Shown here: positions 1-61,270 of the stretch, piece after piece
How the letters are laid out: every line of letters starts with the position of its first letter
Position numbering within the stretch: position 1 is the stretch's first letter
DNA from: Acidobacteriota bacterium
Lineage (GTDB): Bacteria; Acidobacteriota; JAAYUB01
Direction of reading: 5' to 3'
NCBI GenBank assembly: GCA_016935015.1
Contig: JAFGRT010000167.1
Coordinates: 1 to 61,270 of the forward strand
DNA length: 61,270 nt
The notes under the pieces: model-generated
Seen by the model: only the letters and a program-made list of their open reading frames with translations
What the model was told of the DNA's origin: nothing
Database searches by the model: none
Made by a program: the position numbers and the translations under genes

Positions 1-279
1 CAAAACGACATCGGAGGCCGCCAGCACATACTCGGACCCGTCTTCACGCCGGCATCTTGCGGTGAGACCGCGCCGTTCGTTACCTTCGTAGTCCACCGCG
101 ATCACTGAAACAGGTTCCTCGATGACGAAACCATCCACCGGCAGCTCGACGTCATCCTCAAAGGCCTGTCGAAAGGCCCAGAGCTGCTCGTCATCTCCGT
201 AAGCGTCGACAGTGATTCTCTCGATCGTCTTGTCCAGCGCGTCGAGTTGATTGGGTTCTTGAGAATTTCGTGGCTTCAA
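1..279 (-). CDS. Hypothetical protein resembling CcbP-type calcium-binding proteins, cut by window edge
   Basis: The C-terminus lies outside the window, so 93 codons are visible. The frame opens with TTG directly after the TAA of the upstream gene (TAA, AAA, TTG), in the same frame, so no upstream ATG is possible. The protein starts with a polar stretch, then has a VDAYGDDEQLWAF segment and a GNERRGLTARCRREDGSEY segment. From memory these resemble the small acidic cytoplasmic proteins annotated as calcium-binding CcbP. That family assignment is recollection and would need a profile search. It probably shares a transcript with the gene upstream. Confidence 0.55.
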   Translation of the reverse strand, partial: MKPRNSQEPNQLDALDKTIERITVDAYGDDEQLWAFRQAFEDDVELPVDGFVIEEPVSVIAVDYEGNERRGLTARCRREDGSEYVLAASDVVL

Positions 280-282
280 TTT

Positions 283-1437
283 TTATTCATTCTTCCAGAT
301 GCCAACTTTTATCAGTCGTTGAATCAGCGACTTACGCCGCAGATGGCGGGCCATAAAGGTTTTCAATTCCTCTTTAAAGCGCTCGGGGCTGCCAAGGAGG
401 GCATGGGCCTCCGAGATGTCAACCAGGGTACGGCAGGCTTCATCATACCCCCGTCCCGATCCGCGCTCGACGAGTTCTTGGGCCGACGCCCAGGCCTTGG
501 GAAAATCGCTGGACAAAGTCTTCAGATACGCCTTGCGTTTCTCGCGGCGTTCGATCTCCCGTTGCTTTCGGTCCCTTTTTTGTTTTTCCAGCCGGATTAG
601 ACGCGCCTTTTCAGCGTTCTGCCGCAGTTCGCCCACCGTGCGCCGGGATGCGGCGGTATCGCCCGTTTGAAGACCGCGCCGCCATGATGTGAACCGGTTT
701 TTGATGGACCGTTCGGCCTGCTGTCCCTTGCCCTCCAGCAATTGCTTCAAAATCGAATTGGTCTCATCCCGGGGCAGGGCATCGATCCACTTATCCATTT
801 CATATGGCGAAATTTCCGCCTTCGGAACTGAAGGGTTGCCCATGCCGGCACCGGCCAGCAGGTCCGGGTCCACCTCCAGAAATTCGGCCAGCGCCTGCTG
901 GGCCGCCGTCAGGTTTGCCAATCCGCTCACAGACAGCGGCTCCATCTCATCGTCATCCATCATTTTCCCGGCCACGGCCGCCAGCCAACCGATGTACAGG
1001 CTGCGCAGATCCCCGCGCAGCAATTCATCCCGCACCGGAACCAGCCCCGTCATCCAGCCTCGGCCGTCGTCCATGCCGAAACGGTCATAGTTATCCGACT
1101 CCTCCAGGCTCCAGGTAATGATCCAATGGGTCTTGGTGGGCTTGATATCCAACATGCCCGGCACGGTCATGGCCTTGGCCGTCTCTTCGGACAATGCCTC
1201 CAGGGGCAGCCGCACCATGAATACGGCGGTCATCCAATAAGCGATGTAGACATGGGCATCAAAATAGAGTTCCATCAATCTACGAGGACTACACTTTAAA
1301 TCGCCCCAGTGGTATACGTTGGTGAAACTGACCGGGGTGATATGAGCCCGGGTGGAAAGCCGCCGCAACGCCGCTGTTTCCTCGGTTGTAAGCGGGCGGT
1401 CGATGGCCAGGAATTCGTAGTATTGATACTCGCTCAA
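283..1437 (-). CDS. Conserved hypothetical protein (about 384 aa) with charged coiled-coil region
   Basis: I chose the TTG start at 1437 because AAGGAA sits just upstream and the protein then begins with SEYQYYEFLAIDRP, which I remember as the usual N-terminus of a conserved uncharacterised bacterial family. An ATG at 1545 would add 36 low-complexity residues. The N-terminal half is globular, with many Trp and Tyr. It is followed by an Ala/Leu-rich segment and, from about residue 265, a very basic and acidic Arg/Lys/Glu stretch likely to form a coiled coil. No enzyme motif is visible. The next gene begins two codons after its stop in the same frame. Function unknown. Confidence 0.7.
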   Translation of the reverse strand: MSEYQYYEFLAIDRPLTTEETAALRRLSTRAHITPVSFTNVYHWGDLKCSPRRLMELYFDAHVYIAYWMTAVFMVRLPLEALSEETAKAMTVPGMLDIKPTKTHWIITWSLEESDNYDRFGMDDGRGWMTGLVPVRDELLRGDLRSLYIGWLAAVAGKMMDDDEMEPLSVSGLANLTAAQQALAEFLEVDPDLLAGAGMGNPSVPKAEISPYEMDKWIDALPRDETNSILKQLLEGKGQQAERSIKNRFTSWRRGLQTGDTAASRRTVGELRQNAEKARLIRLEKQKRDRKQREIERREKRKAYLKTLSSDFPKAWASAQELVERGSGRGYDEACRTLVDISEAHALLGSPERFKEELKTFMARHLRRKSLIQRLIKVGIWKNE

Positions 1438-2242
1438 TGAAATGTTCCTTTTCGTGATCCGTGGATGACTTGACGATGGATCGCCGCCGGATACCGGCGC
1501 TGGAAAAACCAGACGACGCCCGTCCGATGATGAAACAGATACCATGGGAATTTCGCCGCTAAAACCATTTGTGGACTCGTCCCACCGCGTGCATCAGTCC
1601 TTCCCTGTTATACCAGGCATTCTCACCTCTTCAACAAAAAGTCGTCATTTTTCCGCCAACGAGGCGGTCTTCGCGGGCAACCCAGTTCGAGATATTCCGG
1701 GTCTTCACTTTGGGTGTCACCATGAGAGACACTCTCTTCCCTCGAGCCGTGTCCCGGAGGGAAGGACGGTCCGCTGACAACAAACGGTCTGGTTTCAATT
1801 TCGATCATGACCACGATCTGGTTATTCGAATCGGGGTCAAGATACCCATAGCAACTCGGATTGAAACGGCGGCGAGGGATGGACATCGTCAACTGCCGGT
1901 ATGGTGGGGACGAAAAGGTCAGTCGTCAGGCAAGGCCCGGCGAATAGAGGAATGGTATTGCTTCATTTATTAAGGTAATTGGCCTGGCGGAGCGCTCTGT
2001 CATGAACCGTGGGGTCAGGGGGAATGACGGATTGGATGTGCGGTCCGACTCCAACGGCGAGCATGGCGCATAAGGGATCGAAGATCGAAAGACCGGGTTG
2101 TGAAGAGGAGGAGGGCGGATCCGAGGTTGATTTCGATTGCGATAACGATCAGGATCGCGAGATGGATTGCTGTTCGAACGCTTTCGTCGATAAGCCCATG
2201 ACCTGATACCAGGGGAAAGGCGGCATTCATGCCGCCTGAAAG
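1438..2242. other. Region without a convincing gene; degenerate GAT-rich repeats
   Basis: About 800 bases hold only short or unconvincing frames. The most gene-like is a 30-codon minus-strand frame at 1631-1723 (MVTPKVKTRNISNW...) with a purine-rich stretch before its ATG, which could be a peptide or a fragment of a decayed gene. Two patches near 1790-1830 and 2125-2165 share a degenerate pattern of TTTCGAT/GATAACGAT triplets that would encode alternating Asp with Phe, His or Asn. No transposase, integrase or RNA gene is recognisable. It looks like decayed accessory DNA next to the tRNA-associated insertion. Confidence 0.5.
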
Positions 2243-2330
2243 TGGACTCCCTTGATGGGACTCGAATCCCGCCTGCGGCGGGACAGGCCTACAATCCTGC
2301 GCCGCGCGGGATTAACAGCCGATAGGAGGA
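2243..2330 (-). pseudogene. Degraded tRNA-Asn copy
   Basis: Read on the minus strand, this starts TCCTCC and carries ATCGGCTGTTAA, identical to the anticodon arm of the intact tRNA-Asn at 2626-2701. It then has a TTGTAGG match to the variable/T-stem junction, a T-loop match (ATTCGAGTCCC) and an acceptor-like end (GGGAGTCCA). The D arm is missing and extra GC-rich sequence splits the T arm, so it cannot fold as a tRNA. Its first 19 bases also form the last codons and stop of the GIY-YIG gene. Confidence 0.6.
2267..2283. repeat. GC-rich perfect hairpin inside the tRNA remnant
   Basis: TCCCGCC-TGC-GGCGGGA is a perfect 7-bp stem with a 3-nt loop. It sits in the T arm of the degraded tRNA-Asn copy, where an intact tRNA has no such insertion. 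It resembles short palindromic repeats dispersed in many genomes, but only one copy was noticed in this window. Confidence 0.5.
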
Positions 2331-2578
2331 ATATCATTTCGTTCCAGAAACCAGCGAATTCCCTGGCGTTTGATCTGCTTTTCGATGGCCAATGCGTCCG
2401 GGCGAGTATCAAGCCCTATCGACCAGACCAGAGTCCATGGCCCCTGAAATCGTTTGGTGGTTTTGGTGAAAGTATGTGCCGGATCGTTGTGCTGAAGGAC
2501 ACGGTTATCCAGATGGGCGGTCTGGCCGCAGTAATATCGTTCACAAGTTTGACTATACAGGATGTAAACCCAATACAT
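2312..2578 (-). CDS. GIY-YIG nuclease domain protein
   Basis: This 88-residue protein starts MYWVYILYS and has a variant GIY-YIG core: the first motif reads WVYIL and the second reads YYCGQT at about 15-20. NRVLQHN follows at 25-31 and GPWTLVWS at 46-53, and a conserved Glu sits in ALAIEKQIK at about 62-70. The length matches stand-alone UPF0213-type GIY-YIG proteins, probably DNA nucleases of unknown target. The gene lies just downstream of tRNA-Asn, separated by a terminator, and its final residues PPIGC and stop codon are encoded by tRNA-derived sequence. It may depend on read-through of that terminator or on a weak promoter I cannot see. Confidence 0.85.
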   Translation of the reverse strand: MYWVYILYSQTCERYYCGQTAHLDNRVLQHNDPAHTFTKTTKRFQGPWTLVWSIGLDTRPDALAIEKQIKRQGIRWFLERNDIPPIGC

Positions 2579-2590
2579 ACAGTGTCCATA

Positions 2591-2620
2591 ACAAAAAGGC
2601 CGTGCAACACACACGGCCTT
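2591..2620 (-). terminator. Rho-independent terminator of tRNA-Asn
   Basis: On the minus strand AAGGCCGTG and CACGGCCTT form a 9-bp stem with a 7-nt loop, followed by a T run. It lies 5 bases after the tRNA 3' end and 12 bases before the GIY-YIG start, so it should separate the two transcription units. Confidence 0.85.
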
Positions 2621-2625
2621 GAATA

Positions 2626-2701
2626 TGGCTCCCCCGGTAGGACTCGAACCTACAACCCATCGGTTAACAGCCGATTGCTCTACCGATTGAGCTACGGAGG
2701 A
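2626..2701 (-). tRNA. tRNA-Asn (anticodon GTT)
   Basis: The 76-nt cloverleaf is complete: acceptor TCCTCCG paired with CGGGGGA (one T-G pair), D arm GCTC/GAGC, anticodon arm ATCGG-CTGTTAA-CCGAT giving anticodon GTT, 5-nt variable loop, and T arm GTAGG-TTCGAGT-CCTAC. The discriminator is G and CCA is genomically encoded. A strong promoter and a terminator flank it, so it is a single-gene unit. Confidence 0.97.
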
Positions 2702-2735
2702 GCATGAATTATCAAAGACGTCAAAACGAGTCGAT

Positions 2736-2764
2736 ACTGTAGCAAATGGGCCACACCCTGTCAA
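2736..2764 (-). promoter_or_regulatory. Sigma-70 promoter of tRNA-Asn
   Basis: On the minus strand a perfect -35 TTGACA (2759-2764) is followed by a 17-bp spacer and TACAGT (2736-2741). The -10 ends 34 bases before the mature tRNA 5' end, leaving a short leader for RNase P. Confidence 0.85.
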
Positions 2765-2903
2765 GCAGGTTTTTACCGGTGCCGGACGATTTCACCCGGG
2801 ACTTCAGCGTCGGGTTTCCCCCTGCCGGCTGGGCCGAAACGGAAGAAGGGTGTGGATGGAGCAGCGGCACGATGAGGGGGCGAACGATCACCATCAGGCA
2901 GAA

Positions 2904-2918
2904 CCGGCGTTGCGCCGG
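2904..2918 (-). terminator. Possible weak terminator after the phospholipase-like gene
   Basis: CCGGCG-TTG-CGCCGG forms a perfect 6-bp stem 20 bases past the stop of the phospholipase-like gene, followed on the minus strand by only two T residues. It marks the end of the ypdA pair but may not terminate efficiently alone. Confidence 0.35.
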
Positions 2919-2938
2919 CGACAGAAACGGTGCGACGT

Positions 2939-3586
2939 CTACCATGTCAGCAGCCGGGTGAAGGCGTCCAGGTAGGGGCGGAGCTGCTCGTCGGAGAAAT
3001 CCTCCACACCGGGATACATAAAGGCGAAATCGCGGTACACCAGCCGCAAAAGAGCGTTCAGCCCCCGTTTCAAAGCCGGCCGGTGATAGAGGCGGCGCAG
3101 GTTGCGGGACATGGCGCGGACGGCGGTGGCGTATGATGGCGCCTCCGGGTGACCGGCCGCTGCCAGAATCGGCCTAAATCGGTCGGACAGGTCATCCAGC
3201 TCCGGGGTGCGGATATACTGCCACAGCTGCAGGTCCAGCAGGGACCGACCCAGGTGACGCCGGCAGAGGATATCGTCGAGGGTCACCTCGAGGTGGGTGT
3301 GTATCAGGCCGTCAGGCACGGCCCGGCGGATGTGGGGATGGAGGCGATCGTCCAGTTCCAGATGAGCCTGAAAGCCGTGGCGGAAGGCCGGCGGGAAATC
3401 GGCCAGCAGGGAGTCCCAACGGCCGGGTGCGATGCGGTGGATGGCCCGACCCGTTTCCGCTGCCGACCGGTTCAACAGGTAAAAATACGGGTCGGGACCC
3501 TGGGCGGCCACAAACAGGGTCGGATCCCACAGCGAAAAGGGAGTCCGCCGGCAGGCAAACAGGATGTGGCTAATGATAAAAGGCAT
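2939..3586 (-). CDS. Zinc-dependent phospholipase C-like family protein
   Basis: The 215-residue protein starts MPFIISHILFACRR, the N-terminal His region of the phospholipase C/S1-P1-like family, and continues with QGPDPYFY near residues 35-42. Further His residues follow (GFQAHLELDDRLHPHI, THLEVTLDD). The family hydrolyses phosphodiester bonds with a zinc centre, but many bacterial members of this short type are uncharacterised. The ATG lies one base after the stop of ypdA, so the two are translationally coupled. No signal peptide is seen, so it is predicted cytoplasmic. The substrate cannot be inferred. Confidence 0.65.
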   Translation of the reverse strand: MPFIISHILFACRRTPFSLWDPTLFVAAQGPDPYFYLLNRSAAETGRAIHRIAPGRWDSLLADFPPAFRHGFQAHLELDDRLHPHIRRAVPDGLIHTHLEVTLDDILCRRHLGRSLLDLQLWQYIRTPELDDLSDRFRPILAAAGHPEAPSYATAVRAMSRNLRRLYHRPALKRGLNALLRLVYRDFAFMYPGVEDFSDEQLRPYLDAFTRLLTW

Positions 3587-3587
3587 G

Positions 3588-4583
3588 TCAACCGGTCGAT
3601 CCCTCTTGGTGCGGAACCTGCCGCGCGGCAATGGTATCGAAAATCCGGTCGGCGTGATCCCGGGCATTCTCGATGAACCAACGGGATGTGTTCACGCCGC
3701 CGCAGACGACACCGGCCAGGAAGAGATCCCTCACATTGCTCTCCAGCGTATCCGGATCATGGACGGGCCGGCTGTCGGGCGGCGGGGTGATCTCGACCCC
3801 GATGCGACGCAGGAATTCGAAATCGGGCCGATAGCCGGTCATGGCAAACACGAAGTCGTTGGGCAGGGTGACCAGCCCCTCGGGCGTGGCGATGACCAGG
3901 CTATCGGGGTGGATTTCCCTGACGATGGAATTGAAGTACACCGTGATAGATCCCTCGCTGATCCGGTTCTCGATATCCGGCCGCAGCCAATACTTCACGG
4001 AGGCGCCCAGTTCGGACTCACGCACGATCATGGTCACACGCGCCCCGGCGCGGTAGGTCTCCAGGGCTACCTGCACAGCGGAGTTGGCGCCGCCGATGAC
4101 GGCCAGACTGCGGTAGACATAGGGATGGGGCTCGTCATAATAGTGTCGGACCTTGGGCAGCTCCTCGCCGGGTACGTTCAGCAGATTGGGTATGTCATAG
4201 AAACCGGTGCTGATGATGATCCGACGGGCGATGTAGTGACCCCGAGGTGTGTCTACCCTGAATCCCCTCCCTTTTTGGGGGTGAAGATCCGTCACCTGCT
4301 CGTAGGTTCGGACATTCAGACCCCAGGCCTGGACCACGCGGCGGTAGTATTCCAGCGCCTCGCGGCGGGTGGGGCGCTCGCCGTGGGATACAAAGGGGAT
4401 ATTGCCGATTTCCAGACGCTCCGATGTGGAAAAAAAAGTCATGTTGATGGGGAAGTGAAAAATGGAATTGACAATACAGCCCTTGTCGAAGATGAGATGC
4501 GTCAAACCCCGGCGCTCGGCTTCGATGCCACAGGTCAAGCCGATGGGTCCGGCCCCAACGATTATGATATCAACCTTGTCCAT
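3588..4583 (-). CDS. ypdA: YpdA-like bacillithiol-disulfide reductase family flavoprotein
   Basis: The 331-residue protein is a two-dinucleotide-binding-domain flavoprotein. GAGPIG at 10-15 binds FAD and GGANSAV at 164-170 belongs to the NADPH domain. The segment with IFHFPINMTFFST at 41-53 is typical of YpdA, and the CxxC redox pair of thioredoxin reductases is absent, as expected for YpdA. Characterised YpdA (Bdr) reduces oxidised bacillithiol using NADPH. Whether this organism makes bacillithiol is not shown here, since no bshA/B/C genes are in the window. It is co-transcribed with the phospholipase-like gene 1 base downstream. Confidence 0.85.
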   Translation of the reverse strand: MDKVDIIIVGAGPIGLTCGIEAERRGLTHLIFDKGCIVNSIFHFPINMTFFSTSERLEIGNIPFVSHGERPTRREALEYYRRVVQAWGLNVRTYEQVTDLHPQKGRGFRVDTPRGHYIARRIIISTGFYDIPNLLNVPGEELPKVRHYYDEPHPYVYRSLAVIGGANSAVQVALETYRAGARVTMIVRESELGASVKYWLRPDIENRISEGSITVYFNSIVREIHPDSLVIATPEGLVTLPNDFVFAMTGYRPDFEFLRRIGVEITPPPDSRPVHDPDTLESNVRDLFLAGVVCGGVNTSRWFIENARDHADRIFDTIAARQVPHQEGSTG

Positions 4584-4619
4584 GGTTTCCCATTATACTA
4601 CAGCTGTTCCTGAAACAAA

Positions 4620-4646
4620 GGCACCTTCCCGGCCGGGGAAGGTGCC
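4620..4646 (-). terminator. Rho-independent terminator
   Basis: GGCACCTTCCC and GGGAAGGTGCC form a perfect 11-bp stem around a 5-nt loop. On the minus strand it is followed by TTTGTTT, so it should end the transcript of the small membrane protein upstream and insulate ypdA. Confidence 0.85.
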
Positions 4647-4702
4647 CGTCAAACTCACAGGCCGAATCCCTTCAAGAGGGATCCTGGTGAATCGCGAAGG
4701 AA

Positions 4703-4981
4703 TCAGTAGCCGGAAGCGATCCGGTTGCCCACGACGACCGAGTAAATGACCATCAGAATGATGTAGAGGACGAGGGCGCCGGTCCAGGCCAACATGACGT
4801 TTTTGAGTTTCAGCTCGGTGGCTTTCATCCACCCCCAGATGAAGGCGTACAGAGAACAGATAATTCCGAGGATGCCGTGCAGGGCACCCTGCACCTTGAA
4901 CATTTGGATCAGGACCATGATCCAGCAGACCAGCATGGTCAAACCCAGCGCGATCATCAAGATAGTAAGGATAATCTCCAT
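4703..4981 (-). CDS. Small integral membrane protein (92 aa)
   Basis: Three hydrophobic segments (about residues 3-26, 34-51 and 62-85) with a short charged link containing KATELKLKN suggest a three-helix inner-membrane protein. I do not recognise a named family. A similar small protein often accompanies DUF2752 proteins, as it does here, 16 bases downstream on the same strand. An AGGAGG ribosome site precedes the ATG. Function unknown. Confidence 0.75.
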   Translation of the reverse strand: MEIILTILMIALGLTMLVCWIMVLIQMFKVQGALHGILGIICSLYAFIWGWMKATELKLKNVMLAWTGALVLYIILMVIYSVVVGNRIASGY

Positions 4982-4997
4982 TCGCAGAACCTCCTGT

Positions 4998-5498
4998 TCA
5001 GAATGTTAATAAAGGATTGTTTTCCACAATTTTCAGCATGTTTTCAGGCATTACGACCAACCGTAACAGCCAGTAGATGACCAGCGCCACCAGGATCACA
5101 GCCACGACACCGGTACGGGATTCCACCGCCGCCAACCAGGTCAGAAAACGACGCCGGAAACGCTCCCGTGGAACGGTTGCCAGAAAAATGACAATCAGTC
5201 CCGGAATGATAAACAGGACAAAAGCATGCATGTGAAGTGCCTGCTGCCATTCAAACCGCAACAACAGTTCACAGGCACGGGTCAGGCCGCAGCCGGGGCA
5301 AGGGAACCCGGTCAGGTTCATCAGCGGGCAGGGCAGGATGGAAATGCCGAACAGACCTGTCAGCATGTTGAGCGTACCCAGAACGAAGAGGGCCAGTCCA
5401 GTCGGACGTTTGGCCAAGGCGACGGCCAGGATGGGATGAAAACGCGCCGGGGAGGCAAAGTCTCTTATTTCAGACATTTCCTGAATGCTTGAATTCAT
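4998..5498 (-). CDS. DUF2752 membrane protein
   Basis: The 166-residue protein has the DUF2752 hallmark, CPCPGCGLTRA-like: here FPCPGCGLTRA with an upstream ILPCP, around residues 55-77. Hydrophobic segments lie at about 30-52, 92-112 and 130-152. The family is widespread but uncharacterised, and its conserved Cys motif suggests metal or thiol chemistry at the membrane. It forms a pair with the small membrane protein directly downstream, which ends at a strong terminator. Confidence 0.85.
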   Translation of the reverse strand: MNSSIQEMSEIRDFASPARFHPILAVALAKRPTGLALFVLGTLNMLTGLFGISILPCPLMNLTGFPCPGCGLTRACELLLRFEWQQALHMHAFVLFIIPGLIVIFLATVPRERFRRRFLTWLAAVESRTGVVAVILVALVIYWLLRLVVMPENMLKIVENNPLLTF

Positions 5499-5668
5499 GC
5501 GCGTCTCATGGGCAGAAGATGAACCATCGGTTGATCAGTCTATAGCATATCCTTTCCCAACAGTCAAACATTGAAGTTGGAGAATCATTGCGATTTTTTC
5601 AACCGATGCCAGAAGAAAGACTTTCTCGGTTATTATAATCGAAGATCCGTGAAGGTGTTCAAGGAAAA

Positions 5669-6376
5669 TCAGGGATTGGACGGCCGAATGTCCATTTCGC
5701 TGACCATGGCCCGCTCCGGTTGGGTAATCATAAAGAGGATACCGGCGGCGACATCTTCCGGCTGCAGTGATCTCTGGCGCTTCTCTTCGCCCGGTTCGGA
5801 TGCGAAAAAAAAGTCCGTGTCCACCGAACCAGGGCAGATGGTGAAGACGCGAATGCCGTGCCCGCGTTCTTCCAGCATGAGGCAGCGGCTGAAGGCCACC
5901 ACGGCGTGTTTGGTGGCGGCGTAACCACCGCCCCCGACAAATGTGTTCTTGCCGGCCAAGGAGGCAACGTTGACGACGACGGCCTCACCGCTGCGGCGCA
6001 GATGGGGCAGGGCCTCTCGGGTCATGAGGAAAAGACCGCGAACGTTGAGACCGAACATGCGGTCCCAGTCGTCGGTGGTCATGTCGATGATTTTATGAAA
6101 GCGGCCGATGCCGGCGTTGTTGACCAGGATGTCCAGCCGTCCGAACTCTGAAACGGTCCGTTCGACGCAATCCCGAATATCTTCCTCACGACTCATGTCG
6201 CCACTATAAACCAGCGCCTGCCTGCCCAGGCGGCGGATTTCGGCCGCCACCTCATCCAGGTCGCGGCGGGTGCGGGCACAGATGGCCAGATCACAGCCGG
6301 CTTCGGCCAACGCCAGAGCAGTGGCGCGGCCGATCCCGCGGCCGGCGCCGGTGACCAGAGCGACTTTTCTTTCCAT
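5669..6376 (-). CDS. Short-chain dehydrogenase/reductase
   Basis: The 235-residue protein has a classical SDR fold: TGAGRGIG at 9-16 for NAD(P) binding, NNAG near 87, a catalytic Ser in NVASLAG, and the YAATK catalytic motif. The ATG at 6376 is preceded by AAGGAGGAAATCC, a strong ribosome site, so the long upstream extension of the frame is not coding. Arg residues after the second strand suggest NADPH preference. The substrate cannot be predicted from sequence or neighbours. It appears to be a single-gene unit. Confidence 0.88.
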   Translation of the reverse strand: MERKVALVTGAGRGIGRATALALAEAGCDLAICARTRRDLDEVAAEIRRLGRQALVYSGDMSREEDIRDCVERTVSEFGRLDILVNNAGIGRFHKIIDMTTDDWDRMFGLNVRGLFLMTREALPHLRRSGEAVVVNVASLAGKNTFVGGGGYAATKHAVVAFSRCLMLEERGHGIRVFTICPGSVDTDFFFASEPGEEKRQRSLQPEDVAAGILFMITQPERAMVSEMDIRPSNP

Positions 6377-6553
6377 GGATTTCCTCCTTTTCACAGATAA
6401 AATTACTCCCGGGTTCGGTCCCGCTTGGACCAGGAGATCACGGTTACCGTAGTAGATTCCACCGTCTGATAAAAGGTTTCGAACGGTAAGGGACTGTTGA
6501 AGAACCACCGGCCATGGCGGGCGGCCGTTATCCAAGTGGAATGCCGGGTGACT

Positions 6554-6581
6554 CACCCTGTTTGACGGTACGGACAGGGTG
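6554..6581. repeat. Inverted repeat between zinc-ribbon and SDR genes
   Basis: CACCCTGT and ACAGGGTG form perfect 8-bp arms separated by 12 bases. It lies 86 bases past the zinc-ribbon stop and about 180 bases before the SDR start, with no T run. It could be a factor-independent stop, a repressor site or a chance palindrome. Confidence 0.4.
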
Positions 6582-6666
6582 TCGCCGACGTCCGATGATG
6601 AGGGCGACCGGGTGGTTGGAAAAGAAATCCGGCTGGATGTATCCAAATAGAAGGGAGAAGTTTTCC

Positions 6667-7071
6667 TCAGGCGGTCACGTTCAGAGCGGCGATGACCAAA
6701 GCGGCGAGAGCGCCCAGGACGGCCAGACAACCGCAACCGAAGCAGCCCTTTCCCCGGTTCATGGCGGCGCCGAACAGACTGCGGCCGGCCACGTCACCGA
6801 CGACGGGCAGGGCGGCGATGGCCACCCGGCCGGCGACGGAGCGCCAGCGGTCCATCTCCTCCTGATCCATTTTGTTCTTGAGGATCTGTTTCTGCACCGC
6901 CACCCGCTCCCGGTATTTCATTTCCTCCCGGGTCCGGACCACTTCCAGTTCCTCCTGGCCTGGCACGAAGCGGAGGCGGGAACTGCAATACTCGCATAAA
7001 GCTTCCACTTCGCCCACGGGCAGGTCCAGGGGTGCCGAGCAGTTGGGGCAATGAACGCTTTTCTTCTCCAT
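6667..7071 (-). CDS. Zinc-ribbon protein with C-terminal membrane helix
   Basis: The 134-residue protein begins with CPNC at 8-11 and CEYC at 26-29, spaced as a zinc ribbon. A charged helical stretch follows (about 40-80). A Gly/Ala-rich C-terminus containing GCFGCGC ends in one hydrophobic segment, suggesting tail anchoring. It is an uncharacterised protein type, and the ribbon could bind nucleic acid or protein partners. No operon partner is obvious: the neighbours lie 188 and 290 bases away. Confidence 0.72.
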   Translation of the reverse strand: MEKKSVHCPNCSAPLDLPVGEVEALCEYCSSRLRFVPGQEELEVVRTREEMKYRERVAVQKQILKNKMDQEEMDRWRSVAGRVAIAALPVVGDVAGRSLFGAAMNRGKGCFGCGCLAVLGALAALVIAALNVTA

Positions 7072-7259
7072 GGGGCCACGCCTTTCTAGGTGAACCGTGC
7101 CAAAAGATTCACGAGGTATTCTAGCGAATAATTGTTTTGTAAACTATGGAAGAATGACGATTGTTTTGGTCAGAAATGCAAAAATCCGGAATTTCCGTTC
7201 GTGACAAATCCATGGTGATCCGCGTCGCCCGCCAGCCGGCAGTTCTGGCAAAAAACCTT

Positions 7260-8591
7260 TTACCGGATCTGAAGGGCCATTGAGTTTTCATTGACCAGCA
7301 AGGGTTTGTATTCAAAAGGTGGCAATTTCATATAACGGCCGACGGAGCTGGGTACCTGGGAATAGTAAATCCTGACCGTCACGCGGGCTTCGCCGACGGG
7401 AACGTCTTCCGGTACGGCCCATCTGAACCGCTCGATCTTGGTTTCACGCGGTCCGACACGGTAATCCACCCGGGTGTTGTTTTCGGTGTACCACTGGCAG
7501 ATGGTCATCCGGCCCTGCGGGTCGAAAAAGGGCTTGCGGAAGATGCGGCTGCCGGCGGGCACGTCGCCGTCACGCGGCAGGCCCTTGAAGTCGGCGATTT
7601 CCATGATCTCGCCCATGGCCTGGTAGGCCAGGGCCTCCGGATCGGCGATGGTGAATTCCTCGCCGTCGAAGCCTTTGGGCGACACGGCCAGAGGGTATTG
7701 GCGACCCTTGGCGTCGGTGACGGACACCTCCAGCCAGACCATGCGCTCCTCGGCGGAGCCGGACGGAATGGAATGCCCCGCCTTGCCGTTGAAGACCTGC
7801 ACCGTCAACTCGAGTTCCTTTTTCCGGGCGACGGTGTCGCTTTCCAGGTACAGCGCCAGGTCCAGGGCCCCACGCAGCTTGTTTTCATGGTGCGAGCCGT
7901 GGAACACATGGTGGGCGATGTCGGGCCGCTCCTGGCCGCCCAGGGCGGAGGTGCCGGGATAGTGGTGCATATGGCAGTCCTGGCAGCGGGTGCCTTCCTC
8001 GGCGTACGGTCCGGCCTTCCATTCCCGGTAGGTGGATTTGACCCAGGCACCGTAAGGGCTCTGCTCGTCGTGACAGGTGGCGCACAATTCGGGCGAGACC
8101 AGGAAGGAGGAGTAGGCCGTCTGGTGGTACTCTGATTCGGAATCCTTCCGAGGACCTTGCTTCACTTCGTCCGGCTGGATGATATAGCTGAAGTTGAACG
8201 GGACCGGTTCCGTCGACCCAATGATGTTGTGACAGATCTCGCAGCTGACGCCTTCATTGACGCGGGTGCCCTTTTCGGGCGGCTGTGGGGGGATGTCCCC
8301 CGTCAGGAAGGCGAGCGGACCGTGACAGCCGATACAGCCCTCCTTGACGCCGGCCACCTTGGGCTCTTTCAGCGCATGGGGCAGGGCCAGCTTGAAGTAC
8401 TCGATGGCATCCCATTCGTGGGTGAAGGACTGGGCCATGAGGCTCTGGGCCCACTCCTGCTGGATCTGCTGGTGGCAGGCACCGCAGTCGTCGGGTGATT
8501 CGAAATCGTCGTAGGAATATTTGGCCGTACCGGTGCCCAACAAGAAAACCGCACCCAGAAGCATTAGATAAGCCAGGATTTGTTTGCGCAT
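7260..8591 (-). CDS. Periplasmic pentahaem cytochrome c
   Basis: An N-terminal hydrophobic signal segment (5-22) precedes five CxxCH haem sites at about residues 36, 86, 117, 170 and 203. Additional His residues suggest bis-His ligation for some haems. The C-terminal half (about 250-443) has no haem sites and looks like a beta-rich domain. The haem pattern resembles cytochrome c554-like multihaem proteins. It probably carries electrons or reduces a small substrate in the periplasm. It stands alone with its own promoter, so its redox partner is unknown. Confidence 0.85.
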   Translation of the reverse strand: MRKQILAYLMLLGAVFLLGTGTAKYSYDDFESPDDCGACHQQIQQEWAQSLMAQSFTHEWDAIEYFKLALPHALKEPKVAGVKEGCIGCHGPLAFLTGDIPPQPPEKGTRVNEGVSCEICHNIIGSTEPVPFNFSYIIQPDEVKQGPRKDSESEYHQTAYSSFLVSPELCATCHDEQSPYGAWVKSTYREWKAGPYAEEGTRCQDCHMHHYPGTSALGGQERPDIAHHVFHGSHHENKLRGALDLALYLESDTVARKKELELTVQVFNGKAGHSIPSGSAEERMVWLEVSVTDAKGRQYPLAVSPKGFDGEEFTIADPEALAYQAMGEIMEIADFKGLPRDGDVPAGSRIFRKPFFDPQGRMTICQWYTENNTRVDYRVGPRETKIERFRWAVPEDVPVGEARVTVRIYYSQVPSSVGRYMKLPPFEYKPLLVNENSMALQIR

Positions 8592-8674
8592 GACGTCTCT
8601 CCTTTCCTCTCATCCGTTAGGATGACGGGAATAGTGTATCAATCAGATCATCCGATATTCATTTAATATTATCT

Positions 8675-8704
8675 ATTATAGCAAGAATTAAAATGATTCA
8701 CCAA
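8675..8704 (-). promoter_or_regulatory. Promoter of pentahaem cytochrome gene
   Basis: On the minus strand a perfect -10 TATAAT (8675-8680) lies in an AT-rich stretch unlike its GC-rich surroundings. A weak TTGGTG lies at 8699-8704 with an 18-bp spacer. This gives a leader of about 75 bases. Confidence 0.6.
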
Positions 8705-8771
8705 TAATCAGAAGGAATTATCCGACATGAATGGTTTTGTAAATTACCGTCTATCCCAACGCCAAATACCG

Positions 8772-8801
8772 TTGCATGTCTGCCCTGCAGCCGTTTAGAA
8801 T
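8772..8801 (+). promoter_or_regulatory. Promoter of the PLP enzyme gene
   Basis: TTGCAT (8772-8777), an 18-bp spacer and TAGAAT (8796-8801) lie 32 bases before the start codon, divergent from the cytochrome promoter. Confidence 0.6.
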
Positions 8802-8833
8802 GACACCTCAACTTCTCGTGAGAGGGTAACGCC

Positions 8834-10015
8834 ATGAAGAAAAACCTGGCCACCCGGCTGAGCCGTCTGGGCGAAGGGACACGGCCGTCCATCACTCCGG
8901 CCAAGTCGTTGCCCATCACCTGGAGCTCGGTGTTCGCTTTCGACAGTTTGGCTGACCTGGAGGCCGTGTATCAAAAGGAAGCCGCCGGTCATATCTACAC
9001 CCGACTGGGGAATCCGGTCCATGACGCCTTGCAGGAAATTCTGGCAGATATTGAAGAAGGGCGGGGAGCTCGGGCCTATGCCTCGGGCATGGGCGCCGTG
9101 GCCGTGACCATACTGGGCCTGCTCCGTTCCGGTGACCACCTCCTGGCCGATACGGGATTGTATGGCGGTACATATCAACTGTTCAACGATCTGGCGGCAC
9201 GGTTCGGGATCGCGGTAACCTTTGCCGATCTCAAACGGGAAGATCCAGCGGACCATCTGCGCGACAAGACACGTCTGATCTATCTGGAGACCATTTCCAA
9301 TCCCTTGATGGAGGTGGCGGATATCCGCCGGATCGCCGCCGCGGCCCACCGGCAGGACTGCCGGGTGGCGGTGGACAGCACCTTCGCCTCGCCCGTCATC
9401 TGCCGGCCGCTGAGCCTGGGGGCCGACGTGGTGATCCACAGCGCCACCAAGTACCTGTGCGGCCACAGCGACGTCATGGGCGGCGTGGTAGTGGCCGCCG
9501 ATCCGGCCGTCCTCGAAGAGATTCACCGGGCCGGCGTCCTTTACGGACCGACCCTCAGCCCCATGGATGCCTGGCTGCTCATTCGCAGCCTGCGCACGCT
9601 CGACCTGCGCATGCGGCGGCATGCCCAGAACGCTCTGGCCCTCGCCGGTTTCTTTGCCGGCCAGCCCCATGTGGGACGCGTGTTCTATCCCGGCTTGAGC
9701 GACTCCCCGTTCCATGACATCGCCCGCCGTCAATTCAGCGACGGCCTTTGCGGCGGGATGCTGAGCCTGGAATTGACAGGCGGGAAGGCCGCCGCCGAAC
9801 GCTTCCTGGGCAACTTGGAAGGGATCAAATTCCTGCCCAGCCTGGCCGGATATTCCACGTCCGTATCCTATCCGGCCGCCACGTCCCATCGGGGCCTGAC
9901 GAAAGAAGCGCGCGCCAAGGCCGGCATCGGCGACGGCCTCATCCGGGTGTCGGCCGGTCTGGAGGACAGTGCGGATCTGCGGGCAGAGTTCACGGCCATC
10001 CTGGAGCGGGTTTGA
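8834..10015 (+). CDS. Cys/Met metabolism PLP-dependent enzyme
   Basis: The 393-residue protein has the fold-type I transsulfuration signature: YTRLGNP at 55-61 (phosphate contact), a substrate-site region near YGGTY, and SATKYLCGHSD with the PLP lysine at 206. The family includes cystathionine gamma-synthase, gamma- and beta-lyases, O-acetylhomoserine sulfhydrylase and methionine gamma-lyase. Sequence alone does not separate these. A GAGAGGG ribosome site precedes the ATG. An MFS gene 56 bases downstream may be co-transcribed, hinting at amino-acid or sulfur-compound metabolism coupled to transport. Confidence 0.88.
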   Translation: MKKNLATRLSRLGEGTRPSITPAKSLPITWSSVFAFDSLADLEAVYQKEAAGHIYTRLGNPVHDALQEILADIEEGRGARAYASGMGAVAVTILGLLRSGDHLLADTGLYGGTYQLFNDLAARFGIAVTFADLKREDPADHLRDKTRLIYLETISNPLMEVADIRRIAAAAHRQDCRVAVDSTFASPVICRPLSLGADVVIHSATKYLCGHSDVMGGVVVAADPAVLEEIHRAGVLYGPTLSPMDAWLLIRSLRTLDLRMRRHAQNALALAGFFAGQPHVGRVFYPGLSDSPFHDIARRQFSDGLCGGMLSLELTGGKAAAERFLGNLEGIKFLPSLAGYSTSVSYPAATSHRGLTKEARAKAGIGDGLIRVSAGLEDSADLRAEFTAILERV

Positions 10016-10071
10016 CCGCCGGGGACTGACATCGGGCGAACCGAGAACATTCTGTCGAGGCTTGTGGCCAC

Positions 10072-11310
10072 ATGACGACACACCCCGCCGAAAGTACGCA
10101 TGAGATGAACAGCCGCCGCTGGCCGGTGCTGCTGATACTGGCCCTGGCGGAGCTGATGGCCATGGCCGTCTGGTTTTCGGCCTCGGCGGTTGTGCCGGCC
10201 CTGACCATGGTCTGGGAGCTGGATGGAGCAGGACAGGCCTGGCTGACCATGTCCGTCCAGGCGGGCTTCGTCATCGGCGCTTTTGGCTTCGCTTTCCTGA
10301 ACATGGCCGACCGGATTCCGGCCCACCGCCTGTTCGCTGTCTGTGCCCTGCTGGCCGCATTGTGGACGTTGCTGATCCCCGCGCTGCAAACGGATTTTTC
10401 AACCGCGGTCCTGCTGCGGCTGCTCACCGGCGTCAGCCTGGCCGGGGTGTACCCCGTGGGCATGAAGATCATGGCCACCTGGACCCGCCGACGCCGCGGG
10501 CTGAGCATCGGCTTGCTGGTGGGTGCTCTGACCCTCGGCTCCGGCTTCCCGCACTTGTTGAAGATATTTGGCGGAACCAACGATTGGAAAACGGTTTTAT
10601 ACTTGGCAGCGGCGACGGCGGCTGGCGGCGGCCTGCTCACGTTTCTGTTTGTGGACGAGGGGCCGTATCGGGGCCAGTCGCCACCTTTTGACTGGCGCTA
10701 CGCCGGGCGGATCCTGCGCCAACGCGACATCCTGCTGGTCAACCTGGGGTACCTGGGGCACATGTGGGAGCTGTATGCCATGTGGACCTGGGTGCCAGTG
10801 TTTCTGCTGGAGAGTTTCACGATCCGTGGGGTGGATCCGGGCTGGGCCAGTGTGGCCGGTTTTGCCGTCATCGCCGTGGGCGGTGCCGGTTGCCTCTTCG
10901 CCGGCTGGCTGGCCGACCGGTTGGGCCGCACCGTGGTCATCGGCGGATCGCTGCTCGTCAGTGGTGGTTGCGCGCTGCTGGTCGGACGCCTGTTCGGTGG
11001 CGATCCCATCTGGCTGACCGCCCTCTGCCTGGTCTGGGGCTTTGCGGTGGTCGCCGATTCGGCCCAATTTTCGGCGGCGGTGAGCGAGCTGTGCCGACCC
11101 GAATATGTGGGCACGGCCCTGACTTTACAAACCAGTCTGGGTTTCCTGCTCACTATGGTCACCATTCGCTTGGTGCCCCTGGTGGTGGAACACAAGAGCT
11201 GGGCACTGGCCTTCGCCGTCCTCTCCAGCGGGCCCATGGCCGGTATTTGGGCCATGTGGTCGCTGCGGCGGCGGCCGGCGGCCCGTCAGCTGGCCGGTGG
11301 TCGCGGGTAG
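10072..11310 (+). CDS. Major facilitator superfamily transporter
   Basis: About twelve hydrophobic segments fill the 412 residues. The conserved MFS loop between helices 8 and 9 reads AGWLADRLGRT, and charged TWTRRRRG lies between helices 4 and 5. The start could be 10072, or 10105 where a second Met precedes the first helix more closely. The substrate is unknown. The gene follows the PLP enzyme by 56 bases and precedes the DUF488 gene by 54 bases, all on the plus strand. Confidence 0.85.
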   Translation: MTTHPAESTHEMNSRRWPVLLILALAELMAMAVWFSASAVVPALTMVWELDGAGQAWLTMSVQAGFVIGAFGFAFLNMADRIPAHRLFAVCALLAALWTLLIPALQTDFSTAVLLRLLTGVSLAGVYPVGMKIMATWTRRRRGLSIGLLVGALTLGSGFPHLLKIFGGTNDWKTVLYLAAATAAGGGLLTFLFVDEGPYRGQSPPFDWRYAGRILRQRDILLVNLGYLGHMWELYAMWTWVPVFLLESFTIRGVDPGWASVAGFAVIAVGGAGCLFAGWLADRLGRTVVIGGSLLVSGGCALLVGRLFGGDPIWLTALCLVWGFAVVADSAQFSAAVSELCRPEYVGTALTLQTSLGFLLTMVTIRLVPLVVEHKSWALAFAVLSSGPMAGIWAMWSLRRRPAARQLAGGRG

Positions 11311-11364
11311 ATCCGCCCTTGGAGGGCTTTGGCCCTCGATATTCCAAACTCGAAGACAAAAACC

Positions 11365-11805
11365 ATGCGAATTTTCACTCTCGGCACCAGCAACCGCTCC
11401 CCTGCAGAATTTCTGGCAGTGCTCCGGGCCTATGAGATCCGGATCGTGGCCGACGTGCGCCGGTTTCCCACCAGCCGCCGCTTCGAGCATTTCCGCCGGG
11501 AAAACCTGGCAAGGCTCCTCGTGGAGAATCAGATCGAATATGTTTTTCTGGGGGCGGAACTGGGCGGTTATCGCCAGGACGGCTATGAGGCCCACATGAG
11601 GTCCGATACGTTTCAGGCTGGAGTCAGTCGACTGGAATGGCTGGTCGGGGCAGGGAATGTGACCATTATCTGCGCCGAGAAAACGCCCGAGCGGTGCCAC
11701 CGCCGCCATGTGGCCCGTTATTTGGCGGAACGTGGTTGGGATGTTCAGCATATCATCGATGCCGACGATGTCCGCCCTGAAAGCGGGCAGCCCTCGCTGT
11801 TCTGA
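11365..11805 (+). CDS. DUF488 family protein
   Basis: The 146-residue protein begins MRIFTLGTSNRSPAEF, with IVADVRRFPTSRR, a lone Cys-centred ICAEKTPERCHRR and a C-terminal region. These are the conserved blocks of DUF488. The upstream in-frame Met at 11329 was rejected because residues before MRIFTLG are not family-like. The function of DUF488 is not established; the conserved Cys/His/Arg segment suggests nucleotide or redox chemistry. It converges on the end of actF. Confidence 0.85.
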   Translation: MRIFTLGTSNRSPAEFLAVLRAYEIRIVADVRRFPTSRRFEHFRRENLARLLVENQIEYVFLGAELGGYRQDGYEAHMRSDTFQAGVSRLEWLVGAGNVTIICAEKTPERCHRRHVARYLAERGWDVQHIIDADDVRPESGQPSLF

Positions 11806-11838
11806 TTCAGACCAGTGGAATCCATGGATTGACCGGAT

Positions 11839-12858
11839 TCAGACGGCGGTCTTCGCCTCCTTCGGCTCTTGGATCAGCTGCCGCAGCAGGTAGGCGGCGG
11901 GCAGGCCCAGGGCGATGAACTGCAGCCCGGTGAAGAGGGGACTCAGCGGCGCCACCGGGGCGATGTAGATGACCTTTTCGACGATATAGCCGGCGTAGAT
12001 GAGCACAACCGCGGCCAGCACCAGGGCGGGTGAAACCTTGGCCCGGCGGGGGATCATGCCGACAAAGGGAATGACGAACATGGCCAGGACCACGAAAACC
12101 GAGAGTTCCGTCCAGGGGGAGTGCTCCACCCGCTTGGCGACATAGGCGACCTCATCGGGTATATTTCCGTACCAGATGGTCAGGTACTGGGCGTAGAGCT
12201 GGCCGGCCCAGAACAGGGCGAAGCCCAGGATCAGGGCGCCGCTGTCGCGCAGAACCTTCTCGTACTGGCGGCCCTGCCGCAGCAGGAGCAGCAGGGAGAG
12301 CAGGGCCATGGTGGCCACGCCCAGGTAGAGGGCCTCGATGAAGAAGAAAGCGCCATACAGGGTGCTGATCCAGGGATATTCGAAAGACATCACCCAGTCG
12401 ATGCCCTGCATGGTCTGGGTCGTGACGAAACAGAGGCAGTAGAACACCGCCCAAAAACCGGTGCGGGGCGACTCCCCGCGCGATGCACGCACGTACAGGA
12501 ACGCCAGGACAAACGTCAGCAGCTGGAATCCGAAATTCCGGATGGTGAAGAATGTGGGCTCCAGCCAGGCGGTGGGGTGCTCGTGCCAGTCATACAGGTG
12601 GGTGTGGTGCAGGGCGTAGATGAGAAAGGCGACGGGTGGCAGGATCAGCAGCGGCAGAAACCGGTGGAGCTTCTCCTTGATGGACACGATCCAGCGCCCC
12701 TGGGACAGGTCCGCCGCCGCGGCCAGGGCGATGATTCCCTGGGGGATGGCCGTCCAGAACAGCAGGGCCGGCAATAGAGAGGCATCGCCGGCCAGAAGAT
12801 CAAGACCCAGGGCGATGATGAGCGCGGCCAGACCGAAAATGTAGACGTTTCTCTGCAT
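11839..12858 (-). CDS. actF: Alternative complex III subunit ActF
   Basis: The 339-residue polytopic protein has about ten hydrophobic segments and lacks haem motifs. It is the last gene of the run and resembles the smaller quinol:cytochrome c oxidoreductase membrane subunit, with a conserved HHTHLYDWHEH loop. In solved ACIII structures ActF packs against ActC and helps form the membrane arm. It starts 2 bases after actD, without an intervening actE. Confidence 0.85.
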   Translation of the reverse strand: MQRNVYIFGLAALIIALGLDLLAGDASLLPALLFWTAIPQGIIALAAAADLSQGRWIVSIKEKLHRFLPLLILPPVAFLIYALHHTHLYDWHEHPTAWLEPTFFTIRNFGFQLLTFVLAFLYVRASRGESPRTGFWAVFYCLCFVTTQTMQGIDWVMSFEYPWISTLYGAFFFIEALYLGVATMALLSLLLLLRQGRQYEKVLRDSGALILGFALFWAGQLYAQYLTIWYGNIPDEVAYVAKRVEHSPWTELSVFVVLAMFVIPFVGMIPRRAKVSPALVLAAVVLIYAGYIVEKVIYIAPVAPLSPLFTGLQFIALGLPAAYLLRQLIQEPKEAKTAV

Positions 12859-12860
12859 GA

Positions 12861-13295
12861 TTACTCCTCGCCTCGCTGCTGAATGACAAACCGGTTGCCG
12901 TACTCTTTCGGCGGTTGGAGAACGTTTTTCACCGACGGTAATCGCGCCAGGGCCAGGAAGCCTACGAACGACAGGATCCCGCCCAGCAGAATGGTCAGCT
13001 CGAAGGCGATGACCAGGAAGGGCGGCAGGGAGATGAGCGGTTTGCCGCCAGTGATGAGGGGCCAGTCCATGACGGTGAAGATGGTGAAGGCGAACCCGGC
13101 GATGAGCCCCGTCAAGGTTCCGGCCAGGGTAAAAAAGCGCAGGCGGCTGGTGCGGGTGTGGAGGATGTGGTCGGCCTCGTGCACTGGAAAGGGAGTCATG
13201 GTCTCCAGGTCGTGGGGATCCACGCCGCCGTCGACCAGCTCCCGGAGTTTGGCCAGAAAATCCGCTTTTTCGTCAAACATCCATTGCTTGCTCAT
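12861..13295 (-). CDS. actD: Alternative complex III subunit ActD (DUF3341)
   Basis: The 144-residue protein has a soluble N-terminal half with the PFPVHEAD motif typical of DUF3341, then two transmembrane segments at about 53-76 and 88-112, and a short charged tail. In known ACIII this subunit anchors the peripheral arm to the membrane. It overlaps the actC stop by 4 bases (ATGA), indicating translational coupling. Confidence 0.9.
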   Translation of the reverse strand: MSKQWMFDEKADFLAKLRELVDGGVDPHDLETMTPFPVHEADHILHTRTSRLRFFTLAGTLTGLIAGFAFTIFTVMDWPLITGGKPLISLPPFLVIAFELTILLGGILSFVGFLALARLPSVKNVLQPPKEYGNRFVIQQRGEE

Positions 13296-14593
13296 TCGCT
13301 AATCTCCTTGATTTCCGTGATGGAGAGGACAGGCAGATACTTGGTGAACAGCAGAAAAAACGTGAAGAACATGCCGAAACTGCCCAGGGTGATCCCGGCC
13401 TCGATGAGGGTCGGGGTGTAGGTGCCCCAGGCGTAAGGATCGTAATCCTTGGCCAGGGAGGAGACGATGATGACGAACCGTTCCAGCCACATCCCCACGT
13501 TGACGAACAGGGACAGGATGAACAGATAGGTCAGGTTGCGGCGCAGCTTCTTCACGAAAATGGTGAGGGGCAGGAGGGAGTTGCACAACAACATGAGCCA
13601 GTATAAATATTTATAGTCGCCGAAGCTCCGGTAGAGGAAATGGGCGATTTCGAACTCATGACCGCTGTAAAAGGCCAGCACATATTCCACGATGTACGAG
13701 TACGTGACGATCATGGATGTGAACAGCAGGATCTTGGCCAGGCTTTCAAAATGACTGACGGTGATGTATGTTTCCAGGTTAAAAATGCGGCGCATGGGCA
13801 CCACCAGGGTGATGACCATGGCCGTGCCTGAAAAAATGGCTCCAGCCACGAAGTAGGGGGCAAAGATGGTGGTATGCCAGCCGGGCACGACGCTCATGGC
13901 GAAATCCCACGAGACCACCGAATGGACGGAAATGACCAGCGGTGTGGCCAAAGCAGCCAGAAACATGTACAGCTTGCCGTAATGCTCCCACTGATAGCGT
14001 GTTCCCCGCCAGCCCAGGGAGAAGATGCGGAAGATCCATTGCTTGACGCCGGTGGTATAGCGGCGGACGATGGCCAGGTCGGGCACCATGCCCACGTACC
14101 AGAAGATCAGGCTGACGGTGAAATAGGTACTGACGGCGAATACGTCCCACACCAGGGGCGAGCGGAAGTTCACCCACAGCAGGCGTTGGTTGGGGTAGGG
14201 GAACAGCCAGTAGAACAGCCAGCAGCGGCCCAGGTGGATCAGCGGGAACAGCCCGGCCGTCATGACGGCGAAAATGGTCATGGCTTCGGCCGTCCGGTTG
14301 AAGCTGTTGCGGAACTTGGCCCGGAAGAGGAACAGCACGGCCGAGATGAGGGTGCCGGAATGGGCGATGCCGACCCAGAAGACAAAATCGGTGATATACA
14401 CGCCCCAGCCCACCGGGTTGGTGATGCCGGCGACACCCAGACCCTTGTAGATCTGCCAGCCCCAACAGCCCATTCCCACGGCGAACATGAGGCTGGATAC
14501 GGCCAGCGCCAGCCAGAACGATTTTTTGGGCTTGGCCATGGCCGCCAGGACATCCCTCTCCAACTGGTCGAAAGTACCCTTCAGACTGCTCAT
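13292..14593 (-). CDS. actC: Alternative complex III NrfD-like quinol-binding subunit ActC
   Basis: The 433-residue protein is an NrfD/PsrC-type integral membrane subunit with about ten helices. Visible markers are NPVGWGVYITDFVFWVGIAHSG in the second helix region (cited here only as a location, about residues 39-60) and a RNSFNRTAEAMT loop. It is the proposed quinol oxidation site of ACIII, passing electrons to ActB Fe-S clusters. It overlaps actB by 4 bases. Confidence 0.93.
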   Translation of the reverse strand: MSSLKGTFDQLERDVLAAMAKPKKSFWLALAVSSLMFAVGMGCWGWQIYKGLGVAGITNPVGWGVYITDFVFWVGIAHSGTLISAVLFLFRAKFRNSFNRTAEAMTIFAVMTAGLFPLIHLGRCWLFYWLFPYPNQRLLWVNFRSPLVWDVFAVSTYFTVSLIFWYVGMVPDLAIVRRYTTGVKQWIFRIFSLGWRGTRYQWEHYGKLYMFLAALATPLVISVHSVVSWDFAMSVVPGWHTTIFAPYFVAGAIFSGTAMVITLVVPMRRIFNLETYITVSHFESLAKILLFTSMIVTYSYIVEYVLAFYSGHEFEIAHFLYRSFGDYKYLYWLMLLCNSLLPLTIFVKKLRRNLTYLFILSLFVNVGMWLERFVIIVSSLAKDYDPYAWGTYTPTLIEAGITLGSFGMFFTFFLLFTKYLPVLSITEIKEISE

Positions 14594-17334
14594 GCGTTTT
14601 CCCTCTTTTTAGACAGATAGTATACGGCCGGTTCGGTGCCGATCCCTTCGAGGAGGCGATAGGCGCGCGGTGATTGCGCCAGGGCGTAGATCCGCGAAGA
14701 ACGATCCAGCAGGTTGCCGAAGGTGATGGCGCCCGTGGGGCAGGACTGGGCACACGCCGTGGTGAATTCGCCGTCTTTCACCTGTCGTCCCTGGTCCTTG
14801 GCGTGATCCTTCCCTTGCCGGATCCGCTGAATGCAGAAGGTGCATTTTTCCATGACGCCCTTGGGGCGGACGGACACATCCGGATTCAGCATCAGGTTGA
14901 GGGGTGACGGCCACTCGTGGTCGAACCAGTTGAACCGCCGCACCTTGTAGGGGCAGTTGTTGGCGCAGTAGCGGGTGCCGACGCAGCGGTTGTACACCTG
15001 CTGGTTGAGACCCTCCGAACCATGGTAGGTGGCATATACCGGGCACACGGCTTCGCAGGGCGCGTTTTCGCAATGCTGGCACATGACGGGGATGAAGAAC
15101 ATTCGTCCGTCGCGGCTCAAGTGAGGCTCGATCCGCAGCCAGGCCATCTCGCGGCCGATGCGATGTTCGTCCGGCCCGACGATGGCCACGTTGTTCTCGA
15201 TGTAGCAGGCGGCGACGCAGGCCGAGCAGCCGATGCAGCGATCCAGGTCGATGGCCAGGGCCCAGCGGTAGCGACTGTACTCCTTGGGCGGATATAGGGT
15301 GGCCGGCGGATGCTCCGTGGCGTGATCGTCCCCGCCGTGCGCCGGCCCGTGGTGCGGCTTGTCATGAGGCAGGATGCCGCGGCCGACGGCGCCGGTGAAC
15401 GAGCCGGACAGGATCGGCACATCGATCCGGGTGCCGGTGGCCTGCCAGCTGTCGATGGGCAGGATCCCCAGCGGCTCGCCCGACGATGCATCACGGGGCA
15501 GGGCCAGGCCGTCCAGCTGGTCGGTGTGAACCATGACGCGGCCGGCGGCCAGTTGGGGATGGGTTTTGACGGGCAGCCGCAGGCCGGCGCCGCTGGTGCG
15601 GATGTCCAGCTCCTGGCCGTCGGTGATTCCAAGAGTGTCGGCGTCGGCAACCGACAGGGTAACCCAATTGCCGTAGGTAATGGTGGCGATGGGATCGGGA
15701 ATTTCGTGGAGCAGGGTCAACACCCGGCTGCGGCCGTCGAAGGTTCGCAGGGACGGGACGACGACGAGGGTTTTATCGGCTGGTGGTTCCTGGATGGTGA
15801 TCACCGGGGGGGGGGCGCCGGCCTGAAGAGTGGGCGTCGTTTCCTCCGTATCCCGAATCACCCAGCCCTGATCCAGCAATTCACGGCCGATGGTGCCCCA
15901 GCGGCGGGCCAGGTACGTTCGGTAATTCAGGCCGTTGTTCATCATCTGCAGCAGGATATCGCCTTCGGAGAGCGTATCGTGCAGCGGCCGGAATACAGGT
16001 TTGATGAGACTGATCACGCCGTGGCGCGGCTCCACGTCATCCCATGACTCGAGGGAATGGGACAAAGGCAGGATGACATCACAGCCGTCGTAAGGCGGAT
16101 ACATAAAGTCCGTCAGGCCGACACGAAAGCGGGCCCCGCACAGGGCATCCCGCAGGGACGGAACATGATCCAGATGGTAGAGGCGCGAAATTAACAACAC
16201 GCCGATCTGTTTGTCGCTCAGAGCGTCGACAAGGCCGGCGAAATCGGCAGCGCCGCCGACGGTTTCGTAATTCTCGTGCCGTTCATAATCCACCGTCCGA
16301 CCCACCATATCCAACGACCATTGCAGCAGAGCGGCCAGGACAGCCGTCAGCCGGCCGTTGTTCCCGGCCAGGGCCACGCCGCCGGCCAGCAGCAGCGGGT
16401 TGGATGACGCGCGCAGTGCATCCCGCAACTCCTCGATGACCGTAACGGGTAGCCCGGTCTGACGGGCGGCCGCTTCGGCCGTGACTGCCGGAACGGCCGC
16501 GGCAACTGCCGCGGGCAGATCGCGCCGGGCGGGAACTGCCCGTAGCAACCACGCCAGCAGGTACGGCTCACTGTCCGGACGAATCACCAGCCGGCGGGAT
16601 GCCCGGTTGCCGGTCAGGGAGAAGTGGGGCTCCAGGTGGTACCAGCGCTGCTCCTTTTCCAGTGCCGCTGCAAACTGGCGGGCGAAGTTGACGGGCGAGA
16701 CAAAGGTCTCCAGCAGATCGGCCCCCAGCGACACCAGCACGTCCGCTTCGGCGAGATGATATTGCGGGACGGACTTTCTTCCGAACAGGGCGTCGCCGGC
16801 AAAGCGGATAGCCTCGTGGTTGAATCGCTCCACCTCGGGCGCCCGATCGAAGGAACGGGTGCGGCAGAATTCATCGATGAGGGCGGCCAGGGAACCCGTG
16901 GTCCGTCCGGCAAGATAGACCTGACGGCCGCCCGATTCGGATAAAGCCTGTTCCACATCCGCCATGGCCTGTTCCCAGGAGACATCCTGATAGTCACCGG
17001 TGTTCGTTCTGCGGCGGGGAGCCGTGATCCGGTCGGGGTGTAACAGCCGCGAGAGCGAGGCCTGGCCGCGGATGCACAGTGCGCCATCATTGATGGGGTG
17101 CCCCGGCATGCCTTCCAGTTTGAACGGATTTCTTTCGCGGACGCGGACCCAGATGCCACAACCGGCACCGCACTCGGTGCAGGTGGACGGGTACAGAGCG
17201 GCCATACCCGGAACTTCACCCTCCCGCGGCACCACGTGGGAAATCAGTTTTTTATGAGGGTCCTCCCCGCAGGAGGAGAGCACGGCCCCCCCGGAAACGA
17301 TCCCCATGAGTTTCAAAAATTCCCTTCTTTGCAT
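14590..17334 (-). CDS. actB: Alternative complex III Fe-S/molybdopterin-like subunit ActB
   Basis: I chose the ATG at 17334, preceded by GAGGAGCGACGG, over an in-frame GTG at 17352. The N-terminus carries a TAT signal (RREFLKLMG). A molybdopterin-oxidoreductase-like domain follows, with CTECGAGCG and a later CIRG motif. The last 220 residues form the Fe-S domain with four Cys clusters: CIGCSACVAAC, CQHCENAPCEAVC, CVGTRYCANNC and CTFCIQ...CAQSC. The two-domain fusion is normal for ActB, and in solved ACIII the molybdopterin-like domain has no cofactor. It relays electrons from ActC toward ActA haems on the periplasmic side. Confidence 0.95.
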   Translation of the reverse strand: MQRREFLKLMGIVSGGAVLSSCGEDPHKKLISHVVPREGEVPGMAALYPSTCTECGAGCGIWVRVRERNPFKLEGMPGHPINDGALCIRGQASLSRLLHPDRITAPRRRTNTGDYQDVSWEQAMADVEQALSESGGRQVYLAGRTTGSLAALIDEFCRTRSFDRAPEVERFNHEAIRFAGDALFGRKSVPQYHLAEADVLVSLGADLLETFVSPVNFARQFAAALEKEQRWYHLEPHFSLTGNRASRRLVIRPDSEPYLLAWLLRAVPARRDLPAAVAAAVPAVTAEAAARQTGLPVTVIEELRDALRASSNPLLLAGGVALAGNNGRLTAVLAALLQWSLDMVGRTVDYERHENYETVGGAADFAGLVDALSDKQIGVLLISRLYHLDHVPSLRDALCGARFRVGLTDFMYPPYDGCDVILPLSHSLESWDDVEPRHGVISLIKPVFRPLHDTLSEGDILLQMMNNGLNYRTYLARRWGTIGRELLDQGWVIRDTEETTPTLQAGAPPPVITIQEPPADKTLVVVPSLRTFDGRSRVLTLLHEIPDPIATITYGNWVTLSVADADTLGITDGQELDIRTSGAGLRLPVKTHPQLAAGRVMVHTDQLDGLALPRDASSGEPLGILPIDSWQATGTRIDVPILSGSFTGAVGRGILPHDKPHHGPAHGGDDHATEHPPATLYPPKEYSRYRWALAIDLDRCIGCSACVAACYIENNVAIVGPDEHRIGREMAWLRIEPHLSRDGRMFFIPVMCQHCENAPCEAVCPVYATYHGSEGLNQQVYNRCVGTRYCANNCPYKVRRFNWFDHEWPSPLNLMLNPDVSVRPKGVMEKCTFCIQRIRQGKDHAKDQGRQVKDGEFTTACAQSCPTGAITFGNLLDRSSRIYALAQSPRAYRLLEGIGTEPAVYYLSKKRENA

Positions 17335-17356
17335 ACCGTCGCTCCTCTTCACTCAA

Positions 17357-17866
17357 TCATTTGTGACAAGTCCAGCAGTCCGTGGGGGCATTGCGGGATC
17401 GATGACAGCTGACGCACCAGCCCATCATCAGGCTCCGCACCTGGCGGACCCGGGCCTGGGCCTTGAGTTCACCGTGACAGAAGCTGCAATCCACCCCGGC
17501 CTTGATGTGCCGCTTGTGATTGAAGACCGCGTGCCAGGGCAGCTGGTACACCCGCTGCCAGTGGATCGGTTCCTGCCGCTCCCAGAAGCCGCGTAGTTTC
17601 TGAACTTCGGGTCGATCGATGGCGGCGTTCTTATGGCACTCCATGCACAGACTGACGGGCGGAACCGTCGCCTGGGGGGAACGGGCCACGGTCTGGTGGC
17701 AATACGTGCATTCCAGGCCGAGGTTGCCGGCATGGATGGGGTGACTGAAGGCGATGGGCTGTTCGGGCGCCTGGCCGGTGTCCTGCCATTGCCGGGCCAG
17801 AACCAGGATCAGCAGCAGACAGCCAATAAAGTAAGCGACCAGGATCAGGGGCAGGTATCTTTTCAC
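17357..17866 (-). CDS. actA: Alternative complex III pentahaem cytochrome ActA
   Basis: A single N-terminal membrane anchor (5-25) is followed by five CxxCH sites at about residues 53, 74, 127, 151 and 164, the expected number for ActA. The start is GTG with AAAGGAGT upstream. ActA accepts electrons from ActB in the periplasm and passes them to a monohaem cytochrome or directly to the oxidase. The gene starts 3 bases after the preceding membrane-cytochrome gene and lies 22 bases before actB. Confidence 0.93.
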   Translation of the reverse strand: MKRYLPLILVAYFIGCLLLILVLARQWQDTGQAPEQPIAFSHPIHAGNLGLECTYCHQTVARSPQATVPPVSLCMECHKNAAIDRPEVQKLRGFWERQEPIHWQRVYQLPWHAVFNHKRHIKAGVDCSFCHGELKAQARVRQVRSLMMGWCVSCHRSRNAPTDCWTCHK

Positions 17867-17869
17867 GGC

Positions 17870-19114
17870 TTACTCCTTTGCGGCATACGTTGACAACAGA
17901 TAAGCGGAAACGGCCTTGACCTCGCGGACATTCAATCCCTGGTTGGGCATGGCCGGGTAGTCGGGATTCACCTTGACGGGATTGCGGATAAACGCCTCGA
18001 GGGCCGCGACGTTGTCCACGTATTTGGGGAGAACCTCATTGTAGGGCGGTCCCACGACCCGTTGTTCGAACAGGTGGCACGCCGTACAGCGCTCGTTGTA
18101 GATTTTCTCACCCAGCTTTTCGTCGGCCACCACATTGGCGTCCCGTTTGGCCTCGCGCTCGGCCGTCCAGTTTTCCTTCTCTTTTTTCACCTGATCGGCC
18201 AGGAGGGTGAGATGTTCCTGGTTGGCCCGGGCATAGAGGAGTTGATGGTTCACCAGCACCAGCCCGAAGACGATGGTGGCGAGAACCATGACCGTGACGG
18301 CGAACCGGGCAACGGTCGCTCTCAGGATGCCGACGATGGCGAGGGCCAGCACGCCGAGCAAGACAATGGTCACGGCGCCCAGGGCAAACGCCGGGCTGGT
18401 CAGGGTATACACCGGCAGTGTGTAGAAATCCCACAGCATCAGCACTGGGAGAAACAAAACACCACCCAGCATCATGCCGCCGGTGATCTTGCGCATCTGA
18501 TCATAATCGAACGTCTGGGTAGGCCGCCGGTGTTCGGGCCAGCGGAAGTACAGGAAATAGAGCCAGGCGCCGGTGAAGAGGATGGAAAGGGCCAGGAAGA
18601 TGAGGAAATGAATGATGACCTGGATGGAAAAGACCGCCGGCAGAGGCGTCTCCACAAAGGCCCAGATTTCGGGGAAAAGCATCAGATCAATGGTGCTGAT
18701 GGTGAAGAAAGCGGCCGCCAGCAGTAGCACAAAGCCGAGCCCGACCAAAATCATCGCCCTGGATTTGCCATACAGATAGACCAGCAGAAAACCGCCGAAC
18801 AGGGGGAACATGATCCGCAAAAAATATTCGAAAACCGGCAGAGATGAGCCATAAAAATAAAGCTGAAACAAAAACATCAGGCAGAAAAAGGGAATCACGC
18901 CGAAGGTGATCATTGGGCCGCCGCCGGTCCAAGGCTCCAGAAAATACCGGTCCAATGGGGATTTGATCATTCGCAGGCCGGTGGACGCCAGTGTGGAGAC
19001 CAGCACCAGGCCCAGATAGGGCAGGGCGAAGAGCAGCATAAACAGGATCAGATAGGCCAGCATGCCAAACTGCTGGTCGGTGGGAGGTAAAAGGAGTTCG
19101 TTTAGCATCTGCAT
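17870..19114 (-). CDS. Polytopic membrane protein with C-terminal monohaem cytochrome c domain
   Basis: The first 300 residues contain about eight hydrophobic segments with conserved His in an IQVIIHFLIF helix. A charged linker (about 305-335, KKEKENWTAEREAKRD) follows. The final 72 residues form a class I cytochrome c with CTACH at 343-347 and a likely axial Met in AMPNQGL. The family is unnamed as far as I recall. It sits directly before actA, while a stand-alone actE is missing, so it may be the haem carrier linking ACIII to the caa3 oxidase. That role is inference. A 125-base gap with hairpins separates it from ctaB. Confidence 0.8.
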   Translation of the reverse strand: MQMLNELLLPPTDQQFGMLAYLILFMLLFALPYLGLVLVSTLASTGLRMIKSPLDRYFLEPWTGGGPMITFGVIPFFCLMFLFQLYFYGSSLPVFEYFLRIMFPLFGGFLLVYLYGKSRAMILVGLGFVLLLAAAFFTISTIDLMLFPEIWAFVETPLPAVFSIQVIIHFLIFLALSILFTGAWLYFLYFRWPEHRRPTQTFDYDQMRKITGGMMLGGVLFLPVLMLWDFYTLPVYTLTSPAFALGAVTIVLLGVLALAIVGILRATVARFAVTVMVLATIVFGLVLVNHQLLYARANQEHLTLLADQVKKEKENWTAEREAKRDANVVADEKLGEKIYNERCTACHLFEQRVVGPPYNEVLPKYVDNVAALEAFIRNPVKVNPDYPAMPNQGLNVREVKAVSAYLLSTYAAKE

Positions 19115-19185
19115 GGACGTAAACCCTTTCTTGAGCCGCCGCCCACAAGGGGGTGGACAGCGGGAGGTATCAGTCTTCTACAGTT

Positions 19186-19234
19186 CCCCGTGACGGGGCT
19201 GAAAACCCTTCGCGGCCTTGAGAGAACGGCCGCG
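19186..19234. repeat. Two hairpins in the operon gap between ctaB and the membrane cytochrome gene
   Basis: CCCCG-TGA-CGGGG (19186-19198) and CGCGGCC-(10 nt)-GGCCGCG (19211-19234) are both perfect stems in the only sizeable gap inside the respiratory operon. On the minus strand the second is followed by AAGGGTTTTC. They could reduce transcription or stabilise mRNA between the oxidase and ACIII halves. Confidence 0.5.
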
Positions 19235-19239
19235 GCGGC

Positions 19240-20097
19240 TCAGCCGACACTCTTATCAATGATCAGCATCACCAGCACGATGGCCGCCAGCTGATTGGTG
19301 GCCGTGAAGGATCGACGCAACAAAGAGACATCAGGTGTCAGGGTCATGATGCAGCCGCAAACGCGGGACCCACTCCACAGCGCGAACAGGACCACCGTTC
19401 CATAGAGCAGCACATGATTCAGCAGGCCAAAGAGCGGCAGCATCACCGTGAGGCTTAGCGTTGCGTAAAACCAGAGAAGCGTGATTCGAACGAAATGCAA
19501 ATATCCCAGATATTTAAGGGGAGTCGGATAGCCGGCCCGCTCATAGTCGTCGCCATGGATGAGCAGGAGGAACCAGAAATGGGGAACCTGCCAGACAAAG
19601 AGCAGGCCCATCAGGACGATATTCACCGGCGACAGTAATTCACCGCCGCCGGCGCTCCAGCCGATGGCCGGGGGAAGAGCACCGACCAGGGCGCCGGGCA
19701 GGGCGGCGAAGGCCGATACTCGTTTAAGCGGCGTGTAGACCAGGTTGTACCAGCCGACGGCCAGCAGGCCCAGGCTTACCGATAGACCGCCGGAGGTACT
19801 GACGCCCAGCAGGATGAGACCGGCGGCCAGGAGTGTCGCGGCGAACACCAATGCCGCAGCCGGTGAGATTCGACCCGCCGGCAACGGCCGCCGCCGCGTG
19901 CGCTGCATGAGAGCGTCGAAACGCCTTTCCTGGACCTGGTTCAGGGCTGAGGCCGCCCCGGCCAATAAAAAAATGCCGAGGCCGACGCCAGCCAGTCGGG
20001 GATCCGCCGTACCCGCGGCCAACAGGTAGGCGGCCACACCGCTCAGGGTGGACAGCAGGGAAACCGGCAGTCTGAACAATTCCAGCAGAAGTTTCAT
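19240..20097 (-). CDS. ctaB: Protohaem IX farnesyltransferase (haem O synthase)
   Basis: The 285-residue UbiA-superfamily protein has the first Asp-rich motif in NQVQERRFDALMQRT followed by RRPLPAG, and a second in GDDYERAGYP. About nine hydrophobic segments are visible. It adds a farnesyl group to haem B for haem A synthesis, feeding the oxidase encoded just upstream. It overlaps coxB by 4 bases. The next enzyme, haem A synthase (ctaA), is not in this window. Confidence 0.92.
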   Translation of the reverse strand: MKLLLELFRLPVSLLSTLSGVAAYLLAAGTADPRLAGVGLGIFLLAGAASALNQVQERRFDALMQRTRRRPLPAGRISPAAALVFAATLLAAGLILLGVSTSGGLSVSLGLLAVGWYNLVYTPLKRVSAFAALPGALVGALPPAIGWSAGGGELLSPVNIVLMGLLFVWQVPHFWFLLLIHGDDYERAGYPTPLKYLGYLHFVRITLLWFYATLSLTVMLPLFGLLNHVLLYGTVVLFALWSGSRVCGCIMTLTPDVSLLRRSFTATNQLAAIVLVMLIIDKSVG

Positions 20098-21065
20098 TTC
20101 AACGATTGGATGTAGTCGATGATCAACGTCAACTCTGACGGGCTGAGATCGTCAGCCGGCGGCATGATGACACCATCATAGCCCTTGACATATTCCGCAT
20201 CCGGGTCCACGATGGCACGGCGCAAATATGCCTCATCGGCCGTGATCACCCGTTCCTGGCCGTCAACCAGCACGTAACGATCCTTTTGGAACAGTCCCTT
20301 CAGCGAAGGGCCGAGATTCTCCGAACCATCGGTGGTGTGGCAGGAGAAACAACCGTTGTCCCATAATACTTTTCGGGCCCTCTCCCGCTGCTCCTCCGTA
20401 AAACCGGTGGTTTCTTCGACCGGAGCGGCGGCCGTTTCGACCGCCGCCGCCGGTGAGGAGTCAGCTTCGCCGCCGTACCAGCTGTCAAAAGCATCCTTCT
20501 CCATGACAACCACTTCCGACAACATGTAGGCGTGCCGCTGGCCGCAATACTCGGCGCAGAAGACATCCGCTGGACCCACGGTTTGCGGCTTGAACCAGAG
20601 GTAGGTAGTGCGGCCGGGGACCACGTCTTCCTTGACCCGGAACGCTGGGATGAAAAAGCTGTGATTTACATCCAGCGAGGTCATGGAGAGTTTCACGTTG
20701 CGGTCCACCGGGACGTACAGCTTGTCGGATTTGCGGCCGTTTTCGTATTCGAAAGTCCAGTCCCACATGCGTCCAACCACGTTGATGGTAAAGGCATCCT
20801 CCGGCACCTCGCGCAGATACCGGAAGCCCTCATATCCGTAATAGAACATCCCTGTAACGATCAAAAGCGGAATGACCGTCCAGATGATTTCCAGCGTGGT
20901 ATTGCCATGGATGGGCTCGGCCCGGGGATGCCTTTTCCGGTTGTAACGGACGACGAAATAAATCATGATCGCCGTGATCAGCAACAGTGTAACCACGGCG
21001 AAGATCACGAGGGCAAGAAAAATAATGTCGAAGGTTTCGGTAAATGAACTGACCGGTGTAGTCAT
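20094..21065 (-). CDS. coxB: Cytochrome c oxidase subunit II with fused cytochrome c (caa3 type)
   Basis: Two N-terminal helices (about 12-40 and 58-78) anchor a periplasmic cupredoxin with a complete CuA site: H135, C170, E172, C174, H178 and M181. An Ala/Pro/Glu-rich linker (about 203-220) leads to a cytochrome c domain with CFSCH at 239-243, and MPPADDLS gives a likely axial Met. The fusion defines a caa3 enzyme that can accept electrons directly from ACIII. It lies 9 bases after coxD. Confidence 0.95.
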   Translation of the reverse strand: MTTPVSSFTETFDIIFLALVIFAVVTLLLITAIMIYFVVRYNRKRHPRAEPIHGNTTLEIIWTVIPLLIVTGMFYYGYEGFRYLREVPEDAFTINVVGRMWDWTFEYENGRKSDKLYVPVDRNVKLSMTSLDVNHSFFIPAFRVKEDVVPGRTTYLWFKPQTVGPADVFCAEYCGQRHAYMLSEVVVMEKDAFDSWYGGEADSSPAAAVETAAAPVEETTGFTEEQRERARKVLWDNGCFSCHTTDGSENLGPSLKGLFQKDRYVLVDGQERVITADEAYLRRAIVDPDAEYVKGYDGVIMPPADDLSPSELTLIIDYIQSLK

Positions 21066-21074
21066 GCGGACACC

Positions 21075-21353
21075 TCAACGAAAAAGTATGTCGGCGAAGG
21101 TGAGAACCATGATGACCATCAGGGTGAGGATCGCAACGGCCAGCATGATCTTGAAAATCTTCTCCTCATACTTCATATTCATGAAATACAGCACCACCAG
21201 GCTGCTCTTGACGGTGGCGATGATGATGGCCGCCAGAACGCTCCATTTTCCGAAATGGAGGCTGGCGGCGGTGACGGTCAGGGCTGTCAGGGCCAGCAGA
21301 CCGAACCAGACCATCACATATTTTCCGTATGGCAGTGTTGCTTGTTTTTCCAT
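21075..21353 (-). CDS. coxD: Cytochrome c oxidase subunit IV
   Basis: The 92-residue protein has three hydrophobic segments and the subunit IV core pattern, with VKSSLVVLYFMNMKYE in the second helix. The Met at 21353 gives the typical N-terminus and the upstream in-frame extension is not family-like. It is a small structural subunit of A-family haem-copper oxidases, located between coxC and coxB as is common. Confidence 0.88.
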   Translation of the reverse strand: MEKQATLPYGKYVMVWFGLLALTALTVTAASLHFGKWSVLAAIIIATVKSSLVVLYFMNMKYEEKIFKIMLAVAILTLMVIMVLTFADILFR

Positions 21354-21373
21354 GTCCAGTCTCCGTCTTCGAT

Positions 21374-22147
21374 TCACGTGATGAGATAAAACAGCGGGAA
21401 AAGAAAGATCCAGATGAGGTCCACCAGATGCCAAAAAAGACCGGTATTTTCCAAATGGATCAGGTGTCGGCGGGACAGCTCTTCGTGCTTTTCGTATACA
21501 AGGGTGACGTGCACCTCGTGAAGATCCTCCCCGGCGGGCAGCACCAGCAGGTTGCGTTCCGAGTCGTCCTGCAGCGCCACCCGGGCCGGCTTGACATCGA
21601 GCAGCATGTATTTTTGCCGGGGTTTTCGGGCGACCAGCCAGAGCATGACGGCGATGATGATCATGCCCGCCAGGACGTGCAGTCCGTGCAGGCCGGTCAT
21701 GGCATAGTACAGATTGAAAAATTGCCGCTCGCCCTCGGCCATAAGGCTGAGTGTTTCCGAACCCGGATACAGGTCATGGGCGAATTTGGCGGACCATTCG
21801 AAATACTTGTTGATCAGAAAGATGCCGCCCAGCACGATTGTCACTCCCATCAGCCGCACCGCGACACGGTGGCGGTTGCGGTCCAGGGCGGCGATGGCCA
21901 GGGCCATGGTCAGACTGCTGGTCAGCAGGATCAGGGTGTTGATGGTGCCGACCAGCGGATCCAGGGTACTGGCGCTGTAATGGAAATCGGCAGGGAACTG
22001 CATGCGGTAATCGGAATAGACCAGAAACAAGCTGCCGAACATCAAGAGTTCCGTGAACAGGAACAGCCACATGCCGATCTTGGCCCCGGTATGATCCTGG
22101 TGGTGTTCCAGATGGTGGCCGGTGTCTGCGTGTGCCGCTGTACTCAT
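21374..22147 (-). CDS. coxC: Cytochrome c oxidase subunit III with a loop insertion
   Basis: The 257-residue protein has a His-rich N-terminus (SADTGHHLEHHQDH type), then helices with KIGMWLFLFTELLMFG, GLHGLHVLAGM and the terminal FWHLVDLIWIFLFPLFY signature. Between the fifth and last helices lies a hydrophilic insertion of roughly 45 residues (about 177-225) rich in Asp, Glu and Val that the usual subunit III lacks. It overlaps coxA by 4 bases. It supports proton uptake and stability of subunit I. Confidence 0.92.
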   Translation of the reverse strand: MSTAAHADTGHHLEHHQDHTGAKIGMWLFLFTELLMFGSLFLVYSDYRMQFPADFHYSASTLDPLVGTINTLILLTSSLTMALAIAALDRNRHRVAVRLMGVTIVLGGIFLINKYFEWSAKFAHDLYPGSETLSLMAEGERQFFNLYYAMTGLHGLHVLAGMIIIAVMLWLVARKPRQKYMLLDVKPARVALQDDSERNLLVLPAGEDLHEVHVTLVYEKHEELSRRHLIHLENTGLFWHLVDLIWIFLFPLFYLIT

Positions 22148-23802
22148 GGATGCGACGCTCCTTCCGCTGTTTTTTCAGGCAGGCCGTGCTCGAAATCATA
22201 GGTATCCCAGGTGACCTGCGGAATGACATCGAAATTTTCGTGTGGTGGTGGGGAAGGGACATGCCATTCCAGGGTTACGCCGCCCCAGGGATTGTCTCCG
22301 GCGATTTCACCATGCTTTCGTGCCCGGAAGAATTCAACGGCGATGAGGATGATCCCGGAGACGAGAATCCATGAGCCGATGGTGGAAACCACATGCCAGA
22401 AGTGGAATTCGGGGATATAGTCGTAATAGCGCCGGGGCATGCCCATCCAGCCCAGAATCAGCATGGGGAAATACAAGGCGTTAAAGCCGACGAACATCAG
22501 CCCCCACCCGATGTACATGGGTTTCATGCGATACAGCCGCCCGTACATCTTGGGGAACCAGTAGAGCAGGGCGGCGATGAACGCAAAACCGGTCCCGCCG
22601 AAGATGATGTAGTGAAAGTGTCCCACGACGAAGTAGGTATCATGGGTATGGATGCTGGTGGCCAGGGCGCCCTGGATCAGTCCGGTCAGGCCGCCGATGG
22701 AGAAAAGAAAGATGAAGGCCATGGTGAACAAGAGGGCCGGAGACATTTGGATCGCCCCCTTGTAGAGTGTGGCGACCCAGTTGAACACTTTGATGGCGCT
22801 GGGGATGGCCACCAGGAACGTGAGCAGGGAGAAGATCCAACGGGCCGTGTCACTCATGCCGCTGGTGAACATGTGATGACCCCACACCAGGTATCCGAAA
22901 AAGGCGATGGCCAGACTGGAAAAGGCAATGGCCTTGTAGCCGAAGATGGGCTTGCGGGCGAAAGTGGGCAATATTTCGGAAACGACACCCATGGCCGGCA
23001 GGATCATGATGTAAACGGCCGGATGGGAGTAAATCCAGAACAGATGCTGATACATGAGGGGATCACCGCCGCTGGCCGGATCGAAAATCCCGATGGCGAA
23101 AAGACGTTCGAAAGCCACCAACAGGACGGTAATGGCCAGCACCGGCGTGGCCAGGATCTGGATCCAGGATGTGGAATAGGATGCCCAGACGAACAGGGGG
23201 ATGCGGAACCAGCTCATGCCGGGGGCACGCATCCGGTGAACGGTGGTGACGAAATTCAGGCCGGTGAGGATGGAGGAAAACCCCAAAACAAAAACCCCCA
23301 GCACCGCCAGGGAGACATTCGTGCTTGTGCGCACACTGTAGGGTACGTAAAAGGTCCAGCCCGTGTCGGGCGCGCCGCCGCCGGTGAACAAGGCCAGCAC
23401 TGCCATGAACGCACCGATCATGTAGCACCACCAGGACAGCAGGTTCAAACGCGGAAAGGCCACATCCCGGGCGCCGATGAGGATGGGCAGGAAAAAATTG
23501 CCGAAGATGGCCTGTAAACCCGGCACGACGAACAGGAAGATCATGATCACGCCGTGCAAGGTGAACAGGGCATTATAGGTCTCCGGTTTGACGATGGTTT
23601 CCCCGGGGGCGATCAGCTCGAGCCGCATGAGCAGGCCGATGACGATGGCCACGGACGTGAAGGAAAGAATGGAAATGAGATAGAGAATGCCGATCCGCTT
23701 GTGATCTGTGGAAAAAATCCAGGCAAAGATGCCGCTGTAGCGGGTCTTGGTTGTCCGGAAATTATTCAGCGGGAGAGCATTTCCCGCACTTCCGTATGAC
23801 AT
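22144..23802 (-). CDS. coxA: Cytochrome c oxidase subunit I, A2 type
   Basis: The 552-residue haem-copper oxidase core has H83 (haem a), H260 with Y264 (CuB/crosslink), H309-H310 (CuB) and the GHFHY pair for haems a3 and a. The helix VI motif reads YSHPAVY: the D-channel Glu of the usual GHPEVY is absent and YS precedes HP, the hallmark of A2-type oxidases such as the Rhodothermus caa3. A K-channel Lys is present in SAIKVFNW. The Met at 23802 is 4 bases past the sco stop. Confidence 0.95.
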   Translation of the reverse strand: MSYGSAGNALPLNNFRTTKTRYSGIFAWIFSTDHKRIGILYLISILSFTSVAIVIGLLMRLELIAPGETIVKPETYNALFTLHGVIMIFLFVVPGLQAIFGNFFLPILIGARDVAFPRLNLLSWWCYMIGAFMAVLALFTGGGAPDTGWTFYVPYSVRTSTNVSLAVLGVFVLGFSSILTGLNFVTTVHRMRAPGMSWFRIPLFVWASYSTSWIQILATPVLAITVLLVAFERLFAIGIFDPASGGDPLMYQHLFWIYSHPAVYIMILPAMGVVSEILPTFARKPIFGYKAIAFSSLAIAFFGYLVWGHHMFTSGMSDTARWIFSLLTFLVAIPSAIKVFNWVATLYKGAIQMSPALLFTMAFIFLFSIGGLTGLIQGALATSIHTHDTYFVVGHFHYIIFGGTGFAFIAALLYWFPKMYGRLYRMKPMYIGWGLMFVGFNALYFPMLILGWMGMPRRYYDYIPEFHFWHVVSTIGSWILVSGIILIAVEFFRARKHGEIAGDNPWGGVTLEWHVPSPPPHENFDVIPQVTWDTYDFEHGLPEKTAEGASHP

Positions 23803-23806
23803 GGGC

Positions 23807-24583
23807 CTAATTCTCCTTCCGTCTGTTTTTGGATGTGACGACCAGCCAGCCCACAAAACCGATGATAAACAGCATGGTCAAAATGCCGGTCACCTGCAGC
23901 AAGTTGAAGACATATGTCTTGCCCTCGGGATCGTAGCTGAAGCAGAAACGGAGCACCCGGTTGATGGTCGGGCCGATTTTACCGTCAGCAGCTTCGATGA
24001 GAGATAGTTTGAAGTCCAGCGGCAGAAAACGGACGCCGTCATAATTGAGATAGCGGGTGATCTGGCCGTCGGGGGACAACACGATCAGCACCCCGGGATG
24101 GATGAATTCCTTGCCCTGGCGTTTGTAGCGAAATCCCACCGTCTTCGTCAACCGTTCGGCGGATTCAGGGGTAGTGGTGAGAAAGCGCCAGCCCTTCTCG
24201 GGAAAAGGCCGGCTGAAGCCGCGGAAGTAGTTACCTTTTTTCTGTTTGGCTACGTCCGGTGTCTCGGTGGGATCAAAAGAGACGGTCAGAACCTGGTATT
24301 CCTCCATCGGTTTGAGACTGGTCTGTTCGAGAACTTCCAGCAGGCTGCTGAGCATGGGACTGCAGATGCCCGGGCAGCGGTAGTACACCAGTGTGAGAAC
24401 AGAGGGCTTACCCAGCAGATCGCCGAATTCAACGACCTTTCCCTCTTCGTCGTACAGGACGATATCGGCGGGAATGGTTTGGCCGAGTTGTTCGTCCACG
24501 CCGACCATGGATGCCGGTGGATCCGATTGTCCCAGAACAGGAAGGCCGACCAAAATAACAATCATGAAAGTTTTTAAAATCAT
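23807..24583 (-). CDS. SCO1/SenC copper chaperone
   Basis: The 258-residue protein has a signal-like N-terminus, a thioredoxin fold with CPGIC (C70, C74) and the copper-binding His in FIHPGV (H162), and a C-terminal transmembrane segment near 225-250. SCO proteins deliver copper to the CuA site of subunit II. Being first in the operon, it assures co-expression with coxB. The C-terminal anchor is less usual than an N-terminal one but is seen in some bacterial SCO proteins. Confidence 0.92.
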   Translation of the reverse strand: MILKTFMIVILVGLPVLGQSDPPASMVGVDEQLGQTIPADIVLYDEEGKVVEFGDLLGKPSVLTLVYYRCPGICSPMLSSLLEVLEQTSLKPMEEYQVLTVSFDPTETPDVAKQKKGNYFRGFSRPFPEKGWRFLTTTPESAERLTKTVGFRYKRQGKEFIHPGVLIVLSPDGQITRYLNYDGVRFLPLDFKLSLIEAADGKIGPTINRVLRFCFSYDPEGKTYVFNLLQVTGILTMLFIIGFVGWLVVTSKNRRKEN

Positions 24584-24834
24584 ACAAATATCTCCGTTCG
24601 CCCACCTAAGCTCTTACCACAGATTTTCTCCAGCGGCAATACAGTTTTTGACGTATTTTGTAATTCATCGGGCAAATGGTTTTGATGATTGGGATGTCCA
24701 AACCTTTTCAGTGTAGGGCCAAATTTGTGTTTAAATAATTGTAGCACAGATCGGTCCGGACCGACATCGCTTTTTCGCATCGGGAGTATGGTAGAATAAT
24801 CATCTGCGGTGGACCCGCTTTCGCCTGATGGGGG

Positions 24835-25464
24835 ATGAAGTTGCGCGTAAACGGCATGCAAGAATTTCTTTTACACGGTACTTTCGTCAGCGTCATCGGC
24901 ATGGTGGGCTTGGCCTGGGTGATCCGCGGGGATTTTCTGTGGCGGGACCTGTTTCATTATCCCGGGTGGTTCGGCTGGCTGGCCGGCCCCGTCCTGGGGA
25001 TGTGCACCGCCGTTGGTGGAGCGCTGCTGTATGAAAAAATCCCCCGCCTGCGCCGGTTCATGCCGGCTGAAGTCCTGGCCATGATGCGGCGAATGCCTGT
25101 CGGGCTCTGGCTGGTGGTGGCCGTCAGCGGTTCGGCGGCCGAGGAAATCCTGTTCCGGGGCGCACTGCAGCCGATATTCGGGATGGTGATCACCAACCTG
25201 TTGTTTGGATTCTTTCACTTCTGGGCCCAGCGTCGGCTGCTGGCGTACGGAATCGGAGCGTTTCTGATGGGCATGCTTCTGTCGGTGGTTTTTTCATGGA
25301 CGCACAGCCTGCTCACTGTCATCCTGATGCATACCACCCATAACCTGGTGGTATCAGCATGGATTATGAAAAGTCCCCGATTCGGAGAAGGCGAAGATAT
25401 AAGGGAAGATCAGGAGGATGGCTCGACGCCACCCCTGGAACCGCCGGGCGGAAATCACACATAG
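24835..25464 (+). CDS. CPBP family intramembrane metalloprotease
   Basis: The 209-residue membrane protein carries the three CPBP motifs: EEILFRG (about residues 102-108), FGFFHFW and a later HTTHN. These contain the Glu and His residues that bind the catalytic metal in CAAX-type and Abi proteases. An alternative Met lies 21 bases downstream (24856). The final 30 residues are hydrophilic and acidic, and they overlap the end of the convergent homoserine dehydrogenase gene by 10 bases. The target protein is unknown. Confidence 0.88.
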   Translation: MKLRVNGMQEFLLHGTFVSVIGMVGLAWVIRGDFLWRDLFHYPGWFGWLAGPVLGMCTAVGGALLYEKIPRLRRFMPAEVLAMMRRMPVGLWLVVAVSGSAAEEILFRGALQPIFGMVITNLLFGFFHFWAQRRLLAYGIGAFLMGMLLSVVFSWTHSLLTVILMHTTHNLVVSAWIMKSPRFGEGEDIREDQEDGSTPPLEPPGGNHT

Positions 25465-26492
25465 ATGGACAGCAGATCCGACAGAATGGCATAGCCGGCT
25501 TCCAGTTTGCCGGCGCCGGGACCCTCCAGCAAGATATCACCGAGTACGTGGTGGCGGATCTTCAGCGCATTCCGATGTTCACTGACATGGTAAAGGGGAT
25601 CCTTTTCGTCCAGTTTGTGCGGTCCCACGAAGCCTTGCCATTCCGCCTGCTCATTCAGCAGGGCGTGGGCCACCATGCGGTAGCGCTTGCCCTGACCGGC
25701 CGCGGTTTGTACATCGCGGGGATTGATGTTGCGGATGCCCTCGCGGAGGATGCAACCGGCATCGATTTGCCGGGTCGTCAGTACGTTGAGCAGGATCATC
25801 AGCTTGGCCATGGCATCGTAACCGTCCAGGTCTAGGGCCGGATCGGCCTCCAGGAATCCTTTCTCGCGCGGCACCTGGAGGGCGGCATCGAAATCAGCCC
25901 CCTTTTCCATGGCTTCGAACATGAAATTGGTGCTGACGCTGAGCGCGCCCTTGATCTCCCGGACTTCATTGGCAAAAAAGTTATTGGAGAGAATGTCGAT
26001 GACCGGTGTGCCACTCATGACCGTCGCTCCGAACAGCAGACGGACATCGTGGCTGCGGGCGATCTGCTGCAGCCGTTGGTAATGCAGGGCGATGGGCCAC
26101 TTGTTGGACGTGATGACATGCTTGCGCATGGCGAGTGCCGTTTCACAATACCGGGTGGCCGGTTCTCCTTTTTCCGGGTCGGAGTGAATGCATTCCACCA
26201 CCACATCGGCCCGGCTGAGCTCGATGATGGAGATGGGTTCCAGCTCCTTGACGGTGGCGCGGTCAAGGGAACGATAATCGTGAAAACCGATTCCGTCTTC
26301 GAGCAGTGGCAGCACTTCCTTGATGGCCAATGCGTCGCTGGAAAGAATGCTCCCGTATTTTCGGTCGCAGACGGCCACCAGGTCGAAGGAGATGCCGTGC
26401 CGGTCGATGATCTGTTCTTTCTTGTTGCGCAGTGCCGACAAAAAGCCTTGACCGACGTTACCGCCCCCAATCAATGCGATTTTAACATCCAT
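25455..26492 (-). CDS. hom: Homoserine dehydrogenase
   Basis: The 345-residue protein starts MDVKIALIGGGNVGQG, the NAD(P)-binding fold, with catalytic-domain motifs ITSNKWP, a VSTNFMFEAM region and GFLEADPALDLDGYDAMAK. It converts aspartate semialdehyde to homoserine for Thr and Met synthesis. It lacks the C-terminal ACT regulatory domain of about 90 residues, so threonine feedback through that domain is not expected. The longer frame beginning at 26567 was rejected because the dinucleotide-binding motif should be N-terminal. Confidence 0.9.
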   Translation of the reverse strand: MDVKIALIGGGNVGQGFLSALRNKKEQIIDRHGISFDLVAVCDRKYGSILSSDALAIKEVLPLLEDGIGFHDYRSLDRATVKELEPISIIELSRADVVVECIHSDPEKGEPATRYCETALAMRKHVITSNKWPIALHYQRLQQIARSHDVRLLFGATVMSGTPVIDILSNNFFANEVREIKGALSVSTNFMFEAMEKGADFDAALQVPREKGFLEADPALDLDGYDAMAKLMILLNVLTTRQIDAGCILREGIRNINPRDVQTAAGQGKRYRMVAHALLNEQAEWQGFVGPHKLDEKDPLYHVSEHRNALKIRHHVLGDILLEGPGAGKLEAGYAILSDLLSIYV

Positions 26493-26606
26493 ATGCAGAC
26501 TCCAGGTATGATTTCCATCGTAACAGACCGGTGAATCCATCCGGCCATAACGCTCACGGCAATCCACGAGCCGGAGCTGCCGTCCGGCGGGTATTCCACC
26601 CCGGCC

Positions 26607-27731
26607 TCATGAGACGGGAGTTTTTTCCGGGCGCCAGACCACATTATACAAGGCATCCCGCTCAAGGGGAATTCTTCCGGCCGAACGGATCAAATGAACG
26701 AGTTCATCGCGGGTCATGGCTTGGGCGGTTCGTGCACCGGCCGAATGGGTAATTTTTTCCTCCATGATCGTGCCGTCCAGGTCGTCTGCCCCGAAGGAGA
26801 GGGCAATCTGGGCGATCTTGGGACCGAGCATGATCCAGTAGGCCTTGATGTGTGGCACATTATCCAGAAACAGCCGGGAAATGGCCAGTGTCTTCAAGTC
26901 ATCGCAGCCGGTGGTGGGGAAGGGGACGCTCACGGACGTATGGGCGGCATGAAACGCCAGCGGCACGAAGGAGAGGAAGCCGCCGGTTTCATCCTGCAAG
27001 ACCCGCAGCCGATCCAGATGATCCACGCGGTGTTCGATGGACTCCAAATGTCCATAAAGCATGGTGGCATTGCTGGGGATACCTTCTTGATGAGCGATAC
27101 GGGCAATATCCAGCCAGCGCTTACCGGAAATCTTGTTCGGACAGAGTTGCTGCCGGACGTCGGCCGAAAAGATTTCCGCCCCGCCACCGGGGATGGAATT
27201 CAGACCGGCCGCTTTCAGATCTCGCAATGTCTCACGGATCCCCAGACCGCTTAACGTGCTGAGGTGATCGATCTCCACCATGGTGAAGGCTTTCAGGTGG
27301 ATTTCGGGGAAGCGCCGACGCAGCCCGGCCAGCATATCCCGGTAGTATTCATACGGTAGTTCGGGGTGTAGTCCCCCCACGATGTGCAGTTCACGAACCC
27401 CGGCCGATTGATACTGATCCACGGCGGCAAAAATTTCCGGCAGGGTCATCACATAGGCGTCGGCGGCCTGGGGCGCCCGGAAGAAAGCGCAGAAGAGACA
27501 ACGGTTTTCGCAGACGTTGGAGTAGTTGAGATGACGGTTCACCACGAAATAGGCATCGTCTCCATTTAAGCGATTTCTAGCCAAATTAGCCAAATATCCG
27601 ATAAATGGTAAATCATTACACTCGAATAGGCGCCGGGCATCCGCCGTCGACAAGCGCGCGCCGCCGGCCGCCTTGGCGGCTATATCCGACAGTTCCGGAT
27701 GGTTTTGACGCCAGTAGTCCACGGGGTTCAT
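26607..27731 (-). CDS. mqnE: Aminodeoxyfutalosine synthase
   Basis: The 374-residue radical SAM protein has CENRCLFCAF (CxxxCxxC for the 4Fe-4S cluster) near residue 75, IPGGGAEIFS and an AFTMVEIDH strand. These match MqnE, which joins a chorismate-derived enolpyruvyl benzoate to SAM in the futalosine route to menaquinone. MqnC is a related alternative, but the ICAF-type cluster context and neighbours favour MqnE. It is 4 bases after the prenyltransferase gene. Confidence 0.87.
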   Translation of the reverse strand: MNPVDYWRQNHPELSDIAAKAAGGARLSTADARRLFECNDLPFIGYLANLARNRLNGDDAYFVVNRHLNYSNVCENRCLFCAFFRAPQAADAYVMTLPEIFAAVDQYQSAGVRELHIVGGLHPELPYEYYRDMLAGLRRRFPEIHLKAFTMVEIDHLSTLSGLGIRETLRDLKAAGLNSIPGGGAEIFSADVRQQLCPNKISGKRWLDIARIAHQEGIPSNATMLYGHLESIEHRVDHLDRLRVLQDETGGFLSFVPLAFHAAHTSVSVPFPTTGCDDLKTLAISRLFLDNVPHIKAYWIMLGPKIAQIALSFGADDLDGTIMEEKITHSAGARTAQAMTRDELVHLIRSAGRIPLERDALYNVVWRPEKTPVS

Positions 27732-27735
27732 CCTT

Positions 27736-28608
27736 TCAGCCGGACAGGATCAGCAGATCCAGAAAAACAAACACAAACAGAAGGATACTGAAAAAACCGT
27801 TCAGGGTAAAGAATGCCAGGTTCAGCCGGCTCAGGTCGTTGGGCTTGATCAGCAGATGTTCAGTCAGCAGCAGAGCGGAGATAAGGATGATGCCGCCCAG
27901 GGCGATCCAAGACAGGGCGAAGTGCATAAAGAAATAGGCCAAAAAACATGCTGTCAGCACGTGAAGCAGGAAGCTCAGCCGAAGCGCCGTGCGGACCCCG
28001 AACTTGCGCGGGATGGAGTAAAGACCGTAGACGGAATCGAACCGTACATCCTGACAGGCGTAGATAATATCGAACCCGGCCACCCAGGTCACCACCAGGA
28101 CGCTCAGAATGAGCACCGACCAGGAAAAGGTCCCGCTCACGGCGATCCAGCCGCCGGCGGGGGCCATGCTCAGGGCAAAGCCGAGCACGAGATGGGACAG
28201 GGAAGTAAACCGCTTGGTATACGAGTAGAAAAACAGAATCGCCAGCGCCGGGAAGGACAAAATAAGGCTGAGCGTGTTCAACTGGTAGCTGGCGTAAATC
28301 AGCAGGGCTGAATTGATGATGATGAATGCAACGACGTAGCCCCGGTGCAGCAGCCCGGCGGGGAGAGCCCGCCGGCTCGTGCGGGGGTTCAGGCTGTCGA
28401 AACGGGTATCCACAAGGCGATTGAAGGCCATGGCCGCGCTCCGCGCGCCGATCATGGCCAGCAGGATCCAGAGGCAGGTATCCCCGGCCGGCATGCCACG
28501 GGACGGCAGGACCGCTCCCAGAAAAGCGAACGGAAGGGCGAAAACGGTGTGTTCGAACTTGATCATTTGCAATGTGATATAAATCTGCCGGAAAAGACGG
28601 GTGATCAT
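27736..28608 (-). CDS. mqnP: UbiA-family prenyltransferase of menaquinone synthesis
   Basis: The 290-residue polytopic protein has two Asp-rich motifs, NRLVDTRFD and ACQDVRFD, typical of aromatic prenyltransferases. Placed between mqnE and ubiX, it is most likely MqnP, which prenylates the naphthoate product of the futalosine route. A 4-hydroxybenzoate enzyme (UbiA) is the alternative, but no ubiquinone genes are nearby. It overlaps ubiX by 4 bases. Confidence 0.85.
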   Translation of the reverse strand: MITRLFRQIYITLQMIKFEHTVFALPFAFLGAVLPSRGMPAGDTCLWILLAMIGARSAAMAFNRLVDTRFDSLNPRTSRRALPAGLLHRGYVVAFIIINSALLIYASYQLNTLSLILSFPALAILFFYSYTKRFTSLSHLVLGFALSMAPAGGWIAVSGTFSWSVLILSVLVVTWVAGFDIIYACQDVRFDSVYGLYSIPRKFGVRTALRLSFLLHVLTACFLAYFFMHFALSWIALGGIILISALLLTEHLLIKPNDLSRLNLAFFTLNGFFSILLFVFVFLDLLILSG

Positions 28609-29204
28609 GTATCCCCCTGCCAGATCAGGGATGGCGGTAGGGGGAAACCCAGTTGGGCCAGGACCCGGCAGGTTACGGAATCAATGAGCTGCGCGACGGT
28701 TTCCGCCCGCCCATAGAAAGAGGGCATGGCCGGAAAGACAATCGCCCCGGTCTGACTGGCCCGAAGCATGTTCTCGATGTGGGTCCGGTGGAGTGGAGTT
28801 TCACGCGGCACCAGTATGAGTGGTCGTCGTTCCTTGAGGGCGACGTCCGCGGCACGGTGAATCAGGTTCTGGGTGATACCGGCGGCGATGCTGGCCAGCG
28901 TCGACATGGAACAGGGCGCGATGATCATGCCGTCATGCGGATAGGAGCCGCTGGCCACCGGCGCCATGAAATCATCAGCGGGAAACAGTCTGACCTTGGT
29001 CAGGTTATATTGCCGGCGCACGGTTTCATCGAGCAGGTCGAGATCCAGCTCCATACCCATGACAGCGGCGCCGGCGGGCGAAAGAATCAGGTGGACTTCC
29101 CGGACCTGTGGGGCGGCCTGCAGCTTTCGCAACAGGTCCCAACCATAGATGGACCCGCTGGCACCGGTGATGGCAAGGACGATGGTTTTCTTTCGCTCGT
29201 TCAT
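28605..29204 (-). CDS. ubiX: Flavin prenyltransferase UbiX
   Basis: The 199-residue protein begins with TGASGSIYGWDLL for FMN binding and has PCSMSTLASIAAGI and RPLILVPRETPL, standard UbiX blocks. It makes prenylated FMN, the cofactor of UbiD-type decarboxylases. In futalosine-pathway organisms a UbiD-like decarboxylase can act on the prenylated intermediate; its gene is not in the window. It is first in the three-gene ubiX-mqnP-mqnE operon. Confidence 0.93.
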   Translation of the reverse strand: MNERKKTIVLAITGASGSIYGWDLLRKLQAAPQVREVHLILSPAGAAVMGMELDLDLLDETVRRQYNLTKVRLFPADDFMAPVASGSYPHDGMIIAPCSMSTLASIAAGITQNLIHRAADVALKERRPLILVPRETPLHRTHIENMLRASQTGAIVFPAMPSFYGRAETVAQLIDSVTCRVLAQLGFPLPPSLIWQGDT

Positions 29205-29238
29205 AGGCTCCTAATGTAGCAAAATGTGTCGACGGAAT

Positions 29239-31551
29239 TCAACTCTCCGGTTGGTCCGGTTCAGGCGGGTCCAGTGTCACCAACGGGCGCAGAATGCCTT
29301 TTTCGATGAGTTCCCGGATTTCCGGATTCTGCAGCTGCTGATCGGCCGAGGATTCCAGCTCATACACCATCGGCATGGGCGCGGACGCCACTCGAAGCTC
29401 ACCCTCGCGGCGCAGGCAGACCAGCAATCGATGAAAGTTGCCCGAGACGAGAAACAATTGGTTGCCGGTAATGGGCGAGTCCCAGAGTCGGGTGGTGCGG
29501 GGAAATCCCATGTCCGGCAAAAAGCCCGATTCGCCTTCGAGGTAAAGGGAGAGCTGCTTTTCCGTAAAAATGAACCGCTCGAGGAGGGCCTGGACAAAGA
29601 GGCGGTCCGCGGAACGCTCTTCGTCTGCGAGCAGGGTCAGGGATATGGTCTTCAACTGATCGGCAATATCGATATAACGGATGAGGATGTCATCGAGTTC
29701 CATGGAAGAGTAGCCCAGCATCATCAACTTTTTCCGGAGGTAATCGGTTGTCAGGCGCAGGCGGTTATACAGGGTGGGCGACGGCTCCAGGAACAGGTCG
29801 GACTGTTGCAGGTCATCCGGTCCCGAGAAAGGCGGCTCGGTTCGCCGGGGATAGGAGCGCTGGAGGTGGGGCAGCATGTTCAGGGCGTTGAGGGTCAACC
29901 GGTCGTGCCATGCCGGGACCGGTTTGTAGAGAAACGGGGGATATCTCTCTGGATTCAGCTGGCGAATCATGAAGATGGTGGCGTCGGGCAGGGAGCGCAT
30001 CCAGTCACGTGGCGACCGGGCGTCCAGTTCTACGCGCTGCTGCTGCAGGTTGACGCGAAAACGGCAATAGGCGTCGTTGCCGTCGGACGTGGTGGGGGGC
30101 CAGCCGGCGACCCGCAGGAAATCCGGAGCCTGGGGGAGTGTTCGGAACAGGGTGAGCACTTCCCGGTGCTCGTAGGACAGATTCTTCATGTTGCAGTAAA
30201 GGAAACGGAAATCGGGCTCCGTCATCTGCCGGCAATTCTCCAGCGCGGAGCGGCGGTAGACATAATCGGACGAGGGAACGCAGTCAGCACTCAAATTTTC
30301 CAGCAGAAGATCATGATAGAGGGGAGAGGATGTATCGGGACCGGTGGCGGGGAAGACGAGTGCTCGCAGATACGACCTGGCGGCGGTGATATGCAGCGGA
30401 AAAAACCGGAATTCGCCCGCCCTGAAGCGCCGCCATGAGCTATCCTGTTCCAGCAAGGCAAGTTGCTCTGCGTCCAGCAGCATGTTTTCGTCGAAACTTT
30501 GGGGGAAGGAGTCTCGCAGGATGGCATCCACGTCCGGGAACGTGTAATCCTGGGTGTCCACCTGCTGAATGAAGGCATAAAATCGGACGATGGACAGCCA
30601 CTGGCGCCAGGCCGGCAGCATTTGTCGGCCTGATTCAATCTGGGTGCGCTTGACACAGTCCGTGAGCAGGATGGTCTGCAGAAACGTGTATTTTTCCGGC
30701 AAGGGGAATGAAATGCGGCTTAACCAGAGAAGGCATTGCCGCAGACGCCGATGGTCCGTCTGGTCGGCGTCGTCGGCGGCGAGCTCGAACATGGTGTAAT
30801 CGATACAACCCGGTTCGTAGGGTTGCAGGCAGGGATTTCCCTTGGCGTCCAGGGCGAAGAGAGGACTGGCGGCTTCTCCTTCCGCCGCCTGAATCAGGTC
30901 GAGTTCACGGCGTACCACGCCGCTGACCACAAAGGGTGTCGGCGCGTTTTGCTCCAAAAGGCGATGGGCGATACACAAAAATGCAGTGTTCCGCCAGGCC
31001 GTTTCCTTGAGATCGCCGAACGAGTGCAGGTACTGATCCAGGGCGGTATGAGTCAGTTCCTGCAGCAGGACCGCCAGCTGCGGGATCACAATGTGGCGCT
31101 CGATGTGATTCAGCAAAGCAAAGTACATGGTGAAAAAGCGATCGGCAATAAAGTCACTGCTCAGCCAGATGGGCCAGTCGCCGGCCAGCAGGTGGGCATA
31201 GGCGGCGTAATAGGATGTGTAGCCGGCCAGCACTTCATCGGGCTGAAAACAGAACTCCTGTTCGGCCAGCATGACGTACTCGCCGTCACTGAGGGAGTCC
31301 GGATCGATGCCGCGGGAAATCAAGGCGTTGCGGATATCCTCGGGATGTATGGGCGTCCGGGTTCCGGGCACCGCCGAAACGATATCCGGCACGGGCAATT
31401 CTTCGAATGGCGGTTCTTCATCGGCAATGGGCCTGATTTCACCAGCGGGGTAGTAGAGAGGAATGATTTCCTCCACCTGGATGCACGAGCCGTTGCTCAA
31501 CACCAGCAGTGCCGGCAGCAGGTAGCGGATGAAGGGAAATCGTATCGCCAT
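29239..31551 (-). CDS. DUF3160 family exported protein
   Basis: The Met at 31551 starts a hydrophobic signal segment of about 20 residues ending in a Cys (NGSC), a weak lipoprotein site. The 770-residue product is largely helical. PIWLSSDFIADRFF and the helix-rich C-terminal segment fit DUF3160 as I remember it. No catalytic motif can be named. It is a single gene between the ubiX operon and the divergent rocD promoter. It probably acts in the periplasm or on the outer membrane, and the function is unknown. Confidence 0.7.
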   Translation of the reverse strand: MAIRFPFIRYLLPALLVLSNGSCIQVEEIIPLYYPAGEIRPIADEEPPFEELPVPDIVSAVPGTRTPIHPEDIRNALISRGIDPDSLSDGEYVMLAEQEFCFQPDEVLAGYTSYYAAYAHLLAGDWPIWLSSDFIADRFFTMYFALLNHIERHIVIPQLAVLLQELTHTALDQYLHSFGDLKETAWRNTAFLCIAHRLLEQNAPTPFVVSGVVRRELDLIQAAEGEAASPLFALDAKGNPCLQPYEPGCIDYTMFELAADDADQTDHRRLRQCLLWLSRISFPLPEKYTFLQTILLTDCVKRTQIESGRQMLPAWRQWLSIVRFYAFIQQVDTQDYTFPDVDAILRDSFPQSFDENMLLDAEQLALLEQDSSWRRFRAGEFRFFPLHITAARSYLRALVFPATGPDTSSPLYHDLLLENLSADCVPSSDYVYRRSALENCRQMTEPDFRFLYCNMKNLSYEHREVLTLFRTLPQAPDFLRVAGWPPTTSDGNDAYCRFRVNLQQQRVELDARSPRDWMRSLPDATIFMIRQLNPERYPPFLYKPVPAWHDRLTLNALNMLPHLQRSYPRRTEPPFSGPDDLQQSDLFLEPSPTLYNRLRLTTDYLRKKLMMLGYSSMELDDILIRYIDIADQLKTISLTLLADEERSADRLFVQALLERFIFTEKQLSLYLEGESGFLPDMGFPRTTRLWDSPITGNQLFLVSGNFHRLLVCLRREGELRVASAPMPMVYELESSADQQLQNPEIRELIEKGILRPLVTLDPPEPDQPES

Positions 31552-31648
31552 GGTGACTGTATCGGTCCGTCCGTTTCCGTCCGGGTCCATTGTAACAAAT
31601 ATCGCGCAACAGGAAATAGTTTTCCGTTGTGACCGGTCAAGATGATGA

Positions 31649-31677
31649 TTGCACCCGGTGCGATCTTTGAGTATAGT
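31649..31677 (+). promoter_or_regulatory. rocD promoter with overlapping palindrome
   Basis: TTGCAC (31649-31654), a 17-bp spacer and TATAGT (31672-31677) form a strong sigma-70 match about 65 bases before rocD. The -35 lies inside a near-perfect inverted repeat TTGCACC-C-GGTGCGA (31649-31663), well placed for a repressor, for example the GntR protein encoded in the same operon. Confidence 0.75.
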
Positions 31678-31741
31678 ATTTCATTGGTTTTTCCACCGTC
31701 CCGGTGACGGGGCAATGTATTCAACAAAAGGAGACGGCAAC

Positions 31742-32947
31742 ATGGCGCTCAGTACCCAAGACTTCATCGATCTGGACAACCAGTACGGAGCACACAACTA
31801 TCATCCGCTGCCGGTGGTGATTGCCGCGGCCAAGGGGGCCCGCGTCTGGGATCCGGAGGGGCGTGAGTATTACGATTTCTTGTCTGCCTACTCGGCCGTG
31901 AACCAGGGACATCTGCATCCCCACATCATCCGGGCCCTGCAGGATCAGGCCCAGCGCTGCACCCTGACGTCGCGCGCTTTTCATAACGACCGGATGGGCC
32001 TCTTCCTAAAAAGGCTTTGTGAATATACCGGTTACGAAATGGCGCTGCCGATGAACACCGGTGCCGAGGCTGTGGAAACCGCCATGAAGATGGCCCGGCG
32101 CTGGGGTGCGGAAAAGAAGGGGATCCCCAACGGCCGGCAGGAGATCATCGTCGCCGAGGAGAATTTTCACGGCCGGACCATCGCCATCATATCCTATTCC
32201 ACCGATCCCGATGCCCGCATCAATTACGGGCCTTACTGCCCCGGTTTCGTGGTGGTGAAATACAATTCAGCCGCTGCCATCGAAGACGCCATCACCGCCG
32301 ACACCTGTGCCGTTTTCATCGAACCCATCCAGGGCGAGGCCGGCGTAAACGTGCCCGATGAGGGGTACCTTCAGGCTGTTCGGGACATCTGCACCCGCCA
32401 CCGCATCCTGTTCATGGCGGATGAGATCCAGACAGGTTTTTGCCGCACCGGTAAAAAATTCGCCGTGGATCATGAAGGAATACGGCCCGATGTCATGACC
32501 CTGGGCAAGGCCCTGGGCGGCGGGGTATTCCCGGTTTCCGCCGTTGTGGCCGACAAGGAATTCATGGGTGTCTTCACGCCGGGCTCCCACGGTTCCACGT
32601 TTGGGGGGAATCCGCTGGCTTCGGCGGTGGCCATGGCGGCGCTGGATGTGCTGGAAGACGAGAATCTGGCCGAGAAAGCCGACGAACTCGGCCGGCGCTT
32701 TCGCGAAAAAATCAGCCAGGCGAAGTGCGGCAAAATGGTCCAGGTGCGGGGCCGGGGTTTGCTCAACGCGGTGGTCTTCGAAGCGGGCTTCCAGGCGTGG
32801 GATGTGTGCATGCGCCTCAAGGAGGCCGGCATCCTGGCCAAACAGACCCATGGCCACATCATCCGATTTGCCCCCCCCCTGGTCATCACTCGGGATGAGT
32901 TGGATGATGCCCTGGCCCGCATCATCGGCGTTCTCGAGGAGTTTTGA
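31742..32947 (+). CDS. rocD: Ornithine--oxo-acid aminotransferase
   Basis: The 401-residue class III aminotransferase has EPIQGEAG, the ADEIQTGFCRTG cofactor segment, the PLP lysine in TLGKALGGG and the STFGGNPLA phosphate loop. The N-terminal NYHPLPVVIAAAKGA is typical of RocD. It converts ornithine and an oxo acid to glutamate semialdehyde. The start at 31742 has AAAGGAGACGGCAAC upstream. It heads an operon with a GntR regulator and a deaminase, suggesting inducible nitrogen metabolism. Confidence 0.93.
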   Translation: MALSTQDFIDLDNQYGAHNYHPLPVVIAAAKGARVWDPEGREYYDFLSAYSAVNQGHLHPHIIRALQDQAQRCTLTSRAFHNDRMGLFLKRLCEYTGYEMALPMNTGAEAVETAMKMARRWGAEKKGIPNGRQEIIVAEENFHGRTIAIISYSTDPDARINYGPYCPGFVVVKYNSAAAIEDAITADTCAVFIEPIQGEAGVNVPDEGYLQAVRDICTRHRILFMADEIQTGFCRTGKKFAVDHEGIRPDVMTLGKALGGGVFPVSAVVADKEFMGVFTPGSHGSTFGGNPLASAVAMAALDVLEDENLAEKADELGRRFREKISQAKCGKMVQVRGRGLLNAVVFEAGFQAWDVCMRLKEAGILAKQTHGHIIRFAPPLVITRDELDDALARIIGVLEEF

Positions 32948-32964
32948 GCCGGCCGGCGGGCAAC

Positions 32965-33927
32965 ATGCCGATGAGCCATTGCTCCTTCAAGATCGTGAAC
33001 GACTGTGATCTCTCGATTTATGAGCAGATCAAGAGCCAGATCATCTCCTCTCTTTACACGGGTAAAATCCAGGAAGGCGATCAGCTCCCCTCTGTGCGGG
33101 AACTGGCGGTCGAAGCCGGCGTCAATCACAAGACCATCCACAAGATCTACCGACGCTTGCAGGCCGAGAATTACATCCAGCTGATTCCGGGCAAGGGCGT
33201 GTTCGTGAAAAAGCGGGCGGAAGAGGATTTCAGCCACCTCCGCCGCGAAGCCCTGCTGACTCTGTTTCGACAAACCCAGGAAAAGGCTTCGCTGCTGGGC
33301 CTCAACGCCGAGAAATTCACCCAACTGTTTTTACGATATTGCACGGGACACGATGTGAAGCCGCTGGCCTGCATCCTGGTGGATGACGAAGAAGAAATCC
33401 TGGCATTCTCCGGTGAATTGCAACGCAAACTGAAAGTTCATCTCTACCCCGTACGCCTGGACGAGCTGGCGGACCGCCTGGATGAGGGTAATCCGGAAAT
33501 CGACGCCTTCAAGTATATCCTGACCACGTCCTGGCATCTGGAACAGGTGCAACCCTATGCGGAGCGGCTGCGGAAAAGTGTTTTGGAAATTAAACCGGCG
33601 CCCCGGATATACCAGGAAATCGTGACCTTGCTGCAGAGGCGGAACGTCGGCATCATCGTGCGGGACATGAGCACCATTCATACATCTTTCGATGTTTTCA
33701 TGAATATTTTCTATCCGTCCACCTCCCGTAAATTCATTATAACCCCGGTGGACAACGAGGAGCTGGTGGCGCGGATCGGTCGGGAAGCCGACGTGGTTTA
33801 CAGTTCACCTTTCTGCTGGAATGAAGTGCGGCAGAACATTCCGGCGGACAAGGAATTGCGAACCTTCACCGATCTGATTTCCGATGATTTCATCGCACAT
33901 CTGAAAATGCTGCAGCTCTTCGAATAG
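32965..33927 (+). CDS. GntR-family regulator with uncharacterised sensor domain
   Basis: The N-terminal winged helix (about residues 10-85) has LSIYEQIKSQI, LPSVRELA, AGVNHKTIHKIYRRLQ and PGKGVFV, the YtrA-like GntR pattern. The remaining 230 residues do not match the FCD, UTRA or aminotransferase domains and show alternating strands and helices that may bind a ligand. Start is uncertain: TTG 32944 overlaps rocD, while ATG 32965 and 32971 are alternatives. It likely controls its own operon through the palindrome at the rocD promoter. Confidence 0.82.
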   Translation: MPMSHCSFKIVNDCDLSIYEQIKSQIISSLYTGKIQEGDQLPSVRELAVEAGVNHKTIHKIYRRLQAENYIQLIPGKGVFVKKRAEEDFSHLRREALLTLFRQTQEKASLLGLNAEKFTQLFLRYCTGHDVKPLACILVDDEEEILAFSGELQRKLKVHLYPVRLDELADRLDEGNPEIDAFKYILTTSWHLEQVQPYAERLRKSVLEIKPAPRIYQEIVTLLQRRNVGIIVRDMSTIHTSFDVFMNIFYPSTSRKFIITPVDNEELVARIGREADVVYSSPFCWNEVRQNIPADKELRTFTDLISDDFIAHLKMLQLFE

Positions 33928-33941
33928 CCGAGGATACCCGC

Positions 33942-34964
33942 ATGATTTCTTCCGAATTCTGGCGGCGGTTACCGAAGACTGAGACGCACGTCCACCTGGA
34001 GGGGAGCATTTCAGTGGAACGCCTGCACCGGTTACACCGGCGGCATGGCCTGGAATGGGCATCCTGGACGCCGGCGGAAATCCGTCGCCAGCTGTCCTTT
34101 GCCACTTTTCCCCGATTCCTCGAGGCGTTTAAGAAAGTCTGTTTGGCCGTTCGTCACGAGGACGATTTCGTCCCCGTCACGGAAGATTTTTTCGACATGC
34201 TGGACCGGGAGCACATTGTTCATTGCGAGTTTTTTTACACGCCGGCTATCAGCTGGAAATTCGGTCTGTCGGCCGAAACCGTTCTGGAGAACATCCTTGC
34301 CATCGCCCGGAGGGAGGGACGCCGGAGAAGCATTTCATGGGGAATCATCCTCGACAATGTGCGGCAATTTCCCGTCGACGCGTTCCGGCGCACCCTGGCC
34401 CTGGGGCTCCGCTACCGCGACGCGGGGGTCGTGGGGATCGGCATCGGTGGTGATGAGACATGCTGCTCGCTGGAGGAGTACGCGAATCCCCTGGCGGAGG
34501 CACGGGCGGGAGGTTTGTCGGTCTATCTGCATACAGGCGAAACCGGCGATGCCGCCGCCATGCTGGCGGACCTGAAAACAGCCCGGCCCCGGCGGGTAGG
34601 CCACGGTCTGGCCGCTGCTCGCTCACCGGCAATCAGGGATTATCTGCAGGAACGAGGCGTCGTGCTGGACATTTGTCCCACCAGCAATATCCGCACCGGT
34701 GTGGTGGAAAACATTGAGGCGCATCCTTTGCGCGACATTGCCAGTCAGAACCTGCCATATACCATCAATTCCGATGATCCGGCTCTCTTTGAAACATCGT
34801 TGAGTGCGGAATACGCCCTCGTGGCGGAGAGGATTCTCAACCCCCTGTCGTTGGTGAACATGGTGAAAACACAAGAAAAAAACCCGCTGTTACCGGCGCA
34901 TGTGAAGGAGAGCCTGGCAGCAGCGGGAGTGAGGATTATCAAAGAGTTCGGTCACGGAGAGTGA
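33942..34964 (+). CDS. Adenosine deaminase family protein
   Basis: The 340-residue TIM-barrel protein has all metal and catalytic blocks: HVHLEGS near 16-22, HTGE near 200, RVGHG, CPTSNIRTG and NSDDP with the Asp pair near 280. The family includes adenosine, adenine and aminodeoxyfutalosine deaminases. The last is tempting because mqnE is 6 kb away, but the substrate cannot be fixed by eye. It lies 14 bases after the GntR gene and ends 5 bases from the convergent Fis-type gene. Confidence 0.87.
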   Translation: MISSEFWRRLPKTETHVHLEGSISVERLHRLHRRHGLEWASWTPAEIRRQLSFATFPRFLEAFKKVCLAVRHEDDFVPVTEDFFDMLDREHIVHCEFFYTPAISWKFGLSAETVLENILAIARREGRRRSISWGIILDNVRQFPVDAFRRTLALGLRYRDAGVVGIGIGGDETCCSLEEYANPLAEARAGGLSVYLHTGETGDAAAMLADLKTARPRRVGHGLAAARSPAIRDYLQERGVVLDICPTSNIRTGVVENIEAHPLRDIASQNLPYTINSDDPALFETSLSAEYALVAERILNPLSLVNMVKTQEKNPLLPAHVKESLAAAGVRIIKEFGHGE

Positions 34965-34969
34965 CGGAT

Positions 34970-35212
34970 TCAGCAATTCACCTCTTCCATTCGTTTCTTC
35001 CGTTTTTTGCGAGGATTCTGTTTGTTCAATCCGTATTTATCGTACTTGTAATTGAAAATACGGTACGTTACTTTCAAATCGTTCGCCGCTTTCAGTTTTA
35101 TCCAGTTGTTCCTTTGCAAGGCTTCAACCATCAAGAGTTTCTCGATTTCGTCGATGCGTGCTTCGAAAGACAGGTCAGGTCTCTCAAGAACATCCAGTAC
35201 TTTTTCTTTCAA
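34970..35212 (-). CDS. Small Fis-type helix-turn-helix protein
   Basis: The 80-residue protein consists of a helical N-terminus (LSFEARIDEIEKLL) and a Fis/NtrC-type helix-turn-helix (about 25-62: EALQRNNW, KAANDLKVTYRIFNYKYDKYGL), then a basic tail KKRKKR. It resembles the isolated DNA-binding module of sigma-54 activators. It is the last gene of the TPR-kinase-phosphatase operon, 26 bases after the response regulator gene, and may be the DNA-binding output or a co-regulator. That role is inference. Confidence 0.8.
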   Translation of the reverse strand: MKEKVLDVLERPDLSFEARIDEIEKLLMVEALQRNNWIKLKAANDLKVTYRIFNYKYDKYGLNKQNPRKKRKKRMEEVNC

Positions 35213-35238
35213 GGTGCCTCCTACGTGAATAAATGGAT

Positions 35239-36327
35239 TTAGTATTGCAATAAAAGCATGGTTCGATCGTCGGGATTATCGCTCTCGTTTTCGTCGAGGA
35301 TCGTCGTCATCTTTTCCAACAAATCGGCCTCACCCTTGCGGACCAGCTCACAAAAACGATCCCTGAAGAATATAAAGAAATCTTCCTCATCTTTCAAGTC
35401 CAATATTCCATCAGTGTAAAAAAAGATATGATCCTGTCTTTGCAGCACGATCTCGGCGACCTCATAATCCGCCCGGGCGAACATGCCGATACTGAGGCCG
35501 GATATTTCGTGCGAGATCAGCCGGTCTTCCGCCGGACGATAAAAAATTGGGAACGGATGACCGGCGCTGGCGCAAATCATGCGATACGGTTCGTTGCGGA
35601 TAATACTGTAAAAAGCCGTGAAATAACTTCGACCGCGCAGGATGGCGTAAAATTGCTCATTGAGCACTTTGAGCAACTCGCCGGGACTCTCATGCTCGGG
35701 AGCGAGGTTCAGGAATACCATTTTGAGCATGGCCATGATCATGGCGGAGGATACGCCGTGCCCCATGGCATCGGCCATGATGATACCCAGCGATCCATCC
35801 GGCAGATACAGAAAGTCGAAATAGTCGCCGCCGACGATACCGCCCGGAGAATAGCGAAAGGACATGGAAAAATCCGGATGTTCCAAGGCTTGCTGCGGCA
35901 GCAGGTTCTTCTGGAGGGTTCGGGCCAGCTCCTGGTCATACAGAATTTCCTTGCGGTGACTGTACTCCTTCAGTCCCTTGATGGTGATCAGTTTGAGCTC
36001 TTCAGGGTCGAAGGGCTTGGTGATGTAATAAAATGCGCCCTTTTCCATGGCCTCCACGGCGATCTTCTCCGAGCCATGGGCGGTCAGCATGACCACCTGG
36101 ATATCCGCGTCGATGGCCCTCACCGCCTCCAGCACTTCCAGGCCGTTCATGCGCGGCATGCTCAGATCGGTGATGACTACCCGGCAACCGTTTCGGCGGA
36201 CGAAGGCGACGGCCTCCTGCGGATCGGTGAACGTGGCGATTGCGTCGAACTCCTCTTCCAGGACGGCCTCGATGGTGTAGAGTACCGGGAATTCATCGTC
36301 GATGGCGATGACATTGGTCTGTGACAT
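35239..36327 (-). CDS. Response regulator with PP2C/SpoIIE-type phosphatase output
   Basis: Residues 1-120 form a receiver domain with acidic pocket near 10-11, phosphoacceptor D54 (ITDLSMPRMNG) and Lys in TKPFDP. A coiled linker (YDQELARTLQKNLLPQ) leads to a SpoIIE/RsbU-type phosphatase: GGDYFDF, MADAMGHGVSSA and FFYTDGILDL hold the metal Asp residues. Such proteins dephosphorylate an anti-sigma antagonist (STAS protein). No STAS or anti-sigma gene is nearby, so the target is encoded elsewhere. It starts 1 base after the kinase stop. Confidence 0.92.
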   Translation of the reverse strand: MSQTNVIAIDDEFPVLYTIEAVLEEEFDAIATFTDPQEAVAFVRRNGCRVVITDLSMPRMNGLEVLEAVRAIDADIQVVMLTAHGSEKIAVEAMEKGAFYYITKPFDPEELKLITIKGLKEYSHRKEILYDQELARTLQKNLLPQQALEHPDFSMSFRYSPGGIVGGDYFDFLYLPDGSLGIIMADAMGHGVSSAMIMAMLKMVFLNLAPEHESPGELLKVLNEQFYAILRGRSYFTAFYSIIRNEPYRMICASAGHPFPIFYRPAEDRLISHEISGLSIGMFARADYEVAEIVLQRQDHIFFYTDGILDLKDEEDFFIFFRDRFCELVRKGEADLLEKMTTILDENESDNPDDRTMLLLQY

Positions 36328-36328
36328 G

Positions 36329-39265
36329 TTATGGCCCTCCGGGCATGGTTTCTACAGGGAAGCGGACCTCGAAATATTTCTGATGCTCCCCATCCTGGAT
36401 CAGTGAGACCGAGCCGCCGTGCTCCTCCATGATATCCTTGACGATGGCCAATCCCAGTCCGGTGCCCGAGCCTTTGGACGTAAAGAAAGGTTCAAAAATC
36501 TTGGCATGGAGCTCCGGATCGATCAGTGGCCCGCTGTCCCACACCCGCAGGATCGCCGAGGTGGAATAAATGTCCATGAACTCCTCGGGCCGGGCCGCGA
36601 CGGTCTCCACCCGGATGCGGCCGCCCCGGGGAACGGCTTCCAGCGCGTTCTGCAACAGATTGATCAGCACCTGCTTTACCTTATCCGGATCAGCCTCCAC
36701 GATCAGGGGGCCGTCTTGCGGCACAAAATCCAGCTGGATGGCATTTTTATTGATTTCTTCGGCGTAAAGCTGCACGGTGTCTTCCACCAGCCGGTTCAGA
36801 TCGATCTCGCTTTTTTTCAGATCCGACGGCCGGACAAACCGGACGAGTTCCGAAACGACGTTTTGCAGGCGGCTTACTTCGGAATTCAGGACGTGCATGT
36901 GCCGTTTCAGCTTGTTTTCCTCCGTCAGGTGGTCCTCAACCAGCTTCCCAAGCCCTTTGATGGCCACCAGCGGATTGCGGATTTCATGGGCGATGTTGGC
37001 CGCCATCTGTCCCATCAGGGCCAGACGCTTCTGCTGATAGGAGGAATGCAGCATCGCCTTTTCCCGTTCCCGGAACATGGCGTTGTCCAGGGCGATGGCC
37101 GCCTGGCTGCACAGGATGCTCAGCACGCTCAGGTCTTCCGACGTATAGAGTTCACCCGAGAGTTTCCGTTTTAGAAGCAGAACGCCCAGCAATTCATTGC
37201 GTGAGAAGAGGGCGGCGATGACGGACACACCCAGCCGGTGGAGCCGTTCAGTTTCAACGGCCGGAAGTTCCTGAAATTTTTTATAGTTCCGCCGGTCAAA
37301 CAGTTCGATGGGCTCGCGGTTTTCCCGGATCCAGCGGACGACCTCCCAATCCAGGGGCAAATTGATTTCTTGAAGACGTTCGATTTCCGGTTCCCGGGCT
37401 GCCTTGCATTCAAGAACCTCCGTTTCCGCCTCCCGCAGCAGCACATACCCGCCGCCCAGGTGGGCCGCATCACAGATCCGGTTGAGGGTCAAATCGAGAA
37501 TGGAGGGCAGATCCATCAGATAGTTCAGCTGGCGGGAGATGTCCAGAACGAATTCCTGCGAACTCATCTGCGAGCGGTAGAAAAGCCGGTTGATCATGCG
37601 GACGACGACGTTCTTCAAGGGTTCGACCAGAAAGGCGGCCAGCATGAGGAACACCAGCATGACCCAAATATTGTCGAGATTGAGAAGGCCGTGAAGATAC
37701 TTGCCCAGGCGGATGACAATCAGGAAATAGGCAAAGAGAATGATGCCCGATACCAACGTATAGGCCAGACTCTTTTTGAAGATGGTCTCCGTGTAAAGGA
37801 CCTGTTTGCGGATGTTGCTGTAGAGCATGGTCAGAGGAATATTCAGGCCGGAAAAGACCATCAGGGCGGGCACCGCCGACAGGAGTGTTTCCGGGTATAG
37901 GGTGTTGATGAAGAATCCGCCCAGCGGCAATAAAATACCCAGTGCCAGACCGATATAGATGATCCGGAAAGGGAGTTGCTGATAGATTTCCCGTGTGCCG
38001 AGCAGAATCGAAAAGCTGTGCACCAGCAGCAGCAAAGCCACCCATACGGCTCCAATTTTCAGTGCGCTCAACAGAACGGCCGCCGGGAGGGTAGCCATGA
38101 CATAGGCCGCTCCACATAAGGCCCACCATACCGCCAGCAGGGCCCACCACCACCGGTTTTTCTTCAGGCGGTGAAGGGGAATGGGAAAATGACTGAGCAG
38201 CAGGATGAGGAGCAATGGAAACGCCGCCAGCACCGGTATCAGCCAGGGCATTTCCAGCGGCGCTCCTGGAAAGAGAATTTTCCAGTCGGCCAGAAGCAGG
38301 CAGGAAAATCCGCTGAAAAACAGGGCTTGCAGGACCGCCAGCAAGAGATCGCTCATTTGAAACAGGATCAAAGTGGAGAGTATGAAACCGAATACCAGGC
38401 AGAGCATGTACAGCAGATTGCCGGCATAGCGGCGGTCCCACTGGCTGAAGTGGATCTGGGTGATGATGGTCCGAAACTCATCTCCCGAACGGATGTTGAG
38501 GATCCATTCATCCTGGAAGGATTTGCCCCGAACATACGTGTTCACGGCGCTACTGTTCCACACGGGTTTGCCGTCGATACTCAGCAGCTGGTCACCGGCG
38601 GTGATTTTCAGATCGGTAGCGACGCGGATATCGGATATAAAGACCGGATATTTGGGATTGACCATCAGAGAAACACCGGACAGATCCTCCCGACGGATGA
38701 GCAACATACGGATCTGACCGCTGGACAAAACAACCAGTGGAAACCGATCGCTGTTTACCGGATCGGTGAAGGAAGACAAGTCCTCCCCGCTGAATCCGTC
38801 CATGGAACGACCGGCGATACTGAGCACCCGGTCGCCCGCCTTGAGCTGGGGCACTGTCGGCGCGGACAAAACCGTGACGACGGTACTCTCGGGGCGCAGG
38901 TCGATTTGGACATGGTCAAGGTTGCGCCGATCCGCTTCCAGCTTCATTTTCATGCCCTGTCGGGTCAGGGTGATTCTGGCCGTGGTCCCGGTCGGGATTT
39001 GGCTGAGGGCGGACCGCCAGTCACCGGGCGTCTGGATGGTGTGGTGATCGACAGCCAGCGGAATATCGCCCGGCTGAAAGGGCGGTGGGGCCGGATCGCC
39101 GATGACGGGCAAGGCGCGATCCTGCAGTTCAAAGCCCATATACGGCGTTTCGTTCAGATAGGAGACCATGACGAACATGGCCAGCAACACGAGCAAAGCC
39201 GGCACCAAAACAAGGCACCGCGTGAAAAAGTTCACGGCTCGCCGTTGATTCAAGACCTGGTTCAT
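36329..39265 (-). CDS. Membrane histidine kinase with PDZ-like modules and GAF domain
   Basis: The 978-residue protein has an N-terminal helix (about 14-36) and three PDZ-like repeats (about 45-110, 112-185 and 190-280, each with a GD-V/I-L-I-G core such as AGDRVLSIAGRSMDG and AGDQLLSIDGKPVWN). About eight to ten membrane helices (285-545) and a GAF-like domain (about 570-715) follow. HisKA has NIAHEIRNP (His near 760), then HATPase N box NLLQNALEA and GTGLGLAIV. The PDZ part should be periplasmic. The cognate regulator is the phosphatase one base downstream. Confidence 0.88.
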   Translation of the reverse strand: MNQVLNQRRAVNFFTRCLVLVPALLVLLAMFVMVSYLNETPYMGFELQDRALPVIGDPAPPPFQPGDIPLAVDHHTIQTPGDWRSALSQIPTGTTARITLTRQGMKMKLEADRRNLDHVQIDLRPESTVVTVLSAPTVPQLKAGDRVLSIAGRSMDGFSGEDLSSFTDPVNSDRFPLVVLSSGQIRMLLIRREDLSGVSLMVNPKYPVFISDIRVATDLKITAGDQLLSIDGKPVWNSSAVNTYVRGKSFQDEWILNIRSGDEFRTIITQIHFSQWDRRYAGNLLYMLCLVFGFILSTLILFQMSDLLLAVLQALFFSGFSCLLLADWKILFPGAPLEMPWLIPVLAAFPLLLILLLSHFPIPLHRLKKNRWWWALLAVWWALCGAAYVMATLPAAVLLSALKIGAVWVALLLLVHSFSILLGTREIYQQLPFRIIYIGLALGILLPLGGFFINTLYPETLLSAVPALMVFSGLNIPLTMLYSNIRKQVLYTETIFKKSLAYTLVSGIILFAYFLIVIRLGKYLHGLLNLDNIWVMLVFLMLAAFLVEPLKNVVVRMINRLFYRSQMSSQEFVLDISRQLNYLMDLPSILDLTLNRICDAAHLGGGYVLLREAETEVLECKAAREPEIERLQEINLPLDWEVVRWIRENREPIELFDRRNYKKFQELPAVETERLHRLGVSVIAALFSRNELLGVLLLKRKLSGELYTSEDLSVLSILCSQAAIALDNAMFREREKAMLHSSYQQKRLALMGQMAANIAHEIRNPLVAIKGLGKLVEDHLTEENKLKRHMHVLNSEVSRLQNVVSELVRFVRPSDLKKSEIDLNRLVEDTVQLYAEEINKNAIQLDFVPQDGPLIVEADPDKVKQVLINLLQNALEAVPRGGRIRVETVAARPEEFMDIYSTSAILRVWDSGPLIDPELHAKIFEPFFTSKGSGTGLGLAIVKDIMEEHGGSVSLIQDGEHQKYFEVRFPVETMPGGP

Positions 39266-39282
39266 GGAGTGTGCCGGAATTC

Positions 39283-40752
39283 CTACTTCAACGCGACGGT
39301 AATCTGCCGCAGCCGGTCGATTTCTTTCGAAATGGGTATGCCCGGGTCGGCATCCTGAAGAAGCGCCGCGCAACGGTCGAGGGCAGCTTCGGCTTCTTTC
39401 TGCCGGGAGAGGGTGGTGTAAATCTTGGCCTGAAGCACGAGAGTTTCCACGTGATTGGGATTGTATTTCAGGATAGACCGGGTGACGGCCAGCGCCCGGC
39501 TGAACTCACCTATGGCAAAATAAACCCGGGCCAGATCAGCGCGCTCGGAGAGACCTTCGAGGGGATTCGTGTTCCGGTCGTTGATCTGCTGCAGTGTGAA
39601 CAGGGCGGTGTCGAAATTACCAAGAGCGACGTTGATTTTGGCCTGGAGAAGTTCATAGGCCTGATAAAAATATTCCGAGGGAAATTTGTTCGGGTATTTT
39701 TGGGCCTGCTCTTCGATGAGTCGCTTCATGGAGTGGAGGGTCTGCTGCACCTGTTCCATCTGGCCCGACTGCAGCTGGATCTGACCCAGCAGGTCATGGT
39801 AGCCGAAATAGTCGGGGTTCATTTCCATGGCCAGCCGAATCTTGTGCTCCGCCTTTTCATAGTCCCCGGAAAACATGCATATTCTGGCGTATTCGAACAG
39901 GGCCAAGCCCTTATAATGGTCGGATTCGGATTTTTCCAGCAGCAGCAGGGCATGTTCCTTGGCCCTGGCGTACTGGCCGACGGCCGTGCAGGACCGGATC
40001 AGATGCTGATGGACAATGGTGAAATCAGGAGCGATGGCCAGGGCCGTGTCGTACTGCTCGATGGCCAGCTGGTACTGGCCGGTCATATGATAAATCTCGC
40101 CCAGACTGTCATGGGGATTGGCCCGGGCAGGGAAGGCCGCGGCATACGATTCCAGGTGACGGATGGCATTGGTCTGATCGCCCAGGTAAGAATAGGCATA
40201 TCCGAGCAGGTTGTGCGCCTGGGTCAGCCAAGGCAGGATGTCCAGCGATTTCTTGTAGAACCGGATGGCCTTCTCGAATTCACCCAGTTCTTTCTGAAAG
40301 AATGCGCCGGCGGAATAGAACACCAAGCCGTTCTCGGGATATGTGTCCAGGAATGCGTCAATTTTTTCCTTCAGCTCGGTTCGCGAAAGATTGTTGTGTT
40401 TGCGGAGAAGGGTCATGTCCAGATACAGTCGTTCACCTGGGGTGGCCACATTCAGATTGTCCAACGCTTTCTTGAAATAAAGTTTGGCCGCGTCCTCACG
40501 ACCGCGTTCTTCCCGCAGCAACTGGCTGATGGTGAACAGGGTCACGGGATTATCCGGCTGGATGCGGAGAGCTTCTTCCAGGCAGGCCTGGGCGGCTTGA
40601 AACTTTCGTTCCCAGACATATTCGTGGTGCAGAAAGATCTGTTCAAAAATCTTCTGCTGGCGGATGTCCCCGTCCCTGGCACCGGTATCCGCCGGGAGGG
40701 CAGGGCCCGCCAGAATCATGACAGCCAGCAGAAATACGATATTCTTCATCAC
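39283..40752 (-). CDS. Exported TPR-repeat protein
   Basis: A signal peptide (about residues 4-20, ending near PADTG) precedes some eight to ten tetratricopeptide repeats, seen as repeated Tyr/Ala/Leu-rich 34-residue units such as KFQAAQACLEEALRIQPDN and the GDQTNAIRHLESYAAAFPAR type. The 489-residue product is probably periplasmic and acts as a protein-protein scaffold. It is the first gene of the operon and lies 17 bases before the PDZ kinase, so it may present a ligand or partner to the PDZ modules. Confidence 0.85.
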   Translation of the reverse strand: MMKNIVFLLAVMILAGPALPADTGARDGDIRQQKIFEQIFLHHEYVWERKFQAAQACLEEALRIQPDNPVTLFTISQLLREERGREDAAKLYFKKALDNLNVATPGERLYLDMTLLRKHNNLSRTELKEKIDAFLDTYPENGLVFYSAGAFFQKELGEFEKAIRFYKKSLDILPWLTQAHNLLGYAYSYLGDQTNAIRHLESYAAAFPARANPHDSLGEIYHMTGQYQLAIEQYDTALAIAPDFTIVHQHLIRSCTAVGQYARAKEHALLLLEKSESDHYKGLALFEYARICMFSGDYEKAEHKIRLAMEMNPDYFGYHDLLGQIQLQSGQMEQVQQTLHSMKRLIEEQAQKYPNKFPSEYFYQAYELLQAKINVALGNFDTALFTLQQINDRNTNPLEGLSERADLARVYFAIGEFSRALAVTRSILKYNPNHVETLVLQAKIYTTLSRQKEAEAALDRCAALLQDADPGIPISKEIDRLRQITVALK

Positions 40753-40822
40753 CTGAACCTCGCTTCAGATCCCGCTTGTCTACGGTCGTTTCGATGGGAA
40801 AGTTTCATATTATCTTATGCTT

Positions 40823-40863
40823 TCCGCTTGCGAAATGCGGATTGTGCTCCGCTTGCCGAAATG
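40823..40863. repeat. Direct repeat pair in the divergent promoter
   Basis: TCCGCTTGCGAAATG (40823-40837) and TCCGCTTGCCGAAATG (40848-40863) are the same motif apart from one inserted C, about 25 bases apart. The second fills the spacer of the nnr promoter and the first overlaps the -35 area of the leftward promoter, as expected for paired activator or repressor sites. Confidence 0.55.
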
Positions 40864-40870
40864 GTATAAT
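40842..40870 (+). promoter_or_regulatory. Promoter of nnr
   Basis: TTGTGC (40842-40847), a 17-bp spacer and a perfect TATAAT (40865-40870). Transcription from about 40877 would give an unusually long leader of about 187 bases. Confidence 0.75.
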
Positions 40871-41063
40871 ATATTTTTACGGACAAATCGTACGGTAACG
40901 GCAAAACCTCTCATCCGGGCGTTGATTGATTCAAACATCATCCACATTCATAAAGAAAGATGCTGAAAATCAGTGTGGGTAACAGATTATCACAAGGAAC
41001 CGACATTCGGGAGTCATATTTCGGTGTTCTCGACAGCACATCAGAGAAAGAAAGGGAAGAAGC

Positions 41064-42635
41064 ATGAAACTGTTAACTGCCGGCCAGATGCGTGAGGTGG
41101 ATCGAAAAACCATCCAGGAGATCGGCGTGCCGGGCATCGTCCTGATGGAAAACGCCGGTATTCATGTAACCCAGATACTGGAAGAGCATTTTGAAACCCT
41201 GGAAGCCCTGCGAATCGCCATTATTTGTGGCTGCGGCAACAACGGCGGAGATGGCTTCGTCGTCGCGCGCCAGTTGTATATGCGAGGTATTCTGCCGGAT
41301 GTATTCGTGTTGTGCGCCGAGGACAAAATCCGTGGTAACGCCGCCACCAATCTCAATATCATCAAGAATTTTCCCGAGCTGCCGGTCATCATGGTGCCGG
41401 ATGAGCGAACCTACAAGCGTATGGGCATCTCCTTCGACAGCTATCAGGTCGTAGTGGACGCGATCCTGGGTACAGGCCTTCACCAGCCGGCAGAAGGCTA
41501 TTTCGCCCGGGTCATCGAGGATATCAACCGTTCGCCGGCTTCCGTGCTATCGGTGGATATCCCCTCCGGTCTGTTCGCCGATGAATACCGGCCCGTGGAA
41601 ACAGCGGTGTACGCCGATATCACCGTCACCTTCACCACGCCCAAGCCTGGTCTGATTCTCGGTGACTCCTACGCTTTCGTGGGCACCATGTACACGGTGA
41701 ATATCGGCACGCCGGACAGCCTGCTGCACATCGATGACCACTATCTCAACCTCACCGAGGACGAGGATCTGAAGCCGTTCTTTATGCCCCGCAAGCGAGA
41801 CACCCACAAGGGGAATTATGGGCATCTGCTGGTGGTGGGTGGGGCTCGCGGCAAAACGGGCGCCGCCAAAATGACCGGCATGGCCGCCCTGCGCAGCGGC
41901 GCCGGGCTGGTCACGGTGGCGCTGCCCGAAAGGTATATGGGCCAGGTCATCAGCGATTGCGCCGAGCTGATGACAGAACCGCTGGCGGCGGATGAAGAGG
42001 GTTTCCTTACGGCCGCCGCGCTACCCGGAGCCGTGGAATTGCTTCGCCAACGGGATCTGCTGGTATTGGGTCCAGGATTGGGCGCCGGCCCCCAGAGTGT
42101 CGAATTCGTTCAGGGCCTGGTGCCACAGCTGGACGTTCCCGTCATCATCGATGCCGATGCCCTGAACTGCGTCGCCGAAGATACGGCCGTCCTGAATAAG
42201 CTGACGGTCCCGGCCGTGTTGACGCCCCATCCCGGCGAGATGGCCCGACTGATGCATTGCACGACCGGTGAGGTTCAGGAGAACCGGGAGGAGGTCGCCC
42301 GTGAGTTTTCCCAAAATTTCGGGGTATATCTCATCCTCAAAGGCTACCGGACCGTTTTCGCCGAACCGTCCGGTCAGGTCTGGATCAATCCCACGGGTAA
42401 CTCGGGCATGGCCACCGCCGGTACGGGCGACGTGCTGTCCGGCATTTTGGGGGCGTTCTGCGCCCGCATCAATCATCAGAACCGGGATGCCTGGATCCTG
42501 GCGGCCGTGGCCGCCACGTACCTGCATGGTCTGGCGGGCGACCTGGCGGCAGAAGCCTTCACCGAGGAAGCCCTCGTGGCGCGGGATCTGATCAATTTCA
42601 TACACACCGGGATCCAGCAGATTCGGGAATCCTGA
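41064..42635 (+). CDS. nnr: Bifunctional NAD(P)HX epimerase/dehydratase
   Basis: The 523-residue protein fuses two repair enzymes. The N-terminal epimerase (about 1-215) has CGCGNNGGDGFVVAR and DAILGTGL. The C-terminal ADP/ATP-dependent dehydratase (about 230-520) has HKGNYGHLLVVGG, PHPGEMARL and the GTGDVLSGILGAF nucleotide site. Together they restore hydrated NADH and NADPH. GAAAGGGAAGAAGC precedes the ATG. It is followed after 2 bases by tsaE, the classical yjeF-yjeE pairing. Confidence 0.95.
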   Translation: MKLLTAGQMREVDRKTIQEIGVPGIVLMENAGIHVTQILEEHFETLEALRIAIICGCGNNGGDGFVVARQLYMRGILPDVFVLCAEDKIRGNAATNLNIIKNFPELPVIMVPDERTYKRMGISFDSYQVVVDAILGTGLHQPAEGYFARVIEDINRSPASVLSVDIPSGLFADEYRPVETAVYADITVTFTTPKPGLILGDSYAFVGTMYTVNIGTPDSLLHIDDHYLNLTEDEDLKPFFMPRKRDTHKGNYGHLLVVGGARGKTGAAKMTGMAALRSGAGLVTVALPERYMGQVISDCAELMTEPLAADEEGFLTAAALPGAVELLRQRDLLVLGPGLGAGPQSVEFVQGLVPQLDVPVIIDADALNCVAEDTAVLNKLTVPAVLTPHPGEMARLMHCTTGEVQENREEVAREFSQNFGVYLILKGYRTVFAEPSGQVWINPTGNSGMATAGTGDVLSGILGAFCARINHQNRDAWILAAVAATYLHGLAGDLAAEAFTEEALVARDLINFIHTGIQQIRES

Positions 42636-42637
42636 CG

Positions 42638-43069
42638 ATGTCCCGTATTTTCAGTGATTCCGAGCAGGAAACATTCGCGGTGGGGCACACGTTCGGCCGA
42701 TCGTTGATCGTACCGTCGGTGGTCCTGCTCTATGGTGAACTGGGTACCGGGAAGACGGTTTTTATCCGTGGCGTTTGTGAGTCACTGGGGGTTGATCAAC
42801 GGGCGGTGCGCAGTCCGTCCTTCACCCTGATCAACCAGTATACCGGGCGTATTCCACTGTTTCATGTCGATTTGTACCGTCTCCACGGTCAGGCTGACCT
42901 GGAGAGCATTGGTCTGGAAGAGATCATCGAGTCAGAGGCGGTGATCCTCGTCGAGTGGGCGGAGAGGCTGGAACCGCCGCCGCCGGCAGCCTGGTCGGTT
43001 TCTTTGTTCCATCGTGGGGGAGACCGGCGGGAGATCATCATCGCGCCGCCGACCGCAGCACCGGTTTAA
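42638..43069 (+). CDS. tsaE: tRNA N6-threonylcarbamoyladenosine synthesis ATPase
   Basis: The 143-residue P-loop ATPase has GELGTGKT (Walker A, near residue 33), SPSFTLINQY and FHVDLYRL, conserved in TsaE, and VEWAERL near the end. With TsaB, TsaC and TsaD it makes the t6A base at position 37 of ANN-reading tRNAs. It is coupled to nnr and ends 21 bases from the convergent trkA gene, with no clear terminator between. Confidence 0.93.
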   Translation: MSRIFSDSEQETFAVGHTFGRSLIVPSVVLLYGELGTGKTVFIRGVCESLGVDQRAVRSPSFTLINQYTGRIPLFHVDLYRLHGQADLESIGLEEIIESEAVILVEWAERLEPPPPAAWSVSLFHRGGDRREIIIAPPTAAPV

Positions 43070-43090
43070 TCACGGGCGCGGCGCCAGGGA

Positions 43091-43774
43091 TCAGCCCATC
43101 TGGCGCAGCTGGTCAAAATCACTCTTGCTGCCGATGGCCACCAACACATCCTCGTTCTGGATGGTCAGTTGCGGCGGAGGATTGGCGATGAGGCGGAATT
43201 CGCGGTTCCCCTGACGCGGGGATGTCGATCGCTTCACCGCCACCACACTGATATTGTAGTTTTTTCGCAGATTCAGCTCCACCAGACTTTTTCCCACGAA
43301 ATGGGCCGGCGGAATGAACTCGCTGATGACGGTTTTCTCGTCCAGATGGCGCATGTCGATGACATTGGGCATGGCGATCCGGCCGACATAGGCCGCCGCC
43401 ATATCCTTCTCCGGATTGATGATTTCATCGGCGCCTACCATTCGCAGGACCTTGCTGTGAAACTCGGAACTGGCCCGGCTGATGATGTAGGCCACGCCTG
43501 CCTGCTTGAGCAGGGCCACAGTGAGAATGCTGTCCTCCAGGTTGGGATCGCCGATGGCCACCATGACCAGGTCGATTTCGTTCCAGTTTACTTCGGTGAT
43601 GGCCTCTTCGTTGGTTGTGTTTAGGATCAGCGCCTTATTGACAAAATCCTTCACTTTTTCGATGGCCTCGCGATTCTTGTCAATGGCCAGGACATAGAAG
43701 CTGTTCCGGGACAGTTCTTTCACCAGGTAGGTACCGAAGCCGCCCAGGCCGATGACCGCAACCCGACTGTACAT
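43091..43774 (-). CDS. TrkA/KtrA-type potassium channel regulator
   Basis: The 227-residue protein is a single RCK unit: an N-terminal Rossmann domain (VIGLGGFGTYLVKEL at 8-22, DKN at the second strand end) binds NAD or ATP, and a C-terminal TrkA-C domain starts near 145. One RCK_N plus one RCK_C is the KtrA form rather than the duplicated TrkA. It forms a ring under the membrane subunit encoded 9 bases upstream and gates K+ transport by nucleotide binding. Confidence 0.92.
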   Translation of the reverse strand: MYSRVAVIGLGGFGTYLVKELSRNSFYVLAIDKNREAIEKVKDFVNKALILNTTNEEAITEVNWNEIDLVMVAIGDPNLEDSILTVALLKQAGVAYIISRASSEFHSKVLRMVGADEIINPEKDMAAAYVGRIAMPNVIDMRHLDEKTVISEFIPPAHFVGKSLVELNLRKNYNISVVAVKRSTSPRQGNREFRLIANPPPQLTIQNEDVLVAIGSKSDFDQLRQMG

Positions 43775-43783
43775 TTTTTTCTC

Positions 43784-45841
43784 CTAGCCGATCATGATGG
43801 TTTCTTCCGGATACCGCGCATAGCGGGGTGACCCGCAGACCAGCAGGGCCAGAATGGTCAGGGGGCCGACCCGCCCGATGAACATGACCATGACGATGAC
43901 GAATTTGTTGAAACTTGCCAGCTGGGGCGTGATACCCAGGGAAAGTCCGACAGTGCCAAACGCGGAGATGACTTCGAAAAAAGTCTTGTTCAAGGGCAAT
44001 TCCTGGGTCATGTGCAAGATCACCGAAGCGCCGCAGATCATGAATACTGCCAGCACAAACAGCATGGTCGCCCGCCGGATCATGTCGGTGGGCAGCTCGC
44101 GACCGAACAGGGAAGTGCGGGGGTATCCCCGGACATGAGACACGATGACCGCCGTCAGCACCGCCAGGGTTGTGATCTTGATGCCGCCGGCCGTGGAACC
44201 GGAACCGGCGCCGATGAACATGAGTACCCACAAGATCAATTGGCCGGCACTGGACAGCTCATCCATGGCCACGGTATTGAATCCCGCAGTCCGGGCGGTT
44301 ACCGAGAGAAAGAAGGCATTCACATGCCGGGCGAGGCCTGGCAGGTCGGCCAGGCTGTGGCTGTGCTCGGCGAGGAGAAACAGCAGATACCCAGCCAGCA
44401 GTAAAGCCGCAGTGAAAAAAAGAGTTACCCGGGTGATCATCGGCAGCTGACGGGGCAGGGCTCCGGCGCCCAGCGCTTCCTTCAGAAAACCAAGAACACT
44501 GAATCCCAGGCCGCCGATGATGACCAGCAGGCTGACGGTGAGAGGGATGACCAGTGTTCCGTTGAAGGCCACCAGACTGTCGCTGTAGAGGGAAAAACCG
44601 GCGTTGCAGAATGAACTGACGGCATGGAAAACGCCCTGCCACAGGTTGGGCCAGAGACCGGGCGACTGTTCTTCCAGGGCGATGGTAAGAATGAGGGCCC
44701 CGATCACTTCAACGGTGAACGTGAACAACACGATAAATTTCACGATGTCATAGACAAAACGTGGCCGGCGACTGCCCACGATCTCGCTGACGGTATATTC
44801 GCCCGACAGACCCACCGTTTGCCCCAGCAGGACGCCGACAAATGTCATGATGGTCACGATGCCGACACCACCGATCTGGATGAGCATGAGAATGACGGCC
44901 TGACCGAAAAACGTGAAGTCATGAGGGGTGTCCAGCACGATGAGCCCGGTGACACAGGTGGCGCTGGTGGCCGTGAAAAGGCTGTCGATGAAGGAAATGG
45001 CCTCGCCGCTGCAGGAAGCCGCCGGCATGGAGAGGACCATGGATCCCAGGAGGATGATGATGGCGAAACTCCCCACCAGCAGTTTGAATGGGTCTTCGAA
45101 CAGCAGGTTGATCATGTATTTGCCGTACCCGATGTAAACCAGGAACCGCCCAAAAAGGACCAGCGCCAGACCCAGGATCAGGAATACACCGAACGTAGGG
45201 AAAAACATGACAAAGGCTTCACTGATCCCGGTGAATCCGATCAGCCAGAGGCCCGCCCGTGTCGAGAGGTGTCGGAACACACGAAGGTGCAGCCAAATGA
45301 GACCCAGCAAAATTACAGCCGAATGCAGGCACAGGGAAAGCCGATACCAAAAAAGGGCGGACAAGTCATAGCGCAGCAGGAAGAGGATAATCAGCAGCAG
45401 GATGATATTGTGCAGGATGCCGGCGAACCGCCAGCCGGATTCCTTTGTTTCCTGTTTCTGACGGTAATTCATGGTGTACATGATGAGGAACAGACAGCCG
45501 AAAATAACCAGCAGTTGGGCCAGGTAGACGTCGGTGACGATGTTCAGGAAAACAATGGCCAGAGCGGTATTGGTGAGCACGATGATGATTTTTGCGGTCA
45601 GCGGCCAACGCCCGAACACAAACATCGCTGTCAAATGAATGATTGCAAAGCCGTAGAAAAGCAGAGCGCCCCAGATGGTGACCTGCCGGCCGGTGCCCAG
45701 CAAGCCCTGTGGATCGGCGATGAGGAATAGGGCGATATTCAGGATGGGGAAAAAGGCAAACAACACCGCAGCCAGACGGGCAGGAAAAGGGATTGACGCT
45801 CGTCCCGTCAGCGGGGGTGGATTATTCCGGGGACAACTCAT
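43784..45841 (-). CDS. TrkH/KtrB-type potassium transporter with N-terminal membrane extension
   Basis: The C-terminal 460 residues hold the four pore loops with filter glycines: ATCVTGL, SSFCNAGFSL, TARTAGFNT and FGTVGLS. They are preceded by about 230 extra residues with six or seven hydrophobic segments that standard KtrB/TrkH proteins lack. The Met at 45841 lies inside the last codons of the sensor gene (20-base overlap), implying translational coupling. The transporter moves K+ with Na+ or H+ and is gated by the RCK protein downstream. Confidence 0.9.
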   Translation of the reverse strand: MSCPRNNPPPLTGRASIPFPARLAAVLFAFFPILNIALFLIADPQGLLGTGRQVTIWGALLFYGFAIIHLTAMFVFGRWPLTAKIIIVLTNTALAIVFLNIVTDVYLAQLLVIFGCLFLIMYTMNYRQKQETKESGWRFAGILHNIILLLIILFLLRYDLSALFWYRLSLCLHSAVILLGLIWLHLRVFRHLSTRAGLWLIGFTGISEAFVMFFPTFGVFLILGLALVLFGRFLVYIGYGKYMINLLFEDPFKLLVGSFAIIILLGSMVLSMPAASCSGEAISFIDSLFTATSATCVTGLIVLDTPHDFTFFGQAVILMLIQIGGVGIVTIMTFVGVLLGQTVGLSGEYTVSEIVGSRRPRFVYDIVKFIVLFTFTVEVIGALILTIALEEQSPGLWPNLWQGVFHAVSSFCNAGFSLYSDSLVAFNGTLVIPLTVSLLVIIGGLGFSVLGFLKEALGAGALPRQLPMITRVTLFFTAALLLAGYLLFLLAEHSHSLADLPGLARHVNAFFLSVTARTAGFNTVAMDELSSAGQLILWVLMFIGAGSGSTAGGIKITTLAVLTAVIVSHVRGYPRTSLFGRELPTDMIRRATMLFVLAVFMICGASVILHMTQELPLNKTFFEVISAFGTVGLSLGITPQLASFNKFVIVMVMFIGRVGPLTILALLVCGSPRYARYPEETIMIG

Positions 45842-46892
45842 CGGTTTCCTCGACGGTAATGAAGGAACCAATCCGTGTCTGCGTCTCGTCAAACAACGGC
45901 GCCACATTCAGCGTGTACATCCGACCATCAAACTCCAGGCGGTTGTCGTCATTGTTCTGGATAAAATCGGTGATTCGTTGCAGCACTTCATTTCGCTGCT
46001 GGCCCAGCAGCAGGGCGCGTCCCTTGGCATTTGACAACAAAAGTTTCTGGCGCAGGTCGAAGACAAGTACCGGCCGCGGTATCTGCTCGATGAGCGCCGC
46101 AGCCAGGTTCCGCTGGCCGACGGCGTATAGCAAGGCATCGGTCTGGCCCGTGGAAATCTTCTGAATCAGATGGTTGATGAGAATCGTCAATTCGTCCAAT
46201 TCTCCTTTTTGTCGAGCCAGGCGTATCTGGAGATTCCCGAGGCTTACCCGCCGGAGATTTGAGATCATCGCCAAAATGGGTTCAGAAAACCTGTTTTTAA
46301 TAAAGTTGTGCAAATAAAAAGCCGATATGAATCCCAGAAAGGTCAGAAATATCATCCAAAAGGCCCGGTTGCGGGCCATCAACCGGGCGTCCTCATCCGC
46401 CTGAACCATGGCCATATGGTTGGTGTTCAGCAAGTGATCGAGAGCCTCGACCGCATCGGAATAGTAGACGGAAAGCTCATCCTTGAATCCGGCTGGAGGA
46501 GGACGTTCAGGTGGGGCGGTCATCAGTTCGTCGGATAGTGCTTTGTATTTTCTGTAGTTGAAGGCAATCTTATCGATGATATCTTCTTCACCGGCGAGGG
46601 TGATGTTATTTCTTGCCCGGAGAAAGCCGTTGTCGAATTTCTGATGGCAAGATATGATGCGTTCGCGGTTTTCGCCCAGCTCTTCAAGTGGCATCGACAC
46701 CATCATGATGTGCAGCTGGTCAAGCGCCGCTGCCATTTCCTCGCCGGCCAGGACTGATTCGAAATTCTCTTGGAGGATCACATCCACGGCGCCGCCCAGC
46801 TGGAATAGGCTGACCATAGCCGTAAGACTGATGATCAAAAGCAGAAAGGTGATATAATAAAACAAGGTGTTAATGTTCAGCAGACGACTCAT
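45822..46892 (-). CDS. HAMP-PAS membrane sensor lacking a kinase domain
   Basis: Residues 11-33 and about 176-198 are transmembrane and flank a helical periplasmic domain (about 35-172) like the four-helix bundles of KinB/NtrY sensors. A HAMP segment follows (about 199-250), then a PAS domain (about 265-350: EQIPRPVLVFD, SNAKGRALLL, YTLNVAPLFDE, GSFITVEE). The frame ends straight after PAS: no HisKA or ATPase is encoded in any frame downstream. The next gene is the K+ transporter, whose start overlaps this stop. Confidence 0.83.
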   Translation of the reverse strand: MSRLLNINTLFYYITFLLLIISLTAMVSLFQLGGAVDVILQENFESVLAGEEMAAALDQLHIMMVSMPLEELGENRERIISCHQKFDNGFLRARNNITLAGEEDIIDKIAFNYRKYKALSDELMTAPPERPPPAGFKDELSVYYSDAVEALDHLLNTNHMAMVQADEDARLMARNRAFWMIFLTFLGFISAFYLHNFIKNRFSEPILAMISNLRRVSLGNLQIRLARQKGELDELTILINHLIQKISTGQTDALLYAVGQRNLAAALIEQIPRPVLVFDLRQKLLLSNAKGRALLLGQQRNEVLQRITDFIQNNDDNRLEFDGRMYTLNVAPLFDETQTRIGSFITVEETDELSPE

Positions 46893-46919
46893 GACCCATC
46901 CTTGAGAGTAGCGTGATGG

Positions 46920-47516
46920 TTATTTAAACCACCGGAAAATAATTTCTTCGCCGTGATAGTATTCCACCAATCTTTCCGTATAATAATCTGATTCGAAACT
47001 CAAAAAAAGGGGAAAACGCGGATTTTTTTGAATGATGTAGCGGTTGTCGCGGTCATCGGTCACCGTAATGGCCGGCAAGAGCCGACCCGGAAGGGCATAG
47101 GTGGTGTCACCGGTTTTCTGCATCCAGCCGCGGACCCGGTCGAATTTAACGGTCACTTTCCCGCCTTTTTCAAGCTGCTGGTATATTTCCTGGCTGACCC
47201 CCAGGATGTTGCCCCGCAGAGTGACCTTGCGCCCGTTTTCCAAACGGGTGCGTTTCAGAATGGAGATGGAATGATGCAGCACGTTCCGGGGAATGACGAT
47301 GGCCCCCAGCCTGAAATCATGTTCCCATTCCAGCTGCAGATCGGGTGAAACGGAATGTAGCCGAAACAGGAATTCGGCCTCCATATTGCTGCCTTCGCCG
47401 GCGAACTTCAACAGGGCCGGCGCTTCCAGCTCGATGAGGGTCTGGCCGGCGCAACTGGCGGCCGGCGGCAAGAGCAGGATCAGCAGCACGCCAACGAGAC
47501 GGAGGAAAGAGGGCAT
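46920..47516 (-). CDS. Exported protein of unknown function (198 aa)
   Basis: A signal peptide (residues 4-22) ends near PAASCAG, so it may be processed or lipidated, although the Cys context is weak for a lipoprotein. The mature part is rich in beta-strand-forming residues (KVTLRGNILGV, KVTVKFDRVRGW) and ends FRWFK. I do not recognise the family. It lies 4 bases past the purB stop region on the same strand and 27 bases before the sensor gene, so it could be in either transcript. Confidence 0.7.
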   Translation of the reverse strand: MPSFLRLVGVLLILLLPPAASCAGQTLIELEAPALLKFAGEGSNMEAEFLFRLHSVSPDLQLEWEHDFRLGAIVIPRNVLHHSISILKRTRLENGRKVTLRGNILGVSQEIYQQLEKGGKVTVKFDRVRGWMQKTGDTTYALPGRLLPAITVTDDRDNRYIIQKNPRFPLFLSFESDYYTERLVEYYHGEEIIFRWFK

Positions 47517-47519
47517 GGG

Positions 47520-48824
47520 TCAATCTCCGGATGACGAAAATACTCGTTGATAGATGGTCTCGACATGCCGTAACTGATGCTCGAGATCGAATAGTTGATC
47601 AATTTCCGTAAAACTCAGATGCCGGCGGATGTCGGGATCGGCGGCGATGAGCTGCTTGAAGTCGATCTGTTCCGCCCATACTTTCATGGCATTGCGCTGG
47701 ATCCAGGCGTACGCAGTCTCGCGCAGGACGCCCTTGCGCGTCAGGGCCAGCAGGACCTGACCCGAAAACGTCAGGCCATGAGTGCGCTGGATATTCTGCA
47801 GCATGGTTTCGGGATAGACGCGGAGATCGGCCAGGATCGTATTCAGTCGTCGGCTCAGGTAATGGAGCAGGGTCAGGCTGTCGGCCAGGATCACCCGTTC
47901 CGCCGAGGAATGGGAGATGTCCCGTTCGTGCCAGAGGGCCTGGTTTTCAAAGCCCACCAGGGCGTTGGCACGGATCACCCGGGACAGACCGCAGATCTGT
48001 TCGCATTTGACGGGATTCCGCTTGTGGGGCATGGCCGAGGATCCCTTCTGGCCCGTGCGAAAGGGCTCTTCGGCTTCCCGGACTTCCGTGCGCTGCAAAT
48101 GTCGGATCTCCTGGGCGATCTTGTCATAGGTGCCGGCGCAGATGGCGGCGGCGGACAGCAGCTGGGCATGCCGGTCCCGTTGCAGGGTCTGGGTGGAGAC
48201 GGCGGCGTGGCCGATACCCAGCTCGGCGCACACCTCCTCTTCGACCGCCGGTTCCAGATTGGCGAACGTGCCCACCGCGCCGGAGATCTTGCCGACGGTC
48301 ATGGCGGCGAAGGCATCGGCCAAACGGCGCTGATTGCGCTGCATTTCCGCGTACCATAACGCGAATTTGAGGCCAAAGGTGGTCGGTTCGGCGTGGATCC
48401 CGTGGGTGCGGCCCATGACGGGTGTTTTGCGGTAGGCCATGGCCTGCCGGCGCAGGGTGTCCATCAGCCGGTGGATCTCCGTGGCCAACAATTCGCCGGC
48501 CTCCCGGAGCAGCAGGGCCTGGGCGGTGTCCACCACGTCGGTAGACGTCAATCCGTAATGAATGTAGCGCGAATCCTCGCCCACCTTTTCAGCAACTGCG
48601 GTGGTGAATGCCACCACGTCGTGATGAGTGACTTCCTCGATTTCATAAATCCGGACCGTATCAAAACCGGCCCGCTCTTCAATGCGGGCCAGGGAATCGG
48701 CGGGGATGACGCCCCGCCGGGCCAGGACCCGGCAGACGGCCAGTTCCACATCCAGCCATTTGCGGAATTTGATTTCATCACTCCACAGAGCCGTCATCTC
48801 CGGGGTGCTGTAGCGTGGTATCAT
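47520..48824 (-). CDS. purB: Adenylosuccinate lyase
   Basis: The 434-residue fumarase-superfamily enzyme begins [17 protein letters not shown] and carries [18 protein letters not shown]-type (here [11 protein letters not shown]), [12 protein letters not shown] and the signature [11 protein letters not shown] near residue 265. It acts twice in purine synthesis, releasing fumarate from SAICAR and adenylosuccinate. The ATG at 48824 has GCGAGG 5 bases upstream; an in-frame GTG 6 bases earlier is the alternative. Confidence 0.95.
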
Positions 48825-48943
48825 GACCACCTCGCCTGAACGTAAATGGATTCACTTTCATTCGTCAACCCTGCCTTTTCGCCGGGTGGGGCAGCTGCGG
48901 GAAGAGGACCGCCTGGGACTCCAGCCGACAAGAGAACAGTCCC

Positions 48944-49729
48944 TCAGCCGATGGTAATCACCGGCGAGAGGGTGTCTTGTTGGGCCAGGATGACTTCAAA
49001 CGAGTCGGACCTGGCTGCGGAACGTTCGGCCAGGGCTTCCTGCGCCGAAAGGCGGGCCAGTTCCGGATGATTGTTCTTCTGACTCAGGTGGGCCAATACA
49101 ATGGTTCGGGCCCGGCCATCGAAATCATTTTGCAGATAAGCCGCCAGGTCACGATTGCTCAGATGGCCCAGTCGGCTCAGCACGCGCTGCTTGAGCGGCC
49201 ACGGATAGGGCCCGATTTTGAGCATCTCCTCGTCGTGATTGGATTCGATGATCAGGACATCCGATCCCTGCACCCGATACCGGATGGCTTCGGTGATGCA
49301 GCCGAGATCCGTCACATGGGCCACCTGCATGCCCTGGTGGCGGATCAGAAAACCGGCCGGATCGGCCGCATCATGAGAAACAGGAAAGGGAAGAATGTCC
49401 AGATCCCCGATCCGAAAGGCCATTCCCACCTCGATGATTTCACGGCTGCCGTTGATGGTAACACCGGTCAGGGCCTCCAGGGTGGGCCGGCTGAGGAAGA
49501 TCGGAGCACAGAAACGGCGGGTGAACGTTGTCAGCCCCTTGACGTGATCGGTATGCTCATGGGAGATCACCACGCCCTGGATGTCATCGGTGTGCACGCC
49601 GATTTGCAACAGGGACTCGGCGACGCGTCGGGTGGACAGACCAAAATCGATGAGCAGATGTGTTTTTTCCGACCCGACATAGGTCGCGTTACCGCCGCTG
49701 CCGCTGCCCATGACACAAATCCGTAACAT
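48944..49729 (-). CDS. WalJ/YycJ-like metallo-beta-lactamase fold hydrolase
   Basis: The 261-residue protein has MGSGSGGNATYV at the N-terminus and the metal motif SHEHTDHVKG near residue 56, with later His in PVSHDA and LAHLSQKNNH. The N-terminus and length match YycJ/WalJ-type hydrolases, some of which act as 5' to 3' exonucleases in mismatch repair or interact with cell division. The cellular substrate here is unknown. It has its own likely promoter at 49760-49788. Confidence 0.88.
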   Translation of the reverse strand: MLRICVMGSGSGGNATYVGSEKTHLLIDFGLSTRRVAESLLQIGVHTDDIQGVVISHEHTDHVKGLTTFTRRFCAPIFLSRPTLEALTGVTINGSREIIEVGMAFRIGDLDILPFPVSHDAADPAGFLIRHQGMQVAHVTDLGCITEAIRYRVQGSDVLIIESNHDEEMLKIGPYPWPLKQRVLSRLGHLSNRDLAAYLQNDFDGRARTIVLAHLSQKNNHPELARLSAQEALAERSAARSDSFEVILAQQDTLSPVITIG

Positions 49730-49759
49730 GATGGACTTCCTGATCGTTTAGAACAGCCA

Positions 49760-49788
49760 ACGTTACCACAGCCCGGCCAGGCGTGCAA
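49760..49788 (-). promoter_or_regulatory. Possible promoter of the WalJ-like gene
   Basis: Minus-strand TTGCAC (49783-49788), 17-bp spacer and TAACGT (49760-49765), 30 bases before the start codon. The -10 is a weak match. Confidence 0.45.
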
Positions 49789-49968
49789 CACATTTGAGGG
49801 CGGTCGGCGGGCGCCGTGCCTTTTGGTTTTCATGCATCTCCATCGATCCACTCCGTCGTCTGGAAACGACGAAACCGGAACCGGCAAGATGTCGCCGGAG
49901 ACAGGGCTATCGGTTCCGTCCGGCAAAGACCGCCACCGCGCGCCGATCGAAAACCCGGCAACACTATC

Positions 49969-49998
49969 TTGTCTGAATCCCGGGGCATGTGCTATATT
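49969..49998 (+). promoter_or_regulatory. Promoter of folD
   Basis: TTGTCT (49969-49974), 18-bp spacer and TATATT (49993-49998), about 63 bases before the folD start. Confidence 0.65.
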
Positions 49999-50060
49999 CA
50001 CCTTTACCATGCGCAGCGATTGGCCGCCCCGGCGGCCGGTCGCGATGGAAGGGAAAGCCC

Positions 50061-50990
50061 ATGAGCGCGAACATTCTGGACGGAAAGCTTGTTTCCGCAA
50101 CGATTCTGGAGGAAGTGGCCGCCGAGGTCTCCCGGATCGGCTCCACATTCGGGCAGGTGCCCACCCTGGCCACCGTGCTGGTGGGTGACGATCCGGCCTC
50201 GGCGATTTATGTCCGGAAGAAGAACCAAACCTGTGAAGAACTGGGCATGTACTCCATTCATGAGCATCTGCCCGCCACGGTCACCGCCGATGAGGTGCGG
50301 GCCACCCTGCGGCGCTTGAATGATGATCCCGACGTCCATGGCATCCTGCTGCAGCTTCCGCTGCCGGAGGGACTGCCTGAAGAGGAATTGCTGACCCTGA
50401 TTCATCCGGACAAGGACGCCGACGGGTTTCATCCCGTCAACATGGGCCGCCTGTTTCTGGGTCGGCCGCGGCTGGTGCCCTGTACCCCGCGCGGCATCAT
50501 GGCCCTGCTGGATCAGTATGCAATTGAGTTGCCCGGCAAATCGGCCGTGGTGGTGGGGCGCAGCAACATTGTGGGGAAACCCTTGGCCCTGCTTCTGTTG
50601 CAGCGGCACGCCACGATCACCGTCTGCCATTCACGGACGGTCGATCTGGCGGCGGTCTGCCGGCAGGCCGACATCCTGGTCGCCGCCGTCGGGCGCCCCG
50701 GTCTGATCGCGGCGAACTATGTCCGGCCCGGGGCGGTGGTCATCGACGTGGGCACCAACCGTATTACCGACGAAGCGGAATTCCGGCGCATCCTGGGCGA
50801 TGATTCACCTCGCCGGTCTTCCTTCGAGAAAAAGGGATCAGCCCTGGTCGGCGACGTGGAGTGGCGGACGGTCAAGGATATCGCCGGTTACATCACACCC
50901 GTACCCGGTGGTGTGGGACCGCTGACCATCGCCATGCTGATGCGGAACACCGTGCATGCCTTTAACATTCAGAAAGGAATCGATGGCTGA
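50061..50990 (+). CDS. folD: Methylenetetrahydrofolate dehydrogenase/cyclohydrolase
   Basis: The 309-residue bifunctional enzyme has the catalytic Tyr-Lys region [13 protein letters not shown], the QLPLPEGL and [13 protein letters not shown] blocks, the cofactor loop [11 protein letters not shown] and the terminal [15 protein letters not shown]. It interconverts one-carbon units of tetrahydrofolate and supplies formyl groups for purine synthesis, matching nearby purB. GGAAGGGAAAG precedes the ATG at 50061; the earlier in-frame ATG lacks family similarity. An 8-base overlap couples it to the next gene. Confidence 0.95.
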
Positions 50991-51969
50991 TATGAATCGA
51001 CCCGGGATTTGCCTGATGCTGGTTTGTCTCACCCTCCTCTCCGGCCTGGTCATGGGCCGTCAGGAGGTCAAAGTGGGGGATTCACCCAATTTCCTCCTTA
51101 TCACGCCCGATGGCCGTCACGCGGTGGTCTCCAACTACGGCTCGGACGAGATCTCCCTGCTGACCCTTGATCCGCTACAGGAAGTGAAGAGGGTGGCCGG
51201 CGGCTATGCTCCGCTCGGTCTGGCTTTTTCCGTCGACGGGAAGACCGTCTTCGTCAGCAATATGGAGAGTGGCCTGGTCAAGTCTTTCTCCCTGCCGGAA
51301 CTGGAATTGCAGGAATCCTTTAAGGTGGGCCACATCCCCACGGATCTGTACGCCACGCCCGATGGGTACTACCTGGCCGCCGCCAACTGGGGCAAGGGCA
51401 AGTTCGGCCGGATCGACTTCATCGACCTTCAGAAAAAACGAGTCGTCAAGTCGGTGGAGGTCGGCGTACGGCCGCTGGCCCTGATATCCAACGCCAGCGG
51501 CACGACATTTTACGTCGCCAACAGTGCTCAGGAGACTGTTTCCGTCATCACGCTCGAGGATGACCGTCCCATCAAAACCATCCCGGTGGGCAAGGGGCCC
51601 GACGGACTGGCCCTGAGCGCCAACGGCCGCAAGTTGTACGTGGCCCACTCCCGCTCCAACGATCTGTGGGTTTTGGACATCCGGCGCGACCGGGTGTTGT
51701 ACAAGATCCCCTTGCCCGAAGGTCCTTTTCGCATCGCCCTGGCCCCGGATGAATCATCCCTGGCCGTGGCCTGCAACGATGCGCGGGTGATCGCCTTTCT
51801 CGACGGTGAGGTGAACGAGAATTCACGTGCTGTAAAAATACGGGTGAGAAAAGGGCCGGTGGATGTCCATTACACGCCGGACGGCCGGCATCTGGTGGTG
51901 GCCTGCGAGGATGATGACAAGATCGTGGTTGTCCCCGTACCGAATCGTCGCCCGGGCGACAGACACTGA
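50983..51969 (+). CDS. YVTN-type beta-propeller protein, exported
   Basis: The start at 50983 has GAAAGGAATCG upstream and overlaps folD by 8 bases. A signal segment (about residues 8-24) precedes six or seven blade repeats. Each contains a hydrophobic GxxPxGLAxSxDGxxxxVSN pattern, seen as [34 protein letters not shown] and [16 protein letters not shown]. Such surrogate-repeat propellers bind proteins or ligands outside the cytoplasm. The specific role is unknown, and co-expression with folD may be incidental. Confidence 0.85.
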
Positions 51970-52041
51970 ACCACCCCGCCGCGGAGTGTGTATCCTGTTG
52001 TATTTCAAAGCAGTCAATAGAGCAATCTGGGAGGCCCCGGT

Positions 52042-53361
52042 ATGAAAATTGCCGTATTCGGTATCGGCTATGTCGGGTTGGTTACCGGCACCTGTTTCGC
52101 AGAAACCGGCCATGACGTGATTTGTGTGGATATCGACCAGGAAAAAATCAGCGGCCTGCTTCGCGGCGAGTGCCCCATTTACGAACCTGGTCTGGAACCT
52201 ATGATCCAGCGGAACATGGAAGCCCATCGCCTTCGTTTTACCGATGACGCCCGTCAGGCGGTAGAAGAATCGCTGTTCCTTTTCATTGCGGTGGGTACAC
52301 CGCCCGGCGAGGACGGTTCGGCGGATTTGAAATACGTGTTGAAAGTGGCCGAAACCATCGGCGAATACATGAACGGCTACAAGATCATCATCAATAAAAG
52401 TACAGTACCCGTCGGCACCGCCGACAAGGTGCGCAAGACCATCCAGCGGATGACCACGCATGAATTCGACGTGGTCTCGAATCCGGAATTCCTCAAGGAA
52501 GGGAGCGCCGTCAGCGATTGCATGATGCCCGAACGGATCATCATCGGGGCGGATAACGTGCGCACCGCCGAGCTGCTCAAGGCCATGTACGCGCCTTTTG
52601 TGCGTACCGGAAATCCCATCTATGTCATGGATGTCCGTTCGGCCGAAACGACCAAGTATGCCGCCAACGCCATGCTGGCCACCCGCATCAGTTTTATGAA
52701 TCAGTTCGCCCGATTTTGCGAGAAGGTGGGCGCCGATATCGAGGCCATCCGCATCGGCATCGGTTCCGATTCCCGTATCGGCAAAAAATTCCTGTTCGCC
52801 GGCGCCGGCTACGGCGGTTCATGCTTCCCCAAGGATGTCCAGGCCGTCATCCGGACGGCCGCCGAATACGGGGTGACCATGGATCTTCTCGAGTCCGTGG
52901 AAAAGATCAACGACGAGCAGAAGGACTTGCTCGCCGCCAAAGTGCTGGATTATTTTCAGCACGATCTGGCCGGCAAGAAGGTCGCGGTGTGGGGGCTTTC
53001 CTTCAAACCCAAAACGGACGACATGCGCGAAGCCCCCTCCGTCGTGATCATCCGCGAACTGCTGAAGCACGGTGCCGACATCGTCGCCCATGATCCGGTG
53101 GCCCTCGAACCGGCCGTCCACATCTTCGGCGACACCATTCAATACGCCAAAAACTACTATGATGCGCTGACCGGAGCGGCGGCGCTGGTGCTCATCACCG
53201 AGTGGAATGAGTACCGTTACCCTGATTTCGGACGGATCAAGGAGCTGATGGACGAACCGGTCGTCTTTGACGGTCGCAACCTTTACAATCCTGAAGAGAT
53301 GCGAAAGTTGGGTTATGTTTACTTTGGCATCGGGCGGCGGACTGAGAACGTTTCCCAATAG
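52042..53361 (+). CDS. UDP-glucose 6-dehydrogenase
   Basis: The 439-residue protein begins KIAVFGIGYVGLVTGTCFAE (NAD binding) and has STVPVGTADKVR, NPEFLKEGSAVSD and the catalytic Cys in GYGGSCFPKD near residue 260. The C-terminal domain reads WGLSFKPKTDDMREAPS. It oxidises UDP-glucose to UDP-glucuronate for capsule, LPS or other glycans. GGGAGG lies 6 bases before the ATG. It heads the same-strand glycan run. Confidence 0.94.
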   Translation: MKIAVFGIGYVGLVTGTCFAETGHDVICVDIDQEKISGLLRGECPIYEPGLEPMIQRNMEAHRLRFTDDARQAVEESLFLFIAVGTPPGEDGSADLKYVLKVAETIGEYMNGYKIIINKSTVPVGTADKVRKTIQRMTTHEFDVVSNPEFLKEGSAVSDCMMPERIIIGADNVRTAELLKAMYAPFVRTGNPIYVMDVRSAETTKYAANAMLATRISFMNQFARFCEKVGADIEAIRIGIGSDSRIGKKFLFAGAGYGGSCFPKDVQAVIRTAAEYGVTMDLLESVEKINDEQKDLLAAKVLDYFQHDLAGKKVAVWGLSFKPKTDDMREAPSVVIIRELLKHGADIVAHDPVALEPAVHIFGDTIQYAKNYYDALTGAAALVLITEWNEYRYPDFGRIKELMDEPVVFDGRNLYNPEEMRKLGYVYFGIGRRTENVSQ

Positions 53362-54316
53362 GATCAGTATTATCATCCCCAACTGGAACGGAGTGCCGTT
53401 CCTGTTCGAGCTGTTTGCCTCCCTGCGCAGCGGCGGTCCCCACCCGCGTCGTGAAATCATCGTGGTGGACAACCACTCCAGCGACTCTTCCGCCGACATG
53501 ATCCGGACATTTTTTCCGGAAACCCGCATCATCCGCCTGGACGAAAACCTCGGCTTTGCCGCGGCCGTCAACCGCGGCCTGCATGCCAGCACCGGCGAAT
53601 ATGTGGCCGTCGTCAACAACGATGTCTCCTGGGAGCACGACTGGCTGGCGGCGGGGGCCGATTTTCTCGACTGTCATCAGGAATATGAATTTGTTGCACC
53701 GCGGGTGCTGAATTATTTCCAGCGCCAGCTCCTGGACAGCGCGGGCGATGGCCTGACCTGGCATTTGCGCCCCTACAAGCGCGGGAACGGACGCCCGAAG
53801 GAGGAGTTCGACTCCCCGGGGCGAATTTGGGCGGCGTCCTGTTCGGCCGTTCTGTTCCGGCGCAGTTTCTTTGAAAGGGTCGGGGCGTTTGACGAGGATT
53901 TTTTCATGTATTACGAGGATGTGGACCTGTTTTTTCGTTCCATCCTGAAAGGCTTTCAAGGCTATCTCCATACGGACATCGAGGTGTATCACCGCGAAGG
54001 AGGCAGTATCGACCGCTTTGAACGTTCCCCCCAGCGAAAAGGCGCCCGCCTTCTGAAGCCATACCTGCTGCAGCGTAACCGGGACTTCCTTCTGCTCAAA
54101 AATTGCCCGGGATTCTATCTTCTGCTGGGCTTTCCCTGGCTGGCCTGGGAGTTGCTCAGGGTAACGTTTTTGTTCACCCGGTGGCGGCGGCTCGGTACCT
54201 TTCTCAACGCCCATTTCCATGCGCTGAAGCACTGGCGGATCATGTGGCGCAAGCGATCCTTGATCCAAAAGCGACGCAAACTGACGATTCCCCAGTTTTA
54301 CCAGTGCCTGGGGTAG
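53315..54316 (+). CDS. Family 2 glycosyltransferase
   Basis: The catalytic GT-A domain has ISIIIPNWNG, VVDNHSSDSSADM, the nucleotide-sugar/metal region VAVVNNDVSWEHDW and the acceptor motif EDFFMYYEDVDLFFR. The last 80 residues include one or two hydrophobic segments and a basic tail. The start is not settled: ATG 53315 overlaps the dehydrogenase by 47 bases and has no clear ribosome site, but the core must begin by about 53360. It resembles rhamnosyl- or galactosyl-transferases of surface polysaccharides. Confidence 0.87.
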   Translation: MFTLASGGGLRTFPNRISIIIPNWNGVPFLFELFASLRSGGPHPRREIIVVDNHSSDSSADMIRTFFPETRIIRLDENLGFAAAVNRGLHASTGEYVAVVNNDVSWEHDWLAAGADFLDCHQEYEFVAPRVLNYFQRQLLDSAGDGLTWHLRPYKRGNGRPKEEFDSPGRIWAASCSAVLFRRSFFERVGAFDEDFFMYYEDVDLFFRSILKGFQGYLHTDIEVYHREGGSIDRFERSPQRKGARLLKPYLLQRNRDFLLLKNCPGFYLLLGFPWLAWELLRVTFLFTRWRRLGTFLNAHFHALKHWRIMWRKRSLIQKRRKLTIPQFYQCLG

Positions 54317-54411
54317 CCTCAGGCCCGAAACGGACACGAATGAAGGTGGCTGGCATTCCGCCGGTACGTATGATACCATCAGCTACCAACGGATAGCGGA
54401 AAGGGAAGGTC

Positions 54412-55434
54412 ATGGCGGTAAACAGCAAATTTGTCGTCAGCCGTGAGGAGATTCAGAACGAGCTGTATTACGTCAACAAGCTGCTGGCTGAGCTGAAAAA
54501 GCGGATCGTGGGCCAGGACAAGCTGTTGTCCCGGTTGCTGACCGGGCTGCTTACCGGCGGCCACCTGCTGGTGGAAGGGGTTCCGGGCCTGGCCAAGTCG
54601 CTGGCGGTCAGTTCCCTGGCCGAAGTCCTCAGCATGGACTTCAAACGCATCCAGTTTACGCCCGATCTCTTGCCGGCGGATCTCATCGGCACCATGATAT
54701 TCAATGCCAAGACGGCGGAATTCGAACCGCGCAAGGGGCCCATCTTCACCCACATCCTGTTGGCCGACGAGATCAACCGCGCCCCGGCCAAGGTGCAGTC
54801 GGCGCTGCTGGAGGCCATGCAGGAACAGCAGGTAACCATCGGCAATACCACCTATCCGCTCCAGTCGCCGTTTCTGGTGCTGGCCACCCAAAATCCCATC
54901 GAGCAGGAGGGAACCTATCCCTTGCCGGAAGCCCAGATGGACCGTTTTTTCATGAAAATCCTCCTGCAATACCCCGACAAAAAAATGGAAAAGGAAATCC
55001 TTCGCCGCATGACCGAGGGGGACGGCGTGGCTATGGAACTGGCCCGCGGCAAGCAGATCCAGCTGAAGCAGGTGGTGGTGCCCGAACGAATCCAGAAACT
55101 GCGCCTGATGGCCAACCAGATTTATGTGGACGAACGCATTATGGACTACATTCTGGATATCGTCTTCGCCACGCGGCGACCCGATGACTATGGACTGAAT
55201 CTGGCGGCCTACATTCGCTTCGGCGCCTCCCCCCGCGGGACCATCGCTCTCAAGGTTGGGGCCCGCTGCCAGGCATTCCTGCGGGGGCGCAATTTCGTTG
55301 TGCCCGAGGACATCAAGGAGATCGCCTATGATGTGTTGCGGCACCGGATCATTCTGTCGTTCGAGGCCGAAGCCGCGGGGATCACCCCGGACGAGATCAT
55401 CCATAAGATCCTGGCCACCGTCGATGTTCCCTGA
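54412..55434 (+). CDS. MoxR-family AAA+ ATPase
   Basis: The 340-residue protein has Walker A EGVPGLAKS, Walker B HILLADEINRAP, sensor 1 in LATQNPIEQEG and the C-terminal AAA lid. MoxR proteins act as chaperones with partners carrying von Willebrand-like domains, often the adjacent DUF58 protein. GGAAAGGGAAGG precedes the ATG. Its target in this cluster could be envelope-assembly enzymes, which is inference. Confidence 0.93.
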   Translation: MAVNSKFVVSREEIQNELYYVNKLLAELKKRIVGQDKLLSRLLTGLLTGGHLLVEGVPGLAKSLAVSSLAEVLSMDFKRIQFTPDLLPADLIGTMIFNAKTAEFEPRKGPIFTHILLADEINRAPAKVQSALLEAMQEQQVTIGNTTYPLQSPFLVLATQNPIEQEGTYPLPEAQMDRFFMKILLQYPDKKMEKEILRRMTEGDGVAMELARGKQIQLKQVVVPERIQKLRLMANQIYVDERIMDYILDIVFATRRPDDYGLNLAAYIRFGASPRGTIALKVGARCQAFLRGRNFVVPEDIKEIAYDVLRHRIILSFEAEAAGITPDEIIHKILATVDVP

Positions 55435-55462
55435 CGGATCGTCACGTGAAAGGCGTTGATCA

Positions 55463-56347
55463 TTGGACCTCAAGGAACTGATCCAATCCATTCATCTGAT
55501 TGAGATACGAACGCGCAAAAAACTGCAGGGCGGTCTGGCCTCATCGTACCGGAATGTATTTCGCGGCCAGGGGATGGAGTTCGCCGAAGTGCGCGAATAT
55601 GTAAGCGGCGACGACGTCCGGCTCATCGACTGGAACGTTTCGGCTCGCTTCCATAACCTATACGTGAAACAGCTTATGGAAGAGCGGGAGTTGTCCATCG
55701 TCATCGCCGTCCAGTGCACCCGATCCATGAATTTCGGCACTGTCCACAAGACCAAGTTCCAGATGGCGGCTGAAGTGGCGGCGACGCTGATCTTCTCGGC
55801 CCTGCACAGCGGCGACCGCGTCGGTCTGGTGCTGTACAGCGCGGGTGATGCCGTCACCTACATCCCGCCCAACAAGGGGATGAACCACGGCTTTCTTCTT
55901 CTGAACCGTTTGTTGGAACAAAAAATCGTCGGCGATGTCCCTTCTTCTTACGAGGTGCTACGGTTTTTAACGTACTCTCTCAAGAAAAGGAGTGTGGTGT
56001 TCCTGATTGGTGATTTCATCTACGCGGATATGCACACGGAAACGCTGGCCGCTGTCTCACGGCGACATGATCTTATCTGTATCGGCGTGCTGGATGCCAT
56101 GGAAACGGAAGGCCCGCCTGATGGCGTTTTTCCCTTTCGGAACGAGGCCTGCCCCCGCGGGTTTACGGGCGTTTCCCCGGCCACCCGGGAGAAATACCGG
56201 TCCCTGGTGGAGGAGCGGCTGGCGGAACTGAAGATCCTATTACGGACTTCCCATGTCGACAGTATATTTTTACAGACCCATGCTGCCAGTGAACAGGAAT
56301 TGCACCGCTTGTTCATGGAACGGATTCATGCCATCCCGCCGCACTGA
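55463..56347 (+). CDS. DUF58 protein
   Basis: The start is TTG at 55463 with AAAGGCG upstream. The 294-residue protein opens LDLKELIQSIHLIEIRTRKKL and has the DUF58 core VREYVSGDDVRLIDWNVSARF near residues 40-60. A VWA-like fold follows, with a degenerate metal site (AVQCTRSMNFG). It pairs with MoxR 28 bases upstream. The family is linked to maturation of complexes; no enzymatic role is established. Confidence 0.9.
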   Translation: MDLKELIQSIHLIEIRTRKKLQGGLASSYRNVFRGQGMEFAEVREYVSGDDVRLIDWNVSARFHNLYVKQLMEERELSIVIAVQCTRSMNFGTVHKTKFQMAAEVAATLIFSALHSGDRVGLVLYSAGDAVTYIPPNKGMNHGFLLLNRLLEQKIVGDVPSSYEVLRFLTYSLKKRSVVFLIGDFIYADMHTETLAAVSRRHDLICIGVLDAMETEGPPDGVFPFRNEACPRGFTGVSPATREKYRSLVEERLAELKILLRTSHVDSIFLQTHAASEQELHRLFMERIHAIPPH

Positions 56348-56461
56348 CATTGCTCAATCGGCCGGACCGGACATGGCGGACATGGCGAGGCGGCCGGGGA
56401 AGGCGGAGGCAGTCGGTATCGAGAGTCATGGCATGTACCGTCGATGGAAAGGAAGCAGAAC

Positions 56462-58447
56462 GTGAACGCAAGGGACCGGGGAAACCTACGGATACTGCTG
56501 ACAGGCGGAGGAACGGGCGGCCATGTGTATCCGCTGCTGTCCATCTTGCAGATCATCCGTCGGCACCGGGCGGTGGCGGAGGTTCTGTTTGTGGGCGCCA
56601 AGGGAAAAGCGGAGGAAACCATCGTTCCCCGGACGGACATCCCCCTGCGTTTTGTCCGCTGTGCGCCGCTGTCCAGCCTGCAGCCCTGGCGGATGATCCC
56701 GGCCCTGTGGCAGATTTTTTGCGGCACTCTCCAGGCCATGGGCATCCTGTGGCGGTTCCGGCCCGGAATCGTGCTGGCCGCCGGCGGCTATGTGAGCGCG
56801 CCGGTGACGTTCGCCGCCTTCCTGCTGCGGCCCCTGCTGGGCTGCCGGCTGATCATCGACGAGCAGAACGTGGTGCCGGGACTCATGAACAAGGTGGCGT
56901 CTCTGTTCGCCGAAGTGGTCATGGTCAGTTTTCCGGAGACTCCCTCCTACATCTGGAATAACCGCTGCGTGTATACGGGCTACCCGGTCCGTCCCGAATT
57001 CATGGCGGAAATCGACCAAAAGACGGCCCGCCGGCAACTGGGCTTGCCGCAGGAACGGCGGGTGGTGCTGGTGTACGGCGGTTCCATGGGCTCCCGTTCC
57101 ATCAACCGGCTGTTGATGGATGTGCTCCCCCAGCTGGCCGGGCTGGACGTCCCGTTGACCATCATTCATTCCTGCGGCCTGTCGGTGCACGGTTACCATG
57201 CCTGGGAGGATACGACGGCGCGCCTGCAGGACGGGCGCTTGCCCGAAGGCACCGCACTGCAAAAAGCAGACAGCGGCTGGCGTGCCGTAACGCCGGACGA
57301 CAGGATCCATTATCGGCTGGAACCGTACCTGCATGGTCTGGCTGATTATCTGCGCGCCGCCGATCTGGTGGTCTGCCGGGCCGGTGCCGGCAGCCTGGCC
57401 GAACTTATGGCTGTCGGCCGGGCGGCCATCGTGATTCCCAAGCGGAAACTGCCCGGCGATCACCAGGAACATAACGCCATCAACCTGGCCGAAAACGGCG
57501 GTTGCGAAGTCGTTTTCGAATACGAGGGGGTGGATGGATTCGATACGGTGGACGTTGCCGAGTTCAGTCGTCTTTTCCGGGAATTGCTGCAGGCGCCGGA
57601 GCGTCTGGCGACTATGGCCGGCCGGGCCTATGCCCGGTTTAACCGTAAATTTGAACCACGCATTGCCGGTGTAGTGCAGCACCTGCTCAACGGCCAGGGC
57701 ATAGAATACGAGTCCTCCCTCGTGGAGCCCAAACGTCTCGAGCTCCAGAAGCAGACGGACCAGCTGGTTCGCTTCCTCCTTGGGGAGCCGCCGGACGGCC
57801 TTTACCGCCGGTTCTACCGTATCAAGATGGACGAGTATCTGCGCGCGGCCCACTGGGCCACGGTCAACAAGGGAATCAAATTGGCCGGGGCGCTGCAGCG
57901 TGTGGACAAAATCAAGGACCTGCGGCGTTTGTTTCAGAGCGGGAACGGTTTCATGCGCCGTAACGTGATGCAGGCCCTCGTGCATTTCAACCGCTATCAC
58001 CCGGTAATGGCCGAACTGATCATGGCCGGGCTGGGCGATTCGTATTTCGAGGTACGGGCCGCCGCGCTGCAGGTGGCGGCGGCCTATGCCGACTCGTTAC
58101 GGCATGATGTCCCGGTGAGGGATGCTGTCATCGCTCGCTGCACCCGCCGCCGGGAGCACTTCGATGTGCGCATCACCGGTGTGCGTACGCTGCCCCAGTT
58201 CATCGATCTGCCGGAGTATTTCCGGATTGTCGGTCCGCTGCGGTTCGCCCGCAATGTCCTGCTGCGCAAGGCGGTGCTGGAGGGGATCCGGGCGGCGTTG
58301 TCGCGGCAGCCCATGTCGGATGAACTAAAAAAAGAGGTGCGCCGGTTTATCAGCGAGTTCCTCGTCACGACATCCGACTTCGAGCCCAGCTTCAGCATCC
58401 GCCAGAGTTATGTGGATTTGTACCGTCATCTGTCCAACGGTGAATGA
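56462..58447 (+). CDS. murG: MurG-type glycosyltransferase fused to a C-terminal helical-repeat domain
   Basis: I prefer the GTG at 56462, with AAAGGAAG upstream, over ATG 56444. The first 410 residues form a GT-B enzyme of MurG type: TGGGTGGHVYPLL near residue 14, AAGGYVSAPV, YGGSMGSRSINR and the UDP-GlcNAc site CRAGAGSLAELMAVG with PKRKLPGDHQEHNA. An extra segment of about 45 residues precedes YRLEPYL. The final 240 residues, absent from standard MurG, are helical with HEAT-like repeats (FMRRNVMQALVHF, EVRAAALQVAAA, DVRITGVRTL). Normal MurG makes lipid II on the inner membrane face. mraY follows 58 bases later. Confidence 0.85.
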   Translation: MNARDRGNLRILLTGGGTGGHVYPLLSILQIIRRHRAVAEVLFVGAKGKAEETIVPRTDIPLRFVRCAPLSSLQPWRMIPALWQIFCGTLQAMGILWRFRPGIVLAAGGYVSAPVTFAAFLLRPLLGCRLIIDEQNVVPGLMNKVASLFAEVVMVSFPETPSYIWNNRCVYTGYPVRPEFMAEIDQKTARRQLGLPQERRVVLVYGGSMGSRSINRLLMDVLPQLAGLDVPLTIIHSCGLSVHGYHAWEDTTARLQDGRLPEGTALQKADSGWRAVTPDDRIHYRLEPYLHGLADYLRAADLVVCRAGAGSLAELMAVGRAAIVIPKRKLPGDHQEHNAINLAENGGCEVVFEYEGVDGFDTVDVAEFSRLFRELLQAPERLATMAGRAYARFNRKFEPRIAGVVQHLLNGQGIEYESSLVEPKRLELQKQTDQLVRFLLGEPPDGLYRRFYRIKMDEYLRAAHWATVNKGIKLAGALQRVDKIKDLRRLFQSGNGFMRRNVMQALVHFNRYHPVMAELIMAGLGDSYFEVRAAALQVAAAYADSLRHDVPVRDAVIARCTRRREHFDVRITGVRTLPQFIDLPEYFRIVGPLRFARNVLLRKAVLEGIRAALSRQPMSDELKKEVRRFISEFLVTTSDFEPSFSIRQSYVDLYRHLSNGE

Positions 58448-58505
58448 CGGCCGCGGCGCTGTCGCCTGAAGCCGGTGTCCGAAGCGTATCCATCGGAGAA
58501 ACGTA

Positions 58506-59612
58506 ATGATCGATATTCTCGTCACCATCCTGCAAGAGAGCGGCGTTGATTTCGGCTTTTTCCGGCTCCTTGACTTCATCACGTTCCGCGTGCTGCTTAC
58601 CGCCATGACGGCCCTGATCTTTCTGCTCATCTTCGGCCACCGCATCATCGTCGAACTCTATCAAAAAAGAATGCGCGATACCGGCTCCGATTTCGCGGCC
58701 CTGGACATGCGCAACAAGCGTGGCACGCCCACCGCCGGTGGAATCATGATCATTTTTGCTGTCTTCATCTCCGTTTTTTTGTGGGGCAAACTCGGTAATC
58801 CCTATTTGCAGGTTATTCTGTTTTCCTTCCTCTATTTCGGTCTCATCGGCTGGTTCGACGACGCCCAGAAAGTCCGAATGAAATCCTCCCTCTTCGGATT
58901 GAGCCAGCTGGCCAAAACCGTCTTGCAATTGCTGTTCATCGTCCCCTATGCCATCTGGTTCATTTCACCCTTCAATCCCGTGCCGGCGATCCATCACACC
59001 GAAGTCTGGCTTCCGTTCGTCAAGCACCCGCTCTTCGACGCCGGACCGATCCTGTTCGGCGCATTCATCATCTTCGTATTTTTTTCCATCCTGAACGCGG
59101 TCAACATCACCGACGGCCTGGACGGACTGGTCACCGGCCCGTCCATCCTGGCCGTGGCCGCCTATGGCATCTTCGCCTATATCCTGGGCAACACCGTGCT
59201 CAGCGGCTATTTCCTGTTCCCCTATTTTGCGGGCTGCGGCGAGCTTTCGGTCTTTGCCGGCGGACTGGTGGGCGCCTTGTTCGGTTTCTTGTGGTATAAC
59301 GCCTATCCGGCCGAGGTTTTCATGGGGGATACGGGTTCGTTGGCCATCGGCGGAGCCCTGGCGGTCATGGCTTTTCAGACCCGGCAGGAAATGCTGTTTC
59401 CCCTGGCCGGCGGCATGTTCGTGGTCATGATTTTTTCCTCGCTGGTTCAGGAAAAAATCGGCATGCGCCTGGGACGGCGAATCCTGATTCGGGCACCCAT
59501 CCATCACAGCCTGCGCTACCGGGGCATCGCCGAGCCCAAGGTGGTGACGCGCCTGTGGATCATTTCCACCCTGATGATGCTTGTGGCGCTCCTGTCCATC
59601 AAACTTCGGTAA
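58506..59612 (+). CDS. mraY: MraY-family phospho-sugar transferase with altered histidine motif
   Basis: The 368-residue polytopic protein has the catalytic blocks GTPTAGGIMII, LIGWFDDAQKV (Asp pair near 117-118), NAVNITDGLDGL and FMGDTGSLAIGG. The conserved PxHHHFE segment of MraY reads APIHHSLRYRGIAEPKVV here, so the third His is replaced by Ser. MraY transfers phospho-MurNAc-pentapeptide to undecaprenyl phosphate. It could be the cell's true MraY or a paralogue using another sugar. No other dcw genes (murE, murF, murD, ftsW) are adjacent. Confidence 0.87.
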   Translation: MIDILVTILQESGVDFGFFRLLDFITFRVLLTAMTALIFLLIFGHRIIVELYQKRMRDTGSDFAALDMRNKRGTPTAGGIMIIFAVFISVFLWGKLGNPYLQVILFSFLYFGLIGWFDDAQKVRMKSSLFGLSQLAKTVLQLLFIVPYAIWFISPFNPVPAIHHTEVWLPFVKHPLFDAGPILFGAFIIFVFFSILNAVNITDGLDGLVTGPSILAVAAYGIFAYILGNTVLSGYFLFPYFAGCGELSVFAGGLVGALFGFLWYNAYPAEVFMGDTGSLAIGGALAVMAFQTRQEMLFPLAGGMFVVMIFSSLVQEKIGMRLGRRILIRAPIHHSLRYRGIAEPKVVTRLWIISTLMMLVALLSIKLR

Positions 59613-59630
59613 AGGTGACGATAGAGCCGG

Positions 59631-60554
59631 ATGGCCTGTATGCCTAAAAAGCATGACCCACGCCGGAAGAACCTCCGCCTTGGACGCATTTCAGCGGCCA
59701 TGGCCCTGGCAGGGCTGGTAGCCGCGGCCTGCACGTCGTCGGGCTGGTTGTGGCGACAGAACGAGGAAGGGCCGCTGTGGGTGCGGGTGGCCACCCATCG
59801 ATGGCTGAAAGTTTCTGAAATCGGACGGGGGGAACTGGCGGCGGCCTGTGATGTCGTCCTAGCCGATGAGCGGATCTCCTTTTCGCAGCTCCATCTGCGG
59901 CGGCAGAGCCATTTCCGGTTAAACATCTTCGCATTCAAACCGGAGACCTTTCTTTTCCAGACCGTGTTCAAGCCGGAGTTCATGCTCACCACCCAAGACG
60001 AGATGGGGGGGGAGCGACCGGCGCTCATTTTCATCATCAATGCCAACTACTTCGACGAGGATTTTCAGCCGCTGGGCTGGGTCGTCCATGAAGGGCGGAC
60101 CTTCAACCGTGAAGCCGGCCGGTTCGACGGATATTTCCTCGTCACTGACGATCTCCGGCCGGTGGTGGGCTCGCGCGAACAGCGGGTCCGGGCGCGGGGC
60201 CGGATCCGCGAGGCAGTCCAGTCCTATCCGTTGCTGCTGGAGGATTACCGGGTACGGGAAGACGTCCTGCGCGGCAAGGAGCGGTTGACCCATGCGGCGG
60301 AACGGACGTGGCGCGTCCTCATCGGCCAGCTGGCCGACGACACGTTGATCTTTCTGGCCTCGGATGCCGGCTGTATAGTGGACTTGCATGAAATGGTCCA
60401 GCTGGCCGGCGGCTTGAATATCCGGAACGCCATGGCCCTGGACGGCGGGGGGTCGGTCCAGTACAGTTTGCGATACGGGGATACGGCGCACAGCTTCAGC
60501 GTGCGCGGGCGGAAGGTGCCGGTCTTTGTCGGGATTACGGAAAAATCCGACTAG
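59631..60554 (+). CDS. Phosphodiester glycosidase (NAGPA-like) family protein
   Basis: The 307-residue protein has a hydrophobic N-terminus ending in LVAAAC, a possible lipoprotein or signal site, so it should act outside the cytoplasm. The catalytic domain carries FIINANYFDE and the family signature NAMALDGGGSVQYSL near residues 265-280, and ends with KVPVFVGI. Relatives remove GlcNAc or other sugars from phosphodiester linkages. It follows mraY by 18 bases, so it may trim or recycle a phosphate-linked glycan made by this cluster. That is inference. Confidence 0.87.
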   Translation: MACMPKKHDPRRKNLRLGRISAAMALAGLVAAACTSSGWLWRQNEEGPLWVRVATHRWLKVSEIGRGELAAACDVVLADERISFSQLHLRRQSHFRLNIFAFKPETFLFQTVFKPEFMLTTQDEMGGERPALIFIINANYFDEDFQPLGWVVHEGRTFNREAGRFDGYFLVTDDLRPVVGSREQRVRARGRIREAVQSYPLLLEDYRVREDVLRGKERLTHAAERTWRVLIGQLADDTLIFLASDAGCIVDLHEMVQLAGGLNIRNAMALDGGGSVQYSLRYGDTAHSFSVRGRKVPVFVGITEKSD

Positions 60555-60919
60555 CGGGGCGGGGCGGATTCCGCCGGCGTCGTCGTGGCGCCATATCCCA
60601 TCTCTACGATCACTGTGATCAGGTTCTCCGGTTGGATGCGCCGGGCATCGTAGTCCACTTCGCCCTGCCCGGTTTCGTAGGTTACGGCTGCCCGAAGAAC
60701 GCCGGGTTGTTTGGACAGGGCCTTGGTGATGGCTTCGGCACACCCTTCACAGTGCATGCCCGTGACGGTGAGGGTCGCAGTGGCCGTCTCAACAGCCGGC
60801 GCGGACTCCGCGGCAACCGAGGTCGGCGGGGTGCTCTTTTCCGGACCACCGCAGGCGGCTGAAACGATCACCAGCCCTGTGATCACCAACAGGCTGAACA
60901 GAAACGATGTCTTTGTCAT
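60551..60919 (-). CDS. Heavy-metal-associated domain lipoprotein
   Basis: The 122-residue protein has a lipoprotein signal (ITGLVIVSAAC) and a Thr/Pro/Ala-rich linker (about 25-47). One HMA domain has the metal site GMHCEGC, then TKALSKQPGV and GQGEVDYDARRI. Such domains bind Cu or Hg ions, here anchored in the periplasm rather than in a P-type ATPase. The start at 60919 has GGGAGGAATATGCC upstream. Its stop codon interlocks with that of the glycosidase in the palindrome CTAG at 60551-60554. Confidence 0.85.
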   Translation of the reverse strand: MTKTSFLFSLLVITGLVIVSAACGGPEKSTPPTSVAAESAPAVETATATLTVTGMHCEGCAEAITKALSKQPGVLRAAVTYETGQGEVDYDARRIQPENLITVIVEMGYGATTTPAESAPPR

Positions 60920-61031
60920 GGCATATTCCTCCCGGCGACTTCGTTGCTCCGCAGTATACCATTCCCCGGGTTCATCGTCCAGCCGCGAACTGTCTCCCGG
61001 CCGGGAGCTAGGCTTATCCCGCTGAATCGGC

Positions 61032-61060
61032 TTGTATTCGCCGGCGCCATCCTCTACAAT
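61032..61060 (+). promoter_or_regulatory. Promoter of the sodium/solute symporter gene, possibly leaderless
   Basis: TTGTAT (61032-61037), 17-bp spacer and TACAAT (61055-61060). The ATG is only 7 bases beyond the -10, so transcription would begin at or next to the start codon. CGGCGCCAT is repeated at 61042-61050 and 61061-61069. Confidence 0.5.
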
Positions 61061-61067
61061 CGGCGCC

Positions 61068-61270
61068 ATGAATTTCGGACTTCTCTCCGCCGTTAGTGGT
61101 TTCATCCTGCTGCTGTTGGCGACCGGAGCGTGGCAAGCCCGCAGCCGGCGCGACGCCGACGAGTATTTCATCGCCGGTAAATCCCGGCGGTTCTGGTCTA
61201 TTTTCAGCAGCCTCAGCGCCACGGTTATCGGCGGTTCGGCCACCATTGGTTTGTGCGGACTGGCCGCCCG
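61068..61270 (+). CDS. Sodium/solute symporter (SSS family), cut by window edge
   Basis: Only the first 67 codons are present. The sequence opens with a hydrophobic helix (about 3-20), then ARSRRDADEYFIAGKSRRFW and a second helix containing LSATVIGGSATIGL, the N-terminal pattern of SSS transporters. The substrate cannot be told from this part. Confidence 0.8.
   Translation, partial: MNFGLLSAVSGFILLLLATGAWQARSRRDADEYFIAGKSRRFWSIFSSLSATVIGGSATIGLCGLAA

Follow-up and report, generated by a model that had tools for sequence, protein, structure and literature searches.

A MurG-HEAT protein encoded beside mraY in Acidobacteriota and its fusions with MurJ

The murG-HEAT locus and its product

The window, a 61,270-nucleotide stretch of the Acidobacteriota bacterium contig JAFGRT010000167.1, was found to contain a single open frame of 667 amino acids on the forward strand, referred to here as murG-HEAT, which runs from an ATG at 56444 to a stop codon at 58447. 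An in-frame GTG at 56462, with a GGAAG stretch just 5′ of it, is an alternative start and murG-HEAT may use either. The frame encodes a GT28 N-terminal domain (56492–56923, residues 17–160; PF03033, E=3.4e-24), which is the acceptor and membrane side of the enzyme, and a GT28 C-terminal domain (57062–57526, residues 207–361; PF04101, E=2.6e-23), which is the UDP-GlcNAc side and includes a lengthened loop of 44 residues (57179–57310, residues 246–289). These are followed by a HEAT-like tail of ~240 residues (57716–58444, residues 425–667) that is basic (pI ~10) and was predicted to be all-helical. The next gene on the same strand is mraY (58506–59612; TIGR00445, E=4.8e-80), which encodes the genome's only full MraY, and moxR and DUF58 genes lie upstream, also on the forward strand (54412–56347). 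Further upstream, genes for a UDP-glucose dehydrogenase and a family 2 glycosyltransferase (52042–54316) suggest that an exopolysaccharide locus adjoins the module. An NAGPA-type phosphodiester glycosidase is encoded after mraY (59631–60554) and was not conserved at related loci. Elsewhere in the genome there is a second, weak MraY-like gene (L115, G000:C36:628–1467; 68.9 bits) in a 529-aa open frame, which is probably a WecA-type transferase.

The first claim of the sequence-only reading, a complete MurG-like GT-B enzyme, was borne out by the presence of both GT28 domains and by a match at all seven motif columns (H27, N142, G213, R312, E320, Q341 and N344). The motifs comprise the histidine of GGTGGH27 and the asparagine of EQN142 in the N-domain, the arginine of CR..GA, and E320, Q341 and N344 of the UDP-GlcNAc site in the C-domain, and they aligned with those of the solved MurGs of E. 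coli (1f0k) and P. aeruginosa (3s2u). The seven columns were invariant across the clade of MurGs that carry the tail, except that a single partial row had a gap at one of them. Against the NCBIfam murG model (TIGR01133) the window protein scored 219 bits over nearly the full model, below the curated cut-off of 250.25 bits; this is a naming threshold, and the best match of 111 of the 396 genomes of the phylum, some of them untailed, also fell below it. The window genome (4.75 Mb, 96.8% complete, a draft of 237 contigs) encoded one GT28 N-domain gene only, which is thus its sole MurG. On its sequence, the window protein is the organism's lipid II synthase, with transfer of GlcNAc to lipid I as its predicted reaction. 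It has both GT28 domains, the catalytic motifs and a sole genome copy in common with the E. coli and P. aeruginosa enzymes, whereas the HEAT tail, the longer loop, a location outside the dcw cluster and the constant presence of mraY as the next gene set it apart from known MurG.

It is very improbable that MurG-HEAT and MraY make some other lipid-linked glycan while a normal MurG/MraY pair makes peptidoglycan. A module outside the dcw cluster, beside sugar genes in the window and with a score below the NCBIfam cut-off would fit such a role, but the catalytic residues are intact and the genome also carries FtsZ, FtsA, FtsW, FtsI and MurC/D/E. As the module holds the sole MurG and the only full-scoring MraY of that genome, an alternative glycan pathway was rejected.

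An internal insertion of about 45 residues had also been proposed from the sequence. The loop is real but the insertion is smaller: its 44 residues compare with a median of 17 (15–23) in untailed MurGs, so that there are ~27 extra residues rather than 45. A lengthened loop was common to the tailed clade, in which it measured 26–44 residues in all MurGs.

The C-terminal HEAT-like extension of ~240 residues, which the earlier reading had placed in the same frame as MurG, is part of the single 667-aa frame, and structure prediction and profile search agreed on its nature. In the full-length AF2 model, built from two input sequences, the MurG half reached a mean pLDDT of only 59, so a model of the tail alone was used; this had ~13 helices, a mean pLDDT of 85 and a pTM of 0.84. 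Foldseek analysis of the tail model revealed HEAT and armadillo proteins (PP2A PR65, importins, designed armadillo and alphaRep) at a probability of 1.00, with none of the matches reaching an E-value <0.001. A profile of the tail from 11 relatives matched alphaRep chains in the PDB, down to 2.8e-23. Pfam HEAT_2 matched the window tail alone weakly (19.5 bits, against a gathering score of 27.7) and was matched by 10 of the 11 aligned relatives, the best at E=5.6e-26. Taken as models, these results support a HEAT/ARM fold of stacked antiparallel helix pairs. While the fold is predicted to be like that of the HEAT/ARM scaffolds PP2A PR65, importins and alphaRep, the tail differs from them in having its own conserved motifs and in being attached to cell-wall enzymes. 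The motifs NxGIKL, GFxRRN, DxYFEVR and ITTSxFxPxFxIR were conserved in the alignment of the 11 relatives. Overall, conservation was lower in the tail, at 26–47% identity, than in the MurG part, at 33–58%.

Distribution and fusion architectures in the phylum

The sampling covered one phylum, Acidobacteriota, as 396 mostly draft genomes, and the evidence is computational throughout. Strong matches to the tail profile were found in 48 of the 396 genomes, from 13 families, with best E-values from 1e-106 to 4e-25, and the pI of the tail was between 7.9 and 10.8 in all but one of the 48. Ten further genomes had weak matches only (E ≥ 3e-8), all in other proteins, as is expected for general HEAT repeats. 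Every strong match lay within a MurG frame or in a contig-end fragment; none of the high-scoring matches in the 396 genomes was a tail gene of its own amid unrelated neighbours. The fusion is therefore conserved in homologues, as the earlier reading had asked, and at high score the tail occurs only with MurG. That two genes were joined artificially during sequencing or assembly, as the draft state of the window genome might have suggested, has a negligible probability: the same full-length frame recurs in tens of independent assemblies, including the single-contig genome G123, and this excludes a frameshift.

Three architectures were found and were verified by Pfam on seven proteins. MurG-HEAT is that of the window and of most families. 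MurJ-MurG-HEAT, of ~1160 aa, was encoded by five genomes (G018, G227, G275, G101 and G247), two of which (G018 and G275) have two MurJs each, one standalone and one within the fusion. MurG-MurJ-HEAT was encoded by ten genomes, five each in families f6 and f27, with lengths of 1073–1328 aa plus one protein ended by a contig edge. The linker of this last form (f27 loci L039 and L093, ~residues 400–525; L040, ~350–455) seems to be beta-rich and is perhaps FHA-like; no Pfam match at E <0.01 was obtained for it in L039, L093 or L040. Long MurG frames of 558–806 aa in untailed genomes were considered as extra fusions and rejected, as FtsW overlaps them in another frame.

Where MurJ was a separate protein its position varied. 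In f15/g83, murJ is directly upstream of murG-HEAT and in f28 it is directly downstream of mraY at 7 of 10 loci. In the window's own family, genomes G001–G003 encode MurJ away from the module. In the window genome itself MurJ was not found with PF03023, nor with the MurJ of a relative (a search that had no positive control), which possibly reflects draft incompleteness or another flippase, and MurJ was likewise found in none of the four f31 genomes. Coupling to MurJ is thus not universal.

Exit from the dcw cluster and inheritance with mraY

At the tailed loci where the next gene was visible, this was always mraY on the same strand (46/46). The median distance from the stop of the tailed frame to the first aligned MraY codon was −4 nt (46 pairs), and the stop and start codons of the two genes usually overlap, by ~4 nt. 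No window neighbour other than mraY was conserved at related loci. MoxR and DUF58, which had been put forward as partners of the tail, adjoin a tailed murG in the window but at 0 of the 48 other loci, and hence fall outside the module; scaffolding with MraY, suggested at the same time, gained support both from the adjacency and from the trees described below.

The dcw cluster of the window genome was located on another contig (C60, locus L116) and encodes, in this order, mraZ, rsmH, ftsI, murE, murD, ftsW, murC, ftsA and ftsZ. It has neither mraY nor murG, and murC directly follows ftsW with no murG between them. Inspection of 15 tailed genomes showed that the dcw stretch around murC lacked exactly these two genes in every one, some of the stretches ending at contig edges; compared to the canonical cluster, the remaining gene order was largely kept. 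In contrast, murG adjoined ftsW and/or murC at 39 of 40 untailed loci, and mraY was within the dcw stretch in all untailed genomes fetched for it. The possible link to the division machinery raised by the sequence-only reading found no support, since murG-HEAT has left the division cluster. A second, different route out of dcw was observed in G031 (f23; L149/L153), which encodes an untailed, fast-evolving MurG of 373 aa outside the cluster; MraY, FtsW, MurC and MurJ were not seen adjoining this gene.

As the tail coincides with the exit from dcw, it could dock soluble partners, namely the MurC–MurF ligases, MreB or other shape proteins, and so offset the separation of murG from the dcw ligases and FtsW. 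HEAT folds are general protein-binding scaffolds, and a section of PMC6420597 reports that MurG binds MurD, MurE, MurF and MreB in other bacteria. We nevertheless regard docking of soluble partners as unlikely, as mraY is the only constant genetic partner and MurJ the only fusion partner.

In a tree of 82 MurGs, one branch with a support of 100/100 separated the 45 tailed from the 37 untailed proteins, so that the tailed MurGs form a fully supported clade apart from the other MurGs of the phylum. A tree of MraY from 48 genomes had a single split between tailed and untailed genomes (support 100), and its inner order was much like that of the MurG tree, for example in grouping G229 with G373 and f34 with f61 and f28. 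MurC, which stayed in dcw, gave a different result: its tree mixed tailed and untailed genomes, and the label required 8 changes, of which at least 6 fell on branches with support. In this tree G048, G348 and G229 grouped with untailed genomes from their own or nearby families. The best E-values per genome revealed no high-scoring untailed MurG in the tailed genomes. The mirrored MurG and MraY trees and the discordant MurC tree show that MurG-HEAT and MraY are inherited together and behave as one cassette, which either moved laterally between lineages or is an ancient second copy kept with repeated loss. At slightly under even odds, we propose a mobile lipid II cassette, in which a single-chain or tightly bound machine of MraY, MurG and MurJ, held by the HEAT domain, would make and flip lipid II in one place and would have displaced mraY and murG of the dcw cluster repeatedly within the phylum.

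A proposed docking role for the tail

What is constant in these loci is the tail and the place just before mraY, and what varies is how MurJ joins; a docking surface is the simplest reading of this. We consider it probable, though well short of certain, that MraY, MurG and MurJ form a lipid II assembly and that the HEAT tail is its dedicated docking domain. MurJ has 14 helices with both ends inside, so that MurG and the tail would be cytoplasmic in every fusion order. The tail would be held at the inner face of the membrane by its basic surface and would bind cytoplasmic loops of MraY, and of MurJ where MurJ is encoded separately. MurG would then receive lipid I from MraY and hand lipid II on to the flippase, with no free diffusion through the membrane on the way. 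The overlap of murG-HEAT and mraY may additionally let the partners assemble during translation. Gene adjacency and fusion suggest contact, yet co-regulation can also produce both. The part of PMC6420597 on MurG interactions reports that the E. coli enzyme interacts with MraY and MreB.

The basic surface would also be consistent with a passive membrane anchor, in which basic helices would keep MurG on acidic phospholipid and bind no particular protein. Almost all of the tails have a high pI, and MurG enzymes are peripheral to the membrane. This explanation is improbable, however, because the tail is also present where MurG is already anchored through a fused MurJ, so that a passive anchor is not needed there; additionally, the strong conservation of NxGIKL, GFxRRN and DxYFEVR suggests more than charge.

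Fusions of Mur proteins are themselves known. Passages of PMC6420597 describe MurE-MurF, MurB-MurC, MurG-MurC, MurC-Ddl and MraY-MurG, and a passage of PMC4929429 describes FtsW-MurG and MurG-MurC. As in the docking reading of MurG-HEAT, pathway enzymes joined in one chain are taken in those passages as a sign of a complex. Unlike in the fusions described there, MurG gains a repeat domain that is not an enzyme, and the fusions with MurJ come in two orders; those same passages name neither a MurJ fusion nor a HEAT-domain fusion. In the open-access literature, no paper was found that combines MurG and MurJ with a HEAT-repeat fusion, and no report was found of MurJ fused to MurG or of an mraY/murG/murJ operon in Acidobacteria. 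The MurG/MurJ/HEAT fusion is thus likely, rather than proven, to be new, this search being one of open-access papers.

It has long been asked whether MraY, MurG and MurJ form a single complex through which lipid I and lipid II are channelled, and model bacteria, in which the three are separate proteins, make this difficult to answer. In the genomes described here some of the contacts have been made permanent by evolution: MurG and MurJ can share a polypeptide, in either order, with a common domain that probably serves for docking, and mraY is always the gene that follows. The fused proteins are stable natural constructs for structural work and removal of the tail would be a direct test of channelling. 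For the organisms that carry it, the module means that two essential cell-wall genes act as a pair, which either takes the place of the usual copies or is retained in preference to them, and it suggests that the making and the export of lipid II are run by one physical assembly.
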